Source: Manis javanica (Eukaryota > Chordata > Mammalia > Pholidota > Manidae). From it: a DNA stretch of 64,000 bases. The DNA is taken from contig NC_133167.1 in the NCBI RefSeq assembly GCF_040802235.1, forward strand, positions 82,003,001-82,067,000. Direction: 5' to 3'. A program made the translations under genes and the position numbers. Below, piece by piece: positions 1 through 64,000 of this stretch; the stretch's first letter is position 1; each line of letters begins with the position of its first letter. The notes beneath the pieces were generated by a model, which did no database searches, was not told where the DNA came from, and saw only the letters and a list, made by a program, of their open reading frames with translations.

Positions 1-540
1 CTTCAACTATGCAAGATGGATAAGTTCAGGACATCTAATGTAGAGCCTGGTGACTCTTATTATTGCTGTATTCATCCTTGAAATTTGCTGTGAGTGGGTT
101 TTTAAGTATTGTCACTTCACACACACAAAAGGCACGTATGTGAGGTGACTGAAATGTTATTTAACTTGATTGTGGCAATCATCTCACAGTGCTTTACATA
201 TACCAGAAGAGCAAGTTCTACACCTCAAATATACTTACATTTTTAGTCAGTTACACATCAAAACTGAAAGAAAATTGAGATAAAATTAAAGAGACACAGA
301 AATAGCATAGCAGATACATAGGGAAGAAGAAACTGATATATAGGACCTGGTAAGGACATTTAAAAGAACAACACTGATGATGATGATAATATTTGGAACA
401 ATAGCTAATCATTAGAGAGAGCCCTTAGTCCTTTTTTTTTTTTTTGCCTTCTCTGCTACTTTAAGTCTTATTCCTCACCCTTCCCAACTCCGAAGAACGA
501 ATTTTCAGTTTTCGGTTACTACCTCAAACCACAGATGTCT
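1..540. other. Unassigned AT-rich intergenic sequence
   Basis: No recognisable gene or repeat. There is a poly(T) run near 432-445. Nothing further can be supported. Confidence 0.5.
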
Positions 541-544
541 GTGT

Positions 545-650
545 GTCATCCAAGAAGCAGTGGTTGGGCGCCTACCTAGTGTCAGGCAGTAGGGATTGTG
601 ATCAATAAACTAGGGCTCTTCCTTCCATGAGATCAGTCTAATGGGGAAGA
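545..650 (-). repeat. MIR/L2-like old repeat fragment
   Basis: The text reads like a decayed copy of the mammalian-wide repeat segment that describes a 'cacctact..gtgccaggca' block followed by a 'gatcagtctaatgggga' block. It is strongly diverged. The assignment rests on remembered consensus pattern only. Confidence 0.4.
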
Positions 651-779
651 AAAACGTGCTCTAGAATGAGAAGCTAAGAAAATCAAATTCCAGTAGGTAG
701 GGGATTGGCCGTGCTTGCTCCAGTCGGGAGGTGGAAGGTGAGCGGGACACAGGGACCTGTGTTCAAGTGAGAATGTCAG

Positions 780-1167
780 CACCTAGCATTTACAGGGGCT
801 CTCCGCGCATGGATTGGACACAAGGCTGCCAATGCGCGCGAGCACGGCAGGAAAGGCTTAAATGGGGCCGTTCCCAAGCGGGACGAAAGATGAAGCCGAC
901 TCCGAAGGCAGGTGGACTCCTCACAGCGAAGGTGCGCCCATGTCACAAACTCTTGCCGCAGGCTCTCCTCCCTCTCCCTGTCCAGGAGGCGAGGCCATGG
1001 CTTGTCGCCCCTGTAGGGGCGCGAGGAGCGGCCGAAGCGAAGCGGGTGCCCCGTGGCGCGGAGGAAGGCTCTCGAGCACGAGCGGCTGGGCTGCTTTCCG
1101 AGGCGCGGCTGCGGCCGCCACGCTGACTGCTGAGGCCATTCCGGTCCCGGCCGGAGAGGTGCTCTAG
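780..1167. promoter_or_regulatory. CpG island, candidate promoter or regulatory element
   Basis: A sharply bounded GC-rich block in an AT-rich neighbourhood. I count roughly 37 CpG dinucleotides in about 380 bp, far denser than the rest of the window. An inverted CCAAT box (ATTGG) lies near 813-817, and a GC-rich core with repeated CGG/GCG steps spans about 1010-1150. Overlapping open frames of 70-131 codons run through it on both strands, as expected of stop-poor GC-rich DNA. None resembles a known protein, so I do not call a gene. It could be the promoter or first exon of a host or non-coding transcript, or an orphan CpG island. Direction is undetermined. Confidence 0.55.
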
Positions 1168-3735
1168 ATTTTGAAGATCACTATACCCACAGGGTAGCAA
1201 TTAAATCCAAATTAAAAGACGCAAAGTAGTTATTGAAGGAAGGAGTCCCTGTCGTCATCAATTCCAAACATTCCTCACTTTTCATAGGCACTTGGGTTCT
1301 CTGCTGGTCTGGCTTTCCTCCCCATTCCTTCAGTGACCAGGTTTAATTTATGGGAGCTCCAGCTTTGTCTTCAGAAAAATCCTTTTAGGAATAGTAGGGA
1401 TTTTGTGTGTGTGATTTTGTATGAACCTGAAAGCCGGTACTATGGGTCAAAGATATAACCAATAATAACAACAAATTGACACTACTAATACACAGTGCTT
1501 GAAAGTCTTTTTTTGTACTTATATGTTCTTCACAATAACCATTAAGATATTGTCATTATGTCCACTTAATAGAAGTGAAAATTGACACATAAGGTTAAGA
1601 ATTTACATGAGAATCACCCATTTTGTCCACACAAAATCACATCTTATGTGTTGTTCACAGAATCCCACTTGAGCGGTGGCATGGCCAGGAGTCAACCTTA
1701 GGAATCTGATTCCGGATTTTGCACTCTTTGCTCCAGGACTCTGGAATCCATGCTTTCCATCATTATCACTTCTCAAAATATCCCCTTTATCTAAAATACT
1801 TTTCAAGGTCTCTTTCCAAGTACTGCTTCTCATCTGCTCTCAAATAAATACTCTCTGCTCTCCCCAGTCCTAAAAAGCTGTTCATTTGAATCCACCACCT
1901 GTATGTGGGCTGCCCCCCATATTGCCCTCATTCCTTCAGTTTTCCCACTTGACCTGCTATGTCCAACCTTTCCTCCTCCCCAACCCCATCTCTTTCTCCC
2001 TCTTGACTCTCCCACCAATACCTAAGTAGCTGCCTCTGTGAAAGACGACCTGCGCTCTTCTACTCACTAAATTCAGAGGCTATGTCCTTGAGTTAACTGC
2101 GAGCAGTATCTGCCATTACGTCCTCCTGGTCACTCTTGATCCCTTTTCCCAGAGGTTATACCATCTCTCCTAGATTTTTCTTCTTCCTAATTTTAGTTTG
2201 TCTGTTTCCTTTTCCATTCCCTCACTCTAGGTATGTGGTGATATATGCTCTCTCCTCTGCGCTGTGCATTTCTCTCTGTAGTTTCACTTTCTCTGCATGG
2301 TCTCCTCACTAGATCTTCCCAAAATCTACATCTCCACAAGATGTAACTAAATCAGTTACAAAGCAGCCAAATCTGAATCTTCAGGTAAGGCCTGAACGTC
2401 ATGTATTATTAAAGCTACTCAGGTGTTTATAATGCCCTGGCAGGGTAGAATAACAGTGGCAAAGGTCTATGTATTGACATTTAAGTGAATTTTATTAAGA
2501 GAAAAGTAATTGCACAATTTATAGTGTAGCTACTGTTATAGTCAAGTACTAGTATTAACTATTCTACTAGTACTAACCTAGCTACTAGTAGAACATAGGT
2601 AGAACAAGTTTCTGTGGGAGGGGCAGCTCCTGCTTTCCATGGTCCTCCCCAGCTGTGAGCCACAGCATTTGTTATTTAAGTTGCAGCATTTCAGGAAATG
2701 AATTATCTCACCATCTGACGAACGGTGTCCCTCTTGTATATCATGTTATCAGAGACAGAGAAAATCATCTGTTTACTTGATTTCCATAGACAGACTCTCC
2801 GAATGTATGCTTTCCTAAAAATTAGGGGAGATGCCTATGGTTTGTAATGCCCAACAGGAACAATTACAAAGATAATGTTATGTAAAACATCTCATAAAAT
2901 ATCTTCAGCCCACCCTAGAATCATGTCTCACTGTTCTCTAAAGACTTTTCTTTTATTTCTTCTGGGAACCTCCTTCCTTTGGCTTCCTCCAAATACCATC
3001 CTTCCCATTTTATTTTCCTGGGCAGTTTAGCTCTGAAGCCTCTTCACAACTACAAGCCTGACTTTGCAAACCAAAGGATTCCACTATGCTCTGCCATCTA
3101 GCTTTCCATCTTTTAGTCAAACAAAAAAAAAAAACCCCAAAAAACCAGAAGGAAAAAAAATGAAATGGAAAGGCTTAGACATTTTCATATTCTCCCACCT
3201 GTGCCTACAGGAAATACACTTATATTGTCCATTGATATAAATCATGCGATGTGCTGTAGGATATAAAAGGAGTCACAATAAAATTTGGTTTAAAATAGCA
3301 ATTTTTCCTGAGAGATTTGCTTTTATGGATGGGTATAAAAAATGTTAATAACAATGTTTATCTCTAGGTAAAGAAGTATGGATTTGTATGCTGTATTACT
3401 TAGAAGATAAAGTTCACTTATCTACTAAATATTTTATTGTATGTTATATATAAATCACAAATTTATATAAAATATTTTATAAATATGCATTTTTATATAT
3501 ATCATATATGTAAATTATATTATATATACATTTTATAACCAGAAAAGGCATGAGTACAGAAAACATTCTAGTCTCTTCTGTCACCTGCCATTCAGCTGTT
3601 TCAAAATTATTACAAAATACTTCCAATAGACTGATCAGAATTCATAAATACTCCCTGACCTCTTATACCAACTTCCTTTCCCATTACTTCATGTAATCTC
3701 CTTTCATTTTTGACTTAGATCTCACCTTCATTTTC
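1168..3735. other. Unassigned intergenic sequence with AT-rich tract
   Basis: No gene or repeat family recognised. An A-rich run lies at 3122-3134. An alternating A/T segment spans about 3410-3540. Confidence 0.5.
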
Positions 3736-3739
3736 TTTC

Positions 3740-3830
3740 ATTCGTGCATCTATCCATTCACCCATTCAACAAAGATTTATTGGACCTCATTGCAAGAGAC
3801 ACCATGCTTGGTACTGTGTAGCCAGTCTAT
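3740..3830 (-). repeat. L2/MIR 3'-end fragment
   Basis: It contains the 'cattcaacaaagatttattg' block and a following 'gcttggtactgtg' block, typical of reverse-oriented L2/MIR 3' ends. The fragment is short and diverged. Confidence 0.45.
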
Positions 3831-3879
3831 AAAATCTTCATTTTCTCCTTTTTAAATTCTTTTCTTCTTAAAAAGAGTC

Positions 3880-3965
3880 TGTGTTCAAATTCCAGCTCCC
3901 CCTCTTTCTAGTGGTGGAATCTTGTACAAGTTACTTAACTTCTCTGTAAGATATTAATAATAATT
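3880..3965 (+). repeat. MIR SINE fragment
   Basis: The order 'ttcaaattccagctc', 'cttgtacaagttacttaac', 'tctctgtaa' follows the MIR core and the segment after it in sense orientation. Ancient and diverged. Confidence 0.5.
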
Positions 3966-4194
3966 TGAGCAAGAAAACTTCTTTAAAAATACGTATTTCA
4001 GCATAGAACTTTAAAAAGTATAGTCTATGGAGATATATTTTAAAAAGAAATATGTTAGGAGAGGAAAAAGAGTCTATGATGCAATATAAGCTTTAGCACA
4101 AACTCTGAGGATTGAGGAACAAGTGGGAGAGTTTCATCGAAGTTGTGTTGACTGGCAACATTCCCTAAAGTATAGACAAAACAGAAGTTGTGGT

Positions 4195-4312
4195 AACTAG
4201 GTAACTACACATTGTGGTGAGCGTTTAGTGATGTATATAATTATCAAATCACTATGTTGCACACCTGAAACCAATAAAATATTACATATTAACTCTGCTT
4301 CAATTTTTAGAA
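4195..4312 (+). mobile_element. Old L1 3'-end fragment
   Basis: The end 'cacattgtggtgagcgttta' followed by 'ctatgttgcacacctgaaac' and an A/T-rich tail is the 3' terminus of an L1 subfamily common in laurasiatherian mammals. It is 5' truncated to about 120 bp. Its tail differs from both other L1 3'-end types in this window. Confidence 0.6.
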
Positions 4313-4757
4313 GTCCTAAGGAAGGTTTTTTTGTGGAACATGGTAAGAAAAGCTTGTTTCAGCTCTGAAATAGATGCTAATAGATGCCTGGCAATCAGTC
4401 TTTAGAAAATTCCTATTACTGTGTTACCCAAAGATTTTTTGTTTTCTTCCCCCAGCCAATTTCAGGGTTCTCTTCCTTGAGAAAAATGTAAACAGAGGAT
4501 TGAAGGTGGATAATTATCTTTTCTAAAAACTCACATCCATCAAAAGAATCTTAAAAGCTAAAGATGGCGAATAGACATTTTCCCATGTGTAGGGTTTCCC
4601 AGCACTGTATTCAGACACCTCCAGCCTCGTGGTATGCCTGTTATCTAGGCTGGGAATTGAGATTTCTAGAACTCATTGTCCTCATCACAGAGAAACACAT
4701 GTGCCCTTCAATATCCAGAGGCTGAGGAGCTTTTCTAGTGTAAAATCTTATCACTAT

Positions 4758-6290
4758 TGTGCCGGAGTCCAGCTCTAGCTGAGGTGTGGGTCACGAAGGA
4801 AAGGACAGTGTTGGTGAGTAAGGAGATAAATGAGGAGACGAAACACCCAATTAAGGTTGTAGCATCTCCTGACATCAAGCAGCAGGGTCTTTATTTTTAT
4901 ATCTTTTTAAGGTTTCCATAATGTTAAAACATTTTTCTTTAATCGTAAATAATACAATCCTTTTTCTGTCAGTTTACATAATTCCAGCTTATTACCCTTA
5001 AGTAAGTATCATCATTTCTTCTAATAGTAGCCATTTAACATGTAATTTTTAACTTTCCCCTAGTCTTATTGTGATTACTAATTCATGTAAGCTACATGCT
5101 AAGTACTAAACAGAAAATGGCATGAGACAGTGTTTGGGCTAAGTGTGTGGGCTATGATTTTTACTTATAAGCATGTAAAATTATATAGAGTTTAAGATAT
5201 GTGTCTAAGGCTCTATAAAGTTTAAGCAGGTTATATAAATGCAAGCTGTATGTCTTTTGGTTGTTAAGTGTAATGCTATATTATTAATTAAATTCTATCT
5301 TACACATGTGGGTTAAAGCTTACCTCTAAAATCTAGGGATGGTCCTCTTATCACATAAGTTTTAACATTCCTCAACATTCCTATGAATACAATAAAAACG
5401 CCTTATTCTTTCATAATATTCATTACCCAATTTCAGATGTTTACACCTTTCCTCCTGCATCTACAGGCACTAGGGCCTTGCAGTCCTCTTTATCTTTTAT
5501 ATAATAACACTAAATCTGCTCTTACTACCTTACCATTAATATAATAATATTTTATAAATTTATTATAAACTTCTATATATGGGATAATTATAAATGTAAA
5601 TCTTCCTATGTTGCTCATAAATTCTTTCTATGAGGGGTATACCAAAGGTGTGTTCTAATATTATAAAGCAAAATAAGGGGGGCCCTGGGCAGTGGGGACT
5701 ATCTTTATTACTTTGCTGTTTCATATAAGTTTATTGGGGAAAATGGGTTTTTCTATGGCCCAGGTTCCCATAACTTCTTCTCTGGCAATATTCTAAAGAA
5801 ATCCTGGTTAGTCATGTTTCAGTTCTTACAAAGGGGAGGACAAACTGCATCTATCTACTTTTAAGAGAGGCCTGGGTTGTCCTGCCTCACTTATATGTGG
5901 CAGTATGCCTGGAACAGTTGGTCCCATAACATAGTTTTTGTTTCCAGAATTGCTGCTTTGATCAATATTTTGGGTTATGTTATTTACTAAAGATCAATAA
6001 ATCTTAAATACAAAAGATTTCCCATATATGAGCCCAACCACCAACATCATAACTGCAAAACTAGGTGCAGGAATTAGCAGGGGCCAGCTATGAGGTTTCC
6101 TGTGTCCAGGATTCCTCCTCGTGCCTGGACCTTGTCAAACAGCACGAGCAGCATGGCCCACGCCACCAGTGTGTTTCACAGATCATCTCACGGTCTGATG
6201 AAGGATAGTGGTTTTTTAATCCAATTAGAAAACTGCTCTTACATTGAAGGGAGTGCTTCAATAGAAATAAGCAAATAATACTTTTGTGCA
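4758..6290 (-). mobile_element. Decayed class II-like ERV LTR with internal remnant
   Basis: Read on the minus strand, the left end terminates '..ctggactccggcaca', a CA-ending LTR terminus. Upstream of it is an AATAAA followed by 'gaccctgctgcttgatgtc', an arrangement like R-U5 of ERVK/IAP-type LTRs. The right part (about 6000-6290) may be the end of an env region, because a short hydrophobic stretch can be read on the minus strand near 6000-6055. The frame is broken. The U3 boundary, primer site and right end are not identified. It could instead be only an LTR plus unrelated DNA. Confidence 0.45.
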
Positions 6291-6821
6291 AATTAGATAT
6301 AAAGTCAGCCCACTTTTCATACTTGCACTTTAGTAGTTCTGTGCAAATGATCCACAGTCACAGGATATTTTCGCTTGGCACTAACAGCCAGTAAAAACAA
6401 GAGGTGTTCCAGTAAATATTTGTTGACCTAATTTGCTCTCACCCCACAATGGAAGAAAGAACTGCTCTTAGAGTGTTTGATTTTTGCATCTAGCCTGTTT
6501 TCATATGAGGCCACTTGCTGCCATAGTGGCCACTATTGATCTACTGATCCTTGGTTCCTCACCCAATGGAACTTATCTCCACATGTAGATGGACCCAATC
6601 ACTTCTGATATGTTTCCACATGTACTATTACAGCTTTAAAATATTTTAATAAAATTTTAGCATTGGAAGTTTAATTTAAAAAAGACTTTTATTGTTTCTT
6701 GAACACACATTCAGTAAATAGAAGAGAGTAAGATAAAAAAGGGACAGGAGGAAAAAGCAGTGCATCTGAAAATCTAAGGCAACTTCCATCACTTTACCCA
6801 CCAAAACATCTACATATCGCT
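6291..6821. other. Unassigned intergenic sequence
   Basis: Nothing recognised. Confidence 0.5.
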
Positions 6822-9055
<2,234 letters not shown>

Positions 9056-9059
9056 TAGC

Positions 9060-9600
9060 TCAGAACTGCAGTAGCTTCTCATTTTCTTTAGGACAAATAA
9101 GAAGTTCGTTCCTAAGACTCACTAGGATTCTGCAGGTCGGGCTTTCTCTTTTTGGCTCTCTGCAGCGTTCTCAATCCTTTGCTTTCTAGGTTCAGTCATA
9201 TGCTTTCTTTTAGCGTTTTGATCTCACGGCCCTCTTACTGCAAGGCTATTATTGCACATGCATCTGTGGAGGCCTCTGGCATTCTCTACAGAACATTACC
9301 CCACCAACCCATTCTCCATCAGTCCTCTGTTTATTCTTTTTATTCCAACTGATAACTGTTTCTCTGGGAAGCAATGTGACATTGCCTCTGTGACATCCCA
9401 GTCTGGATCAGAGTCTTCTGTAATAAACTGTCAGAAAATGGCTGGTCTCCTTTACACTAATATCAAGTAAAATAAACTTATTCTTTTAGTTTTTTTGATA
9501 AATTCTATGTTCCCCAATAAATATGTAAGTTCCATGAATTTTCACTACATAAGAGGTGACTGACACAAAGTGGCACTAAATAAATAGTTGTTTAAGGAAC
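9060..9600 (+). repeat. L2-like LINE fragment
   Basis: It begins with a degenerate 'gcagtagcttctcattttct..ggacaaataag' block. It ends with 'aatatgtaagttccatgaat' and 'gcactaaataaatagttgtt', the pattern of L2 3' ends in sense orientation. The middle is very diverged. Confidence 0.5.
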
Positions 9601-9937
9601 ACAGAAATTAATCATTGGCGAGTATTGTAGCAAGGCAGATTTCCTTAAACTTACACTAGTCTGAATTAACCAGTGCTGGTGTTTCCTCCTGGTACAAAAT
9701 GCCTTCTGGCAGAAGCAAGACTTTCTTTTTTCCCCAGGAACTTTCCAGCAAGAAGAATAATGGAGTTAATGACTTCATGTCAGATAATTCATTGTTAGCA
9801 TGGACACAGATACAAGTTTCACAGAAAGAAACTACAAGATAAAAATCCCTCATGTTTTGTTCTTATTACATGCATAAAATCAATTTAAAAAGTTTACACT
9901 TTTTCTTCCCATAGAAGTTAATAACAGGATTTAGGGT

Positions 9938-10490
9938 AAAAGATGGCAGTGTACGAAGGCAAGGCAAAAACCTTCTCCCAAAATCACATAGAACATGAAA
10001 ATACAGCAAATACAACTAGCCCTGAAAACAACCTGAAGACTACTGACTTCCTACATCTGGGGAAGAAGACCCTACAGAAGAAGGTAAGGTGGCAAAGCCA
10101 TGATCTGCTGGTACCCAAGCCCTTCCCCCACTCTGGCCAATGGGCAGAAGGCAGAGGAAAGGAGAGGGTAGGGAGTGGAAGCCCAGGATCGCTGAATAGC
10201 TGGCCCTGGAGATCTGCTCTGGGAACATGAGCCCACATTGCATGATACCCTGGTGATTGGTGGGGCTGGAAACACTTGGGGAGGAACACTTGGGGAGGCT
10301 GAGATACCAGCCTCCTGTGCAGAACAGGCATGCTCTACTGGCCTTCCTGAGAAAGAAGGCAGAGTGGGCAGTTTGAAAGACTTCCAGGCAGTGAGAGGGG
10401 TGACAGAGGGGCAATGATTGCACAGTGCTCTCTGCTTAGGAAAAAGGTTAGGTGGACATAATCTCCCAGCCCACCCTCAGCCCAACAGGC
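9938..10490 (+). mobile_element. 5' UTR of an older L1, sense orientation
   Basis: It opens with 'aaagatggcagtg' (degraded from a 'gatggcgg' start) and includes 'gaaaatacagcaaatacaac'. It carries the 'caagcccttcccccactctgg' and 'gatctgctctggga' blocks and ends with 'gagtgggcagtttgaaag'. This is the layout of an L1 5' UTR distinct from that of the young L1 at 45-52.7 kb. It is followed by antisense ORF2 sequence and not by ORF1, so the element is rearranged. Confidence 0.6.
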
Positions 10491-10494
10491 TGAG

Positions 10495-11520
10495 GTTTTG
10501 GTAGTTTGCATCTTTCATAGAACTGGTCCATTTAATCTAAATTGTTAAATTTGGACTATAGTTGTTCATACTACTTATTTGTTTAATGGCCATGGAATCA
10601 ATAATGATTATCCCTTTTTCATTTATTGTATTCATAATTTGTGTTTTACTTTCTTTATTCCTGTCTTATTATGTTATTTTTGCTTGCTTTACTCCTTTTC
10701 CCTAGTTGCCTAAAGTGGAAGCTTCGGCTACTGGCTTTAGATTTCTTCTTTTCTAACAAAGACATTTAATGCTATAAATTTCCATGTAAACACTATTTTC
10801 ATTGCGTCCTCTAAATTTTGATGTAATATTTTCATTTTCCTTCAATAAAAAAATTTTTTAAATGTCTCTCAAGACCTTTTTTTTGAGCCAGTGCTATTTA
10901 GAAGTGTGTGGTTTAATTTCCAAATATTTGGGATTGTCCATGTTAGGCTGGAGGAAGGAAAAACAAGGACATGCAAACAGAACAGAGAGATGCCATAGGG
11001 GGAGAACAGACCAGACCCCAAGGTCCGTGCCTTATATGGAAAGGAGACATCTCTTCCTGAATTCCATCCTTCTGATGTGCCAGCTAAGACCCGAATGTCA
11101 GCCTCCTCCTTCTTGGAAGGAAAAAAGTTTCTAGTTGTCTATTATGTCACCTTTAGCCAATCATACCTCTCCTTGCCCCCTAGGATAGCTTGCCCACTCC
11201 TCCCCCTCCTAATCCCTTATAAGCCCCCACCTCCCTGACCAGGTGTGACTTCCCCGACCTGTAATACCCAGACCGCGGAACATCACCTGGGAGTTGCACT
11301 AAATAAATAGTTGTGGCCCTTTGTTGCCTCTCTTCGTCTGCTTATTTCGGCTAAAATTTATCTTACACTCCAGATGTGTTTCTGTTTGCTAATACATTAT
11401 ATACATTATATTACATTATTATATAATACATTATTATATACATTTTTTATAATACATTTTTATTATAAAAAACATTATTTCTAATAATGTTATTATAATA
11501 CATTTTTATTGTTCTTGCTT
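10495..11520 (-). mobile_element. Antisense L1 ORF2 fragment, split by an LTR
   Basis: The plus strand reads as the reverse complement of L1 ORF2 between endonuclease and reverse transcriptase domains. It is recognisably parallel to the young L1 at about 49.7-50.3 kb. The fragment is split at 10940/11368 by an LTR insertion. The part after the LTR carries AT-rich degenerate sequence. No intact reading frame. Confidence 0.6.
10941..11367 (+). mobile_element. Solo LTR, unassigned ERV family
   Basis: A 427-bp TG..CA element ('tgttaggctgg' to 'atcttaca') sits inside an antisense L1. Near the 3' end is AATAAA in 'actaaataaatagttg', followed by a T/G-rich 'tttgttgcctctcttcg', the usual R-U5 look. 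Flanks are 'gtcca' and 'ctcca', a 5-bp target duplication with one mismatch. A 'cttataagcccccacc' TATA-like stretch lies about 60 bp upstream of the polyadenylation signal. Confidence 0.75.
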
Positions 11521-11880
11521 TATCTATTGGGTGAATTAAGACCAAGAAACATACCATCTGCAAAAAATGACAATTTTACTTCTTCATTTTTTATTTGGAT
11601 GCCTTTTATTTCTTTATAAGAGTGGTGAGAGTAGGTACCCTTGTCTTTTTCTGATCTTAGAAGAAAAGTTCTTTTCTTTTTTTTAACATTGAGTATGATG
11701 TTAGCTGTGCGTTTGTTACATATGAACTTTATTATGCTGAGGTATGTTCTTTCTATACCCAATTTACTGAGGGTTTTTTTCTTTTATCAAGAAAGGATAT
11801 ATTTTGTCAAATGGTTTTTCTCTATTGATACGATTATATGATTTTCATTTTTCATTGCATGAATGTGGTATAGCACATTT
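11521..11880 (-). mobile_element. Antisense L1 ORF2 (reverse transcriptase region)
   Basis: On the minus strand it reads through the region just upstream of and including a degenerate FADD catalytic block ('ctttcatttttt..gcagatggt' near 11550). This region lies downstream of the preceding antisense block in L1 order, so the two are not collinear. Confidence 0.6.
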
Positions 11881-12640
11881 ATTCATTTGCAGATGACATG
11901 ATCTCATACACAGAAAATCCTAGACTTAAAAACCTGTTACAACCAATCAAAGAATTGAGTAAAGTTGAAGCATACAAAATCAAAATATAGAAATCAGTTG
12001 CATTTCTCTATACTAGTAAAATATATGAAAATGAAATAAAACTATCCCATTATAATAGCATCAAAAAGAACAAAATACCTAGGAATAAGTTTAACCAAAG
12101 AAAGAAATGAAAGATACGTACAAGGAAACTACAAGATTTTGATGAAAGAAGTGTTAAGAATCCGTAAGCAAATCTAAAGAGACTGTGTTCATGGATTGCA
12201 AGAATGAATATTTAAAAACGTTCATACTACCCAAAGCCATCTATATAGTCAATGCAATCCGTATTAAAATTCCAATGGCATTATTCACAGAAATGGAAAA
12301 ACAATCCTAAAATTCATATGGAACCGCAAAAGGCCTTGAATAGCCAAGCAATCCTGAGAAAAAAGAACAAAAACAGAGACATCACACTTCCTAATTTCAA
12401 ACTATAACAAAAAGAAGCTACAGTAAGTAAAACAGGATGGTACTGACATTTAGACACACAGACCAATGGAATGGGATAGAGAGCCCGTAAATAACCCCCC
12501 ACATATATATTTGACAAAGGAACCAAGAACACTCAAGTGAGGATAGCCTCTTCAACAAATGGTGATGGGAAAACTGATTAACCCATGAGGACAAATGAAA
12601 CTGGACCCTATCTTGACCACTCACTGACAGAAGTAAATAT
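11881..12640 (+). mobile_element. Sense L1 ORF2 fragment after the catalytic FADD motif
   Basis: It begins at 'catttgcagatgacatgatc', encoding F-A-D-D-M-I. It continues with recognisable C-terminal ORF2 codons (positions equivalent to about 48.9-48.2 kb in the young L1), with many stops and indels. Together with the preceding antisense block it forms an inverted L1, because both arms contain the FADD region. It is an old pseudogene. Confidence 0.65.
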
Positions 12641-14450
12641 CAGGTGGAAACACGTAGGAGAGAAGGATTTAGTGAGACTCGTTGGAAGTCCTCATATTTA
12701 GGTCAATTAATGTGCTCAGTATTTTATTACTGAAAACTGTAAAAGGGGAAGATTAGTTGTTTTCTAATTAGAGGGTTTTTGAGAAAAACTCCATATTTAT
12801 GAAGTTATCGGAAAACATGTTCATCCCCTTGTATTCAATAAATTGCTCACAGACTATGATTAGGGATTGAGGATCTTGTTAAAAACCAAATCACTTCTAG
12901 TATGGTGGGAACAGAGGTCTCTGGGTGGGAACAATTTCTGCACTCCCAGGTGGCGTTTCTATCTGTGGCAACACTGGCAGCAGGTATGTGTGAAGGATGG
13001 TGTTAAGACACAGCAGGTTAATATGCCAAAGAATGAGAAGTGTTGCCAGGTAATACATGTGTTTACACATTTCTAGGTAGTGATGTATGTTCCAGAAATC
13101 TGAGAATAAGTTAACCATCAAGACTAAACATGTGAAAAGAGCCTGATACACAGATTCAAATGCTTTTGAGGTATTGCTTATGGACCATGAATTTATTTTA
13201 AACCTAAATAGATTTTATCACTTGCTACTGAGCTGCCAAATGTCATAAACGGGTGACTTATGTTAATAAGATACATTATGCACACCTGTGAACATGTCTT
13301 TGAAAAATATGCTAACGCTTGTTAATTAACGTGAATTTGGGGGGAACTGAATTTCTAAGTCTGTGAGTAAAAGATAAAATCTGGATGATTAGCCTTCAGA
13401 GAAAAAGTAAGAATAAATTGGTAAGTATCTAAGAAAACCTATTTAGAAGAAAATAATCTGATTTAGGGAAGAGAATCTTAGTGATTTATTTTTTATAATG
13501 AATTCTTCCTTACATCTTTTTACTTGAAGAATGACCATTTTGTATCACCTAATTTCTTTATCAGCCAAAAAGGCAAATTGAAAGCTGTTTTTATTTTTAA
13601 CTGTTGGGGTTAATTCTCTTAGGAAAACAAACTTATTCTTATCAGATTAAATTTGTCACAGTTTGTCATAAACCTGTCATAAGAAATTGCTATTTCTGGA
13701 AGAAATTAGAATTACAAAATTTAAGCACAAGTAATTGAAGATTTGATTTCAGAGAATAAATGCACAGTTCATTTAATTAACCAATAATTCACTTAAATTT
13801 AACCATGATATATGAATAGTATCCTTCCGCAGAGGTTAATCAGATAACCCTGGTCATCTTGTTTTGGGGATTTGTAATTTGTTGCAATTGGATTTTATCT
13901 GCTGACAATAGTTTATTATATTCATGACTGTTTAATTTGAGAGAAAATATAAGATAACAAGTTTGATACAAAGGATCTATGAAATACAGTAATTTTTTTG
14001 TTAGTGCTTTATTTTAAAAGTTTTATTAAATACCAACAAGATCGGAAATGAAATTATCTCAAAGTAATTTGCCTTTGTATCATTTAATAACTGATTAAAT
14101 TTTCATTAACTCAGTGAAGGAGAAACAGGCCATCTGCTCTTGTAAATATAAATAAATAACTTGGCAGTTTCTCAAGGAAAAAGAAAGTCTTGTCTTTTAA
14201 TCTGTGATCCTATATTCTGTTTCTGTGAAATGGATAAAAAACCAGGGAACATCATGAAGATGGGGACACAGGATGTTCCTGAATTTCCCTCCTCCCACAG
14301 ATGCACCAAATACAGAGCTACACACACAACAGTTTCTTCTGGGAGAAATCCAGAAATTACAAGAGTGACTCCTACACATCGGGCAACCAAGAAAATACCC
14401 ACATCAAACCTGGTAGGGAAGGCTGAGACACATGCTCACCATCACCCACC
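12641..14450. other. Unassigned intergenic sequence
   Basis: No repeat family or gene recognised. Short open frames (for example 14161-14511) show no domain. Confidence 0.45.
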
Positions 14451-15930
14451 CCCAAGGCATGGCACCCTGAAGTTAGGGGGGAGGGAGCCCCAGCTCCCAG
14501 CTTCTCCCTGAGGTGTGGCAGGTGTGGACCACACATACAGTACTCCAGCTTTTAAAGCTGCCACGCTAGGGACAGGCTCCAAATCACCAGCAGTGAGAGC
14601 TATGAGGGCTTGTGATCACGATTCCCAAGGCACTGTAACAAAAGAAGCAGTGTCTCTGAAATGGGCACATGTGCACTACCCACACCTATCCCCCTCACCC
14701 GCCACCGTCACCCTCGGTGCAAAACTCCAATCTCCCAGTTTCTTTCCTAGAGGGAGTTTAACTGAACGTTCTCCCAGTTTTTTTCCTGAGGGTCTAGCTT
14801 CTAATCCACCCACGCTTGGGAGCCGCCTGGGAGGCACCTGTGAGCCTGGCCCAACTGGTAGACAACTGCCCCTCCTTCTCCCTGTGGCCCCCTCCAGCAA
14901 CAACTCTGTCACCAGCGTCCCCTGGGAAGAACTTGCTCACACATCTAGCATACCTACTTTAACATCTACCACTAGAGAGATGGGCCCCAATCACCCAGCT
15001 CTGAGAGCCAATGGGGCTTGTACTCCTGAGCCCCACAGCGCTATGGCAATCAAAGGAACAGTTTTCAAACAGACGTGCAAGTACGCCATGCAGCTATATA
15101 CCTGGGCTCAGTACAGAAGGAGGAAAAACACTCGTCTTCCAGTTTCTCCCTAGGAGTTTGCATCCTTTTCCAGCTGCTGCCAGTGGGAAGAGCCTGTAAG
15201 TAGCCTACTTCTAGGTGCTGACTGAGAATCTCCTGTGAGCCTACAGGAGTGAGGGGGCACCTCCTCCACCGCCTTCTAGGGCTCCCTCCAAGAGTAAAAC
15301 CACGTCTCCAGTTTCTCCCTGAAAGAAACTTGTGCGTACACCTGGCGGCCCTCTTTTGGCTGCTGTCTGAGGGTGAGTCCTCCAGTTTCTTAACTGACAG
15401 CCAGTGGGTTTAAGCATCCACAAGTCCCACAGGACCATATTAAACAACAAAAAAGTACTTTTCTAATGAACCACAAGCACTTCCTGCCGCTATGGCCCCC
15501 GGGCCCAATGCAGAGGGAGCAGGCTAAGGGGTCCATTCTCACTGGAAGGGATTTGACTGCATACTTTCCCAGCTGCTGCCTGAGATTCCGGCTTCTAATC
15601 AGCCTGCATGTGAGAGCAGACTGCGATTTCCTTAGGAGCCTGGTAGAGCTGGTGGGCACACCCCCTGCTGTCTTTCCCCCACCCGCAGTAAAGCCAGGTC
15701 TCCAGCTTCTCCCTGGAAGCAGATTGCCCACACATCTTGCACCCCAACTGTTACAGCTGCCACCCTACTGACTCCCAAATTACCTAGCTCCAGTCGCTGA
15801 TGGGGCTTGGCATTCACAAGCCCTCTGGGACCACACAAAATAAAGAAGTGGTTCTACTTGAGTGCACAGCACTTTGAGTGACTCTTCTCTTCGGTTCAGC
15901 ACAGAATGAGTAAGTAAAAACGCCCAGCTC
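14450..15930. repeat. Degenerate tandem array, period about 400 bp
   Basis: A GC-richer block made of diverged copies. An anchor resembling 'aatcacccag..gagagc.atggggcttg' recurs near 14581, 14989, 15386 (degraded) and 15777, spacings of about 408, 397 and 391 bp. Between anchors, 'cagtttctccct'-type blocks recur (14497, 15137, 15309, 15690) and 'cacacatctagcat'-type blocks recur (14938, 15729). The 212-codon frame at 14515-15153 and others here are by-products of repeated stop-poor sequence. The family is not recognised. It could be the multi-unit 5' region of an old LINE or a decayed minisatellite. Confidence 0.55.
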
Positions 15931-18872
15931 CTGTCTGTCCCTGTGATTGACTAGATTGCATAGCCAACATCGTGAATTTTCCACATGTTACGTGAAGGTC
16001 AGGTTGTGTCTCCCACATCCTATCATATAACTTTATTTTTTATAATATTTGCTTTGAGAATGATTTCATAAATCATATCTCAGAATTCTTAATTTAATTG
16101 GTAGTAAGCTGTTTTGTCTTTTTTCTTCTTTTTTTTTTGGTTTTCCAATAGATACCCTCCACTTCTAAGCTCAAGAAATCCCCAGTTACGGGTTTTGACC
16201 CTGTGAGAGTGCTGAACTGCTATTTGCGCTCAAATACATCTTTTCCCTTTTCCAGGCTCTCCCATTTATCACAAGGGCAGGACATCAGAGAACCACATTT
16301 TTGAGAATTCCTTTCTGGTAGAGGTCTCACTACATACTTCCCAAGATGCATGACACAAAGTTTAGAAAGTTGAGAGGAACCAGAAGCTCCTCCTGGTCCA
16401 GCAGCAGGACGTCTGCAATGAGCTTCCATTGACATGGTTTTAGGAACATGAGCTAAGAATTCCACCACAAATTCTCTGCCCAAATGGTGGAGGCTGTTGC
16501 CATTCCTGAATGAAGTATTTGGCACATCTTGAGTGTCTGGAGGATAGAAATGTGAAAGCTGGAGGCAGTTACCCTCATTTTCTCATCTCAGGCTCTGTAG
16601 GGTTTTCTAAGAACCTGAATTCCTATACTTTTTCCTTACTATATACTGACCAATACAAAGGAATTGTCCACTTTGTATTACAGAAGTAGTGTACACAAGT
16701 CCTAATTACCTCTATGCCCTTGCGGACAGGGCTTCAGTACGTGAACTAGCTTTGTCTAGTGCTCCTTCCTGGGAAGCAGAGATGAAGGAGCAGGAGCCAG
16801 CAGGTGATGTGGTACCCAGGCTAAACAATTACTGATGGTTTTCCTAAATAAAAGGCATTGCACTTTTTAAACTTTGTATAACTACTTAAGTTTTGGCCAA
16901 CTTTACAAGTCTTGTGTTCTACTCTATTATTAATTTTATACCTTTCCAATATATATTTTTTTCTTTCTTAAGAAAACAGAAGGCAATTTCTTTTGCTTAC
17001 AACCAAATTTTGCTGCAAAAGGAAACAGAAGTCGTGTCATCAGATCTGTTGTGAATTATGGAATTCCTTAGAAAGCTTTTATCTAGAAAATTGAAATATG
17101 GTGGATGAATCCATATGTGCTTTCAGAAATCACATATGAATATAAGCTTAACTATTTGCCCTGGTTATGTGAAAGGTGGTCTCACTTACCAAAATATAAA
17201 CATCATAGCATCAGTGTTCCTATTTCTCTAGAGAGAGAGAAACTGGGGGTCTTTAGAATCTAGTCTGAGAATATTCTTAAAGGACAATTGGTAAACCTAT
17301 TTTTGGATGACAATAGTACTTGTGTGATTGATTTTAAAGTAAGTTTTCAAAACACTAGAAGATTGATGATGAAATTTGTTATTTAAAACTTCTCTAACTC
17401 CACAATATTACTCGATATTTGCTTTCACCTTTTATTCAGAACCAGTCTATCATTTAATGATAAAATACTTAGTTATCAAAAATCCTTTTCAGAATTTCAT
17501 ATTAACTATTTTTACATCTATTTTTAAAATATGCTATTTATTTCACATTTTCATAAAGAAAAGAAACCTAAGCAATTTCTTTCCATGCTTATTATAAGAC
17601 ATGTAATTTTTAAAATGCTACTTTTTCTTCAAGATTTGGAAACTGTCAAGTGGAATTTTCTGTAACTGTAATAAAATGCCACTTAGAAGATTTTTGCCCC
17701 ATTTCAGAGTGGGACAGAAGAATTCTTAATGAAGTCTACTTTGTATTTACCATATGTCTCCCTTTAAGTGTGACTTTTATTTTTCTCATGATCAATCTAA
17801 TTATTTTCCTTGAACATTTTCTTCAGTTTTTAGCATTTCTGCAGATTACCTTTTGTCTTAATATCTGATTCATTTAATATGTAAACTCTAAATTAGAAAG
17901 TTGTAGCATATTGGCTGTATAGACACTTTAAAAATCTTGTAAATGTTCAGGATATTTTTCTCTTCTTTAAATTCTCAGACATTGAGGTATACACACTGGC
18001 ATTTGTTCATTATTTAGGTGGTTCAACCCCAATAAAGCAAATATGGGACTCTACAGACCCCAGCTTAAAACTCCAGCCCTCTGTCTTCATCTTTTGTATT
18101 GATCATAAATGTTTCTTCTAGACACATTTCTGAAGCAATTTTAAAAGATAATTTTGAAATGTCACACATATTATTTAGTTAATTCTGTTCAATTCCCAGT
18201 TAGTAGAATATCGGTGGTATGTGGATTCACTAGGAACCCATTACTTCAGTCATAATTACCCAATTTGTCCCAGTGACATTTTTTCTTTCATTTCTAGGGT
18301 TTGTTGTTCAATCTATCTCAATTACCTGTCAATTTAAGTTCCAGTATGTCTCACAGATAATTCTTAATTGCCACCTGGAAGATATACTTTTGTCTCTATT
18401 AAACCACACTGAGATGTTGTGAAAGTCTTCCAGATTTATTAATATTTTAAAACATCATTCTCCCTGAGCTGATTATTATACAGAGCTTCTTTTTTTTTAT
18501 ATTACAACAGCAATAGTAAGTTACTGAGAAGCTCACTTGATAGTCTATTGCTTTGCGTGTTACAGCCAATTACTAAGCCATCTATTTCATCATATTTATA
18601 TTAGTCAAAATGAATCTAGTTAAAATTAGTTAAAATGAATCTAATTTTGTCATGCTCATTAACCTTAAGTAACATGAACATACAGTATATACTATAAGAT
18701 TATTTTTGTTATTATTACCATCAGCTAACATATGTCTTTGCTAAATGCATCATGCGTAGTATAACAATAACCTACTGTGTTATGAGCATGAGCTCATTGA
18801 ACTTTACCACAATATCACTAATGAAAACAGGACAGACCGCATTTGCAAATGTGCACACCTAAAATGCTGTTT
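15931..18872. other. Unassigned sequence, including an unrecognised segment at 16180-16900
   Basis: Mostly AT-rich unique-looking DNA. A more balanced segment at about 16180-16900 contains a 101-codon minus-strand frame (16220-16525). A plus-strand AATAAA lies near 16847. Neither resembles a known protein. It may be part of an old retrocopy or repeat. Confidence 0.4.
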
Positions 18873-19530
18873 AGAACCCAAGAATGGACTAACAGGTACC
18901 AAAGGGAAAGGGAGTGGGGAGGATGGGTGGGTAGGGAGGGATTAGGTGGGGGAAGAAGAATGGGGGTATGATTAGCATCCATAATGGGGGGTAGGGGGGG
19001 AGAAAGGGGAGGGCTGTACAACACAGAGAAGACAAGTTGTGATTCTACAACATTTTGCTATGCTGATGGGCAGTGACTGTAAAGGGGTTTGTGGGGGGTA
19101 CCTTGTATAGGGGAGAGCCTAGTAAACATAATATTCTTCATGTAATTGTAGATTAATGATAACAAAAAAAAAGAAAGAAAAGGGGGATTTCTCCCTGATA
19201 GGATAAAACTAACTATAAATCAATGATTAATGCATGCTTTAAATATCCTTAATTTTGATCATTTAAAGGGTGTCAGATGATCAGCTATGGAAGTACATTT
19301 TTCTGATAATATTCCTTTCTCTTAAAAAAAAAAAGCAGTTCCTGTGTGGTGATCTCCAATAAATTCTTCACAATAATATAAAGGGCATATCAAAGTGTGG
19401 GCAACAGGTTTGTTTTTGTTTATACAGAGGATCAAAGCCTAATTTGGCTACCCAGAAAACGAATTAAGATATGATATGAAGAAGAACTTCCAACATCAAC
19501 ATTCTCTGGAAGAGTCATTCCTCTAGATGA

Positions 19531-19989
19531 TCATCAAAAAACTTCAACAAAGATCCTGGCGCTGTTGCAGTTGTAGCTGCATTCATCCCACCTGGACTTG
19601 CCATTGGAATGAAGAAGGAGATATCTAAGCTGGCCTGTGCATACAGTAAAACAACAAATTTGACTGGATCTATACTGTCGGAACTCAACCAAGAATTAGG
19701 AGAAGTGCAAGTTGCGGTGCTCCAAAATCTTGTGACTACAGACTATCTACTGTTAAAAGAACATATGGGATGTGAACAGTTCCCAGGAATGTGTTGTTTT
19801 AATTTGTCTGATTTTTCTCAAACTATTCAAATTCAGTTAGACAATATCCATCATATCATTGATAAGTTTTCACAAATGCTTAGGGTGCCTAACTGGTTTT
19901 CTTGGTTTCACTGGAGATGGCTGGTAATTGTATGTCTGCTTTGGTTATGTAGCTGTATTCCTATTATGTTATGTGTGTGCGTAATTTAA
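19531..19989 (+). pseudogene. env: Retroviral Env transmembrane-subunit fragment (copy 1)
   Basis: An open stretch of 153 codons follows an in-frame stop at 19528-19530. The first ATG is at 19609, giving 126 residues. Before the ATG, the frame holds a small hydrophobic Ala/Val/Gly-rich segment like a fusion peptide. After it come a heptad-like helical region (about residues 18-50), a CX6CC motif (C55, C62, C63), a second helical region with I/L/V spacing (about 75-95), and a Trp-rich hydrophobic anchor (about 102-126). This is the layout of gammaretrovirus-type (also type D) TM subunits, which drive membrane fusion. No surface subunit precedes it, so this is a fragment. It is part of the L1 chimera's 3' extension and has no evident promoter of its own. 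Confidence 0.8.
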
Positions 19990-20273
19990 TTAGCAGTTTA
20001 AAACCTGTACATGCAATAATCAATCTTCCCATGTTTTCTTCTGTCTGCTACTTCTATAGCCTTTCTTCTTCCTTCCTAATTACAACCCTTAAGTAGAATT
20101 CGTACCTCATATCGAAATTACCAGGTATCATCATTCTTCCAAGTGGTAAAGATACCTCAAGACAAATGCTGGGCATAAAAGCCACAGGGTGTAAATCCGC
20201 AAAGAAGTAAAAAGCTAACCTTTTCAAACAATATTGCTTCTCTCTCACTTACCAACTTTACATTTCCCTGTAT

Positions 20274-20360
20274 GGCCCCGGAAGATGACTGGTTAGCCAT
20301 AGACGGGTAAGATTCCTCAAAGGAGGAACAACCTAAGACAGGCACAGTCGCAGGGGGGCC
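20274..20360 (+). promoter_or_regulatory. CTE-like RNA export hairpin (copy 1)
   Basis: The motif ACGGGTAAGA (20303-20312) faces ACCTAAGACAGG (20331-20342) across a perfect 6-bp stem, TTCCTC/GAGGAA, with a 4-base loop. Further pairing is GACTG (20287-20291) with CAGTC (20345-20349), and GGCCCC (20274-20279) with GGGGCC (20355-20360). These two internal-loop sequences are those known from the constitutive transport element of type D retroviruses, which binds host NXF1/TAP to export unspliced RNA. Here there is one loop pair, where the type D element has two. Export activity is inferred. Confidence 0.75.
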
Positions 20361-20618
20361 ATCAGGTGACAAATTGGGGATCAACAGAGGTGAGGCTTAG
20401 AACCTCACCCCCCCCTGTTTTGAGAGAAATCTTCTGCATCCTTGGATGTTTTGTTGCCCTTGTCTAGCTTGAATTAATACTTAGTCTATAGGCACACACC
20501 TGATCATATATATTTGCCCTCTTACAGCACTAAACTGTTTTCTACCTTTATCTTGCATCTACCTACCACTTCAGCATTTTATTAAAAAAAAATAATAATA
20601 ATAATAATAAGGGAGAAA

Positions 20619-20940
20619 TGTGGGATCACATATAAACTAAGTATAAAACTCAAACGAATATTCATATTTGACCTGATTGTTTATAGTTCATAATGCGTGA
20701 TCAAAACCGAAAGTTTCTGTGATGACTGCCCTTGTACTGTTCACCATGTAAGAACTTATTCACTATGTAAGAATTTGTTCACCGTATAAGAACTTGTTCG
20801 TTATGCTTCAGAAGATTGGAGACTGACGAGAATTAGGCTTGAGATGGATTAATGATTGTGCATTGAGCATTGACTCCCCTATACAGAATTTTATTGTTGT
20901 TAACAACCATTAGATCAATAAATATGAGAGATGCCCTCTC
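20619..20940 (+). mobile_element. LTR U3-R portion carried at the 3' end of the L1 chimera (copy 1)
   Basis: Preceded by a purine tract (aagggagaaa, 20609-20618) and beginning TGTGGGATCA, as a 3' LTR should. It contains three imperfect direct repeats of a 'ttcaccatgtaagaacttg' type unit (about 20740-20800) and AATAAA at 20917-20922. It stops at 'gatgccctctc', where the A-tail begins. No U5 follows. This is the structure of the polyadenylated 3' end of a retroviral mRNA. Confidence 0.75.
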
Positions 20941-20949
20941 AAAAAAAAA

Positions 20950-22427
20950 TTGATTGCTTCAAACTGAATCAATAATTTTCTAACTATACTGGATGTTTAT
21001 CAGAAATAAACAGGAGGAAATAAACTACGCATCTTTCTTCTACTCCATAAATGTGTTCTTACTAATTGGTAGGTGCCTTGCCCTCCTGAAACATTACTGA
21101 TTCTTACAGAAAATTCTTGATCTAAACACAATGCAACTTATTTGCTGAAAACATGTCTTTGTGCTGAAAAAAACAATGTACTCAGGAAAAAAGTATCTTT
21201 TAGTCTAATGCAAAGTAGTTGACATGAAGAAAAAGAAGGAACAAGAAAAAATAAGGAATTATAGATAGTAAATACATATTTCATTTTCTCCTCTGCCTGC
21301 TGGGGAACTGGAATGAAGAATGGGTCAGATCATTTCCTCCAGGTGCTAATGATTGGTTAGACAGTCCTGTTAGGATTTTATCCGTGACCAGTTTCAGTAT
21401 TTTGCCAAAGGGTTGGTTTTAGAATTCTTTCTGCAAGAACGTGCTAATGCCAGAGCCAGTCCATCCCCCAAAGATCTGAATGAAAGATTCAAGTCATAGA
21501 CCAATTGGAAGGTATGTAGAACCAGAATTGAATGGGAGGACTGGAAAGAGGAATTGCTCATGTAAAGGTTTCTGAGAGAGCTCAAGAGGCTCAAAGCTCT
21601 TTACACATTTCTACCACTTGTGTGGCAAGCCCAAGACATTGAAGGTGACCCATTCATGTAGGACAGATGTTTCCCATAGGGTGTTCTGAGAAAGCACTAA
21701 TTCCTCAGAATATACTAAGAAGAAAGGTGGACACTGCATTTCTTAATGCCACAATGTAGAATAATTTAAATTAGCATTCTGGCTCCTATGTTATTATAAC
21801 TGGAAACTTAAATATTTATTATTTGAAACTATATCATTTATATATGCAAGAAACTGTATAAGTCTCTGTGACGGCTCCTTGGTATTTTAGCATTTTTAAT
21901 CTTATTTCACATTTAGTAAGTTTCTTGCAATAGCCCTGTATAACCAGAACTAGTAAATTATTGTGACTTTCTTAGATTCCTTTTCATCAAAAATGATTTT
22001 TAAAATTTTATTAGAAAGAAATATCATGAGCTCCTGACTGTTCACTCTCCAATATCCATTGCAGTCACATAATCCCATTCCTTTTGGCCTTAAATCCCAA
22101 TTATGATGGATGAAGTGTAAAGAAAGTCTGAGTAATCCAGGGAATGTTCCCTCATGCTTAGAATGATATGGAAAGAGACAGTTGCTCCTTTTTCTTTGGA
22201 TAATCTCATTTCTGTATGGGATATCAGGCTAAGCTGTTGATTTGCAACAACAAGGGTAAAATCCCAGACCCTTCACTGATGAAGACTGACTGTGGAAGAG
22301 TATGGGAAGGTAATCAAGAAGAAAAGCACAAGGGAGAACATAATAAGCAGGAGGGGCAAAGGGCCCTTGGAGACAGCAGAGAAGGTCTGGAAACAGATTG
22401 ACAAATTCTGACCATTAGAGAGGAAGG
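20950..22427. other. Unassigned intergenic sequence
   Basis: Nothing recognised. Short open frames only. Confidence 0.45.
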
Positions 22428-23044
22428 ATGTGGTAGGAAGAATTTTAATGGAAGGGTGTGTCCCAATGATCCATGCTCTTGTACAATCCCCTCCCCCTGA
22501 GTGTGGGTGTGACCTGTGAATAGGAAGGGGCATTACTCTTATGATGGGGTTGAATTATGGCAAAGATGAAAGAATTTCACAGATGTAATTAAGGTACCCC
22601 ATCAGTTGATTTTGCATTAAAGCAAAGAGAAATTTTCCTGGGTGGGTTTGATGTAATTAGGTGAGTCCTTTAAAAGGAGGTCTAGAAGCAAAAAGAAGCT
22701 ACAGAGACACCCTTCTGTTGATCTTAAAGAAGAAACGTGCCATGTTATGGAATTGGGCATATGGCAAGGAATGGTAGATGGATTCAAACAGGCAGGGACC
22801 TCAGTCCTGTAACAGGGAAAGAAACCTTAATTCTGTCAAGAAACAACCAATGAGTTTGGAAGAGAGTTTGAGTTTCAGATGATTCAGCCCCAGTCGACAC
22901 CTTAACTGAAGCCTTGTGAGACCCTGGGCAAATGACTGAGTCCTACATGGACTCTTGATCCACAGAAATTGAGATAATAAATTTTAGTGCTTTAATCTGT
23001 TAAATTTGTGTTAAATTGTTATTCAGCTATAGAAAACTAATACA
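22428..23044 (+). mobile_element. MLT1-like (ERVL-MaLR) solo LTR
   Basis: Begins 'tgtggtaggaagaattttaa'. It contains the 'gattttgcattaaagc' and 'gtcgacaccttaactgaagc' blocks. It ends 'gagataataaattttagtgc' then 'agctatagaaaactaatac', the diagnostic order of MLT1-type LTRs in sense orientation. Old and diverged. Confidence 0.65.
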
Positions 23045-23494
23045 AAGGAAAGAAAAAAAAGGATACTGAGATATACTAATTTTTCTTTTAACTTCTTCTT
23101 AGAATATCAGATCATGCCCAAGAAGGCAAAGAGAAAGATGGCAGGTAAAAGATGAGTGGATAATGAAAAGAGTTTAAAATGGTCCTGTGATAAATTCAGT
23201 GAGTCCAGACAGCCTGAATGTGCTTGTGTTTTTGTGATATCGTATACCACTGCTGAAAAGAAAATCGTATCATAGACTCCATTCTACATTTTGTGCTCAT
23301 GAGTCATTCGCAAACTCTTGCTTGCAAACATCCTGTATTGCAGTTCACATATTGCAGACATCCCATCGGTAGCCGAGGTTTTCATTCTCTTCCAATATTT
23401 AGGCAACATTCAGTTCTCCCTCACTTTTCCCAAATACAGATCTAACTTCACAAATGCTTACACAAGAGTGTGTGGTTTTTGCGGGAGATGGGGA
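23045..23494. other. Unassigned sequence between MLT1-like LTR and L1
   Basis: No feature recognised. A/T-rich with an A-run near 23050. Confidence 0.45.
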
Positions 23495-25378
23495 AGCCTA
23501 ACAAGGAAGTGAAAGTCCTATACTCTGAAAACTACAAGACACTCATGAGAGAAATAGAAGATACCAATAAATGGAAACACATCCCATGCTCATGGATAGG
23601 GAGAATTAATATTGTCAAAATGGACATCCTGCCTAAAGCAATCTATAGATTCAGTGCAATTCCTGTCAGAATACCAACAGCATTCTTCAATGAACTAGAG
23701 AAAATTGTTCTAAAATTCATTTGAAACCACAAAAGACCCCGAATATCCAAAGCAATCCTGAGAAGAAAGAATAAAGATGGGGGGATTATGCTCCCCAACT
23801 TCAAGCTCTACTACAAAACCATAGTAATCAGGACAATTTGGTACTGGCACAAGAACAGACCTATAGACTAATGGAACAGACTAGAGAGCCCTAATATAAA
23901 CTCAACCATATATGGTCAATTAATATATGGTAAAGGAGCCATGGGCCTACAATGGGGAAATGACAGCCTCTTCAACAGCTGGTGTTGACAAAACTGGACA
24001 GCTACATGCAAGAGAATGAAACTGGATTATTGTTTAACCCTGTACACAAAAGTAAACTCAAAATGGATAAAAAACCTGAATGTAAGTCATGAAACCATAA
24101 AACTCTTAGAAGAAGACAACATAGGCAAACATCTCCTGAATATAAGCATGAACCAATTCTTCCTGAATGCATCTCCTCGAGCAAGGGAAACAAAAGCAAA
24201 AATGAACACATAGGACTACATCAAACAAAAAAGTTTCTGTATGGCAAAGGACACCATCAACAGAACAAAAAGGCATCCTACAGTATGGGAGAGTGTATTT
24301 GTAAATGACATATCTGACAAGGGGTAAACATCCAAAATATATAAAGAACTTACACACCTCAACACCCAAAAAGCAAATAACCCAATTAACAAATGGGCAG
24401 AGGATATGAAGAGACAATTCTCCAAAGAAGAAATTCAGATGGCCAACAGATACATGAAAAGATGCTCCACATCACTAATCATCAGGGAAATGCAAATTAA
24501 AACCAGAATGGATATCACCTCACACCAATAAGGATGGCCAGCATTGAAAAGACTAAGAAAAACAAATGCTGGTGAGGATGAGGAGAAAGGGGAGCCCTCC
24601 TACACTGCTGGTGGGAATGTAAGCTAGTTCAACCATTGTGGAAAGCAACATGGAGGTTCCTCAAGAAACTAAAAACAGAAATACCATTTGACCCGGGAAT
24701 CCCACTCCTTGGAATTTTCCCAAAGAATACAACTTCTGAGATCCAAAAAGACATATGCACCCCTATGTTTATTGCAGCACTATTTACAATAGCCAAGATA
24801 CGAAAGCAACCTAAGTGGCCATCAGCAGATCAATGGATAAAGAAGAGGTGATACATATACACGATGGAATACTATTCAGCCATAAGAAAGAAACAAATCC
24901 TACCATTTGCAAAAACATGGATGGAGCTGGAGGATATTATGCTCAGTGAAATAAGCCAGGTGGAGAAAGACAAGTGCCAAATGATTTCCCTCATTTGTGG
25001 AGTATAACAACGAAGCAAACTGAAGCAACAAAATAGAAGCCGACTCACAGACTCCAAGAAGGGACTAGAGGTTACCAAAGGGGAGGAGTATGGGAGGGTG
25101 GGTGGGGAGGGAGGGAGAAGGGGATTGAGGGGTATTATGTTTAGTACACATGGTGTTGGGGATCATGGGAAAACAGTGTAGCACAGGGAAGGCAAACAGT
25201 GAATCTGTGGCATCTTACTACACTGATGGACAGTGACTGCATGGGTGGCGACTTGATAATATGGGTAAATGTAGTAACCACATTGTTTTTTCATGTGAGA
25301 CCTTCATAAGAGCATATATCAATAATACCTTAATAAAAATCAATCAATCAATCAATCAATTAATTAATTAATTAATAT
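23495..25378 (+). mobile_element. 5'-truncated L1 (ORF2 C-terminus and canonical 3' UTR)
   Basis: Starts in ORF2 at codons equivalent to 'LTKEVK.LYSENYK' of the young L1. It runs through the C-terminal region and the zinc-knuckle area (degraded) to the ORF2 end near 25000. The 3' UTR has a G-rich tract (25078-25140) and ends with 'ataccttaataaaaatcaat' and (AATC)n/(AATT)n. ORF2 is broken by several stops and shifts. This is the ordinary L1 3' end and carries no retroviral extension, a useful contrast with the chimeric copies. Confidence 0.85.
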
Positions 25379-27335
25379 TCCTTGGGGCCCTCAGTAATTT
25401 TTGAGAATAAAGAAGTTCTAAAACCAAAAAGAAAAAAATTTTTGATTATTTATAACATTATGGCATGAAAAAGTAAATATTAATTACATATATGCAGCTC
25501 ATCGTTTGGTGTTTGGATCTCTAAGTGAATCTTCTAAAAATTGGTTACTTTTCCTCTTAAAACAAAAAAAGAAGTTGAACAATATTTTTAATTTGCTTTT
25601 AAATGACAGTTTTTCCCCAGAATAGTAATTATTCATAATCAGCATCTATTTAAATATCATGGCAACAGCACTAATGCTTTTGATTTTTCTGAATGCCTAT
25701 GTTTTCTCCAAAAGTAAACTTTCCACTTTAATGTTATTCTTTTTTCAAAAGAAAATACAGCTTTCTGACAAACAGAAAAAAACACCATTTTTTATGCCAT
25801 TGAATTGATTAAGTAAGTATTTACATTTTTCCAAAAGTTGTTTACTTGTTTTTACCATGGCTAAACTTTAGGAACTCTAATATGAGGAATGTGCCCATTT
25901 TAGAAAAATGGCTACAAAACATGGGATCTTTTGTTTGAATGTCTTCTTAGTAGCAATATATCATACAGAAAAAAATGGGGTAATCAAAATTAGACAAAAA
26001 TTTGAAACCTATAGCAGAAAATATTTAAAAATATGAAATTGCTTGATTTCAATGTAAATCACACAAAATGAAAGTATGACTTTCATACTTTAAGGAGTTA
26101 CGGTGAATCAGCGTGGTTCCATGAGAGGTTTTTCTTTTTGTTTTCAACTTTTCATCACTAAAAAAACAGGAATACCTAATAAATATTGTGCTAACTGGTT
26201 TTGTAATTCAAAAACATTTGACCTAAATCCTATCCCACATGTAGCTGGAATGCTGAAATTTGGTTTTAATTTCTCCAAAAACTTGATTGCAGCTTTACAT
26301 GTTTTCTGGTTTCAAAGTCCAGTGCCTTATGTGTTTGTTCCACATAGTCTTTTTCTTTGCATTCTGTCACCAGGACTACCAATCAATTATTGACTATGTT
26401 TATTTGACTACTGAGAAATGGTCAAGTAAGTAAAAATGCTTTCAGGGGAGAGCAGAGTTAGGGCATTCATTCACAGCAGGGAACTGACCTCCTGGGGGAG
26501 CTCCACACTGGGGAGGCCTCTGCTTATTACCTGGAGCAGAGGACGCCCAAACAGACTGCATTTTTTTCTTTCTTCATCTCTTTTATACTTCTCTTTCCCC
26601 TTCTCTCCAGTTCCTTCATTTTTCTCAAAGACGTAACCGAAATATTTTGACCTCCTTTTCTTCCCCTTAACAAGAAGTAATTTCCACTCAGTTCTTTCAT
26701 TATTTCAAAAGCTTTAATAATTTTTGTACATACCTTTGAACATGAAGTTGAAAGCTGTGTGATATTAGTTGTATTTGTTCAAGTGAAGTGTCTGTGTATA
26801 AAATTCTCTGTTTGGAAAGAAGTTATTATCCTAAGTGTAGAATGATGAATTACTTTAAAAGGCTTTTAAAATGTGTACATTTATGGAGTAGTCATGAATC
26901 AAATTAAGCCAATAATCGAACTATTAAAATATCATTTAATATTGAATGCATGGGAATTATTTTAGGAAAGGATTTATGCACTGTTAAGTACTAAATTTCA
27001 ATCTCCCCCCAATTCAGATGATGCAGATGTGTATTTCAACTTAGATTTAGTCCTTCTTCTTTTGATTACTTATGCATAATTAGGAACAAAAATCTTAAAT
27101 CAACATTTTCTGATATTTATTAAAAACATTCTTCTGTGTAACCAAAATCTGTGAGTTGGAGAATACTTTCAACACCCCAGAAAGTTTCTTCATCTGGGAT
27201 GGTCAAAACCCTCCTATATTCTCTGCAGAGGCAACTGATGGTCTGTTTTCCAACAATAAATTAATTATGCCTATGCTAAAGCACCCTATAAGTACCATAC
27301 GCAATTTATATTGTTTTGTAATGATTTTGGATCAA
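25379..27335. other. Unassigned AT-rich intergenic sequence
   Basis: No gene or repeat recognised. Confidence 0.45.
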
Positions 27336-27339
27336 TCCA

Positions 27340-28165
27340 TATCTTTCTATGAATCAGTCGCCTATTTCTATCTATTCATGAGTCATATTCCATTATATGA
27401 ATTTTTTACAGTTTATTCTTCTAATGATACCTGAGTTATTTCCAGTTTTGGGTCATTATGAATAAAGCCTTCATGAACATTCATTTAAAAATCTTGTAAA
27501 CACATCTTCATCTCCATTGTGTCATGATCGAGAACTGTAATTGCTGGTTCAGACGTTAAGTGATATTAACTGTATTTGTTCAAGTGAATTGTCTATGTAA
27601 GAAATTGCCAGATTTTCCCCAAAAAGCTGCACAATTTTTCACTCCTTCCAATAATGGATGAGTGTTTCAAATACTTCTCATACTCTCTAACAGTGGTGTT
27701 GTCAGTCTTTTAAAATTTACCCATTAAGATGAGTGTGAAGTATTATGTCATGGGGTTTTTACTTTGCATTTCCCAGATGAGTAATGATGTTGAACACATT
27801 TCCATATGCATATTTGCCATTTGTATATTTCTTTTTGTTAAGTGTATGTTCACATTTCCCCCCCATTGTTCACTGAGTTCTTTTGTTGTTCTTGTTATTG
27901 AATTGCAGGAGTTCATATATGCTGGACACCAATTTATTGTCAAATATTTGTTTTGAAAATATTCTACTCTGTCACTTGCTTTTTCATCTTCTTAAGCGTT
28001 TTTGTTAATATGAGTAATTTATCATTTTGTAAAACGTAATATATTGACTTTTATTGTTTTTGCTTTTTGTGACCTAAGAAATATTTGCTTACACATGATT
28101 CATGACTGTATTCTGCAATATTTCCCTCTACAGGTTTATGTTTTTAGGTTTTATACCTAGGATCT
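27340..28165 (-). mobile_element. Antisense fragment of old L1 ORF2 3' half
   Basis: The plus strand reads 'catattccattatatgaatt', then 'agttgctgggtca'-like and 'tgatgttgaacacatttcc' blocks and 'tgtcaaatatttgttttg'. These are the reverse complement of the C-terminal part of L1 ORF2, in the same order as 47.3-48.1 kb. Highly diverged, no open frame. Confidence 0.6.
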
Positions 28166-28600
28166 GATGAACAACTGCGTCAGGTCACATTGGTGCTACA
28201 TCCCCTAATCCCTTCGCACATTTCTGTGCCCTCCTTCCCTGTCCCCTCCCCCAAACTCCTACTCCTTGACGTTCAGTGTGTTTTCAGTGGCCAGATCTGG
28301 GGCTCTTCCACAGCCAGCTGCCCTATGCCTGCCTTATGTGCTCCACCAATCTCATGTGGGAATATTAAATTTCAGTTTCCTCATCTCTGGTGGGGACAAC
28401 TAAGGTGTACTTCATGTTCCAGAGTTCCGCTGCAGGATCAAGTTGGAGCTACACTCAGTGAGACTTCTGCCAGAGACCACACCTTCCTCTCTCATATGGC
28501 TCCCACTTACTTGCGTACTAGTACAGTAATTGATGAACTCTAACAAGACTTAAGCCTCCTTCTTGAGGCTGAAAGAGGAAAAGAACACTCAGTTATACCT
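28166..28600. repeat. Repeat-like moderately GC-rich block, family unassigned
   Basis: Balanced-composition sequence with 'ttaaatttcagtttcctcat' and 'gagctacactcagtgagac'. It gives the impression of an old LTR or retrocopy but I cannot name it. The 117-codon frame at 28190-28543 shows no domain. Confidence 0.3.
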
Positions 28601-30220
28601 CAATTCTACCTGCACTTTGGGTTGAGGAACCCCATCCTCCACTGTTAAAAAGAAAGCACGTTTAGAAATTTTAAAGAATTTTAAGGAAGGTAGCAAACTC
28701 ATTTGTGATTTGTTTTTTGAAAATCCTGAAGGTGGCATAGTTTCCTTTTTAAATTCATCCCACTAGAAACATGACCAAGGAGCTAAAAGCTGATTGGGAG
28801 AAATGGATATGATATTGATAATGACGCAGTGCAAGAGACTTTTTCTTAGAACATTAGACCTTTCAGATAAGTAATGGAATGTTTTAAAGTAGATGCTGAT
28901 CCTAGGTTCCACCTAGGAAAACAATTATATCATCATAAAGATGTGAACTCTTCTGAACTGACCCAGTTTGCTTGTGGTTTCTCTTACCAAAACATTGCCA
29001 GAGGCAAAAATATTTCCAGATCTGCTTTTTATTGACCTCAGAAACTGTCATCAAACTTCATTATATCCCATTTAGTTTTCTCTAGCACATTGTTTATTAA
29101 AATACTTTTGTACAGATTTATTTACATGGGCCATAAAAGGTCTCACATTTCTGTTACAGTTGGCTAGGTTCCCACCCTCACAGAAGACCACTATTATTAG
29201 TATTTTATGTATTCTTCTAGAGTTTCTTTGTGTAAATATAAGCAGATATAGGCCTGATTGGTATCCCTTCCAGCGTGCTGATGCCCAGGTCTAGAACAGT
29301 TCAGCTGGGAGGCAACCTGTGAATAGTTGCCGCTATGGAGTATAGAGATGGCTCTTCCATGAGTGCAAGTAGGATACTGAGAATTCTTTGGACCTCAGCT
29401 TCGTCTTCCCGGTCAAATTCCTCTTGTAATAGTATCAACACAGGTGTATGGGGATCTTTTAAATTTTCTCAGGGACACATATTGAATATTAGCTTTCCAT
29501 TTTACTTTGATGGTAATAAATTAAGATGGATTCTATGAATGAGCATGTAAAGTTTTCACTTTCTGACATCTAACACTGACCTGTTCAATTCCACATGTCA
29601 GTTTTCACTGTGTATTTTGCGGTATCAATTATTAAGACCTTGAGTGTACTCAGTATATTAGATAAACTATTTTCTCTAAGCAAAAGTGAGACAGGCAAAT
29701 GCCTATGATAGGGAAACAGAAAGTCTTGCATGCACAGTCCCATAGGCTTTGTCTTTGAAACCTACAGAGAATGGAGAAGCAAACATTAATTTTTAAGAAA
29801 GAGAAATATTCTTTATAATCTCTCTCCAAAATAATTTTTATTTTTTAACTAGGAATTTTAATTATAATTGAAGGTATAAAAAGTAATGCATTAGTACATC
29901 CTCATTGTTAGAAAAATCAATGATACATAAAAAGCTAAGTTACAACTTGGTGACTTTTCAGCCCCTACAGACTCCATCCCTAAAGGAAGCCCCTGCATGC
30001 AGTTTCACCTTTACTCTTTCACACATTTTTCCAGTATACTTATGTACATTTATGCATCTATAGACATAATAGCTTTGTTTTTGCCTGAATATAGGTGCTA
30101 ATTTTCATGAATGGAGTCATACTCCACAAAATGTTCTGTCTGCTTTTCCCATGTAGAGAGAAAATTTGAATTTTGTAAATATCATAACAGATAGATCCTA
30201 TCTATTATTCTGACTTTGGT
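28601..30220. other. Unassigned intergenic sequence
   Basis: Nothing supported. The segment near 29830-30140 resembles generic old LINE or DNA-element text but cannot be assigned. Confidence 0.4.
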
Positions 30221-30224
30221 TAAT

Positions 30225-30350
30225 TTGCTTAACTTTTTTTACCTTAGCTTTTTTTAAAATCTATATAATGGCAATAGTAATAAGACCTCCCCCCATTGAA
30301 ATATTGTGAGCATTGCATGAGGTAATGCTTATGAAATGCAAGTAACACTT
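30225..30350 (+). repeat. MIR-like SINE fragment
   Basis: The order 'taatttgcttaac', 'aaaatctatataatggcaat', 'attgtgagcattgcatgagg' follows the 3' half of MIR in sense orientation. Confidence 0.5.
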
Positions 30351-30639
30351 CCACCCCTTCAAATGCTTATGTGTATTTCTCTAACTATAAAGTGCCTATT
30401 CGTGTCCTGATTTGATCCTTCTACTTGATTATTTTTCTTATTGACCTATACATTTTTCTTATTGACTTACACATTTTCTCTCTGTCATTGATTAATTAGT
30501 CTTATGTGATCACATGTATGCAAACACTTTTTTTTCACATCTTGCATATTTTCTTTTGACTTTGTTTACAGCATATGGATTTTTGACTATGGGCAAAATG
30601 TATTCTTTCATCTAAGATGTGTAGGTGTAGCATATTAAT

Positions 30640-31830
30640 ATAAATATTATTGTTCTCATAAAGCTTACATTCAAGAGATGGAAATTTTAGAAATAGACAT
30701 ATAATTTCATGTCGTTAAGTGTCTGGGAAATGCCAAGTACATTAAGGACATGCAGAGCAAAGATATAGGGAGGAGAAGAGAAGTGGAAGCTTCCTAAAAT
30801 GGTGATATTCGAATCAAGATCATAACCAAGTGAAAGAATGCGCCATAGAAATAAGGAAATGCCAGTGTTCACAGAGTGCTAGACAGCAGGAGCAGCAAAT
30901 GCAAATGTCCTGAGTCAGACACAGGTTTGGTAAGTTCTGAAATTAGAAAAGGCCAGTGTGGCCTGCACAGAATAACCAAAGGGGAAGAAGAAGCAAATGA
31001 AATTGAATCAGATCATGTACAGTCTTAAAGGCTGCAGATAGATTTGTGTTTTTCTCAGTGGATTAAAGGAAGTTATCAGAAAATTTTTAGCAAGGAAGTG
31101 ACATGTCTGACTTCAAGAGTAGTAGTAGGCCAACCAGATAGGAGGTTATTGTAATCATCTGGACGTGAGATATAGTGACCTGGACTAAGGTAATATGTAG
31201 AAAATTGGTAAAAGAGTTATATTTGGTTAGTTTGAAATTAGAAATTTATTAAGAAAATGATGGAGTAGAGAGAAAAGGAAGACTCACAGATGATGTTAAA
31301 AGTTTTGACGAGTAATTGGTGAATGGCAGTATTATTTACAAAGATAGAGAAGAAAAGTGAAGAATAGTTTTATGAAAGGGGATCAAGTTGACTTTGAGAT
31401 TATATCTGAAATGATACAGAGATGTCAAGTAGGCAGCCGAATATGAAAGTCAGGGAAAGTGGGCAGGGCAAGGCATATAAATGTTAGAATTACTAGTACA
31501 TGGATAGTATTTAAAGTCATGTTACTGGATGAGATGATTGAGGGGTAAATGATGGTGAGGAGATAACAATGTAGGGAATTCCAACATTTAAAAATCAGGA
31601 AGAGGAGGGAAATTTGGCAATGAAAGATGAGCAAAATCAACTTACAAAGTAGGAAGAAAACTGGGATCATATTTTGTCCTGGAAACCAAATATGGAAAAT
31701 ATTTCTACTGTGTATAATGTCCCTGCAGGTTTGCATAATATGGGATTGAAAATGGAACAGTGGATTTAGCAATATGAAGGTTACAGGGCCTTGAAAAGAG
31801 ATGCATTAGGGATAGTAGCCAGATTACAAT
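30640..31830 (+). repeat. Ancient mammalian-wide interspersed repeat, family not named
   Basis: A 1.2-kb purine-biased stretch with the sequence of blocks 'agcagcaaatgcaaatgtcc', 'aaaggccagtgtggcctg', 'cagatcatgtacagtcttaa', 'ggaggttattgtaatcatct' and 'atgtcaagtaggcagcc'. I recognise this order from many dispersed mammalian loci, but I cannot place it confidently in a family (L2-class is possible). No open frame. Confidence 0.45.
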
Positions 31831-32389
31831 GGGAAGAAGAAATAACACATTCTCTTTAAAGCATCAGCATTTCAAATCAGACTTCAAAAGGGCTTCCCTA
31901 TGCAAAGGTTCCATAAATTCATGAGAGAGGACAATATAATGGAATTACTTTTGACTCCGTGGGCTAAAAAGGTAGTAGCAGAAAGTTCATGGCCACTTAC
32001 CTCTAACAGATCTTGGATAAACTAAGAAAAAAGATGGTTTGGAAATTCAAAGAGAATTTTTGGATAGACTTTGGTGCTCTGTGATTCTTCTTAATCACAG
32101 AAGACAAGGTGCTTTCCCTTTCTTTTAGGCAAGGAAAGGAAATAATTAGGATAGCTTAATATATTTCTTTCATGGTCACAATGTCTGACTCATGCCTAAG
32201 AAACTCAAATGGCAAGTCCTGGGCTGGCTTTCTGGTGATGATGGGAAGGAGCTTGCTGCTGCTTCAGAATCATCCTACACTCTGAAGTTCAACAATGCAA
32301 AGTGACATTTTCTCCCATGCCTCTCTGAGCCATGTCAGGTGAAAGACAGTGTGAGCTTGTCTTGTTTCTTGCCTAAGAGGTGTGTATCA
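31831..32389. other. Unassigned intergenic sequence
   Basis: Nothing recognised. Confidence 0.45.
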
Positions 32390-32434
32390 GTTAGACTTTG
32401 CATAATAACAAGGCAACCAACAATTCAGTGGCTT
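32390..32434 (-). repeat. Left part of an antisense MLT1-like LTR interrupted by ERV-A
   Basis: 'tcagttagactttgcataat..caattcagtggctt' is the reverse of an MLT1-type LTR 3' end. It resumes at 40844 with 'gcttaaaacagcaaatatg'. The last four bases (gctt, 32431-32434) are the left target-site duplication of the inserted provirus. Confidence 0.6.
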
Positions 32435-32927
32435 TGTTAGGGTCCGGGCTTCCGAAGCTTCTCCAGAGAACAAACTACACAGGCATAGAGATGTAAATTC
32501 AAGCAAAGTCTTTATTCAGCCAGCTAGCTGGGGTCCAAGTGTCAGCCCGACGCAGCGGGTCTCAACAAGGACCCCGAGCACTCAAAGCCAAGGGTTTATA
32601 TAGCATTTTCAAAGCACTTAACTCATAGTAATTTTCCACAGCTATACATTATTCTTGCAAGACATACATCCTGGAGTTAAGCAAGGGCAGGATAAGACTA
32701 CTCCTCAATGGTTAGGGAGGTTCTGCACGATAAGCTTGGTATGTAAGATTAACTGAACAAGGTTAGCTGACCAAGGGTCACAGCTGCCCACCACCCAGTG
32801 CTCATGATTAACTTGTTTTTCAAGGCCTAACCCAGGCCCAGTTTTTCTTTCTAAGTCACATACTCAGAAAATGGCTTCTAGGCCTTTAAGATGGCTATGC
32901 TTATGCTAACCTATTTCTATTCTTACA
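32435..32927 (-). repeat. ERV-A LTR (3' LTR of the provirus)
   Basis: 493 bp, TG..CA. On the minus strand it holds U3, a TATA-like 'tatataaaccc', AATAAAGACTTTGC polyadenylation region, and a U5 ending 'ggaccctaaca'. Polypurine tract on its inner side (AAGAAGAGGGGAA on the minus strand). Confidence 0.88.
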
Positions 32928-32942
32928 TTCCCCTCTTCTTCT

Positions 32943-34322
32943 TGTATCTATTTCAATCATGAAATTAGGGGTCATCTATTTGGTTAACACTCTGATAGTT
33001 CTGTCTCAACACTATGATTTGCATGGTGCTAATGCGTTCTTTGATAAAGGTAACACATGGAGTGACTCCGGTTTGGCAGGCCTACTACTTGTTAGAATAA
33101 GCTGGGGTGGTGCTGATTACTTCTGTCCTGTTGCAGAGGGAGGTGTAAGTTTTAGGAACTCTCTCAATGCAGGTTCTTTGCCTACTTACAGAGGATAAAG
33201 TGAGTCTTGGTCTTTGTCTCATTCTCTCTTCTACAGATAGGGACTCTAGCTGCTGCTAGGGAAAAGGGGCGATGACCGCTCTGGCTGCTTCGTGCTGAGA
33301 AGAGGGCGCAGTAAAAGGTGCAGCTAGGTCTCCATCACTGGTCAGTTGAGAGGGCCTCAGAAGGCTGGCGCTTCTACTCTGGGTTTCATTTCTATCACTA
33401 TTTGCAGTTTTGTGGCTTCTAGGCAAGATAAAACAAATTGTGTTATTAGGTTATGTAGCAACATCTGGAGTTGGATTTTCTATTCTGGAAGGAGGCTGCT
33501 GTTATTGAAACAATACTTTTCTCTAAAATCACCCTCATTTTTATTAGAAGTAACCAGGTTAAGAAAATAATTAACAGCTGGCTTGATCATTTGCACAAGT
33601 GCAGCAAGAAGAGCAATTGATTACACAGGCTCTTTTAAATATGCTTTGCTGGAACTTTTTGTAAGGAATTTCAGATTGAACCTTTAAAGGCCTCTTGAGG
33701 CCAGACAGCCAAGCTAGACTTGCCATCAGGCTTTGTCTGCAGTGCCTGTAGATTTGGATGAATTCTTCTCTTCTCGAGGTCTCTGCACCTGCCAGGAAGT
33801 GACCTTCTTTACTCACCTGGTAAGGCTGCTGGGAACTCTGTAAGCAAGGTACCAGGCCAGTTCTTCCAAGGGGCTTTGTTGGCTTTATAAAGTCAATCTT
33901 AGTTCCTTAAAGTTGTTCACATCTGAGTCCATGCACATGTCTCTCAGGTATGACATTCCAGTCAAAGCCCTGGCAGTATAACCAGTGTTCTTAAGTAGTC
34001 TTCTCACAAGGAAAGCAGATTCTTATTGAACTCATGCAAATAGACATACTGCCATGGAATACAAAAACAGTCACTGAAAGTTTTTAAACTCTGGAGGGAT
34101 CAGGTAGAGAGAAGGATGTTTCAATTCTGCTCATAAAGATAGTCATTTACTAAACTGTTGTCAGTTTAAGAGAACAAGGTTAAAACACTTTATCAGCAAC
34201 ATTTGAAACAAAAAGACACAAAATCATTTTCTTTAGTTTATGTAATCTTATGTAACGAATACCTGTTCTGCTGAAATCCAGTTCTTTACCAGTTTAGGGA
34301 TAATACTATAAATGACAAAAGA
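32943..34322 (-). other. 3' interior of ERV-A
   Basis: No recognisable env domain. A minus-strand frame at 33571-33816 (81 codons) has a Cys-rich C-terminus but no family match that I know. Confidence 0.45.
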
Positions 34323-34327
34323 CTTAC

Positions 34328-34689
34328 TGTCACGACCCTTCAGGGACCGAAGCAACACGCCCAAGGTCTTGATTCTTCTCTAGGTTTTATGGTCTAATCT
34401 CTCACGGCGGTTACAGCAGTTGTCGGGAAGCTCGTCTCCCTCCCGGTGGGCTCCCTTATATTCAGTCACCCAACCAATCCGGGACAGTATCATGAGTGAC
34501 CTTTAAGCGGACAGGTGTCACGCGCCACTCTAAGCGGGCAGCATGAGCTGTGCACGGGTACGGAAGTCTGCTGGGCCAATCCCCAACAGGGAAGAGGGGA
34601 AAGGGTGGTGAGCAGGAAGCAGGCGCCATCTTTAGGGCGTTGTCCAGCTAGAGTGGGGCTCAGCCTCGGCTGTAGGCCGGGCCCCCACA
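34328..34689 (-). repeat. ERV-B 3' LTR
   Basis: 362 bp. The polypurine tract lies at 34690-34699 and the target duplication cttac lies just outside. Confidence 0.87.
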
Positions 34690-34733
34690 TCTCCCCTTTA
34701 TTGTTTTATAACCAAAGGGCTGTCGGGATCATG

Positions 34734-34845
34734 CCTGTCTTAGGTTGTCCAGAGTCTGCGGCATTCTTACCCGTCCTCAGGCAACAGACAGCTTACGTCT
34801 GTGCCCTGTCTTAGGTTGATATGCGCAGCTCCCAATCTTACCCGT
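34734..34845 (-). promoter_or_regulatory. Two-loop CTE-like RNA export region of ERV-B
   Basis: On the minus strand the order is ACGGGTAAGA (34836-34845), CCTAAGACAGG (within 34805-34816), ACGGGTAAGA (34765-34774), CCTAAGACAGG (within 34734-34745). This twofold arrangement is that of the type D retrovirus constitutive transport element and lies between env and the polypurine tract as expected. Stems are partly degraded. Confidence 0.75.
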
Positions 34846-34876
34846 CCTTGACTACTGATCCAGCATAAGCCATACT

Positions 34877-35438
34877 CTAGGGGAGATGCCTTCCTCTAGC
34901 GCTGCCATGGCCTGCAACAGGACCTTCCATTCTCCCCGTTGCTGTTTTTGTAACAGACTTTCCTCCCAAGCAGGAGAGGCCCACAATTAGCAATATTCCT
35001 ATGACACCTACACCTGACCAGGCTTTGGTGGCATTTAACATCTTGCCTAACTGTCTGGACAAGTTGGCAGCTTTAAAATAATTATGAAAAGGAATACCAG
35101 TAATACACCCCTGTATAAGAATGGACGCAGCCCACAGACAAAACCTCCCCCAAGAGGTCCAATTGTTCTTGAAGAAGGTTCATGTGTTGGTTGACCAAGC
35201 CCATCCCATTCTTAAAATGGCCATTGATGACGTTCTGCACTGTCATTGCCGAGGCAGTGGCCTGGGACAGACCATTCAGCGTCTCTGCCGTAGGAATGGT
35301 GATAGCGCGGCGGTGGCTGCAGCTGCAGCTCGGCTCCACTGTCGCCTGCTGTAGGATCCACGGCAGGAGCAGAAGCAGTGCGATCATCTTGTACCTCCGC
35401 TCCGGGGTTTCCACTCTGTGTATCCTGTGGAAAAACAC
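34877..35438 (-). pseudogene. env: ERV-B Env leader and transmembrane remnant
   Basis: The 118-residue frame at 35082-35438 has a hydrophobic Leu-rich signal-like segment (about residues 18-31). It is joined directly to an Env TM-type helical region (about 55-105), so the surface subunit is deleted. A second frame at 34877-35062 holds a Gly/Val/Leu-rich membrane anchor (about residues 17-34). The two are separated by frame disruption. Such TM subunits mediate fusion, but this copy is broken. Confidence 0.6.
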
Positions 35439-35600
35439 AAACCGAGCCTCAGGTCCAGATTATCACTGGGTCCGGGCCTTTCCATGTTCCTTCCAACACA
35501 TCCTTCCACAAAACTTTAGGCATGTGTTTTGGATTGGATTGTTGGCCGTGCCGCTCTGCTGCACTGCGGCCATTTTTGTCCAGTGTTCTAAAATCTTCTC

Positions 35601-36125
35601 CTATTCCCCCTTTTTGTTTATATAAGGCATTCTTGAGGGTGAGGTGGGTGCGTTCCACCATACCCTGACCCTGAGGGTTGTCTCTAGCTCCCTGCTGCTC
35701 TCATGACACAAAAGGATGTCATCCATATAATGATAGATGATTATCAGGGGAAACTGTTTCCTGACAGTTTGTAAGGCCTTCTTTACATACACATGGTGGG
35801 GCTATTAGCCATGCCCTGTGGCAATAAACCTTTGACAGTCTCTGGGGTGAAGCAGGATGGAGAAGAAACAGTCTTTGATATCTATCACTATTGAATTCCA
35901 TCCTCTGGGCAGGGCCACAGGGAGAGGAAGGCCTAATTGTACAGGTCCCATAAGCTCCATCTGTCTGTTCACTGCCCTGAGATTATGGAGTAATCGCCAC
36001 TTGCCAGACTTTTTCCTAATTACAAAAATAGGTGTGTTCGAGGTACTAAAGTGTGGGCTGCTGCTTCCTTCTTTTCTTTGGTGAGGGGCCACTGAGGTAC
36101 CCACACGGGCCTTTTTGACTGCCAT
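35601..36125 (-). pseudogene. pol: ERV-B reverse transcriptase remnant
   Basis: Two frames together cover the fingers and palm of a reverse transcriptase. At 35805-36125 there is a '[17 protein letters not shown]' block and a '[15 protein letters not shown]' block holding the first catalytic Asp. At 35601-35792 there is Y-M-D-D with the catalytic Asp pair. A frameshift separates them and the region after YMDD is lost, so no thumb, connection, RNase H or integrase remains. It cannot encode an active enzyme. Confidence 0.8.
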
Positions 36126-36132
36126 GTTATTT

Positions 36133-36636
36133 CTATAGGCTGTTTTCCCTCAGTGGCCCCGAAGAAAAACCCAGTCCTAGTCCTCCGGGCCCTTTGGGCG
36201 GTCTCCCTGCTAAAAGGATTGGTTGTTCTTTCCCTTGGAGATCTTCATCCTCATCAGATGGCAGTCCCTGTTTAGATCCCCCTTCCGATGCCTTTGCGAA
36301 GGCACCCTCTTCTCGTACTTCCTCTAATATTTCCTCCCCCTCTTGGATGGCCTCTCGGCAGCTTGGCTTCTGTCCCTTCAGGCAATTTTTTACTCGACCC
36401 CAAATAGGGATTGTCCCTGGTGGAAGGGGCTCCCTCTTGTCTGCCCGGCGTAGGTCATCCCCCAGCCTGTCCCATAAAGGGCTGGTGATCTTTCCTTCAT
36501 CTAAGAACCATGGGGCATGATTCTCTATAGTGTTCAGGAATGCCCTGGCAGTCTTCGTTTTCAAAGGGGTTCCATTAGCTCTAAGGAGCGCTTTCAGAGG
36601 TTCCTCAGCCCTAACCCTAGAGGCCTCCGTCCCCAT
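36133..36636 (-). pseudogene. gag: ERV-B Gag matrix remnant
   Basis: A 167-residue frame starting with a Met-Gly (myristoylation-type) N-terminus. A matrix-like helical domain carries a Pro-Trp-Phe segment at about residues 42-44, then an acidic Glu-rich linker (about 100-135). It stops at the point where capsid should begin, and sequence then continues into reverse transcriptase in another frame. Matrix targets Gag to membranes during assembly. The placement of the PWF segment and the primer site suggest a betaretrovirus/IAP relation. The truncation arises from an internal deletion. Confidence 0.65.
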
Positions 36637-37058
36637 CCTCTCTCTAAAGGGGCAAGTATCCTAGTTATGATTTAGACGGACTACGTCGCTAATTCCGTGA
36701 ACCTTTTGATTTCGTCACCACTCTGCGAACCTTTTGATTTCGTCGCCGCTCTGCGAACCTTCACTGGCGCCTCCTCATTCCATATATTATAATAAACAAT
36801 GTCACAAACACTAACAGGACACACACACTACACATAAACACCCACTGCAACTGCCTGCTGTCTTCCCTGCCACGTATACTTTCAGTTTGCTCGCCGATCC
36901 GCTCACCCTCCTCGGTTCCCTCTCCCGGTCTGGCCAGCCGACCGAACGGCGTCCAGCAACGTTCCTGAAGAGTTACAAGCTCTACTTCATCGGCAGGTGC
37001 CAGGGTCAGCGGATCAGGTCATGACGACGTTTAGCGATTCCCGGGGTTCAGCACCACT

Positions 37059-37420
37059 TGTCGTGACCCTTCAGGGACCGAAGCAACATGCCCAAGGTCT
37101 TGATTCTTCTCTAGGCTTTATGGTCTAATCTCTCACGGCAGTTACAGCAGTTTTCGGGAAGCTTGTCTCCCTCCCAGCGGGCTCCCTTATATTAAGTCAC
37201 CCAACCAATCCGGGACAGTATCATGCGTGACCTTTAAGCGGATAGGTGTCACGCGCCGCTCTAAGCAGGCAGCACAAGCTGTGCACAGGTATGGAAGTCT
37301 GCTGGGCCAATCCCCAACAGGGAAAAGGGGAAAGGGTGGTGAGCAGGAAGCAGGCGCCATCTTTAGGGCATTGTCCAGCTAGAGTGGGGCTCAGCCTCGG
37401 CCGTAGGCTGGGCCCCCACA
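37059..37420 (-). repeat. ERV-B 5' LTR
   Basis: 362 bp, TGTGGGGGCCC start and GGGTCACGACA end on the minus strand. Same length as its partner with scattered, mostly transition differences. Confidence 0.87.
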
Positions 37421-37425
37421 CTTAC

Positions 37426-37555
37426 AAATGACAATGGTTAAAGATCTGATGAGAGCTTACTGTAAGACAGTTGACATAAGGAAATTCTGATATTTCTGTT
37501 ATACAAAACATTCAGTAACAAAGTTTAGCATCATTCTCTTTGACAGTGCTTTCCT

Positions 37556-37622
<67 letters not shown>

Positions 37623-39496
37623 CAGATAAATAAGCCAAATTAGTCAAATACTTTCTCTAATGAGAAAAAATTCTTCTGACATGTTCCAGGGGCCCTCTGG
37701 AAAATATCAGAGTTAACTAGAGGTAAAAGCACTTTTTTGAACTTAGCATAAGTGTCCAAGACCAGATACAAAAAAAGCAGAGAAAGTGCTTAAGTCTACA
37801 GGTCTTCCCTGAAAGCTTCAAGAATGTTTTACTCTTTAATAGTAGATATAAGCTGCTATGTAAATTCTATTAAAAGCTCTAAGATCATTTGCATTAAAAA
37901 ATATGGAGAGTCCCCCATGTTTTTTAAAACATACAGCATATAAATTAAACAAGAAGACCTGGTGGTTGTCAAAAAAAAATCTATTACAACCTTTCTCAAA
38001 AGTGGTCACATGTTTGTCCATCTAAACTTTTACAGTGAAACCTGTTTTTCTGGGAGAAACATAATCTTGTCCAGATTCTACAGTTTAATTTTTAAGAATA
38101 AATTTTGGTTTGTTAACTAAGTGCATTTAATCAGCTGAAAAAAGCTTTGTTACCATTCTGCTTAGGATAAATTAAGAAAACAAATAATTAGTAACAACTT
38201 TAATCATTTGTTGGTTAGAGATTTTTCCACTTATAAAAATATATGGAATAAATAATTCAATTTCTCAGGCCATGCAATCGTTTTCAATAACAAAATATTT
38301 CAAAGGCAAATAAAGCTTATACAGTTGTTAACAAACTTTAGCTTTTAGTCTTTTTAATATTACGATTTCATTTTTTTTTTTTAAATATTCTGGCAACTCA
38401 CTGAGACTTTAAGCATGAGAAACTGCTTTGATCTTTCAACATTAAGAGCAGACTAACAGTTAAAGAAAACTGTTTAACTAGAAACGAGATTCTAATTTTG
38501 CTGTGCACTTGATATCAAGACTCACTTGCTTTAATTTCACTAGGAACAACTATATCTGTAAGAATATAGTAATTTATTCTTCATTTGCCCCATGGTCCCA
38601 AGCACATAAGCTGGTGAGAATTAGCCTGGGCTTGCCTGCGGCTTGACTGGGTTTATCTCACCTTATCTCTAAACATCCTGACTTTCCCCCAAAAGCAACA
38701 GGCTGAGCGGATCTTCCACAACAAAAGGCACCACGCTGTTTTCTCTCTTTAAATAAATAGCTGTACTTTAGAACAAAGTTACTTTCTTTTATCACAAAAC
38801 ACATTCTTTAGCATGCAGAAGAGTTTTCATTCTTTATACTTTTTCTTATTAAAACATACATCTTTTAGCATAGAGAAATGTTTTATTACTTTAAGTAGTT
38901 TTAATTAGAACTTAAAACCATTAGAAACTTTAACTTCCAGTGAACACTGAGAAGTAGGCTATTGTAAATTGTTAAACTAACATTCTTTAGATTGACAAAT
39001 TTATGAACACATTTTATAATTTCTGTAACCATGAGCTTTACAGCACAATCTCTCATAGAGTATATCTTCTTAACTTAGCAAAACTTTAAGGTTTTAGGTT
39101 ACTACAAAGATTCTCAGGCAGTAGGTAGGTATACACACTGTAACACACAATTAAAAAGGTGTTCACTTGCCACACTCATTTAGTTCACTCATTCGTAACA
39201 ACTATTCTAGATTACTTACAAGACCTTTACTGAATATTAGACAAAGCCAAGCCTTTAAGGATTTTATTCTTAAAAGATTTAGCAGATAACATGACTTAAA
39301 TGACCTCAGGTAAATTTAGGCCTCTGATAACCACAAGGACATGCCCGCCTCAGGCAAACTCAAATTAGCATTAATGCTTAACACTTTTTATCAGGTTTTC
39401 TGGAAGTTTTAGAATACCCAATTTTCACAAGCGCTTGTCTTTAAATCAATTTCATTAATACCATCCGGAGGTAGAAAGATATATTCATTTACACAC
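37426..39496 (-). other. AT-rich non-coding interior of ERV-A
   Basis: No frame longer than about 60 codons in the sense direction and no retroviral motif. It occupies the place where gag-pol would be. Origin unknown. Confidence 0.5.
37560..37622. repeat. (AT)n microsatellite inside ERV-A
   Basis: Uninterrupted AT dinucleotides except for one G near 37613. Confidence 0.95.
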
Positions 39497-39523
39497 TTAG
39501 GGGGTCGTCTGAGTCTGTCCCAT
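39497..39523 (-). pseudogene. gag: gag start stub of ERV-A
   Basis: About 810 bp after the primer site, the minus strand shows ATG followed by MGQTQTTP and then TAA. A gammaretrovirus Gag-type myristoylated start is thus present but terminates after eight codons, and AT-rich non-coding sequence follows. The leader before it (39524-40332) is GC-richer and repeat-rich, consistent with a retained packaging leader. Confidence 0.6.
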
Positions 39524-40332
39524 GGTGAGAAAGAAGAAGGAAAAAGAATATGAGGGAGACAAAGGCGAAGGATGAAGATGCCACTTCAAACAAAATGACT
39601 GTTGTATGTGCTTGTGAACGAGTGCCTGTCGTTGCACAGTTTTCCTTCCACGGGGGACGTGAATTTATCTGGGATTCGCGGCTGTGACCCCCTTATCCTG
39701 TCACGGGAGTCTTCTAGCAGCGGGCGCCCTAATGGTGCCCGCGGGGAATGATGTAGTGGCAGAAAGGAGGAACGGAGAGAGCAGGAGAAACTTAGAACAA
39801 GGAAACTTAAAATGGGAAGCGCAAAAAAAATATAAACCGAAACCAAAACACAGTAAAACAATCAATGATAACACCAAGCACACACACCACATCTGATCGC
39901 AGTCGTTCGGACCGGTCCTTCTCTCACTCTGGTGCGCACCACAGTCACCACTTTCAGGGTCTTCAAAAACTCTCGTAATTCTCCTGAAGGGCGTCCACTC
40001 GGGCTGCCGCAGGGTGACGAGCTCGATCTTTTCCTCCTCGGGCGCCAGTTTTCTGCCGATTGGATGTGCCTTCCTAAGGCCAAGTCACTCGGACCCTAGG
40101 GCCAGGATTGGTTACCTGGGCTTTTACCCAGGGTCGCTAACCTGGGGGCCGGGACTACCAGCCCAGACTTCCTCACTCGGGACCACTAACCCGAGACCAT
40201 ACACGGGATGGCGACTCCCGCTTTATAATGGATTTATGCAGACACGAGGGGGCGACCCTCGAATTACACTGCCCCATCCGGACAATTAGACCTTGCCTCC
40301 AGCTGTCCTTTGTTCTCAGGGAAGCCGCTCGT

Positions 40333-40350
40333 ATCCCGGACGAGCCCCCA
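40333..40350 (-). other. tRNA-Pro primer-binding site of ERV-A
   Basis: On the minus strand TGGGGGCTCGTCCGGGAT, complementary to the 3' end of tRNA-Pro as used by many gammaretroviruses. It sits two bases inside the LTR. Confidence 0.88.
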
Positions 40351-40352
40351 AA

Positions 40353-40843
40353 TGTTAGGGTCCGGGCTTCCGAGGCTTCTCTAGAGAACAAACTACACAG
40401 GCATAGAGATGTAAATTCAAGCAAAGTCTTTATTCAGTCAGCTAGTTGGGGTCCAAGTCAGCCCGACGCAGCGGGTCTCAACAAGGACCCCGAGCACTCA
40501 AAGCCAAGGGTTTATATAGCATTTTCAAAGCACTTAACTCATAGTAATTTTCCACAGCTATACATTATTCTTGCAAGACATACATCCTGGGGTTAAGCAA
40601 GGGCAGGATAAGACTACTCCTCAATGGTTAGGGAGGTTCTGCACGATAAGCTTGGTATGTAAGATTAACTGAACAAGGTTAGCTGACCAAGGGTCACAGC
40701 TGCCCGCCACCCAGTGTTCATGATTAACTTGTTTTTCAAGGCCTCACCCAGGCCCAGTTTTTCTTTCTAAGTCACATACTCAGAAAATGGCTTCTAGGCC
40801 TTTAAGATGGCTATGCTTATGCTAACCTATTTCTATTCTTACA
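40353..40843 (-). repeat. ERV-A LTR (5' LTR of the provirus)
   Basis: 491 bp, nearly identical to the other LTR. U5 ends at 40353 and the primer-binding site follows after two bases. U3 start TGTAAGAATAGAAATAGG at 40843 on the minus strand. Confidence 0.88.
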
Positions 40844-41095
40844 GCTTAAAACAGCAAATATGTATTATTTTCATGGATCAGTTGTGTGATTATTCTGTGG
40901 CCAGCTGGCAGCTTCAAGATGGTCTAGGAGAGCTTCATTCATGTTTGCTCTTTAGCTAGATGTTAACTGAGGTGAGGGTGATGACACGTGTCTCATCCTC
41001 CTGCAGGCTAGCCTGCACTGTTCAGGTGGTTGTGGTCATGGGAGAATTGAAAATTTCAAAGAACAAGTTTCCCTTACTCCCCTCAATTACTTTTT
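40844..41095 (-). repeat. Right part of the interrupted antisense MLT1-like LTR
   Basis: 'gcttaaaacagcaaatatgt' continues the pattern broken at 32434, followed by the 'gatggtctaggagagcttc' type block. A related fragment, seen again near 42930-43060, shares the 'catcct.cagcagg..acctgggctgttca' pattern. Confidence 0.55.
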
Positions 41096-42000
41096 AAATT
41101 TGTCTTCATATAGGTGTTGTATATTAGTTGCAAATTTTATTCCTTGGTTATTTATATTTTTGTCAATGTTATTATCAATGACAACATAATAATAATGTTA
41201 GCATGATTTTTTGATATTTATTAGCAATTATTTTGGAGTAGAGAGGCAATATTTGGAAACTTGGATGATTATGAAAAATAAATCAATCAGTTTTCAATTT
41301 ATTGAATCTGATATATCTATAACCTGCTTATTTATTGTTTTAAATTCTATTTTCAATATACTCTATGTTGAGCTCACAGAGATGATGTCACTATTGTGTT
41401 TCTATTCCTACTTAGATTTCTTGCAGTTTTATTAGCTTAATGATTTATAATTTGATGCATAAATATTGAAAGGTAGTTATGAGATTTGCTCTATTATAAA
41501 ATATCTTTTTCTCATTTCAGGATTTCAGGATTATTATTTTTGAGCTTATAGATAACTTCTTCCACATTCTTATTGTAGTAACAGTTTCTCCAAACTTGAT
41601 GAAAGTTTGGCAATTCATACTTTTTCATTCTTCAGATAAAAATTATGCTAGATTTATACTGGTTAATGAGTTATTTATATATAGGCCACTTAAGTTATTT
41701 ATCAAAATATAAGGATTAATGCTCCAAAGTTTCAGTAGAATAAATTTCTCTCTAAAATCTTAAAAGTAATATTTACAAATGAATGTTTAAACATTTATAC
41801 TCTTCACTTGCCCTAAAAATATTTTCTTCTTTGAATAAAAGTGAATCTTCCAAGACAGAAATAAAAGTGGCCAAAGATTTGCAAAGAAACCATACATTAT
41901 AATCAATTTTAGAATAGTGACACATATCAGAGATTTTATCCCCCCTGCAACAAGCACCAAACAAAAACTATTAATATGCTAATTACAAATAAATATCTAT
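41096..42000. other. Unassigned AT-rich sequence
   Basis: No gene or repeat recognised. Confidence 0.45.
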
Positions 42001-42009
42001 TTAGTAATA

Positions 42010-42270
42010 TAACAGTTATTTGCTGAGCCCTTTTCCTGTGTGCCTACATTGTGCTAACCTAAGTATTTCTACACATTATATGTAATTTAATTCTCACAAT
42101 GAGATGTGAAGCAAGTATTTTTATATTTATTTTGTACTCACTGATGAAAACATTGAGACTCGGTGAATTAAAGTGACTTCCCAAGGTTACCCAACTAATA
42201 TATGGCAGAAATAGGATTTGGCCCAAGTCAGTTTGATGCCAAAAGGCATGCATTTCATCAGCTTTGCCCC
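42010..42270 (-). repeat. MIR SINE, antisense
   Basis: 'ttatttgctgagccctttt', 'gtaatttaattctcacaatg' and 'gaaaacattgagactcggtg' then 'acttcccaaggttacccaac' and 'ggatttggcccaagtcagt' follow the reverse complement of MIR end to end. Confidence 0.7.
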
Positions 42271-42797
42271 TAAATATAATATACTCTTTCTAGGGAATAA
42301 CTTGAGTGGATAAAGGGATGTTAGCTTAATAAGAAAGAAAAATATTTACAGAAAATAATATAGATGTGTTAACATATATGATTTGGGTTTTTTGCTGTGT
42401 CAGGCAGACAGGTCTTTTAGCTAAGGTGAATTAATGAGTTTCACTATTAGTACTTTCATATTATGACATTATTGAGAGTTGAATGATTTTAGAACTTGGA
42501 CTTCTAAAAACATTTATCTTCTTTACCAATAAAAAATAACTGTCTGGACAATTTGCAATTTTCAGTGTAAAAAATATGCAAAAATACAATTTGAGGCCCA
42601 GTCTGAAACCCAGCCATGAAAGTGTTAGATGGCATACGCAAATCCCTAGGGTAGGAAGTGAGAGCGCTGGCTTTCCGTGGCTCCCACAATCCACAGCGAA
42701 TGCGCCCAAGGAGAGCTTTTTCCTTCCACTACTGAACCTAATGAGAGGTACTGAATTCTGCTGCCTGGGACACTGGTGCCCTCTGCAGGTCAGATGA

Positions 42798-42881
42798 ATG
42801 CTTCACAATCTTGAGTTTCTGTTTAAAAGTTCTGTTCCCATGCTTCACAATCTTGAGTTTCTGTTTAAAAGTTCTGTTACC
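42798..42881. repeat. 42-bp tandem duplication
   Basis: The unit beginning 'atgcttcacaatcttgagtt' occurs at 42798-42839 and again at 42840-42881 with one mismatch near the end of the second copy. Nearly identical copies imply a recent local duplication. Confidence 0.92.
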
Positions 42882-43239
42882 AGTGGAAACACTGAGTTAA
42901 ATTGTCTATGGTATTGTCTTTTGGATGTTTGGCAGTTGACTAGGTGTTAGCTTGGTTGATGGCAAAGATGTGACTCATCCTTCAGCAGGATAACCTGGGC
43001 TGTTCACATGGTAGTGGTCACAGGAAGTTGAAAATTTTAAAGAATACGTTTTCCTATGTTCTTTAATTGCTTTTGAAAAATCTTCTGTATATTGTTGTTC
43101 TGTAACTATAAGGCAACACTCATATTTCAACAGTTTAAGTTGTTTAAATCAAAATGATTTTAAAAAATGGGAGTGGAACACAGAGGTGGAGATGGCAGAT
43201 ACAGATTTTCCTTTATAACAAAGTCTGTGAGAGGCTGTG

Positions 43240-43440
43240 TGGCATATTGCAAAGAATATGATCTGAAATGAAAGCGCAGTGGTCGGATTCTGGCTTTCTC
43301 ACTGAGTAGCTCATAACTTTGGACGTGTCACTGAACATCTCTGAGCCTCAGTGTTAGGCAGTTAGTATCTTCCTTATGGCTTATTATAAGAATTAAATAA
43401 AATAAGCTATATGAAACATGGTACACAGGACCTTTGAAAG
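43240..43440 (+). repeat. MIR SINE, sense
   Basis: 'ggtcggattctggctttctc', 'acttggacgtgtcactgaac'-like block, 'tctctgagcctcagtg' and 'ttataagaattaaataaaat' follow the MIR order in sense orientation. Confidence 0.65.
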
Positions 43441-43929
43441 CAGTTATTGTTACTTGATCAATTAAGTTGTAAGATTTTATGTGAGAACAGAGCAGCTTCG
43501 GTAAGGATGGAACAGTTGCAGGAGAAAGTAGGCAGCGTGGAGGAAGGTTCTACATAGTCCTCATTTGAAATATCTCGGTAAATAGATAACGTATAAGAAA
43601 ACAGAAAATGGAACACAAATATAAACACACGTTTCAAGTATAATAAAGAAAAGCCATGTAAGGTAGGTGTTATGCATACTTTTTCTAAATTAGAAATCTA
43701 AACTTAGTCTTTTTTAAAAGTCATACTTCATTGATTAGGTTTATTTATAACTGTTTTCTTAACAAGTTTCTAACAAAGATTAGTTTGGAACTCCTAACTT
43801 TGGTGAAGAGAACCAAAACCTAGTTTTGTTTTTTCATCTGTTATATGGAGAATAATAGTATCCTACCTTCAAAAAGGTTTTTGTTTTTTGTTTTTTAGAC
43901 TAAATAAGAAATTCATATAAAAACTCCTA

Positions 43930-44140
43930 AGACTTATTATTCTGGGTATAGTTCTAAGTTCTTCCCATTTATTAACTTGACTCTCACAATAATTCTCCAA
44001 CTTAGAAACTGTTACTTTCCCCGTTTTTCAAAAGGGGAAACTGAGATAGAATATTAATAAATTGCCAAAGATGACACAGTTTGTGTTATACTCAAATCCA
44101 ACTTGGGGAATCTGGTTCTAGTATCCATAGGCTTAACTCT
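43930..44140 (-). repeat. MIR SINE, antisense
   Basis: 'attaacttgactctcacaat', 'aggggaaactgagatagaat', 'attgccaaagatgacacag' and 'actcaaatccaacttgggga' follow the reverse complement of MIR. Confidence 0.6.
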
Positions 44141-44159
44141 ATATTCAACTTTGAAGACT

Positions 44160-44912
44160 TTCTTAAGGGTGCTATTTAAATGAAGGCATTACTAGTAGGA
44201 TTAATATTACTCAGATTGTTATTTCTCACACTCAGCGAAACTCTTTCATATATTGACAAAAGTTAATGTGAACAACACGGGACCATATAGGATGATCAAA
44301 ATAAAGCATTATTTGTAGAGTTCTGGATGCTGGGATTTTGACACCCATAAAACTGGAGGGTGTAATGTTTCTCTTCACTTAAATAGATTTGATTTTCATT
44401 TCGTAGTTAAGTTTTTTGGCAACTTTATGCCAGTAATGCACCTGCTGATGTTAGGGGTAACTTGAGTTATGATATTTAGGTCAGGACATGATATTCAACT
44501 GGTGATTTTTTTGGAAGTTGAACTCTGATTACAAACTTCTATCTAAGATACAGTACATACAAACATGACCTGCATAAGTATACCATAGACCTAATAGTTT
44601 ATAAACAGCAGAAATGCATTGCTCACTGTTCCCAAGAAGGGAAGACCAAGATCAATGTGCCAGCAGATTTGTTGTCTGGTCTGGGCCCACTTCCTGGTTC
44701 ATACTTTGTCCACCCCCCACCCAGTGCCCTCCTACCACCCGTAGAAGGGAGCTCTCTGAGGTCTATCTGATAAAGGCACTAATCCTATGCATGAGGGCTC
44801 CATCTCATGATTTAAGAGTCTCCCAAAGGCCCCACCTCCAAATCTATCAGATTGGGGATCAGGTATCAGCATATGAATTTGGGGGAGGCACAAACATTCA
44901 ATCTATAGCACT

Positions 44913-44917
<5 letters not shown>
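44160..44917. other. Unassigned intergenic sequence
   Basis: Nothing recognised. Confidence 0.45.

Positions 44918-44978
<61 letters not shown>
44918..44978. repeat. (AT)n microsatellite
   Basis: Pure AT dinucleotide run about 30 bp upstream of the left target duplication of the L1 chimera. Open frames across it are artefacts. Confidence 0.95.
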
Positions 44979-44981
<3 letters not shown>

Positions 44982-45008
44982 ACTGTGTCCTGCCTAACCC
45001 ATTCCCAT

Positions 45009-45023
45009 ACCAGACTCATTATT
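45009..45023. repeat. Target-site duplication, left
   Basis: accagactcattatt, identical to 52714-52728. It abuts the A-tail (T-run on the plus strand). Confidence 0.92.
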
Positions 45024-45040
45024 ATTATTATTTTTTTTTT

Positions 45041-45370
45041 GAGAGGGCATCTCTCATATTTATTGATCAAATGGTTGTTAACAACAATAAAATTCAGTAT
45101 AGGGGGGTCAACGCTCAATGTACAATCATTAATCCATCTCAAGCCTAATTCTCGTCAGTCTCCAATCTTCTGAAGCATAACGAACAAGTTCTTACATGGT
45201 GAACGAATTCTTACATAGTGAATAAATTCTTACATGGTGAACAGTACAAGGGCATTCATCACAGAAACTTTCGGTTTTGATCATGCAATATGACCTATAA
45301 ACAATCAGGTCAAATATGAATATTCGTTTGATTTTTGTACTTGATTTATATGTTGATCCACATTTCTCCT
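45041..45370 (-). mobile_element. Polypurine tract and LTR U3-R closing the L1 chimera (copy 2)
   Basis: The purine tract AGGAGAAA (45363-45370, minus strand) precedes TGTGGATCAAC (LTR start at 45362). The LTR has three 'ttcaccatgtaagaa' type repeats (about 45180-45245) and AATAAA (45059-45064). It ends at 45041 where the A-tail starts. U5 is absent. The L1 transcript therefore used the retroviral cleavage/polyadenylation site. Confidence 0.78.
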
Positions 45371-45626
45371 ATTATTATTATTATTTTTATTTTTAATAAA
45401 ATGCTGAAGTGGTAGGTAGATGCAAGATAAAGGTAGAAAACATAGTTTAGTGCTGTAAGAAGGCAAATGTAGATGATCAGATGATCAGGTGTGTGCCTAT
45501 GGACTAAGTATTAATCCAGGCTAGACAAGGGCAGCAAGACATCCACGGATGCAGAAGATTTCTCTCAAAGCAGGGGGGGTGAGGTTCTGAGCCTCACCTC
45601 TGTTGATCCCCAAATTCTCACCTGAT

Positions 45627-45713
45627 GGCCCCCCTGCGACTGTGCCTGTCTTAGGTTGTTCCTCCCTTGAGGAATCTTACCCGTCTCTGGCTAACCAGTC
45701 ATCTTCCGGGGCC
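45627..45713 (-). promoter_or_regulatory. CTE-like RNA export hairpin (copy 2)
   Basis: On the minus strand the same layout as copy 1: GGGGCC-type base stem (45708-45713 with 45627-45634), GACTG/CAGTC stem (45696-45700 with 45638-45642), ACGGGTAAGA (45675-45684) facing ACCTAAGACAGG (45645-45656), and an apical TTCCTC/GAGGAA stem. The apical loop is AAGG here and AAAG in copy 1, so base differences fall in the loop while pairing is kept. Known role of these loops in type D retroviruses is binding NXF1/TAP. Its role in L1 RNA is inference. Confidence 0.75.
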
Positions 45714-45999
45714 ATACAGGGAAATGTAAAGTTGGTAAGTGAGAGAGAAGCCATATTGTTTGCAAAGGTTAGCTTTTTACTTCTTTGCAGATTTATGCCC
45801 TGTGGCTTCTATGCCCAGCACTTGTCTCGAGGTATCTTTACCACCTGGAGGAATTATGATACTCGGTAAATTCGATATGAGGCACGAATTCTATTTAAGG
45901 GTTGTAATTAGAAAGGAAGAAGAAAAGCTATAGATGTAGCATATGAAGGAAACATGGGAGGATTGATTATTTCTTTGACATATCTTCTTGTATAGTACC

Positions 46000-46441
46000 T
46001 TAAGTATGTATAGGTTTTAAACTACTAACTAATTTGCACACACATATTAACGTAATAGGAATACAGTGACATAAACAAAGCAAATCTATAATTACCATCC
46101 ATCTCCAGTGAAGCCAAGAAAACCATTTAGGCACCCTAGGCATTTGTGAAAATTTATCTATGATATGATGGATATTGTCCAACTGTACTTGAACCATCAG
46201 ACAAATTAAAGCAGCCCATTTCTGGAATCTGTTCACATCCCATATGTTCTTTTAACCATAGATAGTCTATAGTCATGAGATTTTGGAGTGCTACAACTTG
46301 CACCCCTCCCAACTCCTGGTTGAGTTCCAACAGTACAGATCCGGTCAAATTCGTTGTCTCACTGTATGCACATGCCAGCCTAGACATCTCCCTCCTCATT
46401 CCTATGGCAAGTCCAGGAGACGGTGGGCTGGATGCAGCCAC
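46000..46441 (-). pseudogene. env: Retroviral Env transmembrane-subunit fragment (copy 2), broken
   Basis: Homologous to the fragment at 19531-19989. An ATG at 46441 opens 95 residues that read into the TM ectodomain. Relative to copy 1, about 11 bases are missing just after the 'CFNLSD' block, shifting the frame. The second half, including the Trp-rich membrane anchor, continues in another frame (46000-46236). The first Cys of the CC pair in the CX6CC motif is replaced by Gly. No surface subunit. It is carried as part of the L1 3' extension and not expected to function as Env. Confidence 0.8.
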
Positions 46442-46695
46442 AACCGCAGCATCGTCCGGATCCCTGTGGAGGCTTTTTGATGATCATCCCCCCGCACAAG
46501 TCCTCCAGAGAGTGCTGATGCCGGAAGCTCCTCCTCATATCGTATCTTAGTTCATTTTCTGGGTATCCAAGCTAGGCCTTGATCTTCTGCGTAGAAACAA
46601 ACAGACCCTTTGTCCACACTTTGACATGCCCTCTATACCACTGTGCAGAACTCATGGGAGGTCAGCACACAGTAACTGCTTTTTTTTTTTTTTTT

Positions 46696-47217
46696 AATTA
46701 AGAGAAAGGAATATTATCAGAAAAGAGTACCTCCATAGCTGATCATCTGACACCCTTTAAGTGATCAACATTAAGGATATTTAAAGCATGCATTGATCTT
46801 TGATTTACCAATAGTTTTATCCTGTTAAGGAGTAATCCCCCTTTTCTTTCTTTCTTTCTTTCTTTTTTTTTTTTTTTTAATTTTTAATCTACACTTACAT
46901 GAAGAATACTATGTTTACTATGCTCTCCCCTATATCAGGTCCCCCCTAACAACCACATTACGGTTACTTTCCATCAGCTTAGCAAAATGTTGTAGAGTCA
47001 CTACTTGTCCTCTCTGTGTTGTGCAGCCCACCCTCCCCTTTCTCCCTCCCCCCATGCATGCTAATCTTAATACCCCCCTTCTTCTTCCCCCCCTTATCCC
47101 TCCCTGCCCACCCATCCTCCCCAGTTCCTTTCCCTTTGGTACCTGTTAGTCCATTTTTGGGTTCTGTAATTCTGCTGCTGTTTTGTTCCTTCAGTTTTTC
47201 CTTTGTTCCTATACTCC
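46696..47217 (-). other. L1 3' UTR and first downstream segment
   Basis: From the ORF2 stop, the minus strand shows a G-rich polypurine stretch (about 47030-47150). The L1-like tail 'catgtaa..gtagatt' is followed by an A/GAAA tract (46841-46880). A further 145 bp of unidentified sequence ends at the second A-tract (46680-46695). The tail lacks the final 'accttaataaaa' of the canonical L1 end at 25.3 kb. Confidence 0.75.
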
Positions 47218-50200
47218 TCAGATGAGTGAAATCATTTGGTATTTCTCTTTCTCCGCTTGGCTTATTTCACTGAGCATAATACTGTCCAGCTCCATCCATG
47301 TTGCTGCAAATGGTTGGATTTTTCCACTTCTTATGGCTGAGTAGTATTCCATTGTGTATATGTACCACATCTTCTTTATCCATTCATCTACCGATGGACA
47401 TTTAGGTTGCTTCCAATTCTTGGCTATTGTAAATAGTGCTGCGATAAACATAGGAGTGCATCTGTCTTTCTCAAACTTGATTGCTGCGTTTTTAGGGTAA
47501 ATTCCTAGGAGTGGAATTCCTGGGTCAAATGGTAGGTCTGTTTTGAGCATTTTGATGCACCTCCATACTGCTTTCCACAATGGTTGAACTAATTTACATT
47601 CCCACCAGCAGTGTAGGAGGGTTCCCCTTTCTCCACAGCCTTGCCAACATTTGTTGTTGTTTGTCTTTTGGATGGCAGCTATCCTTACTGGTGTGAGGTG
47701 ATACCTCATTGTAGTTTTAATTTGCATTTCTCTGATAATTAGTGATGTGGAGCATCTTTTCATGTGTCTCTTGGCCATCTGTATTTCTTTTTTGGAGAAC
47801 TGTCTGTTCAGTTCCTCTGCCCATTTTTTAATTGGGTTATTTGTTTTTTGTTTGTTGAGGCGTGTGAGCTCTTTATATATTCTGGACGTCAAGCCTTTAT
47901 CGGATCTGTCATTTTCAAATATATTCTCCCATACTGTAGGGTTCCTTTTTGTTCTATTGATGGTGTCTTTCTCTGTACAGAAGCTTTTCAGCTTAATGTA
48001 GTCCCACTTGCTCATTTTTGCTGTTGTTTTCCTTGCCCGGGGAGATATGTTCAAGAAGAGATCACTCATGTTTATGTCTAAGAGGTTTTTGCCTATGTTT
48101 TTTTCCAAGAGTTTAATGGTTTCATGCCTTACATTCAGGTCTTTGATCCATTTTGAGTTTACCTTTGTATATGGGTTTAGACAATGGTCCAGTTTCATTC
48201 TCCTACATGTAGCTGTCCAGTTTTGCCAGCACCATCTGTTGAAGAGACTGTCATTTTGCCATTGTATGTCCATGGCTCCTTTATCAAATATTAATTGACC
48301 ATATATGTTTGGGTTAATTTCTGGGGTCTCTAATCTGTTCCACTGGTCTGTGGCTCTGTTCTTGTGCCAGTACCAAATTGTCTTGATTACTATGGCTTTG
48401 TAGTAGAGCTTGAAGTTGGGGAGTGAGATCCCCCCTACTTTATTCTTCTTTTTCAGGATTGCTTTGGCTATTCGGGGTCTTTGGTGTTTCCATATGAATT
48501 TTTGAATTATTTGTTCCAATTCATTGAAGAATGTTGCTGGTAATTTGAGAGGGATTGCATCAAATCTGTATATTGCTTTGGGCAGGATGGCCATTTTGAC
48601 GATATTAATTCTTCCTAGCCATGAGCATGGGATGAGTTTCCATTTATTAGTGTCCCCTTTAATTTCTCTTAAGAGTGACTTGTAGTTTTCAGAGTATAAG
48701 TCTTTCACTTCTTTGGTTAGGTTTATTCCTAGGTATTTTATTCTTTTTGATGCAATGGTGAATGGAATTGTTTTCGTGATTTCTCTTTCTATTGATTCAT
48801 TGTTAGTGTATAGGAAAGCTACAGATTTCTGTGTGTTAATTTTGTATCCTGCAACTTTGCTGTATTCCGATATCAGTTCTAGTAGTTTTGGAGTGGAGTC
48901 TTTAGGGTTTTTTATGTACAGTATCATATCATCTGCAAATAGTGACAGTTTAACTTCTTCTTTACCAATCTGGATTCCTTGTATTTCTTTGTTTTGTCTG
49001 ATTGCCGTGGCTAGGACCTCCAGTACTATGTTAAATAACAGTGGGGAGAGTGGGCATCCCTGTCTGGTTCCCGATCTCAGTGGAAATGCTTTCAGCTTCT
49101 CGCTGTTCAGTATAATGCTGGCTGTGGGTTTATCATATATGGCCTTTATTATGTTGAGGTACTTGCCCTCTATTCCCATTTTGCTGAGAGTTTTTGTCAT
49201 GAATGGATGTTGAATTTTGTCAAATGCTTTTTCAGCATCTATGGAGATGATCATGTGGTTTTTGTCTTTCTTTTTGTTGATGTGGTGGATGATGTTGATG
49301 GATTTTCGAATGTTGTACCATCCTTGCATCCCTGGGATGAACCCCACTTGGTCATGGTGTACGATCCTTTTGATATACTGTTGAATTCTGTTTGCTAATA
49401 TTTTATTGAGTATTTTTGCATCTACATTCATCAGGGATATTGGTCTGTAATTTTCTTTTTTGGTGGAGTCTTTGCCTGGTTTTGGTATTAGGGTGATGTT
49501 GGCCTCATAGAATGAGTTTGGGAGTATTCCCTCTTCTTCTATTTTGTGGAACACTTTAAGGAGAATGGGTATTATGTCTTCTCTGTGTGTCTGATAAAAT
49601 TCCGAGGTAAATCCGTCCGGCCCCGGGGTTTTGTTCTTGGGTAGTTTTTTGATTACTGTTTCAATTTCTTTGCTTGTAATTGGTTTGTTTACCTTTTGTG
49701 TTTCTTCCTTGGTCAGTCTTGGGAGGTTGTATTTTTCTAGGAAGTTGTCCATTTCTTCTAGGTTTTCCAGCTTGTTGGCATATAGGTTTTCATAGTAGTC
49801 TTTAATAATTCTTTGTATTTCTGTGGAGTCTGTCGTGATTTTTCCATTCTCATTTCTGATTATGTTGATTTGTGTTGACTCTCTTTTTCTCTTAATAAGT
49901 TGGGCTAGAGGCTTATCTATTTTGTTTATTTTCTCAAAGAACCAGCTCTTGGTTTCGTTGATTTTTGCTATTGTTTTATTCTTCTCAATTTTGTTTATTT
50001 CTTCTCTGATCTTTATTATGTCCCTCCTTCTGCTGACTTTAGGCCTCCTTTGTTCTTCTTTTTCCAGTTTTAATAATTGTGATGTTAGACTATTCATTTG
50101 GGATTGTTCTTCCTTCTTCAAGTGTGCCTGGATTGCTATATACTTTCCTCTTAAGACTGCTTTCGCTGCATCCCACAGAAGTTGGGGCTTAGTGTTGTTG

Positions 50201-51060
50201 TTGTCATTTGTTTCTATATATTCCTTGATCTCTATTTTAATTTGTTCATTGATCCATTGATTATTTAGTAGCATGTTGTTAAGCCTCCATGTGTTTGTGA
50301 GCCTTTTTGTTTTCTTTGTAGAATTTATTTCTACTTTCATACCTTTGTGGTCTGAAAAATTTTTTGGTAGAATTTCAATATTTTGGAATTTACTGAGGCT
50401 CTTTTTGTGAGCTAGTATGTGGTCTATTCTGGAGAATGTTCCATGTGCACTTGAGAAGAATGTATATCCTGTTGCTTTTGGATGTAGAGTTCTATAGATG
50501 TCTATTAGGTCCATCTATTCTAGTGTGTTGTTCAGTGCCTGTGTGTCTTTACTTATTTTCTGCCCGGTGGATCTATCCTTGGGGGTGAGTGGTGTGTTGA
50601 AGTCTCCTACAATGAATGCATTGCAGTCTATTTCCCTCTTTAGTTCTGTTAGTATTTGCTTCACATATGCTGGTGCTCCTGTATTGGGTGCATATATATT
50701 TAGAATGGTTATATCCTCTTGTTGGACTGAGCCCTTTATCATTATGTAGTGGCCTTCTTTATCTCTTGTTACTTTCTTTGTTTTGAAGTCTATTTTGTCT
50801 GATATTAGTACTGCAACCCCTGCTTTCTTCTCACTGTTGTTTGCCTGAAATATGTTTTTCCATCCCTTGACTTTTAGTCTATGCTTATCTTTGGGTTTAA
50901 GGTGAGTTTCTTGTAAGCAGCATATAGATGGGTCTTGCTTTTTTATCCATTCTATTACTCTATGTCTTTTGATTGGTGCATTAAGTCCATTTACATTTAG
51001 GGTGACTATTGAGAGATATGTACTTATTGCCATTGCAGGCTTTAGATTCGTGGTTACCAA
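47218..51060 (-). pseudogene. ORF2: L1 ORF2 protein (endonuclease/reverse transcriptase), one premature stop
   Basis: ORF2p nicks target DNA and reverse-transcribes L1 RNA at the nick. The total frame is 1,280 codons, interrupted once by TAG at 50515-50517 (codon 182) after 'QALNNTLE', probably CAG-to-TAG. The 181-residue first part has endonuclease landmarks: an Asn in 'LNVNGLN', Glu in 'LQETHLK', Asp/Asn in 'GDFNTPL'. After the stop come the rest of the endonuclease ('SRIDHI', 'FSDHKG'), then reverse transcriptase with 'TPGPDGF' and the catalytic FADD near codon 710. A C-terminal Cys-rich knuckle (C-X3-C-X7-H-X4-C) lies near codon 1140, ending at 47218. The start may be the ATG at 51060 or the Met of 'MAISTYLS' ten codons later. 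All catalytic residues I can check are present, but the stop separates the endonuclease. Confidence 0.92.
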
Positions 51061-51228
51061 AGGTTCAAGGTTAGCTTCTTTAGTATCTTACTGCCTAACT
51101 TAGCTTGCTTATTGAGCTGTTATATACACTGTCTGGAGATTCTTTTCTTCTCTCCCTTCTTATTCCTCCTCCTCCATTCTTCATATGTTGTGTGTTTTGT
51201 TCTGTGCTCTTTTTAGGGGTGCTCCCAT

Positions 51229-52152
51229 CTAGAGCAGTCCCTGTAGGATGCCCTGTAGAGGTGGTTTGTGGGAAGCAAATTCCCTCAGCTTTTGCTTGTC
51301 TGGGAATTGTTTAATCCCACCATCATATTTAAATGATAGTCGTGCTGGATACAGTATCCTTGGTTCAAGGCCCTTCTGTTTCATTGCATTAAGTATATCA
51401 TGCTATTCTCTTCTGGCCTGTAGGGTTTCTGTTGAGAAGTCTGATGTTAGCCTGATGGGTTTTCCTTTATAGATGACCTTTTTCTCTCTAGCTGCCTTTA
51501 AAACTCTTTCCTTGTCCTTGATCCTTGCCATTTTAATCACTATGTGTCTTGGTGTTGTCCTCCTTGGATCCTTTCTGTTGGGTGTTCTGTGTAATTCCAT
51601 GGTCTGTTCGATTATTTCCTCCCCCAGTTTGGGGAAGTTTTCAGCAATTATTTCTTCAAAGACACTTTCTATCCCTTTTCCTCTTTCTTCCTCTTCTGGT
51701 ATCACTATAATACGAATGTTATTCCTTTTGTATTGGTCACATATTTCTCTTAGTGTTGTTTCATTCCTGGAGATCCTTTTATCTCTCTCTATGTCAGCTT
51801 CTATACGTTCCTGTTCTCTGGCTTCTATTCCTTCAATGGCCTCTTGCATCTTATCCATTCTGCTTATAAATCCTTCCAGGGATTGTTTCACTTCTGTGAT
51901 CTCTTTCCTGACATCTGTGATCTCCTTCCGGACTTCATCCCACTGCTCTTGCATTTTTCTCTGCATCTCATCCCACTGCTCTTGCATTTTTCTCTGCATC
52001 TCATCCCATTGCTCTTGCATTTTTCTCTGCATCTCTGTCAGCATGTTCGTGATTTTTATTTTGAATTCTTTTTCAGGAGGACTAGTTAGGTCTGTCTCCT
52101 TCTCAGGTGTTGTCTCTGTGATCTTTGTCTGCCTGTAGTTTTGCCTTTTCAT
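51229..52152 (-). pseudogene. ORF1: L1 ORF1 protein, one premature stop
   Basis: ORF1p is the RNA-binding trimeric chaperone of the L1 ribonucleoprotein. The frame opens at MKRQNYRQTK and runs 249 residues to a TAG at 51403-51405. It resumes in frame for 57 residues to the natural stop at 51229-51231. The break is probably a TGG-to-TAG change in a W-H-D-I type position of the C-terminal domain. Residues about 35-110 form a coiled coil that contains three direct 11-residue repeats (E-M-Q-R-K-M-Q-E-Q-W-D, residues 40-72). Residues about 145-235 match the RRM domain ('NIRIIVIPEEEER', 'RTTPRHIVIKMA'). Truncation would remove most of the C-terminal RNA-binding domain. Intergenic gap to ORF2 is 168 bp. 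Confidence 0.9.
51936..52034 (-). repeat. Three 33-bp tandem repeats in L1 ORF1 coiled coil
   Basis: Units at 51936-51968, 51969-52001 and 52002-52034, identical but for one base in the third. Each encodes an 11-residue (hendecad) coiled-coil turn. Confidence 0.93.
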
Positions 52153-52713
52153 GGTGATAGAGATAGTTTGCAGAGCTGGTACAAGTGAGCGCTGGAAGAG
52201 CTTCCTTTCTTGTTGGTTTGTAGCGTTTTCCTGGGAGAATAGCGAACTCTAGTTGCTTGTGCTGGACAGCTGTGCGCAGACAGGGCTTCTGCTTCCTGCC
52301 CAGTTGCTTTGGGGTTTATCTCCGCTGTTGCTCTGGGCTTGGCCTGGCTGGGGCTGTTCCTCCAAAATGGTGGAGCCCCGTTGGCGGGGGAGCGGCCAGG
52401 AGGCTATTTATGTCCGTAAGGGGTCTCTGTGCTCCCTGCTGCCCAGGGGGTTAGAGTGCCCAGAGATACCCAGATTTCCTGCCTCTGGTCTAAGTGACCT
52501 GTACTGCCCCTTTAAGACTTCCAAAAAGCACTCTCCAAACCCCCTTCGCAAGGCACTGGGTTCTTGCAGGTGTGGATGTGGTCTGTATGTTGTCCTGTGT
52601 CCTGTGGTCTCTATTTTAGGAAGATTTTTATTTGTTATATTTTCATAGCTCTATGTGTTTTTGGGAGGAGATTTCCACTGCTCTACTCACGCCGCCATCC
52701 TGGCTCCGCCCCC
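52153..52713 (-). promoter_or_regulatory. L1 5' UTR with internal promoter
   Basis: 561 bp from the G-rich start to the ORF1 ATG. The beginning 'gagccaggatggcggcgtga' holds a GATGGCGG/'CCGCCATC' element, the YY1-type site known to position L1 transcription starts. The interior is moderately GC-rich with a 'caccattttgga' second YY1-like core near 52360. It is complete, so this copy had its own promoter. It differs in sequence from the older 5' UTR at 9.9 kb. Confidence 0.75.
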
Positions 52714-52728
52714 ACCAGACTCATTATT
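52714..52728. repeat. Target-site duplication, right
   Basis: accagactcattatt, immediately outside the L1 5' end. The next bases give ATTT/AA, a good match to the L1 endonuclease cleavage preference for an element inserted on the minus strand. Confidence 0.92.
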
Positions 52729-52871
52729 TAAAAAAATCAAATGAAATCAAAGCAAACCAACAAAAAAACCCTGCTTTTATGGTTCTTGTTTTGTTCTGAG
52801 AGCTCTAAAGCATATGTCTACAGCAACATATAAACCTTAAACTTATCTTAATTTCAGCCTTCTCATCTTCG

Positions 52872-53382
52872 TGAGACAGGGACTATGAGTGTAGTTAGAG
52901 AAGGGTGAGGGCCTCCAGAAAAAGCAAGGCAGGATATTTACAGTCAGAGCAATGTAACAATGTGCAAAGAAGTCCCTATTGAAACTCTGTGTTAAACATT
53001 AAGCTCTAGAGTCATTCTTCAGTGAGATCAGTTGATACTCCCCAGATAAAGGAAAGGAGCCCATTTTTATTATGCTAATCATTTGCAATCATGTGTAAGA
53101 TTCACTTTAGCATGCTAAAAGGGACTTAATGTCTCATCAAGGACAAACATCCTCAGACCACTTTTAACAAGTCCACACCCTAAGCCCTTTATCAGTTCCC
53201 CAAAATCCTCAACTGCCTATAAATCCCCTAGACGATGCACCACCCCAGGCCCCGGGCTCTCTTGTCCCCTCCTGGCGTGAGCCAGGATCTCTGTCCTCTC
53301 AATAAAAGCCTCACCCTGGCTCTCCTTTCTTGGTGTTAGCTAAGTTCATTCTTCTACTCCACAAACAAGAACTCTGGCATCA
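52872..53382 (+). mobile_element. Solo LTR, family C (copy C1)
   Basis: Begins 'tgagacagggac', ends 'ctctggcatca'. AATAAA in 'ctcaataaaagcctcaccc' (near 53300), with a TATA-like 'gcctataaatcccctag' about 85 bp upstream. The reverse complement of 56092-56643 is the same family. A target duplication is not clear (ttcg against tctg). Confidence 0.78.
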
Positions 53383-54526
53383 TCTGCTCTGTTTATCACT
53401 ATTCTTTGTTCCTTACTCATCACTTCTGCAAAGTGAAGCAACAGCATGAGGCCTCTCATTCTTCACTTCCCATTTGACCTAAGAGCATATTAATCCTCCC
53501 AGTTCTTCTTCTCACCTCTTCTTACCCTCACTCTGCCCTCAATTTCTGTCAGTTTTGTTGAAGTTGAAAAGATTTTGTTTTATGATAATAGTGAAGGTCA
53601 TATGACTTGCCTATAGTTTTTCACCTAAAAAAAAGTGCATTTATATTACTATGGCTATAGAAATACTTACATTACCTCCTCAACAAAGCTGGGCCATTAC
53701 ATGGAAAATGTTTCCAGCGTTAGGTACAGATGGATGGTCCTGCATTATGCCGAAACAATTTCCAATCCTATCATTATAAGATTTACTGATGTGGTTGATT
53801 GGTGTTGTGCTGATGTCTTCCACTAGTTGTCATTTTTACATTAATCTAAACCTTGAAAAATGAATCATTTAATGGAATCCCAGATGGGAGGAGCAATAAA
53901 TAAAATGGTTTTTATTAAATAGTCATATAAGCTACATGATGCTTAAGCAAGAGATGATGTAAGGAGAAACTTTTAAAAGAAAGAATGCCTGTCACCACAG
54001 AACCACTGAACATTAGAAGACTCTCCTCTAATTTACAGATCAGGAAAACAGGGTAGAATAAGTTCATTTTCTAATTTCACACAACTAGTTAGTATCAGTC
54101 TAGAATGAATGGCAATTCTGAGGTAATAGCTGTTTACCTGATGACAGCTGATTTTAAGAGCACCTAATGAATGTTTTTGCTTAAAAAATTAGAACTTGGT
54201 CCACCTGGCACCTTTAGATAAATCAATACTTAATAATGTATTTTATTTTTCGTTGACCTGACTTTTGGTCTATATTTGCTATACTTTAAGCCTCTCATAC
54301 TCTTCTTAAAGCAGAGAGAAGCTGGAGGCACTTTACTATGCAAATCTCAATATATTAGAGTAATCTTGTAGCTGATGTAGTTTCTCAGTTCTAATCTCAG
54401 TTCCTGTCAGAAAAAAAAAAGTTCTCTTTTAAAATCCCTTTTAATGAGTGATTTATTTAGCAACATTTTATTTGATCATATTTCAGTTAAATTCTAAGCC
54501 CCCAAAAATAATTCTAAATTTTTAGG
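53383..54526. other. Unassigned sequence between LTRs
   Basis: Nothing recognised. Confidence 0.45.
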
Positions 54527-55052
54527 GCCAAGGGCAGGCCACTCCAAAATGTGCCACTTTGACATGCATATTATTTGGAGCTGAAAACAATCAAAGCCCA
54601 AAATACTTAGAAACTTTGACCTTCCCTCTAACTGCCTAAAAGCATTTAGATAGAGGACGTGCTCCAGGAAGGAAGCTGTTACTATATAAGATAAGAACTA
54701 GGGGTGATAGACATACAGGAATTTAGCAAAGTCTGTTAGTTAAAATCTCTATGTTCCACTGTTTCTGTGTGGACCAGCAAGCATTTGTTTACCAAACATT
54801 ACTCTTTTTCATCTTCCTATGAATTTTCTTCCTTTCCTTTTAAGTTCCTGATCCCTACACCTCCTTCTCCTTAGTTCAGGATGGCATATATACATCATTT
54901 TCCCTGTCTTTCACATCTCATGTCAGTGTGGATTGCCCACACATATATAATTTAAATTTTATTTTCTCCTGTTAATGTGTCTCATGTCAATTTAATTCTT
55001 TGATCAGCTAGAAGAACCTTAAGGGCTAGATGAAAATGTTGACTCACCAACA
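54527..55052 (+). mobile_element. Solo LTR, family D (copy D1), 5' truncated or diverged
   Basis: 'agggccaagggcaggcc', 'gccactttgacatgcatatt', 'tcaggatggcatatatacat' and 'ttctcctgttaatgtgtctc' occur in the same order as in the reverse complement of 56783-57406. Ends 'gactcaccaaca'. The first roughly 90 bp of the family are missing. Confidence 0.72.
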
Positions 55053-55761
55053 GTTGTCATTTTCATTTTTATTTTTTAAAACTTAAAATATAATTTGAAC
55101 TAATTTACCCAAGAGAAAACACAAAGTAATTCTAACACATGAAATTTTAATTTCCTATTCCTGACAATATGTGTATTTAGACACTTTTTTTTCTAGCTGT
55201 TGAATTTGCAAAGGACATTATATAATAAATTACTTCACTAATGTCCCTGAGGTTATTTGTATGACATTGAGTTTTTTGTTAGTCTGCCAACACTATGGGG
55301 TTTAGATTTTGAAGAATAAAGTAAACACTACAAATATAGACTAATATTTCTTTTCTATACTTCATTAGGAAATTAAAATTCCATTTCTGTCATAATTTTT
55401 CTCCAATATTATTACCAAAAGGTCTTGTTGAGATTGTATTTGCAGGGTTCATGTTCTATCATTAAAAATTCATATAGACTAAAAACTAGAAGAGAACCAA
55501 ACTCAACCAACTAACTTTACAATCAGATAGACAGAGACATGAGAGTTTAAATGGCTTGCAAAATATGTCTACAACTAATGGTGATACCCAACAAATTTTT
55601 GAAAAGTTGTAGTTTCATTTTCATTCAGTTTAAAATATTTGAAATTTTTTCTTATAACTTCTCTGACATTATAAGAAACGTTATTTGGGAATTTTGCAGA
55701 TAACTTTCCTCTGTTAGTTTGTGATTTAAGTCCAGTGTAGTCTGAGAATATACTTGACATG

Positions 55762-56061
55762 TGTAACTCCTAGGGAAAATCCCGAGGCAAAATACCTTTG
55801 AAACCAAAATCAGTCAAAGGGAGAAATAAAGTTTAAGAAACCTGTTTATTTCTTACAAGCAGTGACCCCATCTCTCTCTTGAGCAGGCTGCAGCGGAAGA
55901 GGGAGAGAGCTCTACCCAAATTCTCCAGTGCAGATAAACCCTCGCCCTTCCTATTGATATGTAGATAGACTAATTTTCTCCACCCCTTGGAAACACCTAC
56001 TGATATGCAGATGCCCTAAAACCAGGGGAGAGATTGTGAAAATATTGCAATTTTACCCACA
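55762..56061 (-). mobile_element. Solo LTR, family E
   Basis: 300 bp, TG..CA on both strands (plus strand 'tgtaactcc' to 'acccaca'), flanked by a perfect 5-bp duplication acatg (55757-55761, 56062-56066). On the minus strand it has 'aagaaataaacaggtttc' as polyadenylation region. No interior sequence remains. Confidence 0.83.
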
Positions 56062-56091
56062 ACATGATTGCATTCCTTTCCAATATATTGA

Positions 56092-56643
56092 TGATGCCGG
56101 GGTTCTTGTTCATGAAGCCGAAGAATGAGCTTCACAAATACTCAAGGTAGGTGAGCAAAGTACAGGCTTCTATTTAGAAATAACGTGAGAGAATAGAGCC
56201 CCTGGCTCACGCCAGGAGGGGACAAGAGAGCCTGTAGTGGTGTGTTGTCTAGGGGGTTTTACAGGCAGTTGAGGATTTTTCGAGAACATTAAAAAAACTT
56301 AGGGGTGTGGACTTGCATCACCTTCCCTGTCCTCAAGGTGGGCTGGGTCATAGTCTGATTGCCAGGGCTGACAGCAGAGTCATGGGTTATGCTGATACCC
56401 TTGCAGAATACTCAGACATTCCAGGCCTAGTTGCTCCTGGCTTTTTGACCTTTAACTGATCTCACTGAAGATGTCTATATCTTTACCCTAGAGAATTAGT
56501 GTGACCTTGACTTTGCATAATGCTTAACAGTTTCAGTGGGGACTTCTTTGCCCATTGTTACATTTCTCTGATTGTAAACATTCTGCCCTGCTTTTCCCGG
56601 AGGCCCTCATCCTACTGTGACTACATCCACCGTCCCTGTCTCA
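56092..56643 (-). mobile_element. Solo LTR, family C (copy C2)
   Basis: 552 bp, minus orientation, flanked by a 4-bp duplication ttga (56088-56091, 56644-56647). Shares with C1 the 'gatgagggcctcc' start region, the 'gcaaagaagtcccc' block and the 'acaagaacccggcatca'-type end. Confidence 0.82.
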
Positions 56644-56782
56644 TTGAGACTTTATTTATGGCACAGATTAGAATCTCTTTTAGTAAGAGCTCTGTGTGCA
56701 GTTCTTAAAAACACATTTTTTGCTCTTATTGGAAGTCCCCCATTGAGGGTGTTGCTGAACTTGCTGGGAAACTGCTATGCTG

Positions 56783-57406
56783 TGTTGGGGAGGGAAAAAT
56801 TTCCTCTACCCTTCAAAGTTCTTTTAGCTGGTGTAAGAATCAAATTGGCATAAGGCAGATTAACAGGAGAAAGTCAAATTTAATTACATTCATAAGGGGA
56901 ATTCACACAGACGTGAGATTCCAAAGACAGTCAGGGAAAATGATGCATATATGGCATCCTGAACTAAAGTGAAGCAGGGTGGGGGTCTGGGATTACAAAG
57001 GGAGGGAAAGCAGTTCACAAGCAAGATGAAAAAGAGTAAATGTTTTGTAAACAAATGTTTGTTGGGTCACACAGAAACAATGGCATAGGCAGGAATTCGC
57101 TAAATTCTTCCTTGTCTACCACCCATAGTTCATATTTTAAGTTGTTATCTATGGTGACAGCTCCGTTCGTGGAGCAGGTCCTCTGTCTAATTTCTTTTAG
57201 GCAATTAGGGGGAAGGTCAAAGTTTCCTTCTCAGTCTTTTGGGCCTTGATTTTCAGCTCCAAATAATCTGCATGTCAAAGTGGCACATTTGGGGACAGCC
57301 TGCCCTTGGCCCTTAGGGCTGCCTGCAGAGCTTTTGGGGAAGCTGTCCATGGATGTGTCATGGAAACAAGTGAGCTCAGCTGGGTACCCCACGCGGCAGC
57401 TTAACA
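56783..57406 (-). mobile_element. Solo LTR, family D (copy D2)
   Basis: 624 bp. Minus strand starts 'tgttaagctgccgcgtgg' and ends 'tccctccccaaca'. It contains 'gccactttgacatgcagatt' and 'ttctcctgttaatctgcctt' as in D1. Only three matching bases (ctg) flank both ends, so the duplication is uncertain. Confidence 0.75.
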
Positions 57407-57634
57407 CTGTAGGAGGAAGGAAACAAAGCACACATGAACCATAGAAAAGCAAGGGCCTTCTGCTGCTGTGTCCCTCAGCGTCCCTCTACTGGCAAACCTT
57501 ACTGTCTTGCCAGCTGGAAAGAAGTGTTTATATGATTCAGCTCCACTATCATAAGTAAGACAATAAAGAGTAGATATCAAGCTAAGAGACAATAAGTTGA
57601 TAAGAATTATGATTACATAATTCTTGCTAACCTT

Positions 57635-58131
57635 TGTAAGAATGGGAATAGGTTAGCATAAGAGTAGCCATCTTAGGGGCCTAGAAGCCATTTTATTTAG
57701 AAAGAAAAAACTGGGCCTGGGTAAGGCCTTGAAAAACAAGTTAATCATGAGCACTGGGTGGTGGGCAGCTGTGACCCTTGGTCAGCTAACCTTGGTCAGT
57801 TAATCTTACATACCAAGCTTATCGTGCAGAACCTCCCTAGCCATTGAGGAGTAGTCTTATCCTGCCCTTGTTTAACCCCAGGATGTATGTCTTGCAAGAA
57901 TAATGTATAGCTGTTGAAAATTACTATGAGTTAAGTGCTTTGAAAATGCTATATAAACCCTTGGCTCTGAGTGCTCGGGGTCCTTGTTGAAACCTGCTGT
58001 GTGAGGCAGACACTTGGACCCCAGCTAGCTGGAATAATAATAAACCTCTTGCTTGTTGCATCGATCTGCCGTGGCCTTCGTCTCCTCACTGGGGGGAAGC
58101 GCAGACTGGAATAAGGCCGTTGGGTCTTACA
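57635..58131 (+). mobile_element. Solo LTR of the ERV-A group with a different R-U5
   Basis: 497 bp, plus orientation, TG..CA, 4-bp duplication cctt (57631-57634, 58132-58135). From 'tgtaagaatgggaataggtt' through the TATA-like 'tatataaaccc' to 'cagctagctgg' (58027) it matches the ERV-A LTR. After that, the polyadenylation region and U5 ('aataataataaacctcttgc' to 'gttgggtcttaca') are unrelated to ERV-A. This is a U3-sharing recombinant or sister subfamily. Confidence 0.85.
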
Positions 58132-58135
58132 CCTT

Positions 58136-59261
58136 CATAAAAATATATTGTATTTTCTATATTGCATTATATCAGTAACAATCATCATCAGTAACAATGG
58201 GCCTAGGAATTAAAATCCCTGGAGTATCCACAAAGTAAGTAGAATTGTATAAGTCCTGTAATTTTCATTTTTAACTATCAATGAAGTAAAATTAAGCTGT
58301 CTTACAAATAAATGGATTCATCAGTAGATGGAGCTATTATATGCTTTATATTTTAGGGTTTTTAGGGTTTTTTCCCAAGGTCTTAATAGTTTGATTTCTC
58401 TTTATATGGCTGTGATATACCTTTAAAAAGTTAACTTATCAATTTATATTACTTAACATTTAAGTCATATTTGACAAACTGGACATAGAACACTAAAAAA
58501 TGCAAACAGCTTTCAGTGCAGTAGACAATCTGCCATCTGTCTGGTAAATCAGTTCTCAAAGTACTTCAGTTTGTATAAGAAATGAAGTAAATTTGATGGA
58601 CAACACTAAAAACCACAGACTATACATTTGCTGAACTGATTTTCAATTGAGTGACTTCAGGTATGGCATTCATTTTTCCAAAGAGGAAATGGATGCCATG
58701 TTGTGCCAAAGATGAGATTTGGACATATGTCAAAGATGGGAATGTTTTACCATTAGAATAAGATTGGGAGAGAGGAATACGTCATCTTTAAACTTTTAAG
58801 CTTAAAAATGTCAATGATAAATGCTTTATTGGATATGATTCTTCCATTTCACACAAAATACAGTTTCTTATATTAGAAAAAGGAATATTGCTTTGCTTTG
58901 AAGAATACATACCATTTATATGCTAAAAGTTGAGTTCAAGATTTATGTTTTGGCAGAAACCTAGTGACTTCAGAATACTGCTATATATTACTCTTTCTGA
59001 CAACACTGTTCCAGTTATTTTGTGAGGATTGTCAGTATAATATATTTCATAGTGTTTGTCCTCCAGTTTACAACAGCACAGTTTGTACGTAGATAACCTC
59101 TACACATAAACATGTGCCTCTATAACAGTTCACTTCCCCTTGGGTCTCTGTTATTTTTCCTGTGAGCATTGTGAAATCAAACCAAAGTTTTAGACCTGCT
59201 TTTTTGGCGTGACCTGTGTGGACTGAAATCAACACTGCTGTTGCATTTAAGAAAAGTTCAT
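58136..59261. other. Unassigned sequence between two ERV-A type solo LTRs
   Basis: AT-rich, nothing recognised. Confidence 0.45.
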
Positions 59262-59265
59262 GCAG

Positions 59266-59756
59266 TGTTAGGGTCCGGGCTTCCGAGGCTTCTCTAGAGA
59301 ACAAACTACACAGGCATAGAGATGTAAATTCAAGCAAAGTCTTTATTCAGCCAGCTAGTTGGGGTCCAAGTCAGCCCGACGCAGCGGGTCTCAACAAGGA
59401 CCCCGAGCACTCAAAGCCAAGGGTTTATATAGCATTTTCAAAACACTTAACTCATAGTAATTTTCCACAGCTACACATTATTCTTGCAAGACATACATCC
59501 TGGGGTTAGGCAGGAGCAAGATAAGACCACTCCTCAATTGTCAGGGAGGTTCTGCACGATAAACTTGGTATGTAGGATTAGCTGACCAAGGTTAGCTGAC
59601 TAAAGGCCACAGCTGCCCACCATCTGGTGTTCATGATTAGCTTGTTTTTCAAGGCCTTACCCAGTTCCAGTTTTTCTTTCTAAGTCACATACTCAGAAAA
59701 TGGCTTCTAGGCCTTTAAGATGGCTATGCTTATGCTAACCTATTTCTATTCTTACA
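59266..59756 (-). mobile_element. Solo LTR of ERV-A
   Basis: 491 bp, same boundaries as the ERV-A LTRs, flanked by a 4-bp duplication gcag (59262-59265, 59757-59760). It differs from the proviral LTRs at more positions than they differ from each other, mainly around 59515-59620. Confidence 0.88.
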
Positions 59757-59760
59757 GCAG

Positions 59761-62700
59761 CATCTTACTGAGGACCGTGGCCTGAGAGCAGACCATCCGT
59801 GTGTTCTGATAAACTGCTCCAAAGCCCCTTTATTTGGGAACATCTGAAATATTTTTTTACAACAAAGGGTGGGTGCAGGAAAGAGGTTATGCCAATCAGT
59901 ACATTAGGACATTGTCTAAAAGAACAAACAATGGATAGTCTGATGCCATCTGTGTGTGAGAGGAGGCAAAAATTAGGATTGCTGATTATCTTCCTAAAGG
60001 ATTCTCCTAGAGATGCAGGAGCCAGACCAATTCACCCTCTTTTGAGCATTTTAGTCTGGGTTTCTCTGGTCACAAGCGAGGGATGAGGAGCTATGACAGT
60101 CTTGTGACACAGGCAAGAATGACTGCAGGGCATCTTCACAGCACAGCAAGAGCTGATCTGGCTGACTTGGGACCAGGAGGTGTGGGTGGGGTGCTGGGGG
60201 GGACCACAGAATTTTATTTTATTTCACACTTGTATCGACAGAAATACATGTGCTTCTTAAAAATGAAGACTTCTAAAGGTAGAAAGTGGGAATCCTTCCC
60301 ACAAAAATGTCCCTTGAGCTGTCACTGCATTCTCTCACACCTTTTCTTTCTCTATTTCTAAGTCCATAGAAACATGTATTCTTCTGTATGGCCCATAATC
60401 TTCTAAAAAGGAAGGAAAAGATAAACTCAAATTAACATAATAACATAATCACATTCAATCAGAACCATATTTGCCAAATTTACATATGCACATGTTTGTT
60501 TAAAAAAATAGTTTGCGGTGGATGGAAACCAATAGCCATTACAACAGGGTTAGTACAAGGAAAATTTCTGTATTCTAGACAGTTGACTTACAAATAATTT
60601 TTTGAGCAATAATTTAAATATTGAGGGTCATAGTTATATGTGTGGGTTCTCTAACCCCAATATCAAGCCATCATATTTTAAAGAAAGTGACCTCTGAAGT
60701 GGTTTCTTTATAATACAATGCTGATTTTTAAAACCTTAATTACTTTTGTAAATTCTTTTTTAAGTTTTGAAGATGGTTTTAAATGAAATTCACTTGTCAT
60801 TCCCAAAGAAGATCACTTCATCTTCCCATATCTCTGGATTAGTTTGTATCTTTATTTTCTGCTATGAGCTGTCATTCCATTTTTCCTTTGTTATAGCAAT
60901 GTTTAAGTTATAGAAGTTTCTATAATTTCTCTAATGTCAATTAATATAAAATTAAGAGAGTAATAGAAGAGTAGATGAAGAAATGAACCTTTCAAAATGC
61001 TAAAATGTACTTCTGAAATATACCTGAAAGTCACTGTACTCTCATGTACTTTAATCAGTGCAAGTATAATGATCATGGGTGTGCTTTTTTATTACAGATT
61101 TGTCACCACCAACTTCATAACCTGACCTTTAAGATTTTTAAATAAGAGAAATAGAATAAAATTAGAGACCACATGTTTAAAGTTAGGCAATATATTTAAA
61201 CATGGATCCTAAGAATAACCCATAATTCTAACATTTTAACATTAACATTTATCAGCGAGGAAACAAGGGATATTTGTTTTCAGAAACAATAACCAAATCT
61301 TTCTCAATTTTGTGCCTTCTCTTTCTCTCTCTTTCTCTTCCCTTTCCTTTTCTGTCTTTTCATTCCTAAATATCTTCCAGGACAATGTAATCTTCAAGCC
61401 TTAAGTAGGGCAGGAAATGTAAGATGGGGGCAGAGAGAGGAGAGAGGAAAGTCAGGGCCTAGGAAGGAGGACATCTGCCTGGAAGAGCTGCTTGGTTCAG
61501 AGGCTGAGCAAGGAGGTAAGGAAGCCCATCGGAGAGGGAGCTCAGGGGGTGGTGTCAGGGGGCAAGGAGGACACTCCTGCAGGGAGCTGAGATCTGAGGG
61601 GGGAGTCAAGAGTCCATACCGGCTAAGGAGGGAATACATGTGGTGGGAAAGAGGCATGGGTGTGGAAGTCTGAGAGGGCTGAGGTGGGTGGCCTTGCACA
61701 CCCAGTGTGGAGTACCTGAGCCTGAGTACTGTGGGGAATGGTGTCCTGGCAGTGGAAGAGCGTGATCTTGAGCAGCAGAGGCCAAGGAGAGGATGCGCCC
61801 ATCAGTGGGAGAGGGCATGGTGTGTGGAATCAGCCTGAAAAGCACATTTCTGAGCATCTGAAGCAGCCCTGTGAGGGGTGGTGGGCATTAAAATGGGTCT
61901 CAGCACATTTGGATTCAAAACTGTAGACAGAATGTATTAAAAATCAAATTTGCATCCTAGGATGAAATACTTGTTCTTTATGGTTACAACTACAATCCTC
62001 TTTAGTCAGGATGTATCAATGAGAGAGCAAGGGATGCTCTTAACTATCCTGGTCTCTTGGGTTTCATAGAGAAACACTGGCCAGCATTTTCCACCAGCAG
62101 TCTGAGATATCCTCATCAGGTCTGAGCATGTCTAAAAATTCTGGAATGTCCCATTTCCTTCTGCTTGCCCTGCCCAGTAAGGGAGGCACAATTGGCATTT
62201 GTCTTCCTAACAGGATACATTGAAATGGACTTATGCCAACCTTTGAATGAGCACACTTAGCTATGCATGGTCTGGGAATCCCCTACATTCCACCTTTGTT
62301 GGTCTCAGGACCAATTCTTTTCTTTCATCCAACTATGAGCAGCATTCCTTACTCTACCAAACTCTCGAGGAGAATTTAAGTTTCTGCTTAGATGTCTTTG
62401 ATGACAGAAACCTCATTACTCACCAGATTGCCCATTCTGTTTGCAGTTGAAGTTATGTTTTTGCCTTAAACATCAGAACTCATTCTGTATATTGGGATCA
62501 CAGGAAATGGAGGGTAACCCACCTTTCCAGTGATGGCCATTCAGATACTTAAAGCAGCACTCCCTTCTCTGCTTACTCACATCTTCCCAGTACACAGCCC
62601 AGTCCCTTCCACAGCTCACTAGATGAAATGGATTTCTGAATCATGTTATCTCACCTACCAGATCATAACTTGCTTATCTTAATATTCCCATTTTTAATGT

Positions 62701-63411
62701 TCTTCTTGACCTTCATGTGCAGAACTGAACATGATACCCCCAATAATTTCATCTCTACAGTTTTGGTATCGATATAACAATTTAGTTTATCCGTGTATGA
62801 AAACTAGCTCTGCTTACCATTATTGCAAATCTGTAAATCTAAAACTGTTCTAAATAAAAAGTTTAATTAAATGGGTGAATTGATTTTCAAAAAAATATTA
62901 CTACTGCAATATTTATTTTAACATATTAAACATGTACACTCATACATAAATACACTTCAGTTTTTTATGGAAAATTTTGAAATCCCACTGTTATTAAAAT
63001 TGCTATGTAAATTTAGTAAGTCATTTAATTACAGATGACAAGTTTCTTATCCAAAAAATAATAGACTTTACTTAGATGTTCTCTAACTTTTATAAATTTT
63101 AATTTAAAAAGTTATACTTACTTTTTAACACATTATTTTCAGTAGAATTTAGAAGTTATATCAGAGGCTTCCAAATGCTCAGTAACTTAGTAATACTTCA
63201 ATAAACTTTTCTGGCAGTTTCTATAATATTCCATGAGATGGTGCTATATTACTATAATAAAATACATAAATCTCCAATTTCATAAAGCTTGATGTTAATC
63301 ATCCCCATGTTTCATCTGTTAGTTGCATCTATTTTTTCAAAAACTATTGGAGAAAAAAATACACTTGATCATCCTAACAAAGAAATTAACTTATGCTAAA
63401 ATCTATTATTT
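59761..63411. other. Unassigned intergenic sequence
   Basis: No gene or repeat supported. A G/A-rich block lies at 61420-61860. Short open frames on both strands have no domain resemblance. Confidence 0.45.
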
Positions 63412-63618
63412 AAGTCAGAGATTGGCAAAAGACCAGATAATAAACATATTAGGATTTGCAGGCCATATTACAGTATCTATTGTGACTACTCAAATATGCC
63501 TTTGTAGCACAAAAACAGCCATAGACATTTAATGACTGAACGATGTGGCTGTGTGCCAATAAAACTTTATTTACAAAGTCAAGTAGCTGGTTCATGGCCT
63601 GTAGTTTAAAGACTCCTG
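63412..63618 (-). mobile_element. hAT-Charlie-type DNA transposon fragment
   Basis: 'agattggcaaaagaccagat', 'aggatttgcaggccatatta', 'ccaataaaactttatttaca' and 'tggcctgtagtttaaagact' are the recurring blocks of a common non-autonomous hAT-Charlie family. It is inactive and diverged. Confidence 0.6.
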
Positions 63619-64000
63619 ATATAAATCACAGATGAAATTAAGCCACCATTGATGTTGGTTTGCAAATTGCAAAAAGATGCAGAACACTCCAGATTGATAG
63701 GTGGCAAGTTTTAATAAGCAAGGGAACTTATATATGAGGCTTGTCTTACATGGCCATAAGATGCATAGACCTCCACAAACACCCACCAGAATCTTTAAAG
63801 TTTGTATAGAGGCTTTAACTGGGTTCAGTCACATATTCAGTCCAGATGGTCTCAACACCTACTCTCTCAAGGCTGTAACCTTGGAATATTTTCTGCTGTG
63901 GGAATGGTGAGTGGAATGTACTTTCCAAGGACGGGAGAGTAGGTAGGAGCCTCTGGTTGCCCTGGTCCTGCTCTCAGGTCAACCAGCCGTCACATCCTCT
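63619..64000. other. Unassigned intergenic sequence
   Basis: Nothing recognised to the window end. Confidence 0.45.

Follow-up and report, generated by a model that had tools for sequence, protein, structure and literature searches.

A Malayan pangolin L1 lineage with a probable retroviral 3′ end

In a window of Manis javanica DNA (the whole stretch analyzed, 64,000 nucleotides), an L1 element is followed by about 1.8 kb of retrovirus-like sequence, which raises the question of whether the two moved as one unit and whether they belong to an L1 lineage with such a 3′ end. As originally predicted, an exact 15-bp duplication, ACCAGACTCATTATT, bounds a 7.7-kb unit on both sides (Table 1); with up to two mismatches allowed, chance yields 0.27 matches to this 15-mer on average, and at least two in 2 of 100 shuffles. 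The unit runs on the minus strand from 52713 to 45024, where Pfam domains and sequence agree in placing an L1 5′ UTR, ORF1, ORF2 and an L1 3′ UTR with an A-tract ahead of the extension (46837–45041). It bears the hallmarks of an L1: an ORF1 with the Transposase_22 RNA-binding domain, an ORF2 with endonuclease and reverse transcriptase (RT) domains, parted in this copy by a premature stop, and an A-tail and target-site duplication (TSD) within the 7–20 bp range that enclose the whole unit. This copy is without 0.4–1.1 kb of the 5′ UTR present in other copies. The element ends in a retroviral R and not at its own 3′ UTR, and is thus a variant of L1 rather than the standard form. Nor is it an LTR provirus or solo LTR, having a 15-bp TSD, a single LTR part and an A-tail in place of U5.

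Table 1. Features of the tailed L1 and of a second copy, in window coordinates
Feature	Position	Strand	Evidence
Target-site duplication, tail side	45009..45023		Exact 15-mer pair; joined-flank empty sites elsewhere
A-rich tail of insertion	45024..45040	-	Sequence
LTR-like U3-R, 322 nt, ends where the A-tail of copies starts	45041..45362	-	TGTGG start behind purine tract; R-end 27-mer in 18,443 copies; near-identical R plus U5 in proviral LTRs
AATAAA poly(A) signal, ~20 nt ahead of tail	45059..45064	-	Sequence
Putative polypurine-tract-like GGAGAAA	45363..45369	-	Sequence
CTE-like hairpin, loop strands GACGGGTAAGA and CCTAAGACAGG	45590..45725	-	Fold z -2.6; loop strands exact in 40/45 and 44/45 rows
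Env TM remnant, broken frame	46005..46463	-	Homologous second window copy matches ASLV TM, E=1e-12; ERV counterpart L031 4819-5276
ERV-derived pre-env/5′ env piece, internal A16 run 46680-46695	46464..46837	-	Contiguous counterpart in ERV L031 3652-4019
Joint of L1 and tail, derived from the earlier L1 A-tail, of the form (A)n(GAAA)nAGGGG	46838..46878	-	Joint 22-mer in 8,488 exact copies
L1 3′ UTR, G-rich tract, no AATAAA near end	46879..47217	-	Sequence
ORF2 RT part, 1098 codons	47218..50514	-	PF00078 E=2.7e-46
ORF2 endonuclease part, cut off by premature stop	50515..51060	-	PF03372 E=1.7e-16
ORF1, 249 codons, perhaps shortened	51403..52152	-	PF02994 E=1.9e-23; top named relatives are L1 ORF1 of Manis javanica, 88%, 285 and 292 aa
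L1 5′ UTR, may include ORF1 start, shortened at ~52540	52153..52713	-	Extra sequence there in other copies
Target-site duplication, L1 5′ side	52714..52728		Exact pair
Second L1+tail copy, older, 5′-truncated, same joint	18873..20950	+	Homology to window copy

The L1 and the tail entered this site together in a single event, because the 15-bp TSD is exact and four paralogous empty sites, located at paralogues of the window flank, hold the joined flanks (0, 1, 2 and 2 mismatches in 41 nt) and carry neither part. It could be argued that an L1 landed by an ERV fragment and that the duplication surrounds both by chance, the internal A-tract of the joint indeed resembling an L1 tail; however, the same joint occurs at thousands of places, and both parts are missing from the empty sites. 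The empty sites and the recurrence of the joint 22-mer thus refute a local nested insertion, to which we accord next to no probability. Within one TSD, the L1 is followed by extra 3′ sequence and a second A-tail, as in a 3′ transduction. Three near-identical copies of the window element on C12 are segmental duplicates and not new insertions; as the flank was duplicated along with them, they were rejected as proof of recent jumping.

The window L1 very probably belongs to a Malayan pangolin L1 lineage with a retroviral 3′ end. The same fusion joint is common to thousands of copies: genome-wide, there are 8,488 exact occurrences of the joint 22-mer and 18,443 of the 27-mer at the end of R, with none for either reversed control, and all 40 scored matches, out of 1080 candidates, span the joint at 97–100%. 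One ORF2 form accounts for 58 L1s in the first 10.9 Mb of C1, of which 57 have the tail (the remaining one having no assigned tail state); of the 22 L1s of the other form there, none has it. These counts take in segmental duplicates; L1s with canonical ends are thus a separate form. Near-identical groups number three among 10 tailed reads and one among 6 canonical reads. Distinct target duplications, a check put forward with the original prediction, were looked for in 10 rows from other copies. Exact repeats flank 5 of these, of which two are duplicates of one insertion; four sampled insertions have exact target duplications of their own, and two more have imperfect ones. Recent activity may further be indicated by ORF2, which is free of stops over 1289 codons in 2 of the 8 sampled copies that extend to the 5′ UTR. 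A consequence would be that repeat annotation of pangolins may assign L1 tails by the thousand to ERVs or LTRs. A literature search that covered mainly papers outside the subscription journals, among them work on SVA, listed no L1 lineage with a retroviral 3′ tail.

Judged by analogy, the closest counterpart of the pangolin tailed L1 is the SINE-R of SVA, a composite retrotransposon of hominids, in which the env 3′ end plus 3′ LTR of HERV-K10 form the 3′ part, followed by an A-tail, with the L1 machinery moving the element (PMC12593883). The pangolin element shares the retroviral env and LTR 3′ end, the A-tail behind it and the L1-driven movement; in contrast to the non-autonomous SVA, which has no L1 proteins, its tail sits on an L1 that possesses both ORF1 and ORF2, and this tail includes a CTE-like hairpin. 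SVA is thus paralleled, but in an L1 bearing its own ORFs. One might instead take the tail itself for a non-autonomous SVA-like element mobilized by L1, with the L1-linked copies as by-products, as hinted by 62 of 100 R-ends in the first 10.9 Mb of C1 that are without an exact L1 25-mer partner and by 3 of 14 distinct sampled rows that begin within the tail. This is very improbable, since the other 11 rows continue into L1 and the three tail-only copies start at differing points (element positions 6538, 6399 and 6773), as 5′ truncation gives. A supposed tail-only family drawn from L035, L038 and L047 was also rejected, the three being duplicates of one insertion.

Regarding the retroviral origin of the tail, the Env TM fragment that had been predicted in it is borne out by the homologous second copy in the window, an open frame of which matches the TM of ASLV (4jpr/5h9c; E=1e-12); the same frame finds nothing in Pfam at E values as high as 1. 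The predicted LTR U3-R with its AATAAA and A-tail is likewise seen at the end of the extension. An ERV homologue in L031 is 77–79% identical to the tail copy in that locus and 69–71% to the window tail. Proviral LTRs in which R plus U5 are near-identical also occur separately, and six pairs of them lie 7.28–7.32 kb apart; the searches turned up this LTR family and the related ERV, but no source locus with the tail as its native flank. None of the 40 scored matches to Env SU, among 387 candidates, lies inside these R-U5 LTR pairs, and a search of viral contigs gave no matches. The ~0.8 kb of Env SU that the tail lacks may be an intron: its borders in the L031 ERV permit GT..AG when judged by eye, but that ERV is only 77–79% like the tail copy there and 69–71% like that of the window. 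A two-step capture involving a 150-bp cellular spacer was rejected: the counterpart of the spacer is contiguous with env in an ERV, and hence the A16 run is inside ERV-derived sequence. We propose that a class II ERV RNA without most of Env SU became attached to the A-tail of one founder L1, either by read-through from an L1 within or next to a provirus or by a jump of RT from the ERV RNA to the A-tail of the L1 RNA. The class II ERVs of Manis pentadactyla, namely ERV-Beta.a/b and ERV-Alpha, are a near system by their betaretrovirus LTR of 387 nt and the CX6CC gamma-type TM of ERV-Beta, but are described as paired-LTR proviruses (PMC12584738). A LINE-1 described there sits between ENV and the 3′ LTR of one gamma ERV and does not represent a tailed L1 lineage (PMC12584738).

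L1 3′ ends are usually viewed as weak, leaky poly(A) sites, and the tail seems to provide this L1 with its RNA end signal. Copies end directly after the end of R and then pass into the A-tail: only 6 exact R-ends genome-wide are followed by two non-A bases and a further non-A base later on, and in 9 of 10 sampled rows four or more A open the 3′ flank. Cleavage of transcripts at the poly(A) site derived from the LTR would be expected to give such ends. What was once the L1 end is now internal and mostly without AATAAA: this signal occurs within the final 110 nt of the L1 part in 3 of 50 tailed rows, whereas all 6 of 6 canonical reads have it close to their end. Hence, the lineage probably depends on the retroviral site, a dependence that the original prediction had proposed and that the end points of the copies support well, though the weaker signal ATTAAA near the old L1 end in 46 of the 50 tailed rows suggests that it may be incomplete.

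The tail perhaps also supplies an export signal by means of the CTE-like hairpin. Of this element of the original prediction, the good fold (-47.9 kcal/mol; equaled by 1 of 200 shuffles) and the loop strands stand, whereas no Rfam family matches the hairpin and compensatory changes were seen in 0 of 660 cells, with 14 cells broken. The loop motifs are putatively those of export-type CTE loops, in which case the hairpin would resemble the MPMV-type CTE and the human L1 element in placing such strands in an unspliced RNA; it differs in showing a single pair of loop strands. The NXF1-binding element of the human L1 3′ UTR was reported by Lindtner 2002 (as cited in PMC3045867), and putting the native L1 element back into ORFeus-Hs gave no gain and slightly lower retrotransposition (PMC3045867). 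Outside the hairpin, a sub-threshold match to the snoZ6 family of Rfam lies at 45808–45849.

We tentatively propose, at just short of even probability, that an autonomous L1 lineage swapped its own RNA 3′ end for a retroviral 3′ control region, comprising a CTE-type export hairpin and an LTR poly(A) site, which selection kept and which aided its expansion in the pangolin genome. When old and young tailed copies are compared, change in the env remnants is about fivefold that in the part from the CTE to R: fixed differences without CpG amount to 58/597 in env and 15/717 in CTE-to-R (p=1.6e-9), the latter being 12/631 up to element position 7578 before the last 96 nt, reached by few rows, are included. 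The private mutations of the young copies are even between the two parts, and the fixed changes differ in distribution from both the young (p=1.7e-6) and the old (p=1.2e-6) private changes. This contrast, drawn from three full-span old copies, suggests that CTE-to-R is maintained by selection, which would act on the active lineage through use of the poly(A) site and probably also through NXF1-type export of unspliced L1 RNA. An L1 lineage so abundant with an env-CTE-LTR end would make it possible to test whether the success of L1 in nature is limited by RNA export and by the formation of 3′ ends.

The same tail could also belong to an ordinary 3′ transduction family, in which the founder locus was active, only the AATAAA matters, and the CTE, U3 and env are passengers. 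L1 3′ transduction families likewise have additional sequence that separates the former L1 end from a new A-tail, with a TSD around all; they are generally small and carry unique sequence. In contrast, the pangolin tailed form comprises most of the recent-looking L1s in the sampled stretch, with the end of a retroviral RNA as its tail. Transduction being a known L1 habit, env decaying and the hairpin being without compensatory change, we regard such a family as a real possibility, if one below even probability: against it, old and young copies diverge much less over the ~790 bp of CTE-to-R than over env, with even private mutations in the young ones.

A different objection to selective maintenance is that recombination or gene conversion among old and young tailed L1s produced the low divergence of CTE-to-R, in keeping with the fixed differences beginning to fall near element position 6800, with the joining of tail pieces at A-runs by L1 reverse transcription in the pangolin system, and with younger internal branches that are not much shorter in the tail than in env (0.014 vs 0.024 and 0.007 vs 0.008). 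We consider this unlikely, since the trees of tail and env share an identical old/young split (UFBoot 83 and 100), the young tail thus not being nested among the old ones; the branch is 0.109 in env and 0.012 in the tail. Likewise, less divergence separates L048 from the remaining old copies in the tail, at ~0.008 over two weakly supported branches, than in env, at 0.037.

Read along the minus strand, the window copy consists of L1 ORF1, an ORF2 with endonuclease and reverse transcriptase regions and a premature stop, and a 3′ UTR with an A-tract, followed by 1.8 kb of extra sequence that terminates in AATAAA and an A-tail. Its best two ORF1 relatives are Manis javanica L1 proteins (88%). The original prediction, that an L1 was co-inserted with the 3′ end of a retroviral transcript, proved right as an observation and is supported as an interpretation, and the find extends to a genome-wide L1 lineage. 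A 15-bp duplication brackets the whole L1 and tail, and nine more places of contig C12, which holds the window, carry the flank that adjoins its 5′ end (95–100% identity, one partial). Three of these sit ~6 kb from the fetched stretches L002–L004, whose L1 end and tail are 99.6–99.96% alike to the window copy and which, being near-identical at a duplicated flank, are segmental copies. Four places, each at a flank duplicate, hold the flanks joined with a single target copy (mismatches 0, 1, 2 and 2); hence the L1 and its tail were inserted in one event. The two remaining duplicates yielded no empty site at ≤3 mismatches and are absent from the 40 scored joints between L1 3′ end and tail. These segmental duplicates, at 25.2 Mb and 72.8–82.9 Mb of C12 (three with the insertion, four without, two assigned to neither), provide a built-in clock for the duplications.

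Features of the window and of L031, a stretch fetched from elsewhere in the pangolin genome
Sequence	Coordinates	Strand	Feature
Window	45024-52713	minus	L1 with 1.8-kb tail
Window	52539-52541		5′ UTR break
Window	52729-53400		searched flank; 5605 candidate places
Window	52870-53390		high-copy LTR-like repeat with AATAAA, directly adjoining the insertion
Window	18873-20950	plus	second, older tailed copy
Window	19531-19989		open frame in the second copy
Window	23520-25375	plus	older T-form L1, canonical end (AATAAA, then A-rich repeat)
Window	32437-32736, 40353-40652, 59266-59565		300-nt direct repeat family
Window	around 57706-58040		inverted copies of that family
L031	1-6469		multicopy composite ERV
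L031	3652-4019		counterpart of pre-env/5′ env piece
L031	4819-5276		counterpart of TM

The tailed L1 is a genome-wide lineage, present at more than one locus. Exact genome counts are 8,488 for a 22-mer at the joint and 18,443 for a 27-mer of the R-end (the last part of the tail's LTR-like U3-R, before the A-tail), with 0 for the reversed controls; all 40 matches scored, out of 1080 candidates, span the joint at 97–100%. An ORF2 25-mer chosen blind to the tail has 15,612 matches in two forms, C and T. Within C1:1–10.88 Mb, where both match lists are complete, an exact R-end lies 0.5–4.5 kb downstream on the same strand in 38/58 C-form versus 0/22 T-form L1s, 34 of the 38 at a distance of 2.10–2.31 kb. 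Ten of the remaining 20 C-form L1s were read and all ten have the tail after the L1, as against 0/6 of the T-form L1s read (L061, L063 and L066 among the latter being 97–98% alike). Including the joint list, the total is 57/58 for the C form versus 0/22 for the T form, duplicates included (L051 and L057 are identical, L052/L053/L055 99.4–99.7% and L058/L059 99.8% alike). Within the window, the T-form L1 provides a local control against which to set tailed copies.

Twenty stretches were fetched at consecutive R-ends along C1, and 14 rows were kept, with L034, L038, L043, L045, L046 and L047 set aside as overlaps or duplicates. Eleven of the 14 extend back into the L1, eight of them to its 5′ UTR, and three are truncated inside the tail. 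Distinct target duplications accompany several such copies: among ten rows tested automatically, exact 11–16 nt repeats flank L032, L035, L049 and L033 with its duplicate L043 (0.4–2.4% of 500 random pieces were equally good), L037 gave an A-run only, and L031, L036, L048 and L050 gave no repeat of ≥8 nt. By eye, the L036/L037 tandem and L050 show imperfect duplications in their outer flanks (13/14 nt and 14/15 nt, respectively). The lineage has probably been active recently, since ORF2 is stop-free over 1289 codons in 2/8 copies reaching the 5′ UTR and over 1253 in a third.

The tail is retroviral. As the original prediction of an Env TM fragment had it, the open frame of the second window copy matches ASLV TM structures (E=1e-12, 67 residues) and, more weakly, filovirus-type GP2, and displays CX6CC spacing; Pfam gave no match to this frame up to E=1. 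Downstream of the TM come a hairpin, then a purine tract, and finally a U3-R of 322 nt. The hairpin folds at −47.9 kcal/mol versus a shuffled mean of −39.0 (1/200 shuffles as good), and its loop strands resemble the loops of type D retroviral constitutive transport elements (CTEs). A broken ERV in L031 has counterparts of both env pieces, and between them 0.8 kb of SU that the tail lacks. These counterparts are 77–79% identical to the locus's own tail copy and 69–71% identical to the window tail. Read partly by eye, this composite ERV shows gag p10 and an integrase reading that the env (SU-TM) block interrupts; it also has a two-unit CTE-like stretch of its own, and its LTR is different. In several copies of its type gag p10 lies ~3.6 kb before SU. 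The R-end joined to U5-like sequence forms a separate family; the search pattern for it had 246 matches at ≤2 mismatches. Among the matches listed, GGCACCACTCT or AGCACCACTCT follows the R end in many of the 76 examined, which include some A-rich or other ends that are not LTRs. At least six same-strand pairs lie 7.28–7.32 kb apart (both members read in three), a spacing like that of proviruses.

The simplest reading of the copy ends is that the lineage's RNA is cleaved at the retroviral poly(A) site, as originally predicted. At least four A directly follow the R-end in 9/10 rows tested for target duplications, and only 6 exact R-ends genome-wide run into two non-A bases plus a further non-A base (a single non-A base falls outside this pattern). 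At the old L1 end, AATAAA occurs in 3/50 and ATTAAA in 46/50 tailed rows, a set that takes in the segmental copies and counts one locus twice; neither signal is present in the three old full-span copies. Canonical-ended L1s have AATAAA near the end in 6/6 reads, in L062 within the A-rich tail.

At the joint itself, the old A-tract of the L1 meets ERV sequence, for which L031 has the counterpart ACAAAGAGGGGGGATTACTCC. Such a joint would result either from read-through from an L1 inside or adjoining a provirus, or from a reverse transcriptase jump from ERV RNA to the L1 A-tail. Joints of a similar kind are seen elsewhere. Same-strand R-ends ≤3 kb apart form 8 pairs (three from one trimer) versus 1.35 expected from 2000 random placements (maximum 7); opposite-strand ends form 1. 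A single target duplication encloses tail pieces linked via A-runs in L033 and likewise in L036/L037, and L044 has three R-ends 370 bp apart, its tandem tail copies again joined through A-runs. These tandems look like template jumping or tail slippage in L1 reverse transcription.

We compared the three full-span old copies (the second window copy, 18.9–20.9 kb, L031 and L048) with 34 young rows, which exclude L002–L004, L033, L037 and L049 and may hold further duplicates. Fixed old/young differences without CpG number 58/597 in env, 7/73 in the L1 3′ UTR, 10/128 in the spacer and 7/136 after TM, versus 15/717 in the stretch that begins at element position 6881 and takes in the rest of the element (p=1.6e-9 against env), namely 4/233 in the CTE region, 8/381 to U3 and 3/103 in R. 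Private changes are even in the young (env 0.54–0.60%, tail 0.51%) and, for env/tail, are 2.4/2.6% in the old window copy, 3.4/4.3% in L031 and 7.9/5.0% in L048; fixed versus private gives p=1.7e-6 (young) and p=1.2e-6 (old). With only three old copies, this contrast could be what selection on an active lineage leaves, and recombination could also be the source of the low CTE-to-R divergence. The env and tail trees recover the same old/young split, by a branch of 0.109 versus 0.012; the next old branch is 0.037 versus ~0.008, and two younger ones differ little between the trees (0.024 versus 0.014 and 0.008 versus 0.007). No compensatory change was found in the hairpin (broken cells 14/660). 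Co-option of the CTE-to-R part by the L1 lineage is suggested, not proven.

Our literature search listed no L1 lineage whose 3′ end is retroviral. The SINE-R of SVA comprises the env 3′ end and 3′ LTR of HERV-K10 (PMC12593883), a donor piece of the same kind, although SVA is non-autonomous; SERV-K/MER11 is an example of a retrovirus that replaced its export system with a CTE (PMC11379458); an NXF1-binding element in the human L1 3′ UTR is cited, its restoration to a synthetic L1 having slightly lowered rather than raised retrotransposition (PMC3045867); and chimeric L1-LTR sequences are presented as template-switching products in mouse work, there in the form of a built construct (PMC6500023).

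The window copy lacks 0.4–1.1 kb of 5′ UTR found in L036, L040 and L041. The break follows a T-rich stretch at a splice-donor-like GGGG/GTAAGA, much as in spliced L1 insertions in human, although the acceptor is not AG. Elsewhere in the window, the members of the 300-nt direct repeat family share 73–96% identity.
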